A program made the position numbers and the translations under genes. From Allomyces arbusculus (lineage: Eukaryota; Blastocladiomycota; Blastocladiomycetes; Blastocladiales; Blastocladiaceae): a stretch of DNA of 64,000 nucleotides. Shown piece by piece: positions 1 to 64,000 of the stretch; the first letter of the stretch is position 1; each line of letters starts with the position of its first letter. The notes under the pieces are model-generated. The model was given only the letters and a program-made list of their open reading frames with translations, had not been told where the DNA came from and did no database searches. Location of the stretch: NCBI GenBank assembly GCA_027604705.1, contig JADHYV010000049.1, positions 70,072 to 134,071 of the forward strand, in the 5' to 3' direction.

Positions 1-83
1 TTTTTTGTTGACTGTTCTTGTGGGTCCTTTCCGGCCCCTCTTCTCGCCGCGTCGCGGTTCCGGCCACGGGTTCCCAGGCGCGC

Positions 84-116
84 TATAAAACACGGCGCTC
101 CCCCCCCCCCCCCCCC
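84..116 (+). promoter_or_regulatory. TATA box followed by a C-tract
   Basis: TATAAAA lies at 84-90 and is followed by an uninterrupted run of 17 C at 100-116, about 55 bases before the ATG at 172. The same order (TATAAAA, then 16 C) occurs before the gene at 13563. Core-promoter role is inferred from position; no transcript start is visible. Confidence 0.6.
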
Positions 117-171
117 AACCAGGTCCCTCATCGGCAGCACCGTTCCGACCACCCTCATTCCGTCTTCCGCC

Positions 172-1573
172 ATGGCGTCGACCCGCTGCACTTTTGCACT
201 CCTCGTCGCCGTGGCTCTGATTGCTCTCGCGGCCGCCGGATCGACGCTCGCCGATACGCCCGTCACGCTCAACAAGTGGACGCAGTACGTCCTGAGCCGC
301 GTTGGCGAGGTCACGCCCGTCTACACTGTGACGCTGCCCGAAGCCGGTTATGTTGTCGTGACCGATGCCGTGCGTATCTTTTGAGCCCGAACGTCCACGA
401 AGCGCTCATCGTCTCGAAATTGGATGGCTCACGAATCGGATGCGTCGGGCCCATACTAGTACTGCGCGAACAGTCGGTTCAGCGTCATCGTCAATGGCCA
501 TGATCAGGGTACATTTGACATCACTCCTTGCTCTCAGTCCTCTTCTCACTCACGGACCCGAATCTTTGACGCACTCTTTGACCTTGGCTGGTGATTGCTA
601 GGGCAAACGTCGCAGCCGATCAACAACTGCAACCACTACACGCCCGATCCTGACGCGGCGGTAATCTCGTCCGATTTCTCGCACGGTGCGTTCCCGCTCC
701 CGGCGGGTACTTCAACGTTCCAGATCAAGGCTACTGTGATCCCGGAGAACGGTGGGTTTTTCTGGAAAGTCGGACAGGGCGTGGTATGTCTTTTGAGCTT
801 CTCGTTAGGGTGGTTGTGGCATCGTTCTGACGATGCGACGTGGCTGATTTGTGTTTCGTGCTCGTTCACAGTGGGTCGACCCGAAGTTGGCCAGTTCCAG
901 CGGGTTCAAGGTGATCACGACCCAGGGCAGGGTCTCGACGCGCGCGCAGGCCGTCTCCGCGTGCTCGTCGCAGGGCATGGCGCTCGCTGACGTGACCGCC
1001 GCCAACTGGGCCGCCGTCGTCAATGCCGTGCGCGCAAGCACGGCGCTCTCGCTCAACCCAACTGACGCGGTGCTCATCGCGTCGTGGAACGGCGACTCGT
1101 ACGCGGACGCCAACCTGCAGTTGACGGTGCGCGCCACGACCTCGACCGTCTCGAACGCCGGGATCACGCTCGTCACGGGGCCACACTACCCACTGTGCCA
1201 GCCGACCTCGGTTCCGTCGTGCACGGGCACGGTCATCCAGCGTGACGGCGATCTCGCGATAGTCGGTCCCGCCGGCCAGGAAATGCACGCGGAGAGAATG
1301 TGCCGCGTCGCGCTCGGTTCCAGCGCGCAGTTTGTGATTCTGAGCGGTGCGCGGCCCGACGAGTTCCGCACCGCGACGACGCTCGCGTTCAACGCGGCCG
1401 GCGCCAACAAGCAAGTCTGGATCAGTGGCTGGGAGGAGCCCTCCGACGCGCCGCTCGTGCTTGCGACCGGGTCGGCCCCGGGCGGTGGTGCAGTCGTTGT
1501 GCCCGAGGATATCCACGGCGATAAGTTCTACCTGTGCAAGGCCGCGACCATCCAGCGCCGTTCGGAGCTGTGA
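172..1573 (+). CDS. Secreted protein of unknown function, four exons
   Basis: No family recognised. Exons by my reading are 172-369, 460-508, 602-783 and 872-1573; all phases close and give 376 residues. The N-terminus is a clear signal peptide (hydrophobic run LLVAVALIALAAAG, residues about 10-23), so the product is probably secreted or cell-surface. The mature part looks beta-rich, with motifs YVVVTDAYC, RFSVIVNG, LPAGTSTF and WNGDSYADANL, and several Cys that could form disulfides. Donors are GTGCGT, GTACAT and GTATGT. It has its own TATA box. A decayed paralog lies on the minus strand at 38703-39689 and keeps the WVD start of the last exon and the LPAGTS and WNG motifs. The gene call is firm; the function is unknown. 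Confidence 0.8.
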
Positions 1574-2402
1574 GGTGGGGGACGCGCATTATTGCGCGCG
1601 TCGGCGGGGACTGATACCGAAGCACTCCCCATTTGTCTTCGTTGTCGACGGCTGGGCGAGGGAAGTAGGTGGTGTGAATGGGGGCCAAGGGGCACAATTG
1701 ATATCTCGAGGGCGGCCTAGTTTGAAATGAAATCTGAATCTTAGTTATGAGTTTCGCTCTTGTTCTCGGTGCTGGCGCGCTGTAGTTACGAATCATCACT
1801 CAATGGGCAGCAGGGCAGTGCGTAATTCAGTGCCAGACACACCCATCAGTTTTAAAATCAATCGCAAGTTACCCGCTCGGTACAACAAATTTTCACCTGA
1901 AGATGCTTCTCCACGAGTTTATTGCGCGGACATGGGCGTTCCGAGTGTGAATGGTCGAGCTGCAACGCCTCGAAAGGGCCGTCGCTGTTCTTCTGCGGCG
2001 TAGCAAGGGCGGAGCGGGAGCGCACTAATCAATCCATTTGGTGAGCGGAGGTGCGCAATCCTCGCCATCAAGACTCCATCGTGGGCGACTGCGCTGGTGG
2101 CCACACGAAGCAACAAAATCGAGTTAACGTTCAGCGGTGGGGCAAGTGTGCTCTTCAAAGACCAGTGATGTGGTCGCAGCGCGGCAAAGAGGCTAGAAAA
2201 CGGCAAAGATTTGGTAGCCCTGCTGCACTGTTCGCGCCAACAACGGCACCGTGCACAACCAAACCGAAGCCAATCCGAGTCGAAGACGTTGCAAAGCATT
2301 CCGGCAACTTGGGAAACGACGATCAGCATGTGCAAGCACGACCGGCCAAGGCGATTTGGCCCGCTGAAAAATGCACGAGTAGGCCGCAATGGACCTGCAT
2401 CC
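1574..2402. other. Intergenic, no gene seen
   Basis: 829 bases holding the 3' end of the secreted-protein gene and the promoter of the next gene. Several open frames cross it, but none has a family motif, signal peptide or splice structure I can support. Confidence 0.5.
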
Positions 2403-4860
2403 ATGGCACCAACCGGCAACTGGGTCACACGCGCAACATGGACCACGTTCCTGCTCGTCGCCTCCGTTTTGGCCCTCTTGCCTGTCGTGCACGCCGAATC
2501 GTCATCCGTGATCACGCTGACGGCCGCCACTTTCGACAAATCTGTCGCGTCGGGGACGTGGTATGGTCAATACGCGAGCCGGATACTTGTCGAAGCGCAA
2601 GATTGAATAGAGCCCGATGCCAAGAGAGGATTCTTAACACTCGGCCTGATTGTCGCTCTTTTCCAGGTTTGTCGACGTGTGTACTCCAAACAGCTAATGC
2701 GTCCCTTTGGCGGTTCATAACTGACTGTGCCTGGAAACATCCACCGAATTGCGATCTTCGTAGTTTTTCGGTACTTGTCCACCGCGACTTCGTTCGGTCA
2801 CGATGTGACTGGGCACTGACCACCTTTCACTGCTCGCAATTAGCGCCTTGGTGTACGCACTGCAAGCAGCTCGCGCCCAAATACGAGGAAATGGCCGCGA
2901 CCGTTGCTCCGTGGCGCAAGTCCAAGCAATTCTACGTGGCCAAGGTGGACTGTGTCGACAACGAGGCCCTGTGCCGGCGCCACGAAGTGGATGAGTATCC
3001 AAGTGCGTTGTCTCGCCGTTCTATATTGCACCCATCACGACTCGCCCAGCTGACCAATTCTGTCTCTCTTTAGCCCTTCATCTTTTCCACGATGGCCACC
3101 GCACGGACGAGTACAAGGGCGACCGCACGACGAAGGCCTTGCTCGACTATGTGACGACGGCCACGGCCAAGATCGAGGTCAACGCTGCCAAGGCCGCGGC
3201 GCAGGCTGCCGACTCGGTCTTGAACGATTCGCCGCACGAGGTGCATCAAGGCGGTAAGCACGCTGTGCACGACTTCCCGTCGGAGGCGCACTCAGCGGCC
3301 TTGGACGCGGCGCTCGCAGCGAAAGCAGAAGAGTTCCAGACGGTGGCCGCCGATCGCGCGGCACGCACGAGTGCGTGGGGCCAGTACGGCCGTGTCGTGG
3401 AGCTCACGGGCGACAATTTCGAGGAAATGACGTCCAAGAGTGGCCCGTGGCTCGTCATGTTTTATGCGGCGTGGAGCAAGCAGAGCCAGGTCCACCATCT
3501 CTTTCCTTTATCACGCTGCGCTGCTTTCTGATCGCGCAAACTGACTGGTCCCACCCCGTTCTCGCTGCTCCAGGCTTTCCTCCCCATCTACGAGGCGGTC
3601 GGCCGTAAACTCGCCGGCAAAATGAACGTCGGTCGCATTAACGCCGACATTGAGGTGGAACTCGCGACCCGCTTCTTCGTTCGCGGGTACCCGACCATTA
3701 AACTCGTGCGGCGCGGAATCGCGCGCGACTACCGCGGCCCGCGCACGCAGGACGCTTTACTCGAATTCGCGCACGCGGCTCTGATCCCGAGACCCGTACA
3801 AATGGTCACGGCGGCCGAGTTCCACCGCATGCGCGCCGAGCACGACGTGGCTGTGGTTCTCGCCATGGACGCGCACACGACACCCGAGGCCATGCGCACC
3901 TTTCTCGACTCTGCCGATACGTGGTCAGTCGGTGGCACGACGGGCCTGTTTGCGTCAGCCGACCCTGGCATCACACCGGGCGAGCGGCCGGCGATTCTCG
4001 TTGCACGACGCGGGTTCCCCGAGACCGACCGGTTCCCACCCGTGGCCCCCGCCGACCGGCCCGCCGACGAGTACAAGCCGGGTCCGCAAAAGGCGTTTGT
4101 CTTGCCCGACGGCGAAGACGTGGTCGACGAGCTCGAGCAAGAGGCGCGCGAGCGCGCCAAGCGGGAGCAGGCACAGCGGTTCGCGTTCACGGTGCCGCGG
4201 ATCGTTGAATTTGTCCGTGCGCGCCGGTACCCGCTGGTCCCAGAACTGACGGCGGCGACTGCGCTCGAGCTCATGGACGGGGTCGATCTCGATGGCCCGC
4301 GCGCGCGCCGCGTCGTGGTCGTGGGGGTTCTGGACCCGGCACACTCGGACGCCGAGCGCGATATTTTGCACCGGCTTGCGGAATCGCTCGTGCACCAAGG
4401 ACTGCAGATGCACGGTGTGGACGTGCGGTTTGTCTGGCTCAATGGTGCGCAGTACGCAGCCTACGCGCAGCGCATGTTTGATGTGACTCCGGCAGATTTA
4501 CCGCGCGTCGTTTTGGCCGTGCCCGCGAAAGACATGGTGTATCGCATGAATCCAGATGGGAAACCGCTCGCGTTCAAGACGGCCGAGATTGCCAAGGCGC
4601 TCGACGATGTCGCGCACCAGGTCGCGACGCGCGAGCGCGGCCAGTACCGCGGGACGTATGTGCCGGGTAGTCGCGCGCAGCGAGGTGAGTGGCTCGTGGC
4701 GGCGGCCGGAGGTGATATGATCGGGCCCATTGCGGCCGCGGTCGTGGGCGTGCTCGGACTCGGTGCTGTCGGATGGTGGGTGTGGCGCGCCACGACCGAA
4801 CAGTCGGTGAGCACGGCGACCGGCGATTATCGCCACGTTGCGGCACACAAGGACGATTGA
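2403..4860 (+). CDS. Thioredoxin/PDI-like type I membrane protein
   Basis: Exons: 2403-2560, 2667-2676, 2764-2770, 2844-3002, 3074-3489, 3574-4860; phases close to give 678 residues. A signal peptide (LLVASVLALLPVVHA) leads into a first thioredoxin domain whose active site reads FVDFFAPWCTHC, a CxxC with CTHC. That block can only be assembled by including exons of 10 and 7 bases. A second thioredoxin-like domain (GPWLVMFYAAWSKQSQ) has lost both active-site Cys and is probably non-catalytic. A long C-terminal part follows, with one membrane segment near the end (GPIAAAVVGVLGLGAVGWWVW) and a short cytosolic tail lacking a classical KDEL. The layout resembles TMX-type or transmembrane PDI proteins of the ER that make or shuffle disulfides. 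Function is inferred from the CTHC domain; the exact family member is not certain. Confidence 0.85.
2667..2676 (+). other. 10-base microexon
   Basis: Bounded by CAG at 2664-2666 and donor GTGTGT from 2677. It completes the Trp codon and encodes FVD in the thioredoxin strand before the CTHC site. Frame and family motif fit only if it is included. Confidence 0.75.
2764..2770 (+). other. 7-base microexon
   Basis: TTTTTCG lies between TAG at 2761-2763 and donor GTACTT from 2771. It encodes FF plus the first base of the Ala codon of APWC. With the 10-base exon it restores FVDFFAPWC exactly in frame. Confidence 0.72.
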
Positions 4861-5080
4861 GCCGGGCCAGTTCGTAGTTGGACGTATCATTGTATCTTCA
4901 CAAAATTCAGTGGCAGCGTTCAAGAAATACATTGCTCGAGAAATGAGCCCCAATTTGCTGTATTCTCTACATTTTTCGCACACGATTTCCTTCTGGTCCC
5001 CATTCCGCACCGAAAAGCAGTGCTGAAAAATCAAGTTGTTAATGTCCCAGCCCCGGGCTCCAAATGCGCCGGGGATCAAA

Positions 5081-6606
5081 TCACCACGAACACCACATTG
5101 ACACCCAAGTGTGAAGCATCAAAAGCTCGTCCACGTCGGCCGCGCGCAGTGCGCACATGTTGTCGCGATGGTGCAGCGTGGCCGTCAAGTTTCGTAGCCC
5201 GACGGCAAAGGTACCCATGATAATCGCGGCGGCCGGCGGGTGCTCTTCCTCGACCATGAGCTGCCACGCCATCGTGTAGTCGATGGTCTATGATCGACGC
5301 CGTGTTTTCAGTGAGTGTCATTGGAAAGTTTGCCCGAAGGAAGGAAAGCTCGCGCACTTCGGTCCCGGCTTTGCTGTCGCTGAACGGGTGCACTGCCAGC
5401 TCGCCGGGTGGCTCGGGCACTTGATCCGGAAACAAGATCGCTGCGTCTTGCGCAATCGCGCTCGCAAAGGTGCGATCGTTGGGCACTCGCCGGAACGGGT
5501 CGTCGAGTCGGGTCGGGATCGTGATGATTGAGAACGATCCACACAGCCACGGTACGAGCGTGGCCAAGTCGCCATGCTCGCACCAGTACGCGGACAGCTG
5601 TTCGGGTCGAGCGTAGATGAAGACGCGGTACTGGGCCCGGCTGCCGTGCTGCGACTTGACGCGGCGTAGCTTGTCGAGGTGCGTCGGGAGCAGGTGGAGG
5701 TCGATTGGCCGTCTCATGTCGCGCGGGAGCCGGAAAAGCATTTGCAGGTTCTCGACGCAGAGCGGGACGTTGGGGTACCGCGGTTGCAAAAACGTGACGA
5801 GTGCAGTCGGGTCAAGTAAGTAACGAAACCTGGATCACACCGCCACGAATCGGGCCGTCAGTGGTGTTCAAGATGAACAAACAAATGAGACATGTCGTCT
5901 CGAACGTACAAAAAACGAGCAAGCTGGTCAAGTTCCGAGATTCCCGTTGAAGGCCCCTCCCACGCCCAGTTCGCTTCCATGTCACCTATCAGAACCGTCA
6001 AAACCGAGAGATCAGTGGGTCCGTCATGCAAACCGTGAGCCCATCCAATATGTTGGTGTCCCACGTACGTGTTTGCACGACATGTACCTGGACCGCGACC
6101 AGAAAATCGCTCAACGGGGTCGACTGCACGAGATTCAAGTCTCCGTCGCGCTTCTGCACGGCCGGGGCCGCAACCACTGCCGCTGCCGCCGTGTAGGCCT
6201 TGCCGGCAATCGCTGCGGGCGGTGGAGGAGCGACAGTTTTCGTCTTCTTGAACGCGACATGGCTGGGCTTGGCGACGAATTTCAGGACCTTGTCTGATGC
6301 CTCGACCGGCGTGGCCTTCTTGCCGGTTGGCGTCGCCTTCTTGGCCCCGGCTGCAAGCAGGCTCTTGGTCCGAGCATTACTGTTGCCGTTCGGAGCGAGC
6401 CCGCCGGCCCAACCGGCGTGATCAACCGTTGTAGCGGCACCCTCAGCCAGAGCGAGAGCACGATGCGACAGAGCAGGTGGTGGCGGTGCTGCTCGGGTTG
6501 CTGCTGCCCTTGTTGGTTGTGGCTGCATTGGGGCAGTTCGGACAGCAATGATGCAAATCTCGTCGTCGATTTCCATGGCGTCGCTGTCGCTCTTACTCAA
6601 ACTCAT
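5081..6606 (-). CDS. Hypothetical protein, four exons
   Basis: Exons on the minus strand: 6606-6069, 5985-5910, 5829-5358, 5287-5081; phases close to give 430 residues. I do not recognise the family. Residues 1-170 are low-complexity (Ala, Pro, Lys, Thr) with an acidic start (SDSDAMEIDDEICII). The rest looks globular and helical, with ELDQLARFLFRYLLDP, a Leu/Arg-rich stretch around LHLLPTHLDKLRR, a run of beta-like hydrophobics (GSFSIITIP) and a C-terminus rich in Met and Trp (TWVSMWCSW). No signal peptide or clear membrane span. The small second exon (76 bases) and three consensus-type donors support a real gene. It is convergent with the PDI-like gene, 220 bases away. Confidence 0.65.
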
Positions 6607-7145
6607 CTTGGTGGAGCGTCAGGTAATGGCAGTCGGAGCCAAGTTGGTGGTGCTGGCAGTCGGTTGGCGAGAAACGTGATCGTCGTCGAGTGCAAATGAA
6701 CAGGGCGTCACTGTTGAAGAGTTGGCTCGATAATGAAAAATGCAACAAGTGTGTGGGTGATGGCAGGACGCCGGCCCGGCAGGTCGTTCACGCTGTCGAC
6801 ATCGACTTCGCGCGATGCGTGTGTTACAAAAGCAACCACGGACCAGGACCATGGACCATGGACACAACGAGCAGCAAGCATCAACTCACTCCAGCTCTGC
6901 GCTTCATCAACATCTACTTGGCGCATTGGTGTGTTGGCTTTAGCTCTGTGATCCAAAGAGATGAACAGGCAATGTTTGCTGGTTGCCCATGTTGACTGAA
7001 GCGTCGCCGTTGTGATCTCAAGCACCAGGCCGCAGACGCAGCACGTTGCTGAGACGCATCTCAAAGAATCGACAGAATCAACGGAGCGGTCACAAATATG
7101 GCACAAACGAGGCATTTTCAGCGGAATGAGATATTATGAATGTAA
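6607..7145. other. Intergenic, no gene seen
   Basis: 539 bases upstream of the 5081-6606 gene and downstream of the leucine-rich locus. It is visibly less GC-rich than the flanks. Nothing I can support as a gene. Confidence 0.4.
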
Positions 7146-8506
7146 TTAACGACTGCGAAGCACTTGGCCTTCAAGCACATCAAATGGAGCATATACCAAC
7201 TGCGGACCGCAATGACCCCATCTCCACCAGAACCTGCGCTCCTCCGGCTTCTCTTTCAATGCCTCGCTCAAATGGCGCTCAGGACCGCCAACATCAGCGA
7301 TCCACAGCCAGCGCCAGTCATTGTGCTTCAAAATAAGCTTGGCAATCTCATCTGACGACATGTCCGTGAACAAGTCGAGCTCGAGCCGTTGCATGGCCCG
7401 CCCGGGCAATGCCTGGATGAGCTTGGCGATGCCATCCTTGTCCACCTTGAATCCAAACATCTTGAGCTGGGTCAGGTTCGGAACGCGCCGCTGGAGAATG
7501 GCCGCCAACTCGTGCCCATGAAGCCAGCACTTATTGTGGGACGTGATCCCCAGCACGTGGACAGATGGCGCGAGAATACGATCCAAGGCAGCGAGAATAT
7601 CTGCTCGGCAGTCACTGCGAACACCCCAAAGTTCAAGGGTTTCGAGATGAGGGCCGCTTGCACCACGCGCATCGTGATTTGATACGCCAAATCCAGCGCC
7701 CGGACCAGAGATAGAATGCGCTTGACAATGGCAATTGTGTTCTCTTCACTTGTAATCGGTGACAGGTCAAGATCCTGGACGGACGGTGGGATGACAAGGT
7801 CGCGCGTGACAAGCAGCAACTTGCCATCCATCGGAAGCGCCATGGTGAGTTTTACCACTGATTTGGAAAATGCTCTCAACACGAGCTGGACTAGCCTGCA
7901 AGCAGCACGATTCACCATAGAGCGCTCTTCCACATCACCCATTCCACCAAGAATGCAGAGTTCGCGAAGGGCAGCAACTTTCGACAGTGTGCAATCATGC
8001 CAAGGCCGGAGTCCATGATCCGTGCGAAAAGTGGATCGTCAGACACGTCAGTTTCAGTGTATCAATGGACCAGCCTCCTCGGTGTCCAAAGCCCATTCAA
8101 TTGATCGAATCGACCGGGGGATGGCATCAAGTAGGGGAAGCCAAGCACGGAACTCAGGCAGCTCGCACCACCGGTGCATCTTCAACTTGAGCGTGCGCAG
8201 GTACTTGAGTTTGGCAATTTCAAGAGCAAAGTTGTCCTCACCATCATCAAAAATATTCATTTCAAGGGAACCGAGTGTGGCTTGCAGTTGCACCAAGTAA
8301 TAGGACCACGTCGTTGTGTCATCATCGTCGTCGTTGTCCCTGTTCAGCTCAAATGACGTGATATTTGGCGGCACACGTGCGAGTCGGAACTTGGCATCAA
8401 CCTGGCCACGCAGAGCCGTCAGAGGGCGGCGGATCCAGGATGTGATAATGTACGCGCGGTGAGTGCCCCCATGTTGAGGCTCTGCAATGTTCTGTGACGT
8501 TTCCAT
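7146..8506 (-). CDS. Leucine-rich-repeat-like protein, possibly degraded
   Basis: Reading on the minus strand there are successive leucine-rich motifs: LGSLEMNIFD, LKYLRTLKLKMHRW, VAALRELCILGG, SVQDLDLSPI, HLETLELWGV, VPNLTQLKMFG and AMQRLELDLF. An intron at 8070-7978 (GTCCAT to AAAG, 93 bases) joins the first two parts in frame. Between 7690 and 7640 the frame changes, and the only splice-like solution is a 29-base intron (GTATCA to CAAG), too short to trust. So the locus carries either a frameshift or an exceptional intron. The fold is typical of F-box/LRR or RNI-like recognition proteins; substrate unknown. No clean ATG-led N-terminus was found; see 8507-9240. Confidence 0.45.
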
Positions 8507-9240
8507 GGGAATGGCCTTGGAAACGGGTCATGCCTCAATCACAAGGTAGACACAGCGGATCAGAGCGCGGAGCTGCAGTCAGGGGGCCAATCGGACCAGG
8601 TCCATATTGGCAAAGCCAACGTGTGCCCAGCACGCTCGTGTCACTGTGCAAGGTCGTGATCCCATCAGCAAGCCGGATAGCTGCGTCCAGCGCTGGCGCA
8701 TACCTGTATGGTGACTGCGTACAAGAGCGACAGTGTAGTTGTACAGGTCGCTTTCGCTCTTTCTAACGTAACTAACCAGTTGGCGATGCGGCTTTTCACA
8801 ATGATTGGGAGGGCCTTGATGGCCGACACATGCTCTCAAGGGGCGGAGACTTGACTTGAGATTCGTTCTTGGAGTCTGCATCGTGGAAGGCAGAGTCGCA
8901 ACAAACGTGGTGGACCGTTGAATCGGGCGTTCCCTTATCCAACTCCAGCGTCTCCATTTGCGAGGCGAGCGCAGCGCTCATTAGTTCATAATGTTGAAGG
9001 CGAGGTCGGAAGGGTCGAGGGCCGCAAGAATGTATCAGTAGAAGCGACTTTCGGGATGTAAGAAGGGAAGGGAGGGAGATGATCTTGCCCACGCTTTCGC
9101 ATTTGGATGAGCGGCACGGCCGTGCAACAAACGTCGAGATTGGAACGGAGCAAGTGACATGGGAACTGGCCAAACCACGTCAGCAAACCAAACCATGTCA
9201 ACAAGCGAACCACATCAACAGCAGCCTACAGCAGTAGGTA
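8507..9240 (-). other. Probable N-terminal part of the leucine-rich locus
   Basis: Short minus-strand open pieces include KALPIIVKSRIANWL, which looks like the start of an F-box, and PALDAAIRLADGITTLHSD. They lie in different frames and must be joined by introns I could not place with confidence, or the gene is broken. Treated as part of the 7146-8506 locus, low certainty. Confidence 0.3.
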
Positions 9241-9339
9241 CTGCTTCCTGGAAACATCATCGAAGCCTGCGTTCATCGCCGATTGTGAAAAAACCATGCC
9301 AGTGTTGGAAATAAGCATTGCAACAATGTTGGCCATAAA

Positions 9340-9735
9340 TTAAAGCTCATTATTCGGCGTGGTAATGGCGAGCCGGTCGCCACGACGCAGTCCCAACTTG
9401 TTGAGCAGTCCATGCACGAGCCCAAGTATGCCGCGGAGCAGCTCGCCGTAAGTAACGCGTCGATGCTCCGTGTCCACGGCATATGCCATGTAGACCGAGT
9501 CGGGCTTGAGCGAGCGGCAAGCAAAGAAGCGGCGGCCGAGCGTGGCCCTTGGTGGCGCCTGCACCATCTCTGCTGGGGCGGTGAGGAAATCAGGTCCTTG
9601 ATCGCGACGATTTGCACCTGCATGGTTGCTGTATATCGTCGTCGGTCCTGCTGGTCGTGCAAGCGCTTCAAGGCAAAAGGTCCTGGAGCCAGAAGAGGCC
9701 AGACGGCAAGCAGAGATTGTTGAAGCAGCGATCAA
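9340..9735 (-). pseudogene. Fragment of an adenylate-forming enzyme
   Basis: The frame contains KPDSVYMAYAVD, RRVTYGELLRGILGLVHGL and GLRRGDRLAITTPNNE, which match the N-terminal start of acyl-CoA synthetase / AMP-binding enzymes (the vTYgeL and GD-vai--pN signatures). It then stops; the downstream ATP-binding and catalytic motifs of this roughly 500-residue family are absent in the neighbouring DNA, and the frame begins without an ATG. I read this as a truncated, non-functional gene copy of host origin. Which member of the superfamily it came from cannot be told. Confidence 0.5.
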
Positions 9736-10063
9736 TGGAAGTACGGATCACTCTAAGAGTTCGTGGGCGGCGTTTTGATCCTAAATGGGCTGCCCAGGTG
9801 TTGAGTCGTGGCACGTCCTGCACTTGCATCTCTCGGGTTTCTCATAGCGGACCCTATCCATTGAGGAGAGCTTCATGACGTGCGCGAATGAACCAGGAAA
9901 CGATTTATTCACCAGACGGCCCAACAGAGGCCGGCCTGCGACGTGGTATTCTGCTCCTCTGACTCCTCCATCGACTCCACCATCAAACGAGTTTCTTCCC
10001 TCCCTCCCTCCCTCCCTCCCTCCCTCCCTTCACGGCACGCGGCGCCCATCGCGCTGCTCTTCC
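9736..10063. other. Intergenic with simple repeat
   Basis: 328 bases between the enzyme fragment and the 3' end of the alpha-actinin gene. It contains a TCCC microsatellite and otherwise nothing recognisable. Confidence 0.4.
9997..10029 (+). repeat. (TCCC)n microsatellite
   Basis: About eight tandem copies of TCCC, directly visible. Confidence 0.9.
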
Positions 10064-12580
10064 TTACTGCGCGCCCGTGCCCTCAAAGCACTGCGCGAGG
10101 AACGCGCGGTAATCGAGCGCGTCCTTGTCGCCATTCGCGTGCGGCATGGCCTCGCGCAGGTAATTCATGACCTCGGGCGTGATGTGCGCGACGCGCATAT
10201 CGGCCTCGGTGACGTGGCCTTTGGCATTGGCGAGCGCCTGGAACGCAGCGAGCACCTGGTCGGGCGACGACGTCTTGTCCTCGGTCACCGACCGCATGTA
10301 CTGCACAAACTGCTCAAAGTTGATCTCGGCCGTGCCGCCCGACACTTGCGTGAAGACTTGGTCGAATTCGTCGTCCTGCATTTTGGGGGCGCGGGAGGGT
10401 GAGTCTCGGGGGTGGTAGGTGTGAGCGAAGCTATGTCGCGGAACGGACCGTGAGGGCAATGCCAAGACCCGCGAGCGACGCCTTGAACTCGATGGCGTTG
10501 AGCGTGTTCGACAGATCCTTGTCAAAGTGACGGAACGTGGACTGGAGAGAAAAACCCAGATTAGAATCATGTCAGGCCGTCGAGGGACGCGTCGACAAAA
10601 AGCAAAATGCACCTCAAACTCCTCGAGCTGCTGCGGCGTCAAGTTGGTGAGCTGCCGCGCGACCGACTGGTTCTCAATAAACTGCAGCTTCTTGGTCAAC
10701 GCCGTGGCCACGAGCCCGAGATCAAACTCGACGTCTTCGACCGCGTAAATCGTGTGCTCGTTCTCCTCGACGTTCGCCGCCTCGCACTCGCGCCCAATCC
10801 GCTTCAGTTCCTGCAGCGCCGCCTGGTGCTTGGGCAGCTCGGCCTGCGCAGCCTCGACTTTCGCACGCTGGTCGTCGAGCTCGCCATTCAACCCAGCGAG
10901 TGCGGCCGACATGGTGTTCAAGTGCGCCTGCAAGTCGTTGGCCGTCTTGGCAAACGCGACCATCAACTTCTCCTTGATCTCCTTGATCTGCGCATTGATC
11001 GCCTTCTTGCGGCTCGCCTCGTGCGTCAAGTGCGCCTGCCACGCCGCATCCACGTCGGCCGGCGCGAGCCCCTTGGGCGGGGCATATGGCTTCAAGTGGT
11101 ACGTGATCAGCTTGGTCTGGATATTGCCGAGCAACGCGTCCAAGTCGCGTTTCTCCGCGACCCATCCGCGCTTGATCGTCGACTTATACTCGTTGAACGC
11201 CGTCGACTGCTGCTTCGCGTCGACGTACGCGGCCGCTGGGGGCTCACCATGCCACGCCGCTTGTTGCGCGGCCATGCCGTCAATCAGCGCGCGCGCGCGC
11301 CGCTCGTAGTCGTGTTGCATTTGGAAGACGGACGACATGAGTTCGGCAAACTTGGCGACGCGGCGGCCGGCCACTTCATACTTGTCGAGCTGCGAGAAGG
11401 CGTGGAAGTACTGCGCGACATAGGTCATGACCGACCGCTCGTCGGGCTTGGGCAAGTCGACTACGTCCTCGACGTCGAGCAGTTTCGGGATGCCCAGGTG
11501 CTTGGCGGCCACGTCAAAGGCCAAAGCCATGTTGCCGTGTTTGTCGGCCTTGTTGAGCGCGTGGAAGTCGAGCAGGTCCGGGCGGTGGCGGTGGACTAGA
11601 AATCGAGGTGGATCGATGGTTTAGTTGTGCGTCGTCAAAGCCGTCACGCGCAGATCGGAGACAGGAATGGGCGACGTACTCAGCGCACAGCTAGAAACAT
11701 GATCGATCGGAGGAGTCGGGGCGTGAGTCTCAATCGACAGCAACAGCGGGTCCTCGCAAAGCAGAGAAACACGTACAACGCGAGCCCATCCTGCCAGCTG
11801 AACGAGAAGTCCTTGACCTGGACGTCCGGGTTGTAGGGCGCCGTCTTGCGCTGGCACCAGAGCAGCAGACCCTCCTTGGCCGTGAGCCCCTCCTCGGAAA
11901 TATCAGCGATCGTGAATCGCAAGATAATCGTCCAGATCAGACCCAATGCGAGCTTTTCGTTGCCGTCGGTCAAGTCCTCGGCGCCGATATTGGTCAGGTT
12001 CACGCCGCGGCGCTTGATGAACGCGAGCGCAGTGTTCTGGTTCTCGATTTTTTGAATGCGCATCTTGGGCACGCGGTTGAACTTGCCGAGCGACTCGTCG
12101 CCAATGATTTCTGAAAAATGGGGGCGGGTGGGGCGTCAGAAACTTGGGCATGATTGAGTCGGCAATCGAGCGAGGAAAACCACGAATTGCGTACCGAGCA
12201 ACTGGATCAGGTTGACGCCGTCCGTCAAATCGGTCGTGATATCGTTGATGGCGAGCCCGCGCATCTGCAGCTTGGTGTTGACCCATTTCGTGAACGCTGG
12301 CGGTGGATCATGGCGCAATACGCACGTCGTCGTCAGCTGCCGTGTCCACAAAACACGTTCACGCGCGCAACACCGCCACATGGCGCGTCATTCGCGGGGA
12401 GAGCAAGAGCAACTAGAACGAGAGAAAGAGCGTACTCTTTTTCTGCACTTCCTCCCAGGCCTTATCCATGATCTTGGCCGTGTCCTGGACTGACGAGCGC
12501 GACGCGGCGCTCGGGCCCGAGGTCGCGAGCGAGTCGTGCGACCCGTGTGTCGACGACGACTTCATGGGCGAGGGCGTCAT
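10064..12580 (-). CDS. Alpha-actinin
   Basis: Seven exons on the minus strand: 12580-12436, 12296-12195, 12110-11777, 11690-11680, 11595-10613, 10541-10449, 10375-10064; phases close to give 659 residues. Order: a short Ser-rich leader; calponin-homology domain 1 starting [17 protein letters not shown] domain 2 with [21 protein letters not shown]; a helical rod of about two spectrin-like repeats; and C-terminal EF-hands ([19 protein letters not shown]). This is the short-rod fungal form, which crosslinks actin filaments, for example in the cytokinetic ring. The CALI part of the CH2 signature comes from an 11-base exon. The first in-frame ATG (12580) is used because the frame upstream starts only with TTG. 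Its promoter is shared head-to-head with the pyrophosphorylase gene. Confidence 0.93.
11680..11690 (-). other. 11-base microexon of alpha-actinin
   Basis: CTGTGCGCTGA on the minus strand sits between TAG and donor GTACGT. It changes GLA plus split codons into GLAFCALIHRHRPD, the invariant CH2 signature. Without it, exons 3 and 5 do not join in frame. Confidence 0.82.
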
Positions 12581-13562
12581 GGTGCTGGGCGGCGGCGTCA
12601 GATCAAAGGGCAGAGGCAACGTTCGCGGCGGTCGGCGGCGCGAGTCCTTGAAAGAAGAAGCGGCGGCGGCAGAGGCGACCTGGCGAGCGGGTGGGGCGAG
12701 CGCGCTTTATTGGCGCGGGCGTTGCAGCAAGTCGGGTTGCCGGAATTATGAAGTGATGTTTGCGCCGGACACGGTGGCTGCCGTGCGGTCCGAAGCGGGT
12801 CGCGATGTGCGGGGGTGCCGGTGGTCTGTTCGGCGGTGAGGGAGCGGCCGTCGCGCGGGGAAGAGGGGGGCACGTGGGGTTGCGTCGTGTGAACCAACGA
12901 AGCAGAAAGGCGAGACGCCCGCGAGACGCGTTGCGCGATCGCTCGCTTTTCGCACCAAAATTGATTTATCGATCAGAGGCAACTGTCGTCGTCGTCATTT
13001 ATCTCAACAGGGCCGAGATGACCACCTCGACGAGACGATACTCCCCGCACTCGGGCCAGTCGGACGCTGTTGTGCTCATCCAGGGTAATTTGGCCCGATA
13101 TCGACGACATTCTGGGGCGATTATTGCGCCTACGTTTGGGCACAGCGATCGAGCGGCGGCAACCACCACCACAGTGGCAGAAGCGGCAGAACATTTTGCT
13201 CTTCCAGCGCTTTCTGAGTGTTGGGCGGCTGACTCAATTTCGGGGCGGGAAGACTGAAGTCTGGCGAGCTGTTGTGACTTGGCGATGGAATGGGACGTCG
13301 GCGGAGCGCTTTTGCAAACGCCTGTTCGCAGCCCGGTTTCCGTGCCGTGACACAAATTGTTGGGCGCCAGAAAGGTGACAAACGTGGTTCGCTCTTTACG
13401 CTTGATCGGTTCTTCAGCACACAACGTGCTGGTGCTGTTCAGCTTGGCATTGCTCGGTATAAAATCCTTCCCCCCCCCCCCCCCCTCCGCGCTCCTCGCC
13501 CTATCCTTGCTGAAGCCGCATCCTTTTGCCCCGACCCCCCTTTCCAACTCGAACACATCATC
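12581..13562. other. Divergent promoter region
   Basis: 982 bases between the starts of alpha-actinin (minus) and UDP-GlcNAc pyrophosphorylase (plus). Open frames here are unsupported GC-rich readings. Confidence 0.55.
13458..13485 (+). promoter_or_regulatory. TATA box followed by a C-tract
   Basis: TATAAAA at 13458-13464, then 16 consecutive C at 13470-13485, 77 bases before the ATG at 13563. It repeats the arrangement at 84-116. Confidence 0.6.
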
Positions 13563-15180
13563 ATGGCGCCGACGCACACCGAACCCCAACCCCACCCGAC
13601 GACCGCTTCCGGCAAGTCCAGCTCGACACCGTCGTCCGTCCCTGCCGCGACCGTCGACGCGCTGCGCGCCAAGTACGAGGCCGCTGGACAAGGCCACGTG
13701 TTCACGTTCTGGCCGACCCTCTCGGCGACAGAACAAGCCGAGCTCGCGTCGCAACTCTCCTCGATCGACCCGGCGCGCGTGAACCGGATCCACGCAGCCG
13801 CCATGGCCGCGTCGCGCGTCGACCCGGCCTCGGCCTCGATCGCACCGCTCCCCGCCACAGCCTTTCAGGCGTCCACGTCGGTCAGTGCTGAGACCATGGA
13901 AAAGTATCGCGCGCGCGGTCTGGCCGCGATCAAGGCCGGGAAAGTGGGCGTGCTGCTGATGGCGGGTGGACAGGGGACGCGGCTCGGGTCGGCCGCGCCC
14001 AAGGGGTGCTACGATATCGGGTTGCCGAGCGGCAAGTCGCTGTTTCAGTTGCAGGCCGAGCGGCTGTGCCGGCTGCAGACGGTCGCGGGCGGGACGTTGC
14101 CGTGGTATGTGATGGTGTCGGGGCCGACGCGCGCCGATACGGTGGCGTTCTTTGAGAAAAACGGGTACTTTGGGCTCGACAAGGAGCAGGTGCACTTTTT
14201 CGAGCAGGGTACGTTCGGTGATCCGATCCGGGACCGGGTCTCTCTGGCTCTCTCTACTCGGTGCTTCGCCGTGAGGGGGTGGCGGTGCAGGACTGATCAC
14301 GCGTGACGGGAGCAGTTGAACTGACGTGACGTGGAATGCTCGATCTACAGGCACGCTCCCGGCACTCACGCAGGACGGCAAAATCTACCTCGAGGCCAAG
14401 CACAGGCTCGCGCTCGCGCCCGACGGCAACGGCGGCGTATACGCGGCGCTCTCCACGTCGGGCGTGCTCGCGCACATGAAGCAGCATGGGATCGAGTACC
14501 TGCACGCCTACTGCGTCGACAATTGCCTGGTCAAGGTGGCCGACCCCGTCTTTTTGGGGTACTGTCTCGACCGCCACGCCGAAGTCGGCGCCAAGACGGT
14601 GCGCAAGACCGAGCCCGATGAGCCCGTGGGCGTCGTCTGTGTGCGCAACGGCAAGTACGGCGTCGTCGAGTACTCTGAGATCCCGAATGAACTTGCGCGC
14701 GCGCGGAACCCGGACGGATCGCTGCAATTGTCGGCGGCGAATATTGCCAACCACTTCTACACGCGCGCGTTCCTCGAGCGCGTCGTCGAGATTGAAGACC
14801 AGCTCGAGTACCACGTTGCGCACAAGAAGATTGCGCACGTCGACCTGGCCACCGGTAGCATCGTCAAGCCCGAAAAGCCCAATGGCGTCAAAATGGAACT
14901 GTTTATCTTTGACGTGTTCCCCTTCTGCGCGCAGTTTGCCGTCTGGGAGGGCGAGCGGCGCGACGAGTTTGCGCCGCTCAAGAACAAGGACGGGCCCGAC
15001 TCGCCGGCCACTTCGCGCGAGGCGATTCTCGACTTGCACCGCCGGTACCTGGCCGCAGTCGGCGCGGCCGTCGAGGGGGAGGGGCCCGTCGAGATTTCGC
15101 CGCTCGTGTCGTATGCGGGCGAGGGGCTCGAGCGGTTTGCGGGCAAGACGGTCCAGGCGCCGTGCCAGATTGATGCGTGA
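13563..15180 (+). CDS. UAP1: UDP-N-acetylglucosamine pyrophosphorylase
   Basis: Two exons, 13563-14208 and 14351-15180, join in phase 1 to give 491 residues, the usual family length. It makes UDP-GlcNAc from GlcNAc-1-phosphate and UTP in the cytosol, supplying chitin, GPI anchors and N-glycans. The nucleotide-binding signature MAGGQGTRLG starts near residue 133, followed by PKGCYDIGLPSGKSLFQLQAER. Further family blocks are GNGGVYAAL, the substrate region YCVDNCLVKVADPVFLGYC, and KMELFIFDVFPF. The intron (donor GTACGT) falls inside FEQGTLPAL. A TATA box and C-tract lie upstream. For a chitin-walled fungus this is expected to be essential. Confidence 0.97.
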
Positions 15181-15811
15181 GTACGTGGGTGGGCGTGATT
15201 GACATACCAGGCCGGAGCGGCGAGGCCGCAGCTAAATGGCGGCGGGATAGTAATGCAAACAACTTGGATTGACGTGCGAGAAGAGGTGGCGAAACGCGTC
15301 TCTCGTTTAGCGGCGCCGACTTGTCTCTCAGCTTGCTGCACAGCAGGTGCCAGGCCTGTCGCCGTGCACGCGCTGCGGTAAGCGGTGCGGTCGGACCGAC
15401 CACGCTGCAGCAAACGCAGCCTGACCTCGTTCCCGCCCGCCGTCCCTTCAATCAACCTCGACCAGCACGACTGCTGACGACGACTGCAGCGACCGTGCGC
15501 ACCCCGATCCCGGACAAGACTGCAGCAAACAGCGCCCGCAAATTGTGCTAGCACCGTCCACCGCGCGCGATCCGTCGACGACCACCGCCAGCCAGGCCAG
15601 CGCCAGTCCCGTCTCGCCGCAAGCAGCACGCTCACGCTCGAATTCAGCCGCCAAACTGCACGGCTCGACGGTGGGCCTGCCCGTATCGGAATTCCGACGC
15701 TTCAACCAGCTCGTTGGTGGCGTGACGTGACCGTGCTCGAGCCAACGTCGTCGCCGTGCTGCTCCCTCCACACGGGCTGTCGCTGCCGGCCCACCACCAT
15801 CAAGTCCCGCC
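15181..15811. other. Intergenic, no gene seen
   Basis: 631 bases between UAP1 and striatin, probably 3' and 5' untranslated sequence plus the striatin promoter. Confidence 0.5.
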
Positions 15812-18123
15812 ATGGCCTCGGGCGACCGCATGCCCAACGGCATCGGCGGCGGCATGCACCGCAGCACGCTGACCGGTTCGGCCGCAGCACTCGGCCTGGG
15901 CGGACCCGGTTCGAACTCGTCTACCGCTGCAGGAACCGATGCGCAGTTGACGCTGCCCAAGGTCCTGGCGTTTATTCAGTCGGAATGGCGCCGGTTCGAG
16001 CTGGACCGCAATACCTGGGAAATTGAGCGCGCCGAGCTCGAGGTACACCCTGTGGACAAGAGCGATGCGGAAGAGAGGGAGGACCTAACGACGCGCATGC
16101 GCGCAGTCCAGGGTCGCTGTGCTCGAAGGTGAGCGCCGTGGGCTCGAAAACGTCAAGGCCGATTTGCTCAAGCGCATCAAGTTGCTCGAGTTTGCGTTGC
16201 GGCAGGAACGGTGCGTATGTTGGGCGTGATCGGTCTCGGTGCTGCCATACAGACTGACGTACGGCTCTTGGTGCCAGGATGAGAACCGCTCAGCGTACGC
16301 TCGACGCCCCACCACCCGCTGCTGCCGCTGCCGCAGCACCGACGGCAACCGACACACCCCCGCGTCCGACGACGGCGGCAGCAGCCGGCCTCGAATCGAC
16401 CAATGCGCCTGCTGCAGCGACACAGCTCTTGCCGCCACCGGGCGTCACGACGTTGCGCGAACGGCCCTCGATTCTGTCGCTCAAGGCGCGCAAGGAGACG
16501 ACGCGCAGTCGAGAAGTGCTCAAGGCGTACGCTGTTCTCACGCCGCTGCTTCTCATTTCGATCATGGTTACTCATTCCGCTCTCGTTTTCCCATTCTAGC
16601 TACCTCAAGGAAGTCAGCTCGCTCGTGGCCCCCGGCAGTTCCGCCCACGCCGCCGACTCTGTTGACCCGGCAATACCGCCCGCCGCCGGGGCTCCCACAC
16701 CGGTCGCGCGCGACGAACCCTCGTCGGCCGCTCCACCGGCCCTGCGCCCGTCAACGAGCCTCGACATGCTGCTCATGCCGCGCGCGCGGTCTGATCAACC
16801 CCCCGCCCCACGACCCGTGTCGATCGCGTCCGACGCGTCCGAATCAAACAGTGTCATCTTTCTCGGCGCTCAAGAAACACCGGACCGGCGGCGGAATCCT
16901 CCCGGCGGTGGGAGGCGAATGCGGCGCGAGTCGATGTCGCGCATGGATGGCGGCGGTCCCGAGGTGGAAATGGCGGTAAGTGCAGCAGCGGCGGCGGCGG
17001 CGGCGCCAATGACGACGTCGCAGTCCGCGTACCGACTGCGGTCGATGTTGCGACACCATGTGGACGTGGTGCGCATGGTGGATTTCCATCCGAGTGATCC
17101 GATCATGGTGTCGGGCAGCGAGGATATGACGGTCAAGGTGTGGAATCTGCAGCGCGCGAAAAAGTATGTCTCTTCTGGCACGTACGAATGGTCTCAATTC
17201 CGCGGTTGACGAATTTGTCGGATCATTTAGAGATACCGAGGCGTTTGTCACATTCCGTGGCCACTTGGCCCCCGTCTTGAGCGTCGCATTTGACATGACG
17301 GGCGAAACGGTATTTTCGGGTGCGGCCGACGGGACCATCAAGTTGTGGAAAGTGCCGAGCGAGCGGACCATGTACAGTCCGTACGGTACGCATTCTCTCT
17401 ACGTCTCATTCCAATCGGTTTCGACCCTCACTCTCCCTCGTGCATCACCTAGACAAGTCGCTGCGCCTCGGCGACTTTTCGGGCCACACCGACGCCGTGT
17501 GGGACCTGAAAACGCACCCGTTCCACGCGCTTCTCGCGTCATGCTCGGCGGACGGTGCGATTCACCTGTGGGACACGCAACCGTCCACCCCGGCCCCACT
17601 CAAACACACGCTCCGGTCCCCGACCGGCTCGACCCCAACCTCCGTCTCCTTCCTCGCCGCCGACGCGCGCCACCTGTGGTCCTCGTCGACCGACGGCACC
17701 GTGCGCCAATTTGATCTCGAAACGGGCCTAGTTACCTGCACGATCCCGCCCACCACCGCGGGGGACGCAGCGAACCGCGTCGTCGCGCACCCACTGACGA
17801 ACCTGCTCGTCTCCGTGCACGAGTCCGGCGCCGTCCGGTTCCTTGACCCGATCGCGGGAACCTGTCTGCACTCGGCCTCTGGAAGCGGTGCAGGGGTGGC
17901 CGCGGTGGATTTGCACCCGAACGGGCTCACGCTCGCGACGGGCGCGCACGATGGCCGCGTGCGGCTGTGGGATGTCGGCGCGCGCGCCGTGGTCGCGGAG
18001 GCACTGCCGGAGCCGGTCGCGCGGCGGCGGGATGAGGGGGTCTGGACGACGAGGTTTCATTCGTTGGGGTGGGTTGCAGCGGCGGGGGCGGATGCGGTCG
18101 TGCGCGTGTACCAGCCGGTGTGA
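15812..18123 (+). CDS. Striatin (STRIPAK scaffold)
   Basis: Six exons: 15812-16042, 16107-16210, 16278-16526, 16600-17163, 17231-17385, 17453-18123; all phases close, 657 residues. The striatin N-terminal block is plain: FIQSEWRRFELDRNTWEIER and LEGERRGLENVKADLLKRIK (caveolin-binding/coiled-coil region), then LKAYLKEVSSL. A disordered middle (about residues 190-320) precedes a WD40 propeller with repeats such as FHPSDPIMVSGSEDMTVKVW, FRGHLAPVLSVAFD, and FSGHTDAVWDLKTHPF. Striatin is the PP2A B''' subunit that scaffolds the STRIPAK complex, which in fungi governs cell fusion and development. Assignment is strong. Confidence 0.95.
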
Positions 18124-18670
18124 GTCGGGGTGGGATGGGGTGGGAGAGAAGGGGAGGGAGGAAGAAAAAGTCACGGTCGGTTTGCGTGCGTCGCCACGTG
18201 CGGGTTTGCTTGGCTGAAGGGACGAGGAAATGGTCGATTGATAGGTTGACGTTTTTGGTTGCTGGTTGTGTTGTTTGGTTCTCTTGGGCGCGATGATTAT
18301 TTGACAGCAGTTCGTTTCGTGCCGTGGGCTTCTGTTGCGTCCTGTCGTGTGCCTGCCGCCGTCCTTTCCCACCATATCGCTGCCATCATGTATTTCGGGG
18401 CAACGGCGACGACGCTTTCCATTTGATACACGGCGCAAAGAAGAACTGGGGAATCCATCGAAAACACCAAGAAAAACGAGCAGCGCTAGTCCCATTTACC
18501 AACCACCGTGCACGAGCCCGTGCAGTCGAGTGCGTTGACCGACCGACCCGACAACACGGGCGCGCACAGCAGCCAACCAACCAGTCCCACCACCGACCGA
18601 CGGACACGGACGCGTCGCCGACCCAGCCCGCCATGGGCCCAACGCACGACGCCGCGCCACCCTTGCACAA
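18124..18670. other. Intergenic, convergent gene ends
   Basis: 547 bases between the ends of striatin (plus) and the RGS gene (minus). No supported gene. Confidence 0.5.
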
Positions 18671-19216
18671 CTAATTGGCCGCGCCGTTCGGCGCCTTGGC
18701 GGGCGTACTTGCCCCTGTCCCTGCGGCCTGCTGTTGCGCCAACTGCGTCATCTGCTCGACGTGCCGGACAAAATGCGGGAACGAGGACAACCGCATCAAC
18801 TCGAAGATCTTATCCTCGATCGGCGTGAGCAACTCGGGCGCGTAGTTGCCCTTGCTCTGCACCTCGTCCAAGAACCGCTTGCGCACAATGTTCGGGCAAT
18901 TGATTTCCTGCGGCGCGCCGGGCACGACAAACCGCTGCACGACGGCGAGCATCGCCTGCTTCATGACGTCGCTGTGCGTTGCCATGGTCCACGCGTTCGA
19001 GGTGGCTTCGGCGCGGTAGGCGGACGCGGCTTTCAGGAAGTCGAGGTTTTCCTCGGAGTGCTCGCGCGTGCGCAGAAAGTCTTCAAAGTCGGCGAGCGAG
19101 TACGGAGAACTGGTTTCGTTGGCGAGAATCGAGGCCAAGTTCAGCTTGCGGTCGGCGGACGTCTTGCCGGCGAGGGCGAGCGCGTGGTTCGGCGAGGGCG
19201 ATGCGGCGGCGGACAT
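18671..19216 (-). CDS. RGS-domain protein
   Basis: A single exon of 181 residues with a clear ATG at 19216. Almost the whole protein is an RGS fold: SLADFEDFLRTREHSEENLD is the canonical first helix pair, followed by KQAMLAVVQRFVVPGAP, NIVRKRFLDEV and PIEDKIFELMRLSSFPHFVRH. RGS domains speed GTP hydrolysis by G-alpha subunits and so switch off heterotrimeric G-protein signalling. There is no DEP, PX or membrane segment, so it is a minimal RGS protein. The C-terminus is a short Ala/Gln/Pro tail. A run of 19 G (C on the coding strand) lies 14 bases upstream of the ATG. Its partner G-alpha is not in this window. Confidence 0.88.
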   Translation of the reverse strand: MSAAASPSPNHALALAGKTSADRKLNLASILANETSSPYSLADFEDFLRTREHSEENLDFLKAASAYRAEATSNAWTMATHSDVMKQAMLAVVQRFVVPGAPQEINCPNIVRKRFLDEVQSKGNYAPELLTPIEDKIFELMRLSSFPHFVRHVEQMTQLAQQQAAGTGASTPAKAPNGAAN

Positions 19217-19732
19217 GGCTGATGGTTGGAGGGGGGGGGGGGGGGGGGGAGGGCGGGCAAGGAGGAAAACCCCGGGGCTCGAGTTGCGGGAGAGCCACGC
19301 CTGTCGGTCGGGTCCTCCACGGGCGACGCGCGCGCGTGCTCGTCTGCGGAGCGCGGATCACGGATCAAATGACCGCATCGCGTCCGTCCGTGGCAGGGGA
19401 CCGACGCGGTCGGCGGCGGTAGCGCGTGAGGCATCAACGCACCTGCGGGGTGAACGGAGCGGGATGCGGGAAGTGGACGAGCGGCAGCAGCGGTGACGGC
19501 GGCGGCAGGGAGCGCGCGCGGAGATGGTGCGGAAGGAGCAGGAGAGGGCAGTTGACGGAGCGCCGTTGACGACGTGTATGCGAGCCCTGAGCGGGATAGG
19601 GGTGCGTCGAGGTCGAGGTGGATGAGAGAGAGCGCGGGGGGGGGGGGGGGGGGGGGAACCGCCCCAAAAAAAGGGATAAGGACGAACACCCCCCCAAAGG
19701 GGGGTGTTTCCGGTTGGTCGGGGGAAGGGGAA

Positions 19733-19742
19733 NNNNNNNNNN
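19733..19742. other. Assembly gap (10 N)
   Basis: Ten N bases followed directly by 22 C. Probably a placeholder where homopolymer reads failed. Confidence 0.98.
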
Positions 19743-20090
19743 CCCCCCCCCCCCCCCCCCCCCCGGCGCGATCAACTGGATGAGCGAGGACGACGCCGCG
19801 AATGCGGGGAGTTGCAGGTGCTGCTGCGGAGAGGGAGAGAGAGCGGGTCGGCGAGGGCGTTGACGCGGAGCGGGGATGCGTTCGAGCGAGGGTCGATGCG
19901 CCGTGTGCGGGGTGGGGCTGCGGCTGTTTGGCCCTTGGTCGAGACGGCCGCTTTTCGTGCGCGGTGGGAGAAGTCCACGGCGCGCCGAAGACACCGCAAA
20001 TTTGCAATATCACGACACGTCTCACACACTGCACGTGCGCGTCACGCCGCTGAGCTCCTATGCCGCTTCCGTGTCTCGCACGTTGATCTT

Positions 20091-20123
20091 GGCCTGCTTC
20101 CGGCCTGCTTCCGGCCTGCTTCC
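20091..20123 (+). repeat. Three tandem copies of an 11-base unit
   Basis: GGCCTGCTTCC repeats three times perfectly in the ARMC9 upstream region. Confidence 0.9.
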
Positions 20124-20240
20124 GGTCGCTCATCGTCTTCGCCCTCGTCGAGCAGTGGTCCGGCCACCAGCAACGCTACGCTGCACCCGCCCCGCCCGCA
20201 TCCCCGTCGTCCAGCAGCTGCAACGCCGCTAGCTCGCCCA

Positions 20241-23088
20241 ATGAGCGCCGAGCGCCAAGCCGCCAGCCTGGTCCGCGAGGTCAGTCCTGGCGTCCATAGC
20301 CGAAAATACGACCCATCACCATGCTCAACCGCCCCTCGCTTCCCCGCGCAGTAGTACCTGCAAGTCACCGAGCACGCCGCGACGCTCGCCACCTTTGAGA
20401 CCGAGCATGCCGCCAAAGGCGGCCAGTTCCTCCCGCTTTCGCCCTCGGCGGGCGCCAACGCCGCGCCGCGACCAACTTCGGCGCAAGTCAAGCACGACAT
20501 ACTCGCGCATTTTGACCGCGGCGACCGCGCGCAATTCTTCAACTTGTGGGACGCACACGTCCCCGACGCTGTGCGTGCCGCCGACGAGGCCCTCAGGCTC
20601 GAGTTTTATTCGAGCATCTACTTTGCCGTGTTCCCGTGCCACCAGCACGTGGATCCGAACGTGAGCAAAGTATGTACGATGCGATTGGAATGTCGCCGCC
20701 GGCGGGTTTCTGATCCGTGCGTGCGCCATGTTTGGTAGCTCCCGCTCGCCGCGACGCTCGACACATTCAAGGCCTTTCTCGAGACGCGCGGCGCGCAACT
20801 GTCCAAAACCGCTGAGTTTTTGCCCTATTATGCACTGCCGTATCTGCCGGACCCGAGCGTGCACCCGGCGTTTGCCAATGTCTTCACGGTATGCATCTAA
20901 TCACTCGCTGATCGATCCTACGTACCGCTCATCCCCGCTGTCGACTCAAAAGCGCGAATGGGGCGCCGACCTGCGCCGTAAACTGCTCGACTTTGTCGCC
21001 GTGCACGTGCACGTCGTGACCCCCTCACGGCTCGCCGACCTGGTCCAGACCGTCGAGGAGGTGCAGGCGCGCGAGACGAAATTGATCAAGAGGCACCAGA
21101 TCTTGCAGGCCGATTACCATAACCTGCTCTCGGTCGCGGCTGAATTGATTGGCGTCCTGGCCAATTCGCTGCACGGCGTGCCGGTACGTACCTCCCACGC
21201 TTGGCGTACGTTCGTGCTTCTCTTGCTGATGAGCGCCGTTCTTCTTTGCAGATCACACCCGAGTATATCACGAGCGTCGTCGAGCGCATGCAAGCGTTCA
21301 AGCGCGCGTCGGCGCCAACGACTGTGGCCGCTCGCGTCGGGCCCAAGTACTTGCAGTACGACTTGATTCGGCAGGCGCTGCTGAATGATTTGACGGCGAG
21401 TGGCAAGACCAAGGCAGTGTTGCTGCACGCGTTGCGCATGGTACGTTTGCGGTGCTCATTCTGACCTCGTCAGCGCCGGAATTGACTTGAATGCCGTGAT
21501 GATAGCGCGTCACGGCGGCGCCCACTCCGCAGCAGCGCCGGCTCGTCGTCAAGACGTACATCGACTACGATGTGCTCGGATTTAGCTCCAACCAGGTCCG
21601 TGTGCAGCACCGTGTACCCGCCTTCCCTCGGCCACGTCCCGCTCACCCGATCCGCCATTGTGTAGCCGGCACTCGGTCTCTTCACGCACGCCGTCCCCGC
21701 CGTCCGCGAACAAGCCGCCAAGCTCGGCAACCTCCTATGCAGTTACTTTGCCGGCCGCGTCTACCTGACCTCCCGCCACTGCACCCCTCTCTTGAAAACC
21801 GTCCTCAACGCCATCAAGACCGCCGACCGTCCCGCGACCTTACAACACAGTCTCGGGCTGCTCGAGAAACTGTCTGTCCGCCGTGCCGTGCAATCGGTTC
21901 TGATCCACGCCGACGTCGTCCGGTTCCTCGTCGTCGGTGTGTTACGGGACCTGGACGCCGTCTCGGACGCGACGCTCATTTACGCGGCGGCGTTATTGAT
22001 GAATTTGTGTTTGCGGACCGCGGGGCGGAAACGCGCCGCGGCGGTACCCGAGGCGGTCCTGGCGGCGGTCGTGCCGTTGCTGGAACATGATGCGCCGCTG
22101 GTGCGGACGTACGTGCATGGGATCTTATTTAGCGTGTTGGATGCGCCGCAGGTGGTCGAGCGGGCGCGCGCGATTGGGTTGCCAGAGTTGTTGGCCTGTT
22201 TGGTGGATGTCGGGCCGCCGCACGTGGCCAGGCAGATTCACCATGTGTTGGCGAAACTCAAGGACGGTACGGACCCCGCAGCTCGCATTGTGATGCGCCA
22301 GCAGGATGTGATGCTCACGCTCAGCGTCTTCTCGTAGATGCGCCCTTGGTCCCCGTCGACGAGCCCGACTCGGACGACGATTTAGGGGACGGTGACGACG
22401 ACGCCGAAGAGGAAGGCGAGGACGATGACGACCTGGGCGGGTCTGACGACGGCGTCGACCCGATGGCCGAGTTGGGTGTGGCCGGCGATGAGCCCGTCGG
22501 CGACGAGTGTCTCCGGCAGTACGAGGCACAGGATAGCCGGTCGCAGGGCGCGCTCGTGCCGCTGCCGACGCAGGTGCGTTGCGCCCGTGTTTTTCGTTTC
22601 TCAGTGGTGGGGAGGTATTCATTCTGATTGGTTGATAGCTCCCGCGCCGTCCACCGAGCGCCGCGACCAACGCGTCCGTGCGCCGCCGGCCCACGTCGTC
22701 GCGGCGCGCGATGACGCCGGCGCCGACGGCGCCGGCGGCGGGCAACGGCACCGGCGGCGCGACACCCACCCCGACCCCTCCCGCACCCGTCGCGCGGCGT
22801 CCGTCGTCCTCGTCGGCGCCCCGATCCGCGGCCGGCGGCCTCGTTGCTGCCGCCGCACCGGCGCCGGCACGACCTGCACCCGCTGCTGCACTGGCACCGT
22901 CGGGGCTCCCCGCACCAACTGCCGCGGCCTCGTCGGGCCTGCCCGCGCCGAAACCGTCGCGCCGGCGCGGCGGGACGAATGGCGATTTGGCTCCCGCGGA
23001 TCTGGTCGAGCTCGAGGCCGCGTTTGCGCCGCGCGCGGTTCTGGCGCGGTCCCCACCGGCGGCAGCGGCGGCGGGGGGCGGACTGTGA
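20241..23088 (+). CDS. ARMC9: LisH/armadillo ciliary protein ARMC9
   Basis: Nine exons: 20241-20279, 20355-20669, 20739-20888, 20953-21183, 21252-21440, 21506-21595, 21666-22266, 22338-22573, 22639-23088; phases close, 766 residues. The N-terminus has a LisH-like start (LVREYLQVTEHAATLATFETE), then the ARMC9 helical block (DRAQFFNLWDAHVP, FYSSIYFAVFP), a coiled-coil (VQARETKLIKRHQILQADYHNLLSVA), and the conserved VGPKYLQYDLIRQALLNDL. An armadillo region (LLEKLSVRRAVQSVLI, DATLIYAAALLMNLCLR) leads to a very acidic patch and a Pro/Ala/Ser-rich tail. ARMC9 acts at the ciliary base and tip and is found mainly in ciliated eukaryotes, so its presence implies a flagellated life stage. Assignment rests on motif order; a database search would settle it. 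Confidence 0.85.
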
Positions 23089-23247
23089 AAGTCGACTGGG
23101 ACTGGTGGGGAGACTTGCGGGACTGGAATACAGGCCCATCGTGGAGAAAAGTGGGCTCGGGAGAGGGGGATTCGAGCAGGAAAGCAGTAGGTGATGGGAG
23201 GGGATCAAAGCGCAGATGAGAGCTAAATATGAAACGCGTCAGCGCGG

Positions 23248-23355
23248 GCTCCAGTAGCTCAATCGGTTAGAGCGCCGTGCTTATATGGGCGTTCCCCGTA
23301 TACATACACGCACGAAGCAACGCGGAGGTTGCGGGTTCGAGCCCCGCCTGGAGCA
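23248..23355 (+). tRNA. tRNA-Ile (anticodon UAU) with intron
   Basis: Acceptor stem GCTCCAG pairs with CTGGAGC, discriminator A. D-arm GCTC/GAGC, anticodon stem CCGTG with CGCGG (one G-U pair), and T-arm GCGGG-TTCGAGC-CCCGC all fold. The anticodon loop reads CTTATAA with anticodon TAT once an intron of about 34 bases, beginning one base after the anticodon, is removed. Introns at this position in tRNA-Ile(UAU) are known from yeasts. No long T-run follows immediately. Confidence 0.93.
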
Positions 23356-23653
23356 GTGAGGTAATACTATTTGTTCAGGGTTTGTGAGCTGGCTGTTGTG
23401 ACGGAGGTTTGCGACTGTTTTGCTGGTGTCGCCTGTCATGAATTTTGGTGGCACGAACCGTCATCGTTTTGCATTCACTTTTGGTGCGAGGTCAGATCAA
23501 TACGTCAAGCTGGGTATGCAACTCGCGTGTGTATACAGAAGAAATCGGCCAACAACCAAAAATTCCCGTCGAGTGGAAACCAAACCAAAACCCGCTGCCC
23601 CTCACCACAAAATTGTCTCCCTCCCGATCCATCTATCCCTCTCCACCCATCAT

Positions 23654-24991
23654 CTACCCGCTCGCCGCACCCGTCGTCGACCCGCCCGCCTTGCTCCCTC
23701 CACCCAAGACCTTATTCAACGCCCACCCGCCGACCGACTTGACCATCCCCGCCGGGGACGCAGCTCCACCCGTGACCGAATTCGCGACCGAAGCAACCGA
23801 GGCCATCGACTGGACGAGGTGGCCCAACTCGTCGACCGTCGGTGCCGGGTGCACTTGCGGCGGCGTGTAGGCCGCAGGCGCATACGGCGTCGCGGGCGGC
23901 GGCGGCGGCGCGTACACCATGCGCGCGTGCGTGTGCGCGTGCGACGCATAGTACGGGTACATGGTCGCGTGCGTTGGAGTCGGGGATGCGGCACCGGCGT
24001 CCCGCGCGGTCGCGGCCGTCGCGGGGGCGGAGGAACCGAGGGACAGGCTCGCGACCGACGCGGCGCGGCGGAGGACGGCGCCCGCGGCGGAACGGACGCG
24101 CGAGGTTGTTGAAACCGACGGTGCGCGGGGCGAACTGGTGGTCCCACCGTCTGGGATCGAGGTCGGTGGGGTGATGGCACTGCCGCCGGCGCCGGTGCCG
24201 GGGTAGTACAGGTAGTAGGGCGCGTAGGGCGCGTAGGGAAGAGGTGGCGCAACCGCAGCAGCCGTCGTGGGTGCGGACACTGGCTGGGAATCAGGTGGGT
24301 TCGTGGCATCCTCGTTTTCGTTGTCGTTTTCGGGTAATGCAGACTGAACGAGCGACCCGACGAGCGGGACGGCGCCGAGCTTGGACCGGACAGCGTAGGC
24401 GCGGTCGAGCGATTTCCACGCGGAGCCGACGAGGCCGCCGACCATGCTGTTGGCCGTCGTGGGCGCGGCGGGTGTCGAGGAGGACGGCGACTTGGTATTG
24501 TCGCGTTGCTGGTCGCCAGCGACAACCTCGTCCTCGTCGTCGTCCTCCGAGTCGGACGCATCGCTCCCGTCCCCGTCCTCGTCGGCCAACTGCACCGCAT
24601 ACGTGTCGCTCGGCAACCCGGCCGCGCGACACCAGGCGGCACGCGCCGCATCAAACTGGGCCATGGCGCGATCGAGCCGCTGCGCGCGCCGCGCCAGTTG
24701 ATCTTCCTGGCGCGCAAGCCGGCGCGACCGCTTGTCGAGCGCCGCCATGTGCTGGTCAATCGACCGCGCGTGCTCGTTGAGCGTATCGGCGTCGCGGCGC
24801 AAAAGCGCGTGTGCGTGGTGCATGTCGTCCCAGAGGTGCAGGCAGGCGAGCGAGTGTGCCATGGCGTTGGTGATGGTCGCGTGCGCGTGCGGCAGCCAGC
24901 GCGGGTCGCCGATGGCGGGGGCTGCTGGGGTCGGTGCGCCGGGCATGGCGGCGGGGTGCGCGGCCGGCGGCGCGGCGTGCAGCGGGTGCAT
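23654..24991 (-). CDS. Coiled-coil, low-complexity protein of unknown function
   Basis: Single-exon frame of 445 residues from the ATG at 24991; the frame continues upstream but only through a Thr-coding microsatellite with no ATG. Not recognised. Residues about 45-130 form a His- and Arg-rich helical region and coiled coil (DKRSRRLARQEDQLARRAQR), followed by an acidic patch, a helical block (GSAWKSLDRAYAVRSKLGAVPLVGSLVQSAL), a Pro/Tyr-rich segment (PYAPYAPYYLYYP) and a C-terminal helix with a small-residue surface (VKSVGGWALNKVLGG). The amphipathic helices could bind membranes, but that is speculation. It is divergent from SKN7. Third-position GC bias supports this frame over the longer antisense frames here. 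Confidence 0.6.
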   Translation of the reverse strand: MHPLHAAPPAAHPAAMPGAPTPAAPAIGDPRWLPHAHATITNAMAHSLACLHLWDDMHHAHALLRRDADTLNEHARSIDQHMAALDKRSRRLARQEDQLARRAQRLDRAMAQFDAARAAWCRAAGLPSDTYAVQLADEDGDGSDASDSEDDDEDEVVAGDQQRDNTKSPSSSTPAAPTTANSMVGGLVGSAWKSLDRAYAVRSKLGAVPLVGSLVQSALPENDNENEDATNPPDSQPVSAPTTAAAVAPPLPYAPYAPYYLYYPGTGAGGSAITPPTSIPDGGTTSSPRAPSVSTTSRVRSAAGAVLRRAASVASLSLGSSAPATAATARDAGAASPTPTHATMYPYYASHAHTHARMVYAPPPPPATPYAPAAYTPPQVHPAPTVDELGHLVQSMASVASVANSVTGGAASPAGMVKSVGGWALNKVLGGGSKAGGSTTGAASG

Positions 24992-25095
24992 GGTGGTGGT
25001 GGTGGCGGTGGTGGTGGTGGTGGTGGTGGTGGTGGTGGTGGTGGTTGTGCTGGTGGTGGTGGTGCTGGTGCTGGTGGTGCTGGTGCTGGTAGTGA
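24991..25095 (+). repeat. (TGG)n microsatellite
   Basis: About 100 bases of near-perfect GGT/TGG triplets, with GCT interruptions toward the right end, directly upstream of the coiled-coil gene's ATG. Confidence 0.9.
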
Positions 25096-25974
25096 TAGCG
25101 GGGAGGAAGGGATGGGTGCTCGATGGGACGCTCGCAGACGACGAGACGAGCTGGAAGCCGGAGCGTGAACGCGGAGCGCGCGCGCCAGGAACGCGAGCGG
25201 GGGTGGCGCGGCGGTGCGGTGGTGCGGTGGGCAGCACCACGTGCGCGGCTGGTGCGGCCACGTGTCGCGGGGCTTGGCGCGTGGCTTCGGCTGCGTTCCT
25301 GCTGCGCCCGGGCCGCGAACGCTGCTGCGCGCGGCCAACCCGGCGCGGGTTCCGCGGCGCGCGGCCACTTGGCCGTCGGTTGCTGTTGCGCGAGGTGAGG
25401 GGCGCCCCCGCTCGCGCGCGCAGGGCCGGTCGCCTGGCACGTTGGCGAGCGCCGCGCCCGGCCGCGCCGCTAAGGACCGCGTCGCCCCCGCCGATCTCCT
25501 GTCCTCTCCCTCACCTCTGTCGCCCGCGCGCCCCCGCCAACGCGGCGCACCAGCAAAGCGCGGCGGCCACCCCACGGCCCACGCACGCTCTCCCACCCCC
25601 GAGCACCCCGTCGGCCGCGACGGCACTGAGCCGCTTGCGACCCGCCTGCGAGATCGCCAGCGACCGACCGGTGGGCCCCCTGCGACCCGCCTGCGACCTT
25701 TGGGCGACCGGCCTGGGCCCTCGAACGCGCACGCGCCGCTCCCCTTTGCGCGCACGCGCCGCTCGCCCTTCGAGCGCACGCTGGCCGATCGCGCGGCGCC
25801 CGCTCCACTGCCTTCCACCATCGCCGACCGACCGACCGTCCGACCGACCGACCGGCCGACCGACCCACGCACGCCGCCCCGATCTGCCACTGCCCGCAAA
25901 GCACTGCCCGACCCGCCGACCAGCGAATCGGACCGGCCTGACCGGCGCGCCGACCAAGCGCTTCCGCCATCGCC
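24992..25974. other. Divergent promoter region
   Basis: 983 bases between the coiled-coil gene (minus) and SKN7 (plus). Extremely GC-rich, with the TGG microsatellite and a CCGA-type repeat near 25820-25865. Long open frames on both strands lack ATG-led structure or family motifs. Confidence 0.5.
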
Positions 25975-26079
25975 ATGCCCGCGTCCGCGTCCGAGTCGCC
26001 GCCCGCGTCGGCTTCGCCCTCGCCACCGCTGCACCCCACCACGCCGGCGCCGCTCGCGCACCCGCGCCGCGTCATGGAT

Positions 26080-26116
<37 letters not shown>

Positions 26117-29100
26117 ATGCTGCTGCCGCTGCTGCCGCTGCGACTCCTGCATCCGGCCATGACGCCGAGATGGCCGACGCTCCTGCCGCCGCCGCCGCCG
26201 CCGCCGGGTCCGGCCACGATGCTGCCGCGATGACCAGCCCGCGCGCGACCGCGAGCCAGACGCCGTCCGCGACAGCCACGCCCGCCGCGGCGACCCCCAT
26301 CACGACCACCGCCGGCGCGACCGGCGGTCCGGGCACCGCCGTCTCGACGCCTGCTGCGACCGCCGAGTTCTTTGCCGCGCACGGCGACGCGATCCCGGAC
26401 TTCGTCAAGAAACTCTACCGCATGCTCGAAGACGCATCGTCGAACCACATCGTCTCGTGGGCCGGTGCGGGCACGTCGTTTGTCGTCAAGGACCCGGCCG
26501 AGTTTGCGCGGTCAATCTTGCCCACGCACTTCAAGCACAACAATTTCAGCTCGTTTGTGCGGCAGTGCAACAAGTACGCGTTTCGTAAAGTCAAGGCCGA
26601 CGGCGCGCACAACGCCCACGGCGACCTGGCCTGGGAGTTCAAGCACCCGCATTTCATCAATGGCCGCACCGACTTGCTCGACAAGATTCGCCGGAAACCG
26701 CAGGGCGCCGCTGCTGCGAACGACGCTGCCGCGGCTGCAGCTGCGGGGACGAGCGGCGGGGCGACGACCAACAACAACAACAGTACCAACAACAACGATA
26801 ACGCCGACGACCATGACCTGCAAGCGCAGATCGACCACCTGGCCCGCGCACACGCCGATATGGCCCGGTCCCTCCGGTCGCTCGCCGATAATTACCTGCT
26901 TGTCGCCGACGAACTCGGCCGCCTGCGCCACTTGACGGCGTCGCAGGAAGCGCTCATTCAGCGGCTCATGGACATGGTCGAGCACGCACCACCCGGGTCT
27001 GCAGCTGCTGCGGCACGCGCACATGCTGGGCGTGGTGGTACCAGTGGGAGTGGAGGTGGCCCGCCATCGCGGTCGGCCTACCCGCCGGCCCTGCCTGGTC
27101 CGGCCTTACCGCCGCTGCCGCCACCCCCTTCCTCGTCGGGCCCCGGCGCGAATACGGGCGCTGGTGGCAGTGGTGGATCGCGCCGGTACCTTGCGAGCGC
27201 GCCGCATTACGACCATGGTCCGCTTTCCACCAACCTTCACCATCTTTCGTTTCGTTGCCGCACTCATGCTGACGTGATCCACCGACTCATCTAGACGATA
27301 CCTACGACGCCCCACCCTACGGGTACGACCCGGACTGGTACGCGCCGCCGCCGCCTCCACCTCCGCCGCCGCACGGCGGCCCGCCCACGTCGGCCTCGGG
27401 GTACGGCGGTCCGCGCGGCGCGCCGGCGCCGCCATCGCACCACCACCACCACCACGGGTACCACCAGCCGTACCACCACCACCACCACCACGCGCCCACT
27501 TGGGACGACGGGTACCGGTACCCGCCGCCGCCGCCGCACGCGCCGCACGACCGTGGGAACGCGCCGCACCGGTCGCCCCCCGACTATTCGGCGCCGCCGC
27601 CGCCGCCAGCCGGGTCGAACCGCGGCGGTGCCGGCGCGGCGCGCGGGTATGATGGGTATGATGAGTCGAATGGTGTCTGGCGCCCCGGCGGGCCGCGGGG
27701 GGACGAGTATGGGGATCGCCGCGGTGGGCCGGGGCGGTACGATGATCGGGAGCGGGAGCGCGAGCGGGAGCGGACGCGCGATCGCACGCGGCATGAGGAT
27801 GACGATGCCGGGATGATTGGCGTCGCGCCGCCGCCCGCGCCGCCGTCGGCGCAGCAGCAGCCGCAGAAGTCGCAGCAACAGCGTCGCGCGCCGAACGCCG
27901 CCAACGCCGGCCCCGCCGTGCGTGCGCAGCCCACCGGCGCGACCGACGCCGCGGCCGGCAAGCCGAGTGACGCGAACGCGCTTGACTGGACGATGCCGCC
28001 ACGCGTGTTACTCGTCGAGGACGACGACGTCTGCCGCCGGCTGTCTGGCCGGTTCCTGCAGCGGTTCGGGTGCCAGATCGATGAGGTCACCGACGGGATG
28101 GCGGCCGTGCACCGCATGAATGCCGGCAAGTACGATATCGTGCTCATGGACATTATGATGCCCAACCTAGACGGGTGTTCCGCGGCTAGCCAGATTCGCG
28201 CGTTTGATCAGACCACGCCGATTGTCTCGATGACGTCGAACTCGTCCGAGGCCGATTGCCTCGTGTATCTTGCGCACGGGATGAACGATATCTTGCCGAA
28301 ACCGTTCTCGAAGGCGGCGTTGCGCGACGTCGTCGAGCGGTACTGCGCACACTTGAAGCTCGGGCTCGGGCTCGGGCTGGCCCGGCGTGCGGGGGACCGG
28401 GACACGATCCCGCGCGCGATCGCGAATGCGCAGGGCCGGTTGACGGAAATTGTCGACGAGTTGGACTCGAACGCCGAAGTGATTCCGCCGACGTCGTCGG
28501 CCGCCGCCAACGCCAACAATGCCACCACCAACGGCAACGGCACCGCTACGGCCCACGTCGCGTCGCCGCCGGCCACCGCGCGCCTGCCGACGTCCGCGTC
28601 GATGCCCGTCCTTGCGCCGCCGCCGCCGCCGCCCACCACGTCGGCCACGACCAATGCGCTCCTGCCGGCCTCGGCGTCAATGCCCTCCCTCGCGCGGTTC
28701 GCCGCCGCGGCGCCCCCGACCGTGGCGCCGCCCGCGCCAGCACCGACGGCGCCGCTCGCCGACTTGACCGCGCCGTTCCTGCACCCGGACCTCGCGGCTG
28801 CGCACCACCACGGCGCGCTTGATTCGTCGTCGGCCGCGGCCGCGGCCGCCGTCCTGATGGCGGCCGGGCTCGCGCCGCAGACGGATCCGGCGCTATCGAG
28901 TCTGTCGATGGGGATGGGGTTGGCGGCCGCGGCAGCGGCCGCCGCCGCCGCGTCGCAGGACCCGACCGCGGCGTACCCGTTCTTTGATGACCAGCAGGCG
29001 GCCGCGCAGGGGTATTACCCGAGCGTCTCGAATGCGGCGGCTGCGGCCGCGGCGGCCGCGGCGGTTGGGCGGACGGGGATGTTTGCGCAGCAGCAACAGC

Positions 29101-29399
29101 AACAACAAGCGCAACAACAACAACAGCAAGCGCAGCAGCAGGCGCAGCAACAGGCACAGCAGCAGGCACAGCAACAGGTACAGCAGCAAGCACAGCAACA
29201 GCAACAGGCCCAGCAGCAGCGCGCCGCGCAGAACGCATGGGCTGCGTCTGCCGCGGGCGGACCGTTCTCCCCGCCGACCGGGTACCCGGCGTTCCTGCAC
29301 GCGGCAGCGGCAGCGGCCGCCGCACATGACGGCGGCGATCCGCGGCCGGCGAAGCGGATGCGGTTGGCGGATGCCGCGGGGGTGTCGCATGCGCTGTGA
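25975..29399 (+). CDS. SKN7: SKN7-like transcription factor: HSF domain plus receiver
   Basis: Two exons, 25975-27217 and 27295-29399, phase 1 join, 1,115 residues. An Ala-rich leader is followed by an HSF-type DNA-binding domain from about residue 140 (IPDFVKKLYRMLEDASSNHI, HFKHNNFSSFVRQCNKYAFRK). A coiled coil follows (DLQAQIDHLARAHADM to ASQEALIQRLMDM). After a Pro/His/Arg-rich linker comes a response-regulator receiver near residues 650-770: RVLLVEDDD, phospho-acceptor Asp in YDIVLMDIMMP, and the Lys of ILPKPFSK. The tail is Ala- and Gln-rich. Skn7 proteins are fungal phosphorelay outputs for oxidative and osmotic stress. The domain order is diagnostic. Large size comes from homopolymeric Ala, His and Gln tracts. 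Donor GTCCGC is the only one that keeps the frame. Confidence 0.93.
29088..29222 (+). repeat. CAG/CAA repeat coding polyglutamine
   Basis: Interrupted CAG/CAA codons with GCG/GCA Ala codons near the SKN7 C-terminus give a Gln-rich tract of about 45 residues. Confidence 0.85.
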
Positions 29400-29969
29400 A
29401 GTGAGAGATGGGAGGTATTTAATTGTGCACCCGCACACTCAGACACGTCCTGCTGGAGAGGACGCGAGCGTCGTCGGATTTGGGGGTTGATTTGATTTTG
29501 AACTTGCGGCTGTGGATGATTTGGTTTCGTTTCGTTTTTGTCTGCCGTTTCGTGGTTTGGCCCAGACCGGGTCGGGTTTTTGGTGTCGTCTTGTGTAGTG
29601 ATGAAGGCGCCGGCGTGCTGACGAGGGGTTGAGGATGAAATGAACGGTGAGCCGCGCGCTTCTTGGATTTATTTTCGGGTAGAGTGTGTGTCGAGCCGCT
29701 GTTGCTGTTTGACGCGGCAACGACGCAACCATCGGGCTGGCGCGAGCCGCATTCATTCATGGATGAATCGGCCTGCCATGAATGGCGGCGGTGACGACGA
29801 CTGACCTATGGTTGCCTCGTCCACCACCACCACCACCACAACCACCACCACAACCACTACCACCACCACCACCAACCACTCGTCCTGGCCTCGAAATGAG
29901 TCCCAAGCAACGTGCATGAAAACCGACTGTGCTTCAAGTGCGATCCAAATCCCAGTCACCGCTCCCTCC
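29400..29969. other. Intergenic, convergent gene ends
   Basis: 570 bases between SKN7 and DNALI1. A (CCA)n microsatellite lies at about 29821-29875. No supported gene. Confidence 0.55.
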
Positions 29970-31026
29970 TCACTTCTTCTGCGGCGCCAAAATTCCCTCG
30001 AGCTGCGTCTTGAGCTGCAGGTTCGTCTTTTTCATAAATGCCAATTCCTCGGCATGTTTGCGCTCGTCCATGGCGCGCCGCTCGGCCTCGCGTTTCTCAA
30101 TCGCGTCGCATTTCGCCTTCAGTTCGGCCACTTGTGTCTCGAGCGCGCGCTTGTCGTCCTCGAGCGCTTTCGTGCGTGCCTCCATGTCGGCTTTACCCCA
30201 TTCGGCCATCAACGCCTTGCGCATGCCAAAGGCCACAGACGACTCGTAAAGCGTTTGGTAGGCCGCGATCGACATGCGGATTTCGTCGCGGACACGAAGG
30301 AGCAAGAGGCCGCGTTCTTGGCAGGAGATGGTGACTTGCCGGATGAGTTCGTCTAATTGGGGAGGGGTGAACGGGTGAGCAAAGGAGAAGCGCAGGTGAT
30401 GTCGCTTGGTGTTGAGATGAGGAGACACACCGAAACACTGGCTATAGAGCTCGCGACGGACTGGGCAGATACCAGTCTCGCGCGCTTGCCGCTTTTGCAG
30501 CATTTGGTCGAGTTGTTCCTACATGATCGGAGACACGCTGCGTGAGGCTCAAGATCGACCAGGCACGATCAACCAGCGACCTTTGGTGCAAACGGACCTG
30601 CAAGTTGATCACGTCGAGCCGTGTCGCCGGGGTACTCGAGACGCGCTGCACCCACAGCTGGCCATGGTCGTCCCACTCTCTACCATCCCGCGCCCATGAG
30701 TACAGTTCGTGAGTCGAGCCCCGCATGCTTGGGATCCTCCGACACACGCTAACGCATTGAGCATACCGTGGCGGCAAAATACTGTTCAGGATATCCTCAG
30801 TCGGTGTCGGTGACTTGGCGCGCGCGCCCTTGTCGTCGACCGGCGGCAGCTTGTGCGCCTTGTCGGACCCGGGCCGCGCCAGCTGCGGGCGGTCGTGCGT
30901 GCCGACGGCCGCTTTCCCGGGAGTCTTGTCGTGGTTCGACGATGAGGCTTTCGCGACGAGTGTCGGGTTGTCGTACTTGACGAGCGAATGCAGCGGGGCC
31001 GCGGGCGAGGAGGTGGCGGCGGCCAT
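29970..31026 (-). CDS. DNALI1: Axonemal inner-arm dynein light chain (p28)
   Basis: Four exons on the minus strand: 31026-30767, 30679-30598, 30518-30431, 30352-29970; phases close, 270 residues, close to the family norm. Hallmarks: LVKYDNPTLV at the N-terminus; DILNSILPPREW; QLWVQRVSSTPATRLDVINL; QARETGICPVRRELYSQCFDELIRQVTI; ERGLLLLRVRDEIRMSIAAYQTLYESS; then a long coiled coil to LQLKTQLEGILAP. This light chain belongs to single-headed inner dynein arms of motile flagella, so the organism makes swimming cells. The third intron contains no stop, so naive reading would retain it; removing it restores CFDELIRQ. Head-to-head with a small GTPase gene 402 bases away. Confidence 0.96.
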
Positions 31027-31428
31027 GACGGAAGCGTGCGGTAAAGGTGCTGGAGCAAAAGACGGGTCACGGCCGGTCGCGTGTAGTTGGTAACGGGGAT
31101 CGGGCCGAGTGCAGCGAAAGTGCAGCAGGCGGGTGCAGGTAGTCGCGCGGCGCGGATGCGGCAAGTGCTGGCGGGATTGGCACGATTAATTGGCGGCGGC
31201 GGTGGTGGTCGACGAGGACGACGGCAGCGAGAACGGGGCATGCTGTAGCGACATGGAGGATGACGCGGTCACGCCATATCGGCCTGAGCGCACGAGGGCG
31301 TCTGTGGGACGTGCGAGACGCAATTTGCTTTGCTTGGCGCTGCTGCCGCGTCACGCTGCCGCAAAACGCGGATCACAGGCCTGCTTGGATCCTTAGCTCC
31401 ACGACACGATAACCTACACCGCGACGCC
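31027..31428. other. Short divergent promoter
   Basis: 402 bases shared by DNALI1 (minus) and the GTPase gene (plus). No TATA box is obvious. Confidence 0.5.
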
Positions 31429-32720
31429 ATGAACGCATCAAGACCCTCTGACTCCGCCACCAACGGCCGCCAGTCGCCGCCGACCGCTGCAGCTCGCACC
31501 ACACGCGGCCTCGCGCCAGGCGGATCCCTCGCCGTCCATGCACTCGCTGGCGTCGACGCTGCTGGCATTCTCGGAGAAGCTTGGCTCGTGCATGACGGCA
31601 CCGCCGACGACACTGGCCGCGACACGGTCCTGTGCGAGTTTCGCGTCGCCGTCATTGGTGACGCAGGGGTGGGCAAGTCGACGCTGGTCGGCACAGCCAT
31701 TGGCGCGGTTCGGCGACGATTTACTCGTGAGTGGAGAAATGGCCTGCCGCTGACCACGTCGCCATGGTCTAGCCCTACATCGACCAGTTCCCGTCGGGCG
31801 AGGCCGACATGATCCTGTTCAAGACGCGCACGTCGTGGATGGGCAGCTATGCTGTACGCGTCGAGCTGTGGGATACGCCCGGCGCCGCGCGGTGTCGTAC
31901 GGCCACGGCCAAACTCGCCGACGCGAGATCAATGACGGCGTGCATGCTCGTTTTTGACCGTGCGTTCACGGTTCCGCGCGCTCTGCCCGCACCTGACACT
32001 TCCTGACCCTCTTCCTCCCTCGACTCCAGTCACTGACCGCGCCTCGTTCAACTCGCTCACCGACTGGGCCACGTCGACCCACCTTCTCGACGCTGCAACA
32101 AACCAGTTCACCCGCCCAACCATCGTCGTAGGAACCAAGGCCGACCTTGTCACCGTCCCCGCCGCCGTCACGGCCGCTGCTGCTGCCGCCGCGGCTGCAG
32201 GTACCGCGTTCCTGTCTGACGCGCTCGCGGCGGGGCTCGGGATGCGCGGGTCCACGTCGATGGCGCGATCCACATCCATGGTGCAGTCGCCGTCGTTTGC
32301 CGCATCGGCTGCTGCCGCGGCCGCGGTACCACCGCCGCCTCCACCGGAGAACCCGCTGCGCGCGGTCCCGCGCGACGAAGCGCGCGCGTGGGCGGCGGCG
32401 CGGGGTGGCGAGTATGTGGAGATCAAGTACGTTTCGGCTCGTCTCTGCGGCCGCGAACCGAACTGGACGTGACAACTGACGGTGGCGGTGTGCATAGTGC
32501 GGCCAATGGCAAGGCCGTCGGCGACACTGTCGACCAAGTCGTGCGCATGGTCGCGCGCGCGATGCCGAGTAACGTGCTCGTGAACCCCGCCGCGCTCGTC
32601 GATTTGAACGTGCGTCCGACGCGGCCGCTGCGGCAGGGAAAACACGTCGAGTACATGAATCTCGCACGACTGCATCGCGCGATGGCAAATACGACGGATA
32701 AGGTGGACTGGTTGCAGTGA
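31429..32720 (+). CDS. Ras/Rab-superfamily small GTPase with a large insert
   Basis: Best model: 31429-31707, 31773-31959, 32030-32426, 32498-32720; phases close, 361 residues. G motifs: P-loop GDAGVGKST, G3 WDTPG, G4 VGTKADLV, and a G5-like EINAANGKAV. An Ala/Ser-rich, disordered insert of about 80 residues sits between G4 and G5. The C-terminus (NTTDKVDWLQ) has no Cys, so no prenylation, as in Rab-like or IFT27-type proteins. The first donor is the weakest: GTTCGG is the only one that keeps frame with a 65-base intron, whereas a nearer GTGAGT breaks the frame. Family placement beyond Rab-like is open; the shared promoter with DNALI1 hints at a ciliary role, which is inference. Confidence 0.75.
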
Positions 32721-32790
32721 CAGCATGGCACTTCAATACTACTTTTTATTGTTCTTCTCTGCAGCTCTCCATGCGTAAAGACAGCGCCGT

Positions 32791-34088
32791 TCACTGCTGG
32801 TGCACGAGCGAGTCGGTCGACTCGGACTTGGTCAGGCCGCGCGACGGCTTTTCGTCGAGGACGGGCGAGTCGAGGCGCACTTGGCTGCTCGCGAACCGCC
32901 GGCGCAGCGACTGGATCATGGCGTGGAACCAGTACAGGTTGAGCGTGTTAAGCACCACGTTGGCCACTGCGTAGACCAAAAACAGGGCCATCGGGAGCTG
33001 GTCGAGCACGGCAATGACGGATACTATTTAGCGAAATAGGCGGGTCAGTGAAAGCGGCAAGAGAGCGTGGGCAAAAACTGGGGTCGAGACGGACCGAAAA
33101 ATTGGTACGACGAGTAGAAGCCAAAGCAAATCCGTGCCAGGAAAAATGTGGCGAGGAAGACGATGCCGTTGACGAGCTGGATCGTCGTGCCGGTCATGCC
33201 CGTCTTGTCCATGAACCAGTGCAGGTTCAGGAAGGGCGTCGACAGCTCAAACATGAGGAAGACCGACCCGTAGTAGAGCAGGAACGGGCGCTACATTCCG
33301 TGCGGACAGTGAGACAAAGTTGGATCACCTGGCGACGACAACAGAAGACGGAATACACGTACGAAGGAGAGCAGGTACACGGCAAGACATGCGATCCCGT
33401 GCACGAGGAACCCAATCCCAAACGTCCGGACGTGCACCAGCGAGAATATCGCGTCCCATAGGAAGTAGCCGCAGCAAATCGCGTAGGTCGTCCCAGCTTG
33501 GTGCGTGTACCCAAACACCGGGCTCGCGACGAGCACCGGATCAAACAATTGCGGCCATGCGAGCGAGACAATCGTCAGGGCGTGCACGCTCGAGACGACG
33601 TGCACATCCCAGTCAAGCTTGCGCTTGGACGACAGGCCGCGGTAGCTGACGGGCGCGACGAGCGGCGACAGGTACCGCGATAACATCAGCAGCGCCTGGC
33701 AGGCCAAGGCCGAGCCCAGCAGAATGTGCCAGTGCGCCGGCAGCGTCTGCAGGCCCACGACGTCGACGAGGAGCTGCACAGGCCACGGAGGCGGGAAAGC
33801 CACGGCCAGGTCAATCAGCGACGCTGCTGTTGCCGTGGGCGTGATGGTCGTTGCGCTCGTGATACTGCTGGTCATTTGGGCAGCGGCCGGTGCCGCGGCT
33901 GCCGCGGCAGTCGCGAACTTGGGCAACGAGGACAACTCGATGGCGGCGGCGGCAACGGCCAGCAGCGCAGCTGCGGTGCGGAATGCAGAGAGTAGTGGGC
34001 GGGTTGTTGGCATCGAGACTTGCAGCGTCGGTTGCTTAAGAGAGAGAACAAGTGCGTGATGGTCTCGTCCTCTTTCGCGCTCAAACAT
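32791..34088 (-). CDS. TLC-domain membrane protein
   Basis: Three exons on the minus strand: 34088-33363, 33290-33095, 33023-32791; phases close, 384 residues (or 359 from the second Met at 34013, which begins a better signal-like helix). Multiple membrane helices include ALTIVSLAWPQLFDPVLV, FGIGFLVHGIACLAVYLLSF and LPMALFLVYAVANVVLNTL. The conserved TLC stretch is SYRGLSSKRKLDWDVHVVS, then FLWDAIFSL and FELSTPFLNLHWFMD, which match the TLCD4/TMEM56 group rather than ceramide synthases, since no Lag1 motif with paired His is seen. Such proteins sit in the ER or plasma membrane and affect lipid composition. The tail is Ser-rich and cytosolic. Confidence 0.85.
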
Positions 34089-34848
34089 CAGAAACGGGCC
34101 CTGCAGCGCGCCCCCTCCAGATTGGTGCTGTTGCCATCATAATTGACATGGTGCGTGCCAAGGTTGATTTGTGAGCGTTGGCCGGCCCGAGTGTGAGCGG
34201 TGTTTGGTGCCAGGGCTGCAATGATCGTCCGGCAGGTGGGCCGGTTGGCAGCCCCCATCGACGTCCCCATCGACCCGCGCAGGGTTTGACGTGGACCGTC
34301 GACGTGGTGGCGCCTGCTTTCGTGGATCCAAAGAACCTAACCTAACCACCTTGGCCGCTGCGCCACAAAACAACCACCATCCACACGCGCCAGCCAATGA
34401 AGCCAACGCAGCCAACGCGCCGACTGCAACGCCAGAAATGAAGTTTTCGCGAAGGACCCCACATTTTGATTTAATTTACGCGTAGCACGCACTTTATGCG
34501 AGCTGGACGGTGGTGCCTGCAGCACGCCCGAGTGCCTGCAGGTCCCCTGCAGCAGTTCGATGGAACGCGCTCAATTTGCGCCGCCAAACCGGTGGGCGAC
34601 CTGATCGAGCCCATACTCCCTCTGCGATCTTCTCTCTCCGCGACCAGTTACACGACCAGCTGCACGACCGACGTCTTGAAACGACTTGAACCAGCAATAG
34701 TGCTGGCGGATCCGACCCTGCTCAGCACCCCCGCCCACTTGGACCAGCACTGACGCGCCAGAGGTTTGCACGGCCAGCAAAACACTGCCGTGATCCGCCG
34801 TGATCGACGCTCCTCGCTCCGCAAACGCATCAACCAAGGCAACGAACA
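34089..34848. other. Divergent intergenic region
   Basis: 760 bases between the TLC gene (minus) and AP-1 mu (plus). It contains two telomere-like CCTAA units but no telomere array and no supported gene. Confidence 0.5.
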
Positions 34849-36928
34849 ATGGTCGCGTCAGCCATCTTCATCCTCGACGTCAAGGGCAAGCCCCTGATCG
34901 CGCGCGACTTTCGTGGCGATATCCCCATGACGGCCATCGACCAGTTTATGCCGCTCGTCATGGACCGCGACGACGATCACGGCGACCCGCCGCCCATTGT
35001 TGCCGACACCAACGGCGTGCATTACCTGTAATTATTATTGACGATTGCCTGCAAGCTCGATGAGTCCGTCAATGGTAACTTACGATGCGCCTGCGTCCTG
35101 CTCCAGATATATGAAGCACAACAACCTTTACTGTACGTCTTGGCCATCGATCATTTGCCCGCCGAGCTCGTGCAGCGCGATCCTCCTAGCACATCCACTC
35201 ACGTTCGAATCGGCTCGACTGACGACCACCGGGCCTGCTCTTGTGCCATCATTGCACTCCAGTCGTCGCCCTGACGCGCAAAAACTCGAATGCCGCGACC
35301 ATATTCCTGTTCCTGCAACGGCTGACCGAGGTGCGTGCGCGGCATTGGTTTGCACCCTCCAAGAGCGCCCCTTTTGCGTGCACTGACGAAACACGCGCAT
35401 GAGGACTCTACAGGTCTTCACGGAATACTTCAAGCAAGTCGAGGAGGAGTCGATCCGCGACAATTTCGTCATCATTTACGAGCTGCTCGACGAAATGATG
35501 GACTTTGGGTTCGTATACGTTTGTTCCGCAAGTCATTCTGTTCTTGGACCATCCCAGTTGACCGATCACGCTGACCACCCGCAACTGCAGGTATCCGCAA
35601 ACGACCGAGTCCAAGGTCCTGCGCGAGTATATTACTCAGCAGTCCTACAAGCTCGAGTCGGCGACGACGACGCGCCCGCCGATTGCTGTGACCAACGCCG
35701 TCTCATGGCGAACCGAGGGCATCAAGTACCGCAAGAACGAGGTGTTCCTCGATGTCATCGAGTCAGTCAACTCGCTCGTATGTTACGACAGCCAAATCCC
35801 ACTCGCGTGCCGTTGCCATTTCTGCACCGCATCGTTCTCATTGTCCTTACTGACCGTGCCTGTCGTCCGCTGCTAGATCTCGCCACAGGGCAACGTGCTG
35901 CGCTCCGAGATTCTCGGCGCCATCAAGATGCGCTGTTTCTTATCGGGCATGCCCGAACTGCGTCTGGGCCTCAACGACAAGGTGCTCTTTGAGACGTCCG
36001 GCCGCACACCGCGCGGCAAGGCTATTGAAATGGACGACGTCAAGTTCCACCAATGTGTGCGGCTCGCGCGGTTCGACCACGACCGCACCATTTCGTTTAT
36101 CCCGCCCGATGGCGAGTTTGAGCTCATGTCCTACCGGCTCGGTGCCGAAGTCAAGCCGCTGATCTCGGTCGAGACAACGATCGAAAATTACTCGGGCACG
36201 CGCATCGAATATCTGGTCCTCGTCAAGGCCAACTTCAAGCGCAGGTCGACGGCGAATAACGTTGAGATCTTGGTGCCTGTGCCCGAGGATGCGGATTCGC
36301 CGAAGCTCAAGAGCGTGGTCGGGTCAGTGTCGTACTCTCCCGAGAAGAGCGCGATTATCTGGAAGATCAAGCATTTCCAGGGCGGCATGGAATTTCAGCT
36401 GCGTGCCACGTTTGGGCTGCCGACGGTCAAGAGCCGTACGTTTTGATTTCAGTCGCTGCGAGGTAGAGGCGGAGAGGTAGAGGTGGGTCGCGGCTGACTG
36501 TCCTCACCCGCATGTAGTCGACGCTGACAAGCGGCCACCGATTCAGCTTAAGTTTGAAATTCCATACTTTACGATCGTACGTCGTCATGCTCCACCTCGT
36601 CTGCGCTGGATCATTGCGATGGTTGCGCACGCTTGCACGCTGAGTCTCTTGACTTGGTCTGACAGCTCCAACATGTTCTCCCTCCATAGTCGGGCATCCA
36701 AGTTCGCTACCTGAAGATTGTACGTTTCAGCCCGTGCGCGGACGCGGACTGTGCTGTTCATCTCACTGTGGGCCCTCTCAAACGTAGGTTGAGAAGTCGG
36801 GCTACGCGGCACTGCCGTGGGTGCGGTACATCACTCAAAACGGCGACGCCTACCACGTGCGGCAACCAGAGCCCGTCGCGACCGGCCCGCGCGCACCGTA
36901 TGGCGGCAAGCGATCGATCTCGTATTGA
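34849..36928 (+). CDS. APM1: AP-1 clathrin adaptor mu subunit
   Basis: Nine exons: 34849-35027, 35107-35132, 35263-35330, 35414-35508, 35591-35777, 35877-36435, 36518-36576, 36691-36720, 36788-36928; phases close, 447 residues, the family length. The longin-like N-terminus (SAIFILDVKGKPLIARDFRGD) and the mu-homology domain (ISPQGNVLRSEILGAIKMRC, LNDKVLFETSGRTPRGKAIE, EKSG-WVRYITQNGDA) are canonical. DFGYPQTTESKVL and EGIKYRKNEVFLDVIE favour AP-1 over AP-2. It recognises YxxPhi sorting signals on cargo at the trans-Golgi and endosomes. Exons of 26 and 30 bases and a GTTCGT donor at 35509 are unusual but forced by the frame. The epsin at 62442 may act with this adaptor. Confidence 0.97.
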
Positions 36929-37003
36929 TGTCTTCCCTTGTAATATCTCTTTTTGGCATGTTGAATCAAATTTGCATACAATACCCGACCTCCTTTGCCA
37001 TTT

Positions 37004-38172
37004 CTATTCGTTCGTCGGCTGCCACAAACTGCTCATTGGGTTCACAAATGACACTTCGTCACGCGGCGCATCCCATTCGCGGCCAGCCATTACCCAAGCA
37101 AGTGCCGCCAGCCGGTCCTCGGCGATCACGCGCAACTGCGCGGCCTCGTCATCGGTCGCGTCGAGGTACCGCTTCCACCCAGCGTCGGCGTTGGTCGCGG
37201 GCGCGTCGGCGGACGTCAGGTCGGCCGGGATCGCGAAATCGTCGAGCAGGGCCTTGTCGATGAGACCGTCCTGCAGCGAGCGCGACGTGGCGTATAGGAG
37301 TGTCACGTCTAAGCGGAATCGGAAGAGTGAGCAATGGATCGAGCCCAAACACGGCCCGCGAGCTACGTACCAATGTGCTTGGTCATATCGCGCAACGCTT
37401 TGGGCAACTTCTTGATGTCGCTCGAGTCGCACGACGGGTCGTCAATCGCCTCCTTTAGCTTGAGCAGTACCTGCGCGCGTGCGCGCCAGTACCATGCCTC
37501 GGCCTGGTTCAGCGCCGCGACAAGTGCCGGTTCCGGGACCAGCTGGTGCGCGCGGCCTAAGAACGACTCGATCGTTTTCGGCTCGGCGGGCACGATCCCA
37601 GTCGCGCTGAGCAAGTCCACCATCGGGAAAGGGCGGTAGTACGGCGGGACGGCCGGGAGCAGATGCAGCGCGTGCAACAGGATGCCGAACCCTTCCCAGC
37701 GACCCTCGAGCGCGGCAATGTCGGAGAGGGTCGAGGTGCCGACCTCCTTGGCGATGAATTCTTGCTCCTACATATTACGCGCGATCAGATCGTGATCGTG
37801 GGCATGACCCGTGATTCGTCAAGCAAATCGTACCAGCGGCGTCAATTCGAGCAGCGACGTCGATTTCTTCAGCGCTTCATTTGCCTCGCCGACGCGCGCA
37901 ACTGCAAGGGACCAGCATCGTCAATCATGCGTTCCAATTGGGAACCAAAGCAGCGACAACGCACTCATGAGCGTGCGCTGGCCCTCATTGAGCCCGCGCG
38001 CAGTTAAGTCGTGCACCATGCGCTCGAGCCCCCACCGCGACATGAACACGTGCGTTGCTGCCGCACGCATCGCGACCTGCTGCGCCGTCTTGAGCGCAAA
38101 TTCTTGAGCGACCGCGGCCTTGACTGTGTCGGCCGCGCTCGCGCGGAAGTGGACAAGGGATCGGAACACCAT
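37004..38172 (-). CDS. DUF4272-like protein
   Basis: Four exons on the minus strand: 38172-37965, 37901-37834, 37767-37371, 37308-37004; phases close, 325 residues. The N-terminus (RSLVHFRASAADTVKAAV) could be a mitochondrial leader. Blocks resembling DUF4272 are GRWEGFGILLHALHLLP, RAHQLVPEPALVAALNQAEAWYWRAR and IAEDRLAALAWVMAGREWD with a nearby DEVSFVNP. The family is mostly bacterial and its function unknown. I recall the family pattern only approximately, so this label is tentative; the gene model itself is well supported by four joined exons. It is convergent with AP-1 mu, only 75 bases away. Confidence 0.65.
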
Positions 38173-38702
38173 GGTCGGAACGTGGCTGCTGATGAAGCTT
38201 GGTGCAATTCGAGAGCAGTTACGTCGTTGGACTGCGTGAACTGGCGCAAGAGCGGACTGCTGGTGGGTGGTAAAGTCGACGCGGATCCTGGCAACCGCTG
38301 TTTGTTGATGTGTTGATGTTGATCTGGGAAGCGACCAGCCGGCCACGTCAAACGTTCCATTCTTTGGTCAGAACCAACCAGACCTGCAAGTAGCGACACG
38401 ATGAACACTCACAAAGGTAATTTAAGCTCTCACATTGCCAAGCATATACGCGTGCTGCGACCGCGCGTCGACTGTCCCCACTCACCTAGAGCTTCTGGCA
38501 CAGCGGGTAGGCCGCGCTGTCAGGAGCATAACCGCCCAACTCGTGGACGTGACTGTCAGATGCAGGTCGGCTGCAGCTGCAGCAACAAGTGCAGCCAGGC
38601 CAAGTCAAGCAGCAAGTGTGGGGTCAACTGTTTGAACCATTAATCCTGGGTGACCAGCTGCTTCCTGAAGACGTGGAACTCATCGTGATCAAGGCGCCGA
38701 AG
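38173..38702. other. Intergenic, entry into CpG-poor block
   Basis: About 400 CpG-containing bases followed, from about 38580, by DNA in which CG is rare. No supported gene. Confidence 0.45.
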
Positions 38703-39689
38703 TCACGCATGACAGATGACGCAACACCCTATGACTTGATTGATGCGTCTGAGGGTGAAAGTGTGAACCAGTGCAACCCACAGCAAGGACCAACATAATC
38801 GTTTCTGATTCCATGTGTAGCGCCCATTCCACATCTGAATCACCCTGTCCTCAACGACCAAGAGTGGAGGGCTCAGCGCAATGAAGGTCACCAATAGTGT
38901 CCAGCTGAGCGTGCCGAATGCATGTTTTGGGACATGGCAGGGCATTGGACCAGGCATCCCACAAGCCTGTCCAACTTGACCAAGCGCCGCCTGGCATGCA
39001 GCAATGGCCACAGCATGCAACACGACCTTGCCCATGGCAATGATGACCTTGAACAGTGTGAGCATCAACAGGTCCACCCACTAGTTGAAGGCGTGCCAAT
39101 CGATGGCCAAATGGGCCCAGATCTGCGCGTCATTGCCACAAAATGGCAGTAAGTAAATGCACACCTTGGTGATCTGGTACCAGAGCCTGCCAAGCAGACA
39201 GTTGGGCACAATTTGGTTGATCTGACGATTGAAGTCCCAGCTGGCAACAGACCAAACACCAAGCGACCACTCAGAGCGCATAAATGTCACGGCCAGATCC
39301 GCCCCTTGCTGCTGACCAAGGGTTCAGTTGGTCGATGTGGGCGCTGAAGTTTGCCCTTATGTGCAGAGTGTGGCACATCAACCTCTAAGCAATGTAGAAC
39401 CACTGTGAACGACTCGTCCAGAGCAGCACATGCCAGCGCACCTTTGTCCTGACCATTAATAAAGACTTGGAAGCAATTACTGGGGCACATAGTTGATCAC
39501 AAGCAAGCTGTTCCTGGGTGTGGGCACTGCAACCATGTAAATGTTAATCAGATTTGGGACATGGTTGAACAAGGCCTGCAACCACTTGTCAAGTTCAGGA
39601 ATGGTCTTGGCTGCTGAATGGGCTGACCTGGTCACTGCAAAAGCGAGCAGCGCAATGGCAAGCAGGAGAGGAACAGTGTGTACTGACAA
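38703..39689 (-). pseudogene. Decayed paralog of the secreted protein at 172-1573
   Basis: On the minus strand the order of motifs follows the first gene: a signal-like peptide (LLLAIALLAFAVTRSAHS), ELDKWLQALFNHV (compare LNKWTQYVLSRV), CFQVFINGQDKG (compare RFSVIVNGHDQG), LPAGTS, then after a TAG acceptor WVDLLMLTLFKVII (compare WVD at the start of exon 4) and IQMWNGRY (compare IASWNGDSY). The initiating ATG is missing (TTG), the first intron is absent, the frame shifts before FINGQDKG and within LPAGTS, and the last exon stops about halfway. CpG is strongly reduced and TG/CA raised. It is a host gene copy that has lost function. Confidence 0.7.
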
Positions 39690-40460
39690 GGGTATTGCTA
39701 GTGCTTTGGTGCTGAACCAGGAGAGAAAACACGAGAGTGAGGGGGATGGAAATGGAGGAAACTATGGGCGCTTGCCTGTTGTGCAAACTCAGCATGTTGT
39801 GCAAGCTCACAGGTGCATGGAAGAAAAGAACAAAAAGTTCAAAGATGACAACGTCCACCCCCACTTCCGCCTACCTGGTGGTGCGCAGTTATGACAAGAG
39901 TGCCCATGCTTGCTCCCTGTAGATGCTGATGGTGGCATGGATATTTTTGCCCTCACAGAGCCACAACCAAAGTAACCGCATGCCTGACCAGAATGTCGTG
40001 AATCGTGAGTTGAATAAAGAACTTTGTCCATGGTATATGAGCTGGCAAGAGCATTCAACTTGCCCACCTGCTCTTGACGCCCAGTGGTTATTGTTCACAA
40101 CAAGTTGCATGAAAGCACCATCAGTTCACAACCTGCGCCAATCATGTTAAATGTGAACATGTGGAACTGATTTGGGTCGCTTTGTGCCTCTCTGTTAATA
40201 TTTGTATCCAACGCGTTAGCAGGAGAGCATGGTCATGAATGATACATGAACAATTCCTCTGGCAGACTTCTTTCTTCTTTGATCAATAATTTAGAGCAAG
40301 GAGCACCCACACTGCAAGAATGTGATGGCACGCGGCATGGGACACACAACTCAGGCTGTGTTTGATCCCAAACTATGAACCCATCAACACTGGCTGACTG
40401 ATGGGCTTTGGATTGGGTGAAAATGGATATGCAGTTAACATATGCATTGCAAGGTCGAAA
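39690..40460. other. CpG-poor sequence upstream of the pseudogene
   Basis: Continues the CpG depletion and lower GC; no coding frame supported. It may hold the decayed promoter and flank of the duplicated gene. Confidence 0.45.
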
Positions 40461-41631
40461 CCAGACAAACGCGACACACTAACCATTGAACACTACACGC
40501 GGTTGCGTAGCGGACAGGGACGGCGGCTGCAGCATGAAGGAGCGAATGCGCGTCTCACTGGCAGGATAGATTTGAGGCGCGCATGTGCGCTCTGCTTGAT
40601 TCGGCTAAGGAGCAGAGCGCAGACTGAGAGCTTTCGCCCGAACGATTCGACCGCTGATGGTCGTTGTCGTCGATGTGTGGCCGTTGATGTCGATGGGACG
40701 ATGGACGATGGGACGATGGGACGATGGGCAATATCGTCGTCGGAAGAACAGAAGGCTCTGGCGCGACTTGGGCGAGGAACATGAGGGCAAGCGGAACAGT
40801 GCACGTAAATTTTTAACGTGGCGTAAATTGTGCGTAAAGGCAACGAGACCAGGCGCGGTTTCATGTCGTTCATGTCGTCAGCCCTTTGTTTCATGTGGTG
40901 CGGGGTGGCAGAGTGTGTAAAAATGGCACTCTTCGAACAATCACCATGCATTTGCAACACCATCGCCAGCATCTCGCCTCGTTTTTGCTATGATCCTCCG
41001 TACGCCCCTCTGTTTGCCGTTGCTCGCCCGTGCTCCTCCTCGTTGCGAGCTCCTCCCGTGCTCGTTTCCTGTGCTGTCGTTGCACGCCACCACGGAGCAC
41101 GCGCGCTTCCGTGTCTCCTCCACACCAGAGGACGCTGACAACGCCGACGCCGACGCTGCCGCCTCCGCCGCCCCCGCGCGAGCCCTGGTCGTGCCCCACT
41201 TCAGTCTGGCGAGACCCACCAGCCCCGACTTGGATCGACCCACTTTTGTGCGAGCTGGCACCCTTGATCGTTGGACAACAAGTGCAACCATCCGCACCCC
41301 CCACGAACATTCCTGCAACTCGACGCAGCACATCGTATCGATTCGCCAAGTTTGTCCGGCACGGCCACACACGGCCCGAGCTCTCTCTCCCTCCACCGAC
41401 GTACACGCGCCGTATTGCCTTTCTTTGCGTTGCGAGCGCGAGAGGATCGACCGGATCCGAACCGTCCGTATGTACCGGACCGCGGCCACCCTGCGACCAC
41501 TTTGCGGACCACCCGCGACAGCAGGACGAGGTGAAGCGGGTTGTGCTGCTGCAGATCAAGGCTCACTTTGCAACAATGCGGTCATCCTGTGCATGTAGCT
41601 CGCCGACGTGCTGCAGCTTGCATCCTCGTCC
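40461..41631. other. Intergenic, CpG-rich, forkhead upstream region
   Basis: CpG content returns to the genome norm. A GACGATGG-type tandem repeat lies at about 40690-40730. Open frames of 200-250 codons cross 40990-41790 but show no motif; an upstream exon of the forkhead gene cannot be excluded. Confidence 0.4.
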
Positions 41632-44231
41632 ATGGCCAGCAGAAGTGACGACAACGGCGACCCGCGCTCGGGCACATCGGCCAGCGGCCATTTGGGGCTC
41701 GGCCAGGCCATGTCACGGTTGCCTACAGCAGCCGCGTCGGCCCTACTCGAAATGGCTGGTGTCAGCGCTGGTGCCAGTCCTGGTGTAGGTCCTGGTGCAG
41801 GTCCTGGTGCAGGTGCTCGGTCCGACAACCACGGGTCGGACCACACTTTGCTGCCGACGGCCGCCACGTGGCACGGCCAGTCGCAGTCCCTATCGGTCTT
41901 GCTCCACTCCATTGATCCAAGCCCGGCAACCTCGACCTACAGCGCGAGCTCGGCACGACCGGTTCTCTCGGCGATCCAGACGATGCTCGGCCCAATGTCG
42001 CCGTCAACGCCGAGCGCAGGCGACGAACCGCAGTCCTTGGACGCGGCATTAGCTGCTGCTGCTGCCGCGACGACCGCTGCTGCAACGACCTCTGCAACGG
42101 CCGCCGTCGGCTCGCCCATCGTGTTGATGCCCTCGTTGGACAGCACCTCGAGCACGTCCACCACTTATCCGCTGCCTCCGCTCCCCAACGCCGCGTCGCT
42201 GGCCACGAGCACCTATCTCGCACCCCTCCCGCCGCCGCCGCCTCCACCACCCTCGCACGTCCTCGCCGCGGCACCCGTCGACGCGACGGCTCCGTTTGGC
42301 GACCAACTGGGCGTGCCGATGCCCTTGTTCCCGGTGGACGTGCCCGGTAGCACCGCTGTGCCTCTCGCACCGAAACCGGCGCAGCCGAGCGAGTCGACCG
42401 AGCGGCCGCCGTTCCCGCTGGCGACGGTGATCGCGCACGCGATCGTGTCAACGCCGGCCAAGCGCGCGACACTCGCTGAAATTTACGCATGGATGGTGGA
42501 GACGTATCCGTACTACCGCACGTGCACGACCAACTGGAAGGTACGGTGGCGTTGTGTTGCTTTGTGCCGTGTTGAAATTGCATCGCGCTGCGTGGTTCTT
42601 TTGCGGCGTTGTGTTGCGGTGTTGCGGTCTTGCGTTGCGTTGTTGGTGTTGCGCTGATGCGTTGTTGCGCTGGATTTTGCGTTGCGCGCTGCGTGGTTGT
42701 GTTGCTTGCTTGCTTGTGATCCACTCTGACACTGATCGAGTATGCGCGCGCACGATTCCGCATATAGAACACGGTCCGCCACACCTTGTCGGTGAACAAA
42801 GGCTTCGTGCGGCTCGACAAGACCATCCACCATCTTGGCAAGGGCTGCTACTGGACGCTCGACTCGGTCAACGGCCCACCGCTGCTCGATCGACCCTCGC
42901 AACGACGGTCCGGGTGGGACGACTCGCGCCGTTCGCGAGCGCGCAAGAGCAGCAAGGGCGTGACGCGCGTTTCGACCGACGTGGCTGCTGCTGCCGCCGC
43001 TGCCGCCGCGGTAGGCGCGTACCCGAGCCCGGCGTCGGCCAATTCCTCGGGCACGACAGGAACCGCTAATGCTAGTGGCGTGCCGTTCATGCCCGGTATG
43101 GTCCCCGCGGCGCGCTCTGACACCGGGTCTGTCGCGCCGGCAAGCCAGCCGGCATCTCCTGCAGTCGCGAACGTGCTTGGCGTCGAGCCCGGTTGGACGC
43201 ATGCCGACTTCTCGCGGTTGCTCGAGACGGTCGCGACGGGACCGCCGCCATCGACTTTGTCCACACCGCGACCCGCCGCCGCGGTCAATTTGGGAGGACA
43301 AGCTGCGGCGGGATTGGGCCAACATGCTGGACCGCAGCAAGCCCCAACTTTCGCGCCCTCGTCGACGGCATCCTACGCGCACGGTACGAGCGGCACACAC
43401 GCGTCGCAGCACCACGGGCACGCCGTGCCCTTACCGCAGCAGCAATCATCGCACGCGCTGCCGCAATCGCTGCCGCAGTACCAGGCGCCGTCGATGCACC
43501 ACCAGCCGATGCAGCACCCGCCGTCGTCTCATCAGCAGCAGCAGCACCCGCAGTCGCAGCAGCCGCATGCGCTGATGCAACAGCAGCGGCAGTACGCAGC
43601 GTCGGCACTCGTACAATCTGATCCGGCCAACGCTCAGCGATACGGCGCACCGATCGCGCATTATACACCAAGTCACCAGCATGCGACGCAGTCCTCGCAG
43701 CCGAGCCATTTACATGCGGCGACCGCGCATGTTCCTCAGCATGTGACTCAAGGACCCCCCGCGCAGTACTATCCATCAACTGCGCATGCGACTGACACGG
43801 GCTCGGCCGCAACGCATCATGCGCGATCGACGGGCGGGGCGCCCGTGTATGCGGCCGCCATGAGTTATCAAGCTCCGGCGCACCAGCAGTTCTACGGCCA
43901 GCAACAGCCGCAGCCACACCATCACGTCGCCGCGCCACCGCAGCAGCAGCCCGCGTACCACGCTACGCAGCCGGCGTATCAGCAACCCGCACAGCCTGCG
44001 TATCAAACGCCCACGCAAGTGCCTCCGCACTCACATCACCATGCGCAACCTCCACCGCCGCACCCGCACACACAACCGCACCCGCACGCGCATTCTCTCC
44101 CGCACGCGTCATATATGGGCCACGGCGCGGTGGTCGTGACGGCGCCCACATCGGCGGTGCCTGCCTATGTCTCGGGAGTATCAGCGCCCACTCCGGCGCC
44201 AGGTCATAGAGGCGCGCATCAACAACTTTAG
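41632..44231 (+). CDS. Forkhead transcription factor
   Basis: Two exons, 41632-42540 and 42768-44231, in phase 0; 790 residues from the first ATG in frame. The forkhead winged-helix domain spans about residues 256-345: RPPFPLATVIAHAIVST, then KRATLAEIYAWMVETYPYY, and across the intron TNWKNTVRHTLSVNKGFVRLDK, the recognition helix with NxxRHxLS. The N-terminus is Ala/Ser/Pro-rich; the C-terminus is a very long Gln/His/Pro-rich region, probably an activation domain. No FHA domain is seen in this model. Fungal forkhead factors regulate cell-cycle and development genes. The intron (227 bases) is well above the local norm and full of TTGCG-type words. The 5' end could lie further upstream. Confidence 0.9.
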
Positions 44232-44743
44232 CCAGTTCTTTCTTTGAATTGTCCTTTTTCTCATTTCTGTCGCGTTGTCCCGATCTTTTTTTTTCCACGT
44301 TTTGGTTTTGGTTGGCGTGTGTTGTGAATCCTTCTGATTCCAGTAGAATATTGTCACAGGGGGGAGTGCATGCTTTGGGATATTTACGTTCTACCATGCT
44401 TTTCCGGAAGACATCTGGGTTCCTTACCTGCGCGGCCTTACCTTCGTGGCCGATCGCGCCAAGGTCGGTCGCTGCTTGTGCTCTCTCGGTCGCCACGAAG
44501 GCAATCAGCTGGGCAGTCTACTCCGCGGGAAGCAAGCAGCACACACACCAAAACTGCCTGATCTTCCTGTACCATGGTCATCACCAACACCTGCTCAAAA
44601 CTGGGTCCCGCGCGTGTATATATCGTGGTTGTACGGCGAAACAGAAACGAAACGAGGGGTGCGCGGGACGCCGCGGTGGTATACAACAAAAATCGCAACC
44701 GAAATAAAACGCAACCACAACAGGGACACTACCTGCTCTCATC
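44232..44743. other. Intergenic, convergent gene ends
   Basis: 512 bases between the forkhead and channel genes. No supported gene. Confidence 0.5.
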
Positions 44744-47700
44744 TCAATCCAACTCGATATGCTTCCCCAGCGGACTCGGCAACGGCGCCGTCCCCGTGCG
44801 CACTCGATCGCCCGCCGATGCCGTTGTCGTCGCCTCCGACCTGTCATCGAGCGACTCCGGGTCCGCATACAAGACGACCGGCGACATGGCCGAGTCTGGC
44901 ACGATCGCGAGCGGCCTGGGTGTCCCACGGGTCCCGTCCCTTGCTGGCGGCGGGCGCAGACTCGCCGCCGAGACATCAGCCTCGGCATCGGCTGTTTCCG
45001 GGAACGACGACGCCGACACCGACGCGGCTACTTGCTGCATTGACGCCGTGAAATTATGCGGATAGGCCGATGCCGACGACGTCGATGCTGTCGGTGGCGG
45101 GACCAGGACGGGCACTGGCGGAACTGGCGCCAACAAACTCGGCGAGGCCGGGATCGACGCGGATCGCCGCTGCGTGAGGGCGTTTCGGTTCTCGGACGGG
45201 CGCACAGTCAAGTCGTCGACAGTGAAATCCTTGCGCACGTCGCGGTCCCGCGGCGCAAACGCCGGCGCGTCGTTTGAGACCGCGTACCGGTCGTAGTGGT
45301 GGCACTGAGTCAAATCGAACCGGCCGGGATGCACGGGGTTGGCGGGTAACCACATGGCCGACGGTAACGGCGTCCACAGACTCGGCGGGTAATACGTCTG
45401 CGGGTTTGCGTCGCGCACTTCATTGAACGCGGCACGCTGGCTCGCGTTCGATTCGACCGACGTGGAGGCGGCCACGCTCACGTCGGACTCACTCCCGTCG
45501 TCGGTTGCGGATGTGCGCGACTCGCCGCCGCCAGTGCCGCCCGTCATGACCGACGCGAACAGTTGCGACCGGCGGTTCCGGACCCGTGGCCGGGTTTGCG
45601 ACGCCTGGCTGTGCGTCGACGCCATGTCGAGCGCGATCTTGCCGATCCCGACAGACTCGTCCTCGTTCGCGAGCGCGGGCGAGGTCGCCTTGACAAGGTC
45701 GACCGACCCGGTCGTGCGCGTGCGGAACGGCGACGTAATCGCGGGCGCCGAGAGCATGTGTCCAATGTTGCCGAGTCGCGGGCGCGCGCCGGCCTCGGGA
45801 CTGCTCCCCGCCGCATTACTAACCGGACCGCCCCCACCGCCGCCGTCTTGGTCTGACGACTGGCCCGCAGCGAGTTCGTGCGCCTCGTCGAGGAGCACTT
45901 GCCGCTGCAAGACTTCCACGGGCGCGTGCATCGCGCGCGGCTTGACGTAGTGCGAGATATAGAACCGGAACCAGAGCGTGACGCCGAAAAGCGGGAACAT
46001 GAGCGCGGCACCCACATAAATTTGGTTGGTGGCGAGCAACCCGGCCATACAGATCTGGAACAGGAACACGCCGTAGAGGACCCATGTGCACACGTCGTGC
46101 CAGATCCGGCCGCGCGTCTCATACTGCGGCACCGAGCAGAACAGGAGCTGGTGCTTGTAGACGACATAGCCGAGCGCAAAGTAGAGCAGTGCCGCCGGCA
46201 GGATCAGCGGATGGATAACCGAGTAGACGATGGCGATCACGAGAATCAGCGCCGACGAGCACCAGTAGTAAAAATACTGGAACATCCACGGCTGCCGCGC
46301 GCGTTGCAGGTCGCGTGGGGTCTTGGCGACCCATCGGCTCGTTTGGTACCACGCGACAAACAGACCCCAGTTGATTTGCAGCAGCTCGCACCCGTGCAAG
46401 TTGGCCTGGAAGATCGCGTAGCCAATGTAAAAGTTCGCGCCTTTTGGGATGGCCTTGGCCACGAGCAGGACCACGTTCGACAAAGTGGCGGATGCGTTAT
46501 TTGACGTGGTGAGCCCCGGAATCTCCAGCGGTAAGAAGAAGAACAAGTTGAGCAGCGTCGAGATGAGTGTTTGCCCGATCGTAAACCTTCAGAGTTGACA
46601 GAGTTGGGGGGGGGGGGGGCTGGTCAGTCTACGCGCCAACGCACAGGTCACAGCAGCGGCAGCAGAAAGACAAAGATGCGGTACGTGAGGAGAATGTTGA
46701 ACAACAGAAAGTGAAAGTAGGCGCGCGTGAGCCGGTCGTTGAAGTCGCTCTTGGCATAGTACCCCTGCATCGCGAGCAGACCCATGAACAAGTAGGGCAA
46801 GATAATGTTGAACACGGTCGCCGTGAACGTCGGCAACACCGACGAGATAAACGACTTCATCCAGAGACTGCTTTCGGCAATCGGCCGCAAAAACTTGACG
46901 ACCTGCACGATCTGGTCAAAGTTGGCGAGCGCGACCACGAGCGAGATCGGAATGATCCAGATAAACGTCGTGAACCCAATCACAATGTTGATGACGAGCC
47001 GCACGATCCACCGCCGCGACGAGTCCGAGAGGGCAAACGACGACCAAATAATGTCACGGGGTTCCGGCGCCATTTTGATCCGCGTGCCCGGTGCCTGCAT
47101 GATATAGGTCTGCGCGCAAATCGCGGCATCGACGGGACTGTTGAACGTGACAAATGCCGTCGACGTGACCTTGAACTTGTCCTGCACGTGCCCGAAATCG
47201 CGGTAGACGCGCACTTTGGCGTCGTGCTTGAGCAGTTTTTGCAGACTGTAGTCGATCGTGTAGACGTAGTGGTCGAGCTGCGACAGGTGCCGCGGCTGGT
47301 ACTTGTGCAACAGCTCGCGGTTCGCAGGATGCAGCAAGAAATCCCACGTCAGGTCCTTGATGTCCTTGGGTGGTGGCGGGCCGGGCGGTTCGACGCCGTG
47401 GAACGACAGGTTCGTGAAGCTAAAGAGCGACGGCTGTCGCGACTGTGCGAGTGTGGCAATGCCCGACTCGCGGCTGATTTCGCCGCTACCACCGAGCGGA
47501 CCCGGGCTCACGACGCCGATACTCGCCGAGTTGTTGGCGGTCGTGCCCGCTGACGGCCCAAAAAGCGTCGACAGGTAGTGCGGCACGGACCCGGGCATGG
47601 CGACCGACGACCCGCTGGACATGCGCGTGAGCTCGATCGTGATATCGGGTGCACTGGGCCGGCGCGACGCGACGCGCGCTTCTGGGTCCAGCGCTGCGCT

Positions 47701-49048
47701 CACAGTACGTCCCGTCGTCCCAGCACTCGCTAACGTCTGCCGCCCCGCCGTTGGAAAGTCATCATCCCCGTCTGAATCGGTCGAGTCGCCATCGTCGGGT
47801 GTGGTTCTGGCACTGCGAAATAGCGTCATTTGGCGCATCAGTTTCCCCGGCCGTGGCCGCGGTCGGTCCGGCACGTCGTTGCTGCGCGCGAGCGATGGGA
47901 ACCATTTGCACAGCGTGAGCCGTGCCGACCGAATCAGCGGTGTCCCAAACCACGACGACAGTTCGCCGTCGCAGTAATTCTTGGCGAGTTTCATGTGCGC
48001 AATCTCGAGCGCGCGCAGATAGGCGTTGCGCTTGTCGATGCGGTGCTCGAGTTTCCCAAACTGTCGGCAAAACACGACCGTTTCAATCTCGCCGAGCCGC
48101 AAGTGCTGGAAGTAGGCGCGCAGGCGTTCCTCGGACTGCAAGTCCTCGGGGATGCCCTTGATCAGGACCGACCGCACGTGGACCGCGTCCTGCGCGACTT
48201 CGAGTACGATGGCCTGATGCAGCCGTTCCGTGAACCACAGGTAGTTGTGGTAGAGCAGCAGCATGATCATGCCGGAGACGAGGTAAGTGAAGAGCGCGTG
48301 GAAGTAGAAGACGGAGCTGCCGGCAGGCACGTTCAGCATCGAGTAGGTGTCGAGCGCGCCAATCAGCGAGAGCGGAATTTTGCCGTCGGCGTCGGTCGCG
48401 TTGGCGAGTTGCGGCGAGACCGTGGTGTTGAGATCCATAGCTCGCGGGCGAAGCGTGGGTGGGTCAACGAGCCATTCGGCTGCCCAAGTCGGCAAGGTCG
48501 GGGGCGACCACGATGGCGATTCCGTGGGTGCTGGAGACACGTCGACCAGGTGCGCCGCGGACGAGCCGGCCGGGGCCGGGTGTGCAGCGTTGTCGGCGCG
48601 CGTAAACGACGCGTGGATCGGCACGAGCGTAATGGCGACGGTAAAGCAGAGAATGAGGCAGATTTGCATGCACATGCGGTTGAACCGCAAGAACACGGTC
48701 GCGTCGAGCCCGAGTCGCTCAATGATTTCTTCTTCGCTCGTGGCTATTACGCGGCGAAAGAGCGCCCATAGTCCGGGCGGCGGTGGCGGTTCCGTCGAGC
48801 TGATAAATTCGGGGAACGAGCAGCTCGCGGGGTTAGCCGCGTCAGAAGCGACGGGGAACCAGAACAAGCGAGCCAACATACTCGCTGGCGATGCATCTGC
48901 CCTCGTAGAGATGACGAAACGTCGGCGAGCGGCGGAAATAGGCAAATCCGCCGACGCAGAGCACGGTGATGGTGGTGGTCAGGACGATTTGCAGGCCGAC
49001 ACCGGTCAGGCTGGTGCCGTAATTCTTGGCCTGATCCAGGGTCGCCAT
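44744..49048 (-). CDS. CSC1/OSCA/TMEM63-type mechanosensitive cation channel
   Basis: Three exons on the minus strand: 49048-48882, 48799-46652, 46586-44744; phases close, 1,385 residues. An N-terminal membrane helix (IVLTTTITVLCVGGFAYF) is followed by PPPPPGLWALFRRVIATSEEE and FLRFNRMCMQICLILCF, then a long lumenal loop, another helix, and the cytosolic domain (VRSVLIKGIPEDLQSEERLR, TAFVTFNSPVDAAICAQ). The pore block is APEPRDIIWSSFALSDSSRR then RLVINIVIGFTTFIWIIPIS and many helices to YVKPRAMHAP. The C-terminal cytosolic tail (about 400 residues, Ser/Pro-rich) is unusually long. Family members are calcium-permeable channels gated by osmotic or mechanical stress. The second intron holds a 14-G run (46606-46619) and has a weak donor, GTGACC. 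Confidence 0.92.
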
Positions 49049-50169
49049 GGCGAGCGCCGGGACCGCACCGATGAGCGGGGCGTCGACGAGCGCGTTAAGG
49101 TCGCGGCAAGAATGGGATCAGAGAGCCGTGATCGTTGGAGCAGGAGGGCGGCCGGGAGCCAGAGGATGAGGAGCGCGTGCGCGCGGAGCCTTGCCGTGTC
49201 GTGCTGTCGGATGCGTGCCGTGTCGTGCTGTCGGGATCTCGGGCGCCAAGAATCGCTGCTCGTTGCTTGTGCCGCGGGCCAAGTCCATGCCAGTCCGACG
49301 AAGCGCCGTCGCCCCCAAGTCCACAACTGGTCGTCGCTGCTTGACAATGCAACACAATCTCGAGCAGGGCCGGTGCGTGTCGACGGCCAGATGGGACAGA
49401 TTGCAGCGCGGCTCCGGAGGTAGGCTTGGCGGCTCCTGGTGCTCTGGTGAGCGCACGGGCCCGCAGAATCGCGCGAGAGTCGCAGAAAGTTGCAGGCACT
49501 TGGTGCGCAAGAGGTCCAAGGGCGTGGTTGGGGTGATATTGTTCAGGTCGTCGTCGTCGCCGTCGTCGTCGCCGTCGTCGTCGCCGTCGTCGTCGTTGTC
49601 GTGGGCGAGGCCCTGCTGCTCGCAGGCGATGAAGTTCGCGGCCAAAGACTGTTTTCCCAGTTGGGCATTCTGCGGTCCAAGGAAATTGGCGGTAGAGGAC
49701 ACACGTGTGTTGTTACGACCATGCTGATGTATGTGACATTCAACGCCCTTTCCTCGCCCACCGCACACCTTTGCACAGACAGTGTCGAATCCTGCCTGCA
49801 CCTTCCTGGCACAATCCCCCTCTCGCCTAAGGACATATCAACATGGTGGTCCGTAACCACCCGCTGCAACGCCATCGAATGCACCGCGCTCGCCCAGCAC
49901 CTCCGCCATGACCGATTCACGACCACCACCGCCCGCTGTTGCCGCCGCCGTCGTCGCGAACCCGCGCAGCCGCAATAGAACACTGCGCTCGAGCGGCTAA
50001 ATCGCTGCCCTCCGAAACCCACCCTGCACGCTCGCCACTTTGGCTCGGAGCGGCACGTCGTGACCACGGGCAAGCGACAATTTCCAGGGCGGCGGCAACA
50101 GCAGTGGGAATTGGTCACTTGGCAGTTCTGGGCGGCCGTGCACGGTCGATTCTACCACCACGCCAACGG
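49049..50169. other. Divergent intergenic region
   Basis: 1,121 bases between the channel gene (minus) and eS27 (plus). A CGTCGTCGTCGC repeat lies at about 49550-49602. No supported gene. Confidence 0.5.
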
Positions 50170-50670
50170 ATGGATACTCACGTCCACCCCACCCGCGAAC
50201 CCACTATCCCGTCCCTACGACCCTGCTACTCGTCGTCAACTTCGTCACTCCGCTCGTTTTCTCCGTAACGGCACTCGCTCGCTGAAAAAATGGCGAAATT
50301 GCGTCGCCCCGGGGTCATTTTGCTCGTCAACAGTTGGCCGTCGATCTCCTGAACCCCTCGCTCGAGTCGCAGAAGCGCAAGCACAAGCTCAAGCGCCTTG
50401 TGCAGGCCCCGAACTCGTACTTCATGGACGTTCGTTGCGGCGGTATGTCATTTTTCGCATTTTGGACACTGCCGAATACTTCGGACTCGATGAACTCATT
50501 TCCGTTGCTCTTGCCAAAATCTAGGCTCGGGTTGCGCGGCCATCAACACGGTCTTCTCGCACGCGCAGACGGTCGTCCTGTGCCAGTCGTGCCAGACTGT
50601 CCTGGCCACCCCGACCGGTGGTAAGGCTCGCCTGACTGAGGGCTCGTCGTACCGCGCCAAGGCCAACTAA
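50170..50670 (+). CDS. RPS27: 40S ribosomal protein eS27
   Basis: Exons 50334-50442 and 50525-50670 are firm: [35 protein letters not shown], then [18 protein letters not shown] and [11 protein letters not shown]. The start lies in an upstream exon. The best candidate is 50170-50181, ATG plus three codons before donor GTCCAC, in phase 0, giving 88 residues; this first exon is tentative. eS27 is a zinc-ribbon protein of the small subunit head. Oddly, the first Cys pair is C-GGSG-C rather than the C-x2-C (CPGC) of other eukaryotes, and no alternative splice site with AG or GT restores the normal spacing. Confidence 0.88.
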
Positions 50671-51248
50671 GATTGCATTTTGGTTGGTGTTGGTTGAGGG
50701 TGAATTCCATGGTTCTGTGAATAATACAGAATTCATCCAAACCATTTTTGAACCAGATAGCGTTTGCGTTGCTCTGCACCATGCTCGCAAGGCCGCTTTC
50801 GTCTCAGCTTTCAGAGCCCTGGCCACGACGTCGCTCAGATTTGTCGTCTCGCACCTTCTGGATCCTGGTGCCGGATTCGTAACCATTTCTCCAACGTTCG
50901 GTCCGTGCAAGGCGTCCTTCAGTCTGCTTTTGCCGCCTTGGAAGAGCGACATAATGGTGTGCGGATCGCGATGCTCGACGGGCCACTCTTCTGTTCATCT
51001 GCGTCTTTGCGACGTGGGGAATGTCTCTCGCAGTCGGCGGCCGCCCTCCCTTCCAACCGACAGAGGTTCGTGCAAAGCGGCATGGAGCGGCGCATCCTTG
51101 CTCAGGGCAGGCCGGTAAACAACGAAGGGGTCGATTCCCGCAGCAGCCGTACAATCTACAACAACGCACGCGCGTGCATGCCTCCTCCACCAAGACCCAA
51201 AACGTGGAGCCGCGCCGCGCCGCATGCCCAATGCCGCACGCACGCGCG
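50671..51248. other. Intergenic, convergent gene ends
   Basis: 578 bases between eS27 and the p24 gene. Nothing recognised. Confidence 0.5.
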
Positions 51249-52122
51249 CTAGATGAGCTTCTTGGCCTGGAAAAACTTGCGCAGGTAAAAGATTTGCCAT
51301 GCGCCCACGGTCAAGAGCGTCGCAATCGAAAAGAACGAGAACCACATGACGCGCGAGTTGGTCGATTCTGTCCGGTGGAGAAAAGTTGTGTAGCCGAGCC
51401 AAGCGCAAAGTCAGTCGTCGCGTCGCATCGCATCCCGTTCCGCTACTCAGAGGAAGTCGTGCGGCAGTCGACAACGTACCGTTCGTGTCGCGCATGCGTG
51501 ATTCGCGCGCCTTGAGGTACTCCATTTCATCGACAATCTCCTCCATGACGGACTCGAGCCGGCGCATTTCAATCTCGACGGGCAGCAGGTGGTTGGTCTT
51601 GTCGTCGAACGCGTCGTCGTCGACGGCCTCGGCGCCCGTATCGAGCGTCAGGGCAATGTTGCGCGTGAGCGTTGGTGACGGTTGGAACCCTGGTCATTGA
51701 TCTCGCCGTCAGCGTTTTGCGCCCATTACCAAGCAGGCACGCAGACGAATGCGCGTACCATCGGTCAAGGTGTTGGTAAAGCACACTGACACCTCGGCAT
51801 GGTCCTGGGTCGTAAACGCAAACCTGCCCTTGCCCGTGGCCGCGTTTTGCCGCTTGTAGTACTGATTCTGATGCATGCCGGCGTCGGACACGTGCACGTC
51901 GATTTGCTGGTGCTCGCCGGGCCCAATCTCGTACTCGCCGCGCACAAAGACGTTGCGGCCAATGTACATCGACAGGCACCGCTGGTTCTTGTCGACGGTG
52001 CCGGGTTGCAGCGCAGGGAGTTCAAACTTGACGGCCGAGGCAGTCGACACGGCAAGCGCGAGAATGGCGAGAACAGCCAGTGCCGCAGCAGAGGTCCAGG
52101 AGAATGGCGATCGCGGTGCCAT
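51249..52122 (-). CDS. p24/EMP24 family cargo receptor
   Basis: Three exons on the minus strand: 52122-51759, 51689-51480, 51367-51249; phases close, 230 residues. Signal peptide ([17 protein letters not shown]), GOLD domain with [12 protein letters not shown] and two Cys (NQRCLSM, VSVCFTN), a coiled coil ([37 protein letters not shown]), one membrane span, and a cytosolic tail [10 protein letters not shown]. The tail has the FF and dilysine-type signals for COPII and COPI. These proteins cycle between ER and Golgi and load cargo such as GPI-anchored proteins. YLKxRExRMRDTNEST suggests the delta (Erv25) group, but I do not fix the subfamily. Confidence 0.93.
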
Positions 52123-52626
52123 GGTCTGTCAGGCGGGGTAGTCGCGGGTGCAGAGGAGCGTGGCGGCGCAAAAGGTCCAGCAAACAGGACAAGTCGGCGT
52201 GCTGCAGCTGTCGATACGGAGGGTCCACGGGATCTAGCCCGCGGGTTGGCAACGGCCGTGGCAAACGTTGCAGCGTGCGTGCGGGCGTCGGTTGCGCGTG
52301 GTCCAAGGCCGGTTGAAGGCGGCGCTCGAGGAATGGAGGTCGTCGAGCAGCAGCAAACGGACTTGGCCGTGATCATGTCTTGCTCGGCCACCTTTCCACG
52401 TTGAATCGTGCCACGCCTGTCATGATCCTACCTATCCGTCCACCGCACTCCACCGCACGCTGGTGGTGCCGATGTCCTGCCGAAACATTGTGCCGGCGTA
52501 CCGGCATATCCAATCCAATATAATTTCCACGACGTTCAAAGCCGCGACTCGACGCAACTATTTTGATTGTGAACCGACCGACCCGTGGCCGCTCCGACTA
52601 TTTGAACAGGCAAACAATCAGCAACC
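52123..52626. other. Divergent promoter region
   Basis: 504 bases between p24 (minus) and NAA20 (plus), holding the CCAAT pair described separately. No gene seen. Confidence 0.5.
52510..52524 (+). promoter_or_regulatory. Tandem CCAAT boxes with TATAAT
   Basis: CCAATCCAATATAAT: two CCAAT pentamers back to back, overlapping a TATA-like hexamer, about 105 bases before the NAA20 ATG. Regulatory role inferred from position. Confidence 0.45.
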
Positions 52627-53549
52627 ATGACGACCTTGCGCCGGTTCAGGACCGATGACCTCTTCACGCTCAACAACATGTCCGTTGCCGCCCAAGAACA
52701 TGCTCAGTGGCGCTCTATTCTTGCAAGGATCAACGGGACTCATTCTTGCATCGCCGCGTAGTAACCTGGATCCGTTGACGGAAAATGTGCGCCAAACATC
52801 ATCGGCAAGCCAGCACGGTTCGACGATCATTGAAAAATAACGCTGCGCGCTTGTTCGACAGTACAACATCTCCTTTTACCTGACCTACCTCGCGCGGTGG
52901 CCCGACTACTTTTCCGTCGCCGAGTCGGCGTCCGGTCAGGCCATGGGTTATGGTCCGTTACTTGCCCTTTGTGCACAACCAGATCAACGCATCGAGCGCC
53001 TCACTAAAATCGACGGTTATTGTCGCATACGGCAGTCATGGGCAAGGCTGAAGGGCGTGGCAAGGAATGGCACGGTCACGTCACGGCGTTGACCGTCGGT
53101 CCCGCCTTCCGTCGCTTGGGGCTCGGCAAGCAGTTGATGCAAGTGCTCGAAGACGTGTCCGAAAAGATGTGCGTGTTCCCTACCTTCTCCACCCGACATT
53201 GAGCGGCACTGACGTTCCGGCCCATTCAATAGCTACAACGGCTACTTTGTCGACCTGTTTGTGCGCGCTTCGAATGCCGTGGCGATCAGCATGTACGAGC
53301 AGCTCGGGTACACAACGTACCGACGCGTGCTCGAGTATTATTCCGGCACGCGACCTGAAGATTCTGAGGATGCGTTGGGTTCGTTTCGTTCGATTGCGCT
53401 TTGATGGTCCGTCCAGCTTCCGTCGGTGAACCTGACCGTGTTTCTCTGCATTATCAGATATGCGAAAAGCGCTACCACGAGACGTGACCAAGGAATCGGT
53501 CATTCCGCTCAAGCATCCAGTGCGACCCGAGGACATCAATTTTGACTAA
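52627..53549 (+). CDS. NAA20: NatB N-terminal acetyltransferase catalytic subunit
   Basis: Six exons: 52627-52679, 52762-52786, 52862-52952, 53036-53168, 53233-53378, 53458-53549; phases close, 179 residues, the family size. It acetylates the N-terminal Met of proteins starting Met-Asp/Glu/Asn/Gln, with the NAA25 auxiliary subunit at the ribosome. Motifs: MTTLRRFRTDDLF, NLDPLTENYNISFYLTYLAR, WPDYFSVAE, the acetyl-CoA site RRLGLGKQLM, NGYFVDLFVRASNAVAISMY and QLGYTTYRRVLEYYSG, ending DMRKALPRDV and KHPVRPEDINFD. The second exon is only 25 bases. The last donor is GTTCGT, again forced by frame. Confidence 0.96.
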
Positions 53550-53773
53550 AGCATTGTCGCGATCGCTGTTGTGTCGTTTTCAATGATTTTGGATTGCAAC
53601 GTGGGCATCCTTGCGGTCGTTGCCTTGAGAATGTTAATCCGATTTCGCTGAAGTACAACAAAGCGTTGCTAAAGTGTATCCGAATTTTATCTTTGAACCG
53701 CACATTAAACCCAACAAAATCACCAAACCTGAAAGAGCAAAAAAACGACCACCCACGCAACCACCACAACGAT

Positions 53774-55447
53774 CTAATACCGCGGGTAGTGCTTGAGCTT
53801 GTACAAGAGAACGCGGCCCTTGTCGTTGCCAATTGCGACCATGGCCGAATGCGGCGAGAAATCAAAGGACTCGACGTACGACAGCGGCGTATGCTGCGTG
53901 GGCCAATTCGCAAACACTTGGCACGTCGGCAAGTGCACGAGCTTGAACTGGTCCTTTTTGGACCGCGACGCCATGGCCAAGATTTGTGCGTCGTGGTTGA
54001 ACCCGACCTGGTAGATGGGCGTCGTCAAGTTCGTCACGGCCTTGATATGCCGCATGCTTTCGAGCGGCAACGTCGACCGTGATGGCGCCTCCTTTTGCTG
54101 CCATTGCCAGTCGAGGTCCGAGTGCGTCGGTTGGTAGACGTTGACGATGCCCGAGTAGGCGCCCGTGGCCAGGTACTGCCCGTCGCGCGCAACGGCGAGC
54201 GCCGCGTTTTTGAACCCGCCGTCGTCGGCCCACTTGGTGATGCACTTGCGCATGCCCACGTCCCAGACATAGACGACGCCGTCGCCACCAATCGTGGTGA
54301 GCACGTTATCGCCCATCCATGCGGCGGCCTTGACAGTGCCGTTCATTTTCACGTTCGCGACCCATTTTTTCGTGTGCCCATCGACGAGCGCGACATTGCC
54401 GTTGGCGCCGATATACGACAAGTATTTGCCCGACTGCGACTGCGCTACCTGTTCGAGCGATGGCAAGACTGCGTCCGACATGTGCGCCATGGGCGGCAAC
54501 TTTGTGATGGCGCCCGTCTCGAGATGGTACTCGTAAGCATACTTGCGGCGGCCCGTCAGGATCGCGTGCGTGCCCGACGGGTGGATGACGGCGTTGTGAA
54601 TCGGCAGGTCCTCGAGGTAGACGCGCGCGAGGACCGGGTTGTCGCGACCGTTCACCTGTGACAGTCGCACCGTCTTGTCGAGCCCCGCCGTGAGCAACAC
54701 GTTCGCGGTTGGGTGGAACCGCACGACCGACGTGACCGACGCATGCGTGTACTGCAAGTTTGGCAGTCGCGCGACCGACAACGACTCTTTCGGCAATTGC
54801 GTGCGCGACGTGTGCACGAGCGAAGCCGTCGACGCCATGAGCCCCGCCGCCTCGTCCTCGTCGAGCATTTCCAGCAACCCTTCATCATCGTCGTCGTCCT
54901 CGTCCATTGGGTCGTCGTCGTTGAAGAGCGCGGCTGTTGGCGCTAGTACGTCCTTGAATTTACTCGCCTTCTTGTTACTGCCCTCGCTCAGGAGCGCAGC
55001 AACTGCCTGGTCAGCTTTACGCTTCCGCTTGCGCTCAAGCCGCTCCTTGACGAGTTCGCGCTTGACCGACGGCGCGAGCGCCCACGTTGGTGTTTGGCCC
55101 GCCGTCTTGCTGAATTGGTCGGCCATGCGGCGCTGCAATTCGGTGCCCGACACGGTCGTTTCATCCTCGTCCTTACGTAGCTTGCGCAGTCGGTTGACGG
55201 ACGTCAGGTCGACTTCGGTCTCATCATCGTCGTCGTCGTGCCATTTTGCGCGCTTGGCGGCAGGTGGGTGCGCTGGTGCACATGCAGCGTCCTCAGTGCC
55301 GTCGGCATCGTCGTCGGAATAGGTCGGGAGGGCTTCGCCGGCCGTGTCGGTGAAGAACAGGCCGTCGTCGTCGGAATCGCCGGCGTCGCTGATCGCGTCG
55401 TGCGGCGCGTGCTCCGCGCTCGGGAGCAGGGCAAAGAGGTCGGACAT
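53774..55447 (-). CDS. UTP18: U3 snoRNP WD40 protein Utp18
   Basis: Single exon from ATG at 55447, 557 residues, matching the family. The N-terminal third is acidic and Lys/Arg-rich (FFTDTAGEALPTYSDDDADG, AKRAKWHDDDDDETEVDLT, LERKRKRKAD). The propeller follows: VRFHPTANVLLTAGLDKTVR, NAVIHPSGTHAILTGRRKY, YLSYIGANGNVALVDGHT, TIGGDGVVYVWDVGMRKC and YLATGAYSGIVNVY, ending GNDKGRVLLYKL. Utp18 is part of the UTP-B module of the small-subunit processome that matures 18S rRNA in the nucleolus. Convergent with NAA20, 224 bases apart. Confidence 0.95.
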   Translation of the reverse strand: MSDLFALLPSAEHAPHDAISDAGDSDDDGLFFTDTAGEALPTYSDDDADGTEDAACAPAHPPAAKRAKWHDDDDDETEVDLTSVNRLRKLRKDEDETTVSGTELQRRMADQFSKTAGQTPTWALAPSVKRELVKERLERKRKRKADQAVAALLSEGSNKKASKFKDVLAPTAALFNDDDPMDEDDDDDEGLLEMLDEDEAAGLMASTASLVHTSRTQLPKESLSVARLPNLQYTHASVTSVVRFHPTANVLLTAGLDKTVRLSQVNGRDNPVLARVYLEDLPIHNAVIHPSGTHAILTGRRKYAYEYHLETGAITKLPPMAHMSDAVLPSLEQVAQSQSGKYLSYIGANGNVALVDGHTKKWVANVKMNGTVKAAAWMGDNVLTTIGGDGVVYVWDVGMRKCITKWADDGGFKNAALAVARDGQYLATGAYSGIVNVYQPTHSDLDWQWQQKEAPSRSTLPLESMRHIKAVTNLTTPIYQVGFNHDAQILAMASRSKKDQFKLVHLPTCQVFANWPTQHTPLSYVESFDFSPHSAMVAIGNDKGRVLLYKLKHYPRY

Positions 55448-56521
55448 GGGTGGTCGGTGCGGCGACGTGGCTGTGGTCGTTGGTGCTGGATCCTCGTCTC
55501 GTCTCGCTGCTCGTCCTCGATGGCAACAGGCCGAGAGCTGCGGCTGAATCAGTGAGGTGATGTTGATAGCATCACGTGGCTGCACATGAATGGTTGCACT
55601 GAGAGGCTGGTTTGACGTGGTCAAGTGACGTGGACCGCCTTGCGGCTTGCCTGGCGGACCAATAGCAACAACGCTCGCGCGATACACTTCTGCTACCACC
55701 AAGATACAATCAGTTTTCGTGAGCGAAGCGGCGGGCAGCTACCTTCCCTCAGACGCATTGAGAGCTTTGCCTTATTCACGAGCCTGCCACGATACGATCT
55801 CAAACTGTCATGTGAAATGGAATGGGTGGAATGCTTGTTTAGAAAAAGAAAAGCTGGGGAAAAGGGCTGGTGGGCATGAGGAGCGTACAGAGGGACGCGC
55901 CCGCAAATACTGTGGAAAGAACGACGCGTTCACGCCTTTTTTCCATACTGCCCTGTCGTCCGCGATAGTCCTTGACGAATACTCTGTGACTGGCCTGATG
56001 GCGAGCGGATAAATTATTCGAGTGGCAAGAGGACATGATTTTGAAGCCAAGGGATGCGTGCCATCGTTGGCGGACGCCGACCTTCGTGTTGGATGCTCTG
56101 GCCCGCCGGCAAGTACGCCATCAAGCTGTGATCAAAATGTGGTGTTTTGGCCTGTTGCCTCTTGCAGCGCTGCTGAGCGCCAGAAATTGCCTCGCGTTCG
56201 ATGGGTCGGTTTCCATACCCGTCACCACCACCGCCACCATCTCCATCTCCACACACGGCAATCTTCCACCGAGCACCATAATCCGCCCAGCTCCCTGTGT
56301 GTCGCGTTTCCGTCGACGTCTTCGACGAGGAGAGACGACGGCGCGCAACGCGACCCGCACGCAACACTTCCACCAGCGCGACGCGTTCCATGGTGGATTG
56401 TTCTGCAAAGCGACACGCGCCGGCCGGCGCGTACGTATAAATATGCCCTCGACCCCGGTCGCTCTCGACATCGCCACGCATCGCATCCCGCCAAGACCAA
56501 GACGCACCTCAATAGTTTACC
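55448..56521. other. Divergent intergenic region
   Basis: 1,074 bases between UTP18 (minus) and the repeat protein (plus). Contains the TATA box at 56436. No supported gene. Confidence 0.5.
56436..56443 (+). promoter_or_regulatory. TATA box
   Basis: TATAAATA, 79 bases before the ATG at 56522. Confidence 0.6.
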
Positions 56522-57841
56522 ATGACGGTCACCGACAGTCTCATCAAAGCGAGCGCGCAAACCATCTACCAGCAGTCGCTGAACTTGCAAGCTGCCGCCG
56601 TCTCGCAAGGCATCCAAGTGCGCGCGCTTGCCGAGACCGAGCCCTCGCACACGTTGCGCGTCATCAACAAGGCCGGCGAGGACGTAGAGATTTTGATCGC
56701 CAAGAAGCATATGAACCGCGGCGAGTGGACGACCATGACCAACAACGACGAGGGCGCGGTCGCGTCGGCGGACAACGACGACTGGGACACGATTTTTGTG
56801 CGCGATGCCGTTGGCCGGAGCGCGGCCGTGCACGTCCCGTCTGCGTCGGAAGTCACGGTGCGCGCGCTCTCGACGACGCCGTTTGTGTCCGAGTCGTTCC
56901 GCGTCGTGCGCAACAGCCAGGCCGAGGACGTGATTGCTGTCGAAAACTGCACGCCGCGCCCTATTCTGGTGCAGGTCACGCCGAGCGTGAGCAACAATCG
57001 CGACGTGGTGGGCAAGTGGAACGAGATTTCGCCTGGCGCGCTCAAGCAGTGGACGCGCAACGACTCGCAGATGGTGATTGTGCAGTACGACGGCGGCGTG
57101 CGCGACGCAGTCCTGGCCGACCCGGCATCCAAGATCGAGTTTGGTGGCCCGGAGCCGCTCGTCATCATGCCCATCGAGGACACGACCCACATCCGAGTGA
57201 CCAACCAGACCAAGGACCCGATCGAGGTGCAGGTCTCCAACTACTCGGGCGGCTCCAAGGCCTGGTTCACGCTCGCGCCGGGCGCGTCCGACACGTGGTC
57301 GCGCGGCAACAAGCGGTGGGAGGCTGTGCTCGTGCGCCACGCCGGCCGCATTGTGGGCACGTATGTGGAGGCCGGCACGCACATCGTTGTGCGGCATCTC
57401 GACCGCGGGCAATCGGTCGCGACACTCGAGCAGGTCCCCAAACAGTCCGATGCCGGGTCGGTGCTGTTCCATAACACGACCGACTCGGCTGTCGACGTGT
57501 TTGTCACCAAGCTCGCAGGCGACAAGGGTGACGACGCTTGGTTTACCGTGGCCGCGGGCGCGACGGAGAGGTGGTCGCGTGTCGGGACCGAGGTCATGGC
57601 CGTGCGGCACGCGGACGGGACGCGCTTGGGCACGCCCGTCGCGCTGGGCATGAAGGTAGTCCTTCACTCAGCGCAACCCAAGGCCCGCGGTCCCCGGACT
57701 CGCGGGTTCCAAACTATCATCACGCCCCAGGGTCACACCTGTACCGTTCCCGACACGATGTGGAACAAACTGCCGTATCCCAGGTGGGTCTACCCGGACG
57801 ACTACGTCCCGCTCCCGTACCAGCAGTACTACTGCGAATAG
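56522..57841 (+). CDS. Protein of four tandem beta-type repeats, function unknown
   Basis: Single exon, 439 residues, strong TATA box. After a helical leader (DSLIKASAQTIYQQSLNLQA) come four repeats of about 85-90 residues. Each starts with an N-T/K-x pattern and continues with a beta pair, then an aromatic-PGA-W-R motif: WNEISPGALKQWTR, WFTLAPGASDTWSR, WFTVAAGATERWSR; the first copy (EWTTMTNNDEGA) is degenerate. Each ends with VLVRHAG or VIVQYDG followed by a G/T loop and VVxH. There is no signal peptide or membrane span, so it is likely cytosolic. The C-terminus is Pro/Tyr-rich and ends YQQYYCE. I recognise no named family; a beta-sandwich repeat is inferred from strand-like alternation. 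High expression is suggested by the promoter and codon bias. Confidence 0.88.
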   Translation: MTVTDSLIKASAQTIYQQSLNLQAAAVSQGIQVRALAETEPSHTLRVINKAGEDVEILIAKKHMNRGEWTTMTNNDEGAVASADNDDWDTIFVRDAVGRSAAVHVPSASEVTVRALSTTPFVSESFRVVRNSQAEDVIAVENCTPRPILVQVTPSVSNNRDVVGKWNEISPGALKQWTRNDSQMVIVQYDGGVRDAVLADPASKIEFGGPEPLVIMPIEDTTHIRVTNQTKDPIEVQVSNYSGGSKAWFTLAPGASDTWSRGNKRWEAVLVRHAGRIVGTYVEAGTHIVVRHLDRGQSVATLEQVPKQSDAGSVLFHNTTDSAVDVFVTKLAGDKGDDAWFTVAAGATERWSRVGTEVMAVRHADGTRLGTPVALGMKVVLHSAQPKARGPRTRGFQTIITPQGHTCTVPDTMWNKLPYPRWVYPDDYVPLPYQQYYCE

Positions 57842-58428
57842 GCTGCTGGTTGGGATCATTCCGTTGATGGCTGCTTTCGGACCCCCCCCCCCCCTCGGAC
57901 GCCAAGCTGCCTGGCTGTTGGTTGATCTTTTCTCACACGCACAATGGCGTTTAATGGCATCCCCATGTTCATCATACCTCCTCCGCTCCAATATATTTTC
58001 CCCCAATCCCGATGTGCCCCTGGTTTGTGCGTCGCGTTAGCGTGAGAATTTCAAGTCCAGCCGGACTTGTGTTGTTAACATGACTAGAAGTCGCTGCGGC
58101 TTTGCCGTTTCCCATCGGATAACGACGAGTAGTGGCGGCCTTGCTCTTGGATCCAGCCGCAGTGTCGGCAACGGCCTTTTGCTTGCTTGCATCTATCTTG
58201 GCCGCCACGGCCTTGGCATGCTTGTCCTGCTTCGTCACAGCAGTTGTTGCGGCACGTGTTAATTGTTTGCGAATTGCAGCTGCTACGGCGTTTGTTTGCT
58301 GCCTCTGCGCAGGTTTCAGGACTGGGCACAACATTAATCTCTATCGCCCGCAAAGGAGCAGAATTCTTCAAGACGATGAGTTGATCATGACATGTGCGAA
58401 ACATATTGGACTTGTTCAATCTATGATA
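57842..58428. other. Intergenic, C-tract and Lys/Ala frame
   Basis: A 13-C run at 57882-57894, then a minus-strand open frame (57972-58334) rich in Ala, Lys and Thr and an overlapping plus frame. Neither shows a family motif. It may be the C-terminal exon of the minus-strand locus at 58429-59230. Confidence 0.35.
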
Positions 58429-59230
58429 CTAAATACCATAGCCGAGCTTGAGCGCCTGGAAAAAATCGACGAGATCATCAAAGTGGGCTTGGCACCGAAA
58501 TTTGAAGGTGTATTGGCCCTTTTCCCGGAACGCCGAGTCAGTGTCGACAAGATGCGTGGTGTTGCTGACTGGTCGGCCGGATTGTGCCGTCGCAAGTCAT
58601 GAATGTTTGACCTTTCGAGCTACGTATTTGAGTCGCACGCGTCAATTTGTTGCGTCTGACAAGTCAACAGTACCGACCAGACTCGAAATTACCTCGAACC
58701 AGGGCAGTAGTAGCCGATCCGGGCCAGGATAGACGGGCGTGAAGTGGATAATGGAATACAGCAAGCCATCTGCGGATTAAGTCAAGTCGCGTCGCGTTTT
58801 CAGTCATCACTTCCGAATTTGCCCATCGCTGCCGTTGAACAAGAATGATACAAACCCATTTTGGTGACCATCGAAAATACGTTTTTGAACCGAGCCTGAC
58901 ACTCTCCATCACTACTCTTCCACTCGAGCACTTCGACCGGGAACGTGTGTGGTAGTTGAAAACTTTGATTGTCATGGCGCGCATGCTGTCCTGTCCCAAG
59001 GCCACAACCGCCAAGTCAAAGGCTGGCGCGACCATAAGCTCGTCCACCAAGACGGCGCAAGCACCAGATGCGCGTCGGGCATTGTCAGGTCGGACCGCCA
59101 AGGACCAAGCGTTCGAGCTGTAGCGTACAAGTGCAGCTGAGCAGTCGTCGGCCAAGTCTGGCAATTCGACCAGGCCTAGGGTGCGGATCACAGTGTAAAT
59201 AGCAGAAGCAGTGATGCTGGGAGCAGTCAT
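58429..59230 (-). CDS. Unidentified multi-exon gene (possibly Rec114-like)
   Basis: From ATG 59230 the frame reads LVRYSSNAWSLAVRPD and LMVAPAFDLAVVALGQDSMR, beta-rich with few low-complexity residues. It appears to splice near 58940 into FPVEVLEWKSSDGECQARFK and, further on, ends with GQYTFKFRCQAHFDDLVDFF and QALKLGYGI before a stop at 58431. I could not place all introns. The arrangement of short strands closed by a final helix recalls the PH-like N-terminal domain of the meiotic protein Rec114, but the match is weak. The surrounding DNA is less GC-rich than other genes. Could be a real fast-evolving gene or a partial relic. Confidence 0.35.
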
Positions 59231-60047
59231 GACGAAGATTCAGAGTCTTTTGCATCGTCCTGATTGCCCGGATTTGCCGTCATCTGCACCGTCTTCCTCG
59301 TCAATGTGTTTGACCATTGATTGTTGGTGCTCTTGTCTTCTTCGCCCTTTTTCTTTCTTTGGTCGAACCGTCTTTCTTCTGTCTGTGCCCCCAACAGGGA
59401 ATCGCCAGACATGAACTCTTTCCGCCGTGGCTATCGGGTTAGCGTACGTGTGAGTGATTATGTATGAACAATACAGAGGGTGGCTTGACCGCGTGGTACG
59501 ACCACCAAATCCCACGACCTGACCTTGTGCATCCACATATCACCCATGCCTTTGGTGAAAATTCGACAACATTGGCTGTTGTGCGAGCAGTTGAATTAGT
59601 GATGCAATCTCGGCGTCTGCGCGGTTCACGGCCGGGTTTTCTTCACGTATTGGCAAATCGAGCCGCATCCGCAGTTAGCGCAGCCTTGAAACAGGGTCCT
59701 GGCGGCGACAGGCAACATATCTTTCGTTGACTGCCTCGACAAACGCATCGACAGTCAATCTGCTGACTGTAACAGGAGCGCTGATTATCTGCTGGATGTG
59801 CGCGTGCATCCTCCAGCCGAGCCGACACTTTTCGACTCCTTGCTGTTCTTTCAAGCAAGAAGCGAGCAGGTGATGCGTGCATGCATAGTTTGGAACATAA
59901 ATACCAATGGGATATCTTTGTTTGCGACTTGATGCTTGTGTGATTGTGCGCGGCGAGAGAAGTCCATGCCACCACATTGCTCACAATCTTGGCAAGCTAG
60001 ACCATCATTTCCATTTCAACCATGACCCTGGTCGCACTACTGCGCGA
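59231..60047. other. Intergenic, no gene seen
   Basis: 817 bases of mixed, less GC-rich sequence. Short open frames only. Confidence 0.45.
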
Positions 60048-61760
60048 CTACACCTCCATGAGCATCGACTGCCGCGCGCTCCTGGACCCCAACTGCGTCT
60101 GCAGCTGCGCGAGCGCCTGCAGGTCCATGGCAAACGTGAGCTGGCTCGCTGCGACCGCGCAGATCATGGGTGCCGCGTCTGGCACCGTGCGCAGGAGCAT
60201 CTATACGCACGGGAAGTCATACCCGTGAGCTGTCAAACCATCTCCGCCCACAAGGACACAGCGCAGATAGAACACGTACCTCGACCGCGACAATCTTGGA
60301 CGCATCGAAATCAAACGAGTTCAAAAACTCGCCGACATTCGCGCGCTGGTCGGCATCCGTCGCGCCCAACAACCGCGCCGCATCGACTAGTGGCGCCGAG
60401 TCCGCTTCGGTTACATCTCGCGGCAGCGGCGGCGGAACCATCCCTTCCACCTCTTCCTCTCGTGGCCCACCTTCGCCCTCGGCCGCGGGCGCCATCGCCG
60501 CGTCCCGTTGTTCTTCCTCATCGACTGCGAAACCCGGATCCTTGACCTCTCCTTCGGTTGCTGTCACCACCTCCACCCCGAGCCCCATCATCGACGCGCG
60601 CAGTGCCCGCACGACCTGAGACGACACCCCGAGCGCCGCCGCCAACGCCTCCAACCGTTCCCGGTCGAGCCTCGGCCCGGCAATCGACCGCGTGTGTCGT
60701 CCGACGGCACGGAGCAGTAGATTGCCCGGCGGTCCGTCCTCCACGGCGATCGCGGCGCGGGTCACGACGACTGGTGGGGACCGGGAGGGCAGTTGCGGCG
60801 CCCTCACGGGTGGGGACGTGAGCGTAGCGAGCCCGGCACCGGTCGACGCGGGCCGCGGTTTGCGCAGCCGCACCCACCGGCGGCGGCGCACGTACGAGGT
60901 GAGCCCGCACGATGCGGACCACGGGAACGTGCCAAAGTTGAACGCGTATTGCCACCCTTCCGGGTCGACGTCACCGGACATGTCGATCATCCATTCGCTA
61001 CACGTAGAGGGGTGGAAGTGGTCAATTGCCGACCCAGAAAGTCATCCAGAGTACACGAAGCGAGATGTACCCGTCCCATTCCCACTTGGCCGGGTCCGGC
61101 AACTGCAGTCGGTCTTTCGGCACGCGGAAATTACCGCGCTCGTCAGACCAGGGCCCGCGGTCGGTCGGGAGCAGCGACTTGGCCGAGAATTTCGGGCGAC
61201 CGAAGATGGCCGTTCTGCGCGCGCAACGCACGGCCGTCAGTCGGTGTCCACGAACGCGATGATTGAGCCGAAAATGCGTACCCGCGCTGGTTTTCCCAGA
61301 CCTCCTCGTACTCGACGTGCGGCGGCACACGCGGCGGCGGGCGCGGCGCGAGTCGCACCGACGCGGTGCTCGACGAGCTCGACCGCCGCGAGAGCGGCGC
61401 GCGGTGCATGACGGCGTCGCTGACGCGCCGCGGCAGGCGGCGGAGCGAGGAGGGCACGGTGGGCGGCACTGGACTCGGGACCGCGGCAGCTCGCGCGCGC
61501 GGGCGTGGGTGGCGTGGGTGTGGGCGTGGGCGGGGCGGCGCGAGTCGGGCAGGTCGCGAGAGTGCCGGCACTGCAAAATGCTGCTGGTGCTCCTGCAGCA
61601 AGCTGGCGTCGTCGTCGTTGTCGCGGTCGACGAGAGGGCGGTGCCGCAAGCAGAAGTTGCCAAGGGCGCGGTGCTCGAGCCATGGCGGCACGCGCCGGCT
61701 CCACGTCACTTCGCTGTCTCGCTTCCCTTCCCACTCCGCGAAGGCCCAGGCCGACCGACC
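60048..61760 (-). CDS. DysF-domain protein, peroxin Pex23/Pex30-like; 5' end unresolved
   Basis: Exons on the minus strand: about 61760-61282, 61214-61071, 60997-60280, 60200-60048; the last three joins are in phase. The DysF module is clear: VEYEEVWENQRG, PWSDERGNFRVPKD, DPAKWEWDGEWMIDMSGDVD, GWQYAFNFGTFPWSASCG and YVRRRRWVRLRKPR. DysF domains occur in fungal peroxins that shape the ER-peroxisome contact, in TECPR1 and in ferlins. A second part (LEALAAALGVSSQVVRALRA, then an acidic linker and AVAASQLTFAMDLQALAQL) ends the protein. No reticulon-like membrane region is seen in what I can read. No in-frame ATG precedes the upstream open frame before 61409, so one or more 5' exons are missing from my model. 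Confidence 0.72.
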
Positions 61761-62441
61761 CTCACGACGGAAAGCTCACAAATACATCGGCCTTCAACAT
61801 GTCACGCATGGACACAGGTCTCGTCACATCTGGACAGAACTGAGCACAGCGTCCCCAACATCGAATGAAATCTCCCTTGCTCATGGTCGCCATCCCGCAC
61901 GTGCCCACACCCACGCTCCCCCGACTCACATCCTCACAGCAACGGCCGGCGCACAACCCCATCACTCGCCGGCTTCTTGCCGCACAGGGAGTGTTTATCG
62001 CCACCCACCTCGTCGGGCGGGACAATCGACCCACCGCCCACCGTCGCCAGCACCAACGCCTCCGGGCTACCCACCAATCCACGCGTCGTCAGTCCCTGTG
62101 GGTGCCCGCCCCTTGCCTTGAGCGATCGCCATGAAAGGCCAAATGTGAGGGCGCGCTCGCTCAACATGGTCCACCCGGGCTGTGCGCGCGGGAAATGTGG
62201 CGGGAAATCGCCATCGCGGACGGGTGCTGCGTGTGCGGCACACTCGGCAACCTGCGCGACTCGTTCTCGTTGCACGCGTCGGCCCCTCTCATGTCTTCGC
62301 ATCCAATCGCCCACCATTTTCATTTTGCAACGACCACCAAGACCACCCTCTATTTGCACCACAAAACCGCCATACAATGGAACGCGCTGTCAAAACTCTC
62401 CACATCTCTGGGGCCACACCGCCCCCCTCCCCTCTTCCTCC
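61761..62441. other. Intergenic or missing 5' exons of the DysF gene
   Basis: 681 bases between the two minus-strand genes; any first exon of the DysF gene should lie here. I cannot assign one. Confidence 0.35.
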
Positions 62442-64000
62442 TTACAGCAACAACAAGAAATCGTCTTTAGCCGGGGCTGGGGGCGCCGCTGCCGCCGCGG
62501 TCGCGGGCGCCGGGACGAGCGGCGCACTCCCCTGACGCACCGCCTGTGCAACCTGCTGCGTCGCCTGTGACTGCATGAGCGCGTTCATCGACGGTCCCGC
62601 GGCGGCCGTCGGCACGCCGCTGCCGAGACTCAGGCCGTCGAGGTTGACCAGACCCGTCGTGAAGAGCGCGCGGAGGGGTGCGGCGGCGACGGACGGACTG
62701 GCCGCGGCACTGCCGCTTGTCGCGGTGGCGATGATGGAGGTGCGGTTCGTGGGCGCGAGCGTCGGGGTCGCGATGGTGGGGGTCGCCGGCGTGGCTGCGA
62801 GCGACGGCGTCGAAATCGACGACAGCGTCGGGGTCGCCGTGACCGGCGCGAGCGAGGGCGTTGACAGCGACAAACCCGCGAGCGACGCCGTCAGTGACCC
62901 TGCCGCGGTCGTGGGCGCCGGTGCCGGGGCCGGCACGAGCGATGCGAATGCGGGCGACGGTGCGATCGCCCCCGCCGTCGTCGTCGGTGCCGCGACCAGT
63001 GCGCCGAAATCGTCGTCGAACAGCGACGCCGTTGGTGCCGACGCCTTGGCGGCCGGTGCCGCCGACGGGACCGCACCAAACACGTCAAATTCGGCCGCGG
63101 GCGCAGCCTGGAACCCGGAAAACTCGTCTTCGTCATCCAGTGGGTCCGCGACGGAGCGCGCGCCCGTGACGGTCGCGGCGGGCGCGTTCGCCGATGCAAA
63201 ATCGCCCCACTCGTCGTCTGCTGTGGCCGATGCAGCTGCAGTCGCGGGTGCAGGAGCGGGTGCGTCATCAAACCCGAGCAAATCCACCACTTGCGCCTGC
63301 GCCTTCGGTTTCGGCGGCTGGAACGACCCGAAATCGTCGCGCGCCGTGAGTCCCGAGCTGAGCGTCGTCGACGGGTTGGTCGACACGGTCGGCGCCGACG
63401 CAGACCGTGCGGCGGCCACGGCCGAAATGCCCGACCGGTAGGCCTCGGACCCGAACCCGCCGTACCGCTGTGCGCTGCTGGTGGTGGCCGACGTGGCGCC
63501 TGGGTAATTCGACGACGACGATGAGGCGTACCCACCGACGCGCGCGGCGCCGCCAAACCCACCGGACCGTTCACCGTTGGATCCGACGCCACCGTACTTG
63601 TTGCGGTTCTCCTGTGCTTTTTGCCGCTCGGCCTTGATCAGGTCGTGGTTTTGCAGGAGGTCAATGATGAGTTTGGCGCGGTGTCGGACTAGGGAGGGGT
63701 CCGAGCGTCAGCACAGAGTCATGGATGCAAAAAGTCGAGGAAGAAAGTACCGTTGACGCCCTGGTCCTTGCCCTTATCGTCGACGTGGTGGAACCGCAGA
63801 CAGGCCTTGATTTCGTAGGTGTGTGTGCGAATATAGTCGACACACCGGTCCGACCCGTTCTTGATCAAAAACTCGATGAGCGTCAGCGCCTGGATATAGA
63901 ACAGAAGCGTCAGTATTTTGGTCTCGTCCAGTGTGAGCACCGGCATCGGTCGATTGGTACTTTGTAGATATTGCGCCAAGTGTGCCCGTCCTGCGAGAAT
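62442..64000 (-). CDS. ENTH-domain epsin (epsinR/Ent3-like), 5' end beyond window
   Basis: Minus-strand exons in view: 64000-63961 (partial), 63889-63751, 63688-62442; phases close. The ENTH domain shows HTWRNIYK then ALTLIEFLIKNGSDRCVDY, RTHTYEIKACLRFHHVDDKG and KDQGVNVRHRAKLIIDLLQ. The long disordered tail carries a clathrin-box-like VVDLLGFDD and a series of acidic-Phe motifs (DDFGSFQ, DEWGDFAS, DEFSGFQ, DDDFGALV) that bind gamma-ear domains of AP-1 and GGA. This pattern fits the trans-Golgi/endosome epsins, which bend membrane and link cargo to clathrin with AP-1, whose mu subunit is encoded at 34849. The first about 60 residues lie past the right edge. The C-terminus is APAKDDFLLLL. Confidence 0.92.

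Follow-up and report, generated by a model that had tools for sequence, protein, structure and literature searches.

Two adjacent predicted microexons of 10 and 7 nucleotides encode the core thioredoxin strand of a PDI-like gene

Analysis of a 64,000-nt stretch of genomic DNA (the window) indicates, with high confidence, that a gene resembling those for protein disulfide isomerases (PDI) contains two adjacent and genuine microexons, of 10 and 7 nt, that together would encode the core strand of a thioredoxin domain. The gene was modeled with six exons on the plus strand (2403-4860), giving 679 codons including the stop and no internal stop codon. The elements of this model are listed below.

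2403..2560, plus strand: exon 1, with the ATG, a hydrophobic signal-like segment (residues 11-29), and the start of thioredoxin domain 1; it ends 2 bases into a Trp codon.
2561..2666, plus strand: intron 1, 106 nt, with donor GTATGG and the strong acceptor TTTTCCAG.
2667..2676, plus strand: microexon 1, GTTTGTCGAC, 10 nt, comprising the last base of Trp and then Phe-Val-Asp.
2677..2763, plus strand: intron 2, 87 nt, with donor GTGTGT, a CTGAC branch-like site ∼39 nt before its end, and the weak acceptor CTTCGTAG.
2764..2770, plus strand: microexon 2, TTTTTCG, 7 nt, comprising Phe-Phe and the first base of Ala.
2771..2843, plus strand: intron 3, 73 nt, with donor GTACTT, a CTGAC branch-like site ∼24 nt before its end, and the weak acceptor AATTAG.
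2844..3002, plus strand: exon 4, with CG completing Ala, then the PWCTHC active site (PWCTHCKQLAP) onward.
3074..3489, plus strand: exon 5, with the end of domain 1, a linker, and the start of thioredoxin domain 2 (without CxxC).
3574..4860, plus strand: exon 6, with the remainder of domain 2, a weak thioredoxin-like match, a hydrophobic segment (residues 632-650), a short tail, and the stop.

In this model, the W-FVDFF-A strand, located just upstream of PWCTHC in thioredoxin domain 1, is supplied by microexons 1 and 2. The two microexons had been put forward in an original prediction from this DNA, and their letters, coordinates, and AG/GT borders proved to be exact when the sequence was re-read; the lengths that it gave for the three introns were also confirmed. 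It had further placed the end of exon 1 at Trp. A Trp codon is indeed found there, but exon 1 (ending in ...GGG ACG TG) contributes only its TG, and the codon is completed by the first G of microexon 1. When the alternative translations were compared, skipping microexon 1, microexon 2, or both led to a stop codon, as did the retention of any single one of introns 1, 2, and 3. An open frame combined with a restored thioredoxin fold was obtained only when both GTTTGTCGAC (2667-2676) and TTTTTCG (2764-2770) were spliced in. Both exons are internal, are no longer than 15 nt, and have GT-AG introns on both sides, which places them in the small class of microexons (internal exons of ≤15 nt) as described in the available portion of PMC8831610; both also encode an in-frame part of a conserved protein motif. 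The borders, the frame, the restored strand, and the chance control are established here at the level of the sequence. The central claim of the original prediction, namely that the strand preceding the active site is assembled from two microexons in succession, is strongly supported by chain ranking, shuffles, and comparisons with Pfam and PDB.

For the chance control, GT-AG chains were enumerated across 2502-2845, with a maximum of three introns, none shorter than 40 bases, and a first donor from 2540 on. This gave 2671 chains across the gap, of which 462 were open and matched the reading frame on either side. A strand profile was built from the 8 residues before the active site in ten PDB thioredoxin domains, hand-picked from four of the five printed PDB alignments, with the DNAJC10 third domain and the near-copy 3apo omitted. 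The two-microexon chain (donor 2561) ranked first of the 462 with 22.3 bits, on a profile that leans somewhat toward this very form because the PDB search behind it was queried with the microexon-bearing protein; the ten reference domains themselves ranged from 16.4 to 22.4 bits. The runners-up, at 15.6 and 15.3 bits, both contained these two microexons and differed in the first donor, and the best open chain without microexon 1 reached 6.8 bits. Setting the minimum intron length to 30 or 50 bases left the top score unchanged. When the 283 bases were shuffled so as to preserve dinucleotides and to leave the outer GT and AG in place, the top-scoring path per shuffle averaged 1.4 bits (sd 3.3; n = 7173) and the maximum was 15.8 bits. 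A chance origin of the strand match was rejected, given that none of the 7173 shuffles reached 22.3 bits.

Domain 1 was also scored with the Pfam Thioredoxin model, which was built independently and is free of the selection bias of the strand profile. With both microexons, the domain scored 96.9 bits over profile positions 2-102. Five other open forms scored 83.0, 85.6, 89.4, 93.7, and 84.7 bits, the 89.4- and 93.7-bit forms again containing both microexons and differing in the first donor; two read-through forms scored 75.0 and 76.0 bits. One- and two-intron models were rejected on account of their lower strand-profile and Pfam scores.

Exons from two further genes in the window, encoding an alpha-actinin and an AP-1 mu1 adaptin, were examined for comparison.

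11680..11690, minus strand: 11-nt microexon CTGTGCGCTGA of the alpha-actinin gene, which with its neighbors encodes F-C-A-L-I before HRHRPDL.
12195-12296, minus strand: second actinin exon, with an adjoining intron of 84 nt.
35107..35132, plus strand: 26-nt exon of the AP-1 mu1 gene (reconstructed gene model).
36690..36719, plus strand: 30-nt exon of the AP-1 mu1 gene (reconstructed gene model).

The front of the alpha-actinin gene found its best match (E 1.6e-103) in Alpha-actinin-like protein 1 (5bvr), which we take to be a fission yeast protein. The 11-nt exon joins ...QDGLA to HRHRPDL as FCALI, exactly the residues present in 5bvr. Among the 100 GT-AG paths with up to two introns across this gap, 16 were open and a single one yielded all eight residues GLAFCALI, a result also given by 2 of 161,100 shuffles. 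Moreover, the CH-domain (calponin homology) score was 176.8 bits with the 11-nt exon, compared with 157.8 bits for a hand-made version without it. The AP-1 mu1 adaptin gene was reconstructed with nine exons (34849-36928), and its product matched AP-1 mu-1 in the PDB over residues 1-424 (E 1.6e-192). Over the PDI-like, mu1, and actinin genes, 3 of 14 internal exons were 11 nt or shorter, a proportion that is not a fair rate, given that the actinin gene was chosen for its gap in the open reading frame and the PDI-like gene is the finding itself. No microexon was seen in the stretches of the striatin and axonemal dynein light chain genes that were read by eye.

Within the window, predicted microexons are not peculiar to the PDI-like gene, and with the actinin 11-nt exon as a second case, exons of very small size may be frequent in this genome. 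The window also contains an axonemal dynein light chain gene on the minus strand at 29973-30800 (PF10211, E 4.5e-49 for the translation of one exon), which indicates a flagellated organism and on that ground led to rejection of an origin from Malassezia; taken together with the best actinin match, this gene suggests a flagellated, early-diverging fungus. A tentative reading, about which we have more doubt than confidence, is that this is a flagellated fungal lineage in which pervasive ultra-short exons (7 to 11 nt) chop conserved motifs, as in land plants. If that reading were true, a good share of the gene models for this genome would be wrong at active sites.

Splice sites were evaluated with local matrices, an earlier one from 10 introns and a later one from the 14 introns of the three genes other than introns 1 to 3 of the PDI-like gene. 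The three genes contributed 17 introns, 68-139 nt long (median, 84 nt), and introns 1 to 3 of the PDI-like gene fell inside the length range of the other 14 (68-139 nt). A CT[AG]A[CT] site was present in 13 of the 17 introns, including all three around the microexons and 10 of the 14 others. These introns resemble those of the aquatic fungus Blastocladiella emersonii, which, according to the part of PMC2773782 consulted, are mostly 60-79 nt long and have a CTAAC-like branch site. With the 10-intron matrix, the donors at 2561, 2677, and 2771 ranked at the 88.9th, 95.6th, and 95.4th percentiles when set against all 4008 GTs of the window; the acceptors at 2666, 2763, and 2843, set against its 3048 AGs, ranked at the 99.3rd, 57.9th, and 65.5th percentiles. 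The latter two acceptors are weak, with scores of 2.5 and 0.4 versus 4.9 to 11.1 in the 14 training introns. Judged by splice sites alone with the 14-intron matrix, the two-microexon chain ranked sixth of 462 by mean score per intron and second of 462 by sum. Among the 254 three-intron paths, it ranked second with the 14-intron matrix and first with the 10-intron matrix.

We propose that three introns of normal size (106, 87, and 73 nt) would cut the thioredoxin core strand and leave exons of 10 and 7 nt. Each of these short introns, with its CTGAC/CTGAT-type branch site, would be recognized across itself (intron definition), so that exon length should hardly be limiting. Removal would probably be sequential, intron by intron, since a 7-nt exon could hardly have its two splice sites occupied simultaneously; for plant microexons, the flanking introns are described as likely removed consecutively in the available text of PMC8831610. 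Since none of the lengths 10, 7, and 17 is divisible by three, inclusion would be effectively all or none for the protein. Splicing of the two microexons, as judged from these features, is most likely constitutive and achieved via intron definition.

The gap can also be crossed without microexons, by a single intron (2566-2666) followed by one long exon (2667-3002) in the PWCTHC frame. This path is open because the exon 4 frame is, by coincidence, free of stops between 2051 and 3073, and its mean splice-site score is the highest of the 462 open chains, at 11.7 per intron versus 8.8 for the two-microexon chain with the 14-intron matrix (12.1 versus 8.1 with the 10-intron matrix). However, the domain would become 55 residues longer, with other residues replacing the strand, and the Pfam match would start only at profile position 26 (75.0 bits, compared with 96.9 bits over 2-102). 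The extra 59 codons look non-coding by a codon-usage score trained on 747 codons from mu1 and actinin (-0.69, compared with +0.19, +0.28, and +0.16 for exons 4, 5, and 6; exon 1 scored -0.10), and the path would offer no explanation for the finding that FVD and FF are flanked by AG and GT and come in the correct order and phase. We consider it very unlikely that read-through is the correct structure; the form is likely to be what a gene predictor would output rather than the main transcript, and it is plausible that gene predictors would miss the microexons. If, on the other hand, both microexons are used and the first donor is moved to 2558, exon 1 ends at 2557 and the Trp is dropped. The resulting form is open and in frame and scores 93.7 bits with Pfam, but donor 2558 (GTGGTA) scores -4.2 versus 3.5 for 2561 (14-intron matrix), and the strand profile gives 15.3 versus 22.3 bits, which leaves this variant scarcely credible.

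A regulated switch would be compatible with the two-microexon model. Here, microexon skipping would break the frame and lead to destruction of the transcript, and the degree of inclusion would set the enzyme level. Once intron 1 has been removed, skipping could follow: microexon 1 begins with a donor-like GTTTGT, directly preceded by the strong acceptor at 2666, and this GT at 2667 outscores donor 2561 (6.3 versus 4.0 with the 10-intron matrix, 4.6 versus 3.5 with the 14-intron matrix); the weakness of acceptors 2763 and 2843 and the frameshift in all three skipped forms point the same way. However, an acceptor directly before a GT also occurs in 3 of the 14 other introns (mu1 introns 3, 4, and 8), so the feature is common here, and we regard such a switch as unlikely. 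The notion of a pseudogene or an assembly error in this stretch, with a fortuitous strand match, is opposed by the 679 open codons (stop included) over six exons, by the two Thioredoxin stretches, and by the absence of any equally high score among the 7173 shuffles; we give it practically no chance. The preferred reading is still that of two microexons, both spliced in from donor 2561. As a separate observation, the frame of exon 4 runs open for 340 codons (2051-3073), through introns and upstream sequence, and may act as a trap for gene predictors.

The whole predicted protein matched the Pfam Thioredoxin model in two stretches (149.4 bits, E 3.8e-44; cut-off, 23.5), and a weak Thioredoxin_6 match was also present. 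Its best PDB match, among 228 sequences at an E value of 0.001 or better, was TXNDC5 (E 1.4e-63), and many PDI proteins were found among the best 60 of these 228. The three domains of TXNDC5 align ungapped over the strand, with FVMFFAPWC, FIKFFAPWC, and FIKFYAPWC. The CTHC of domain 1, at residue 62, is the sole CxxC in the protein, and domain 2 carries SKQS at the corresponding position. The strand of domain 2 is uninterrupted: its SGPWLVMFYAAW stands beside SGTWFVDFFAPW of domain 1, ungapped from SG onward. Hydrophobic segments, as detected by a hydropathy window, are located at residues 11-29 and 632-650. A KDEL-type ending is absent from the C-terminus, which reads HVAAHKDD. Given the two Thioredoxin stretches, the PDI matches, the CTHC, and the hydrophobic segments, the most likely product is a PDI-like ER protein that is anchored in the membrane. 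The gene is probably an ordinary protein-coding one whose product would be a PDI-family ER membrane protein, its ER location and enzyme activity being deduced from these features. The probable domain layout is a signal-like segment, a CTHC thioredoxin domain, a second thioredoxin domain lacking CxxC, a region weakly resembling thioredoxin, and one transmembrane segment.

Yeast Eps1p and the TMX proteins are grouped as membrane-bound PDI-like proteins that combine thioredoxin domains with a transmembrane segment. The predicted protein resembles them in its thioredoxin domains and, with its probable transmembrane segment, may do so in the second respect, a comparison made here by PDB match only, in which the Naumovozyma Eps1p (4tve) was matched with an E value of 3.2e-12. 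It differs from Eps1p and TMX in that its active site is CTHC and its second domain is without CxxC.

The original prediction had held a 7-base exon to be near the smallest known in any eukaryote. This is wrong, since 1-nt and 6-nt exons appear in the consulted portions of PMC8831610, PMC12940212, and PMC1184071. Exons of 1 nt with RNA evidence are described for APC11 and VPS55 in Arabidopsis and other plants (PMC8831610, as far as available), and excerpts of PMC12940212 report a 1-nt exon in Fusarium CYP621A, supported by RNA reads, and an 8-nt exon in Phanerochaete CYP5141A1. Those fungal microexons, like the present ones, restore a conserved motif and the frame, and they were found by manual curation; they are single and occur in P450 genes, and that of Fusarium is smaller and RNA-backed, whereas here an adjacent pair lies in a thioredoxin fold (same excerpts of PMC12940212). 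In the P450 genes of the basidiomycete Phanerochaete chrysosporium, the shortest exon given in the accessible part of PMC1184071 is 6 bp. Very short exons are common in that fungal gene family, a likeness to the present case, although the organism is a basidiomycete and the protein family is different (PMC1184071, same part).

Adjacency also has precedents. Neighboring exons of 5 and 12 nt were verified by RT-PCR in the rice Peptidase M1 gene Os08t0562700 (PMC8831610, in the text available), and the same pair is reported for the Peptidase M1 genes Zci_04270 of Zygnema (by RNA-seq) and AT1G63770 of Arabidopsis in the part of PMC11096116 consulted, where annotation of the Zygnema gene is said to have missed the microexons and lost the Peptidase M1 motif. 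The plant genes share with the present gene two consecutive exons of ≤12 nt (PMC8831610 and PMC11096116, both in part), but theirs is an RNA-verified structure common to land plants, whereas ours is in a fungus and is predicted from DNA. Human RPS24 likewise has consecutive microexons, its 3-, 18-, and 22-bp exons following one another, but it is alternatively spliced, whereas here inclusion is required for the frame (PMC12686416, in the section available). Searches of the open-licence literature found no relevant report of microexons in zoosporic or early-diverging fungi (chytrids, Chytridiomycota) or in Malassezia, and none of microexons in disulfide isomerase or thioredoxin genes. Neither the size of the microexons nor their adjacency is new; what the predicted structure would add is the setting, in that the organism is probably a zoosporic fungus and the affected strand belongs to the core of a thioredoxin fold.

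If the gene is spliced as predicted, an annotation without the microexons would either lose the thioredoxin core strand or insert 55 wrong extra residues. The gene would also offer a natural case for how the spliceosome handles neighboring exons of 7 and 10 nt.

Some further features of the window were recorded. A tRNA-Val(TAC) gene at 23248-23355 carries a 22-nt intron in its anticodon loop; the default tRNA scan missed it, but Rfam detected it, as did ARAGORN when introns were permitted. A run of ten Ns at 19733-19742 represents a small assembly gap. Finally, the region 24001-28000 is 72.7% G+C, and the open frames located there contain long runs of single residues.
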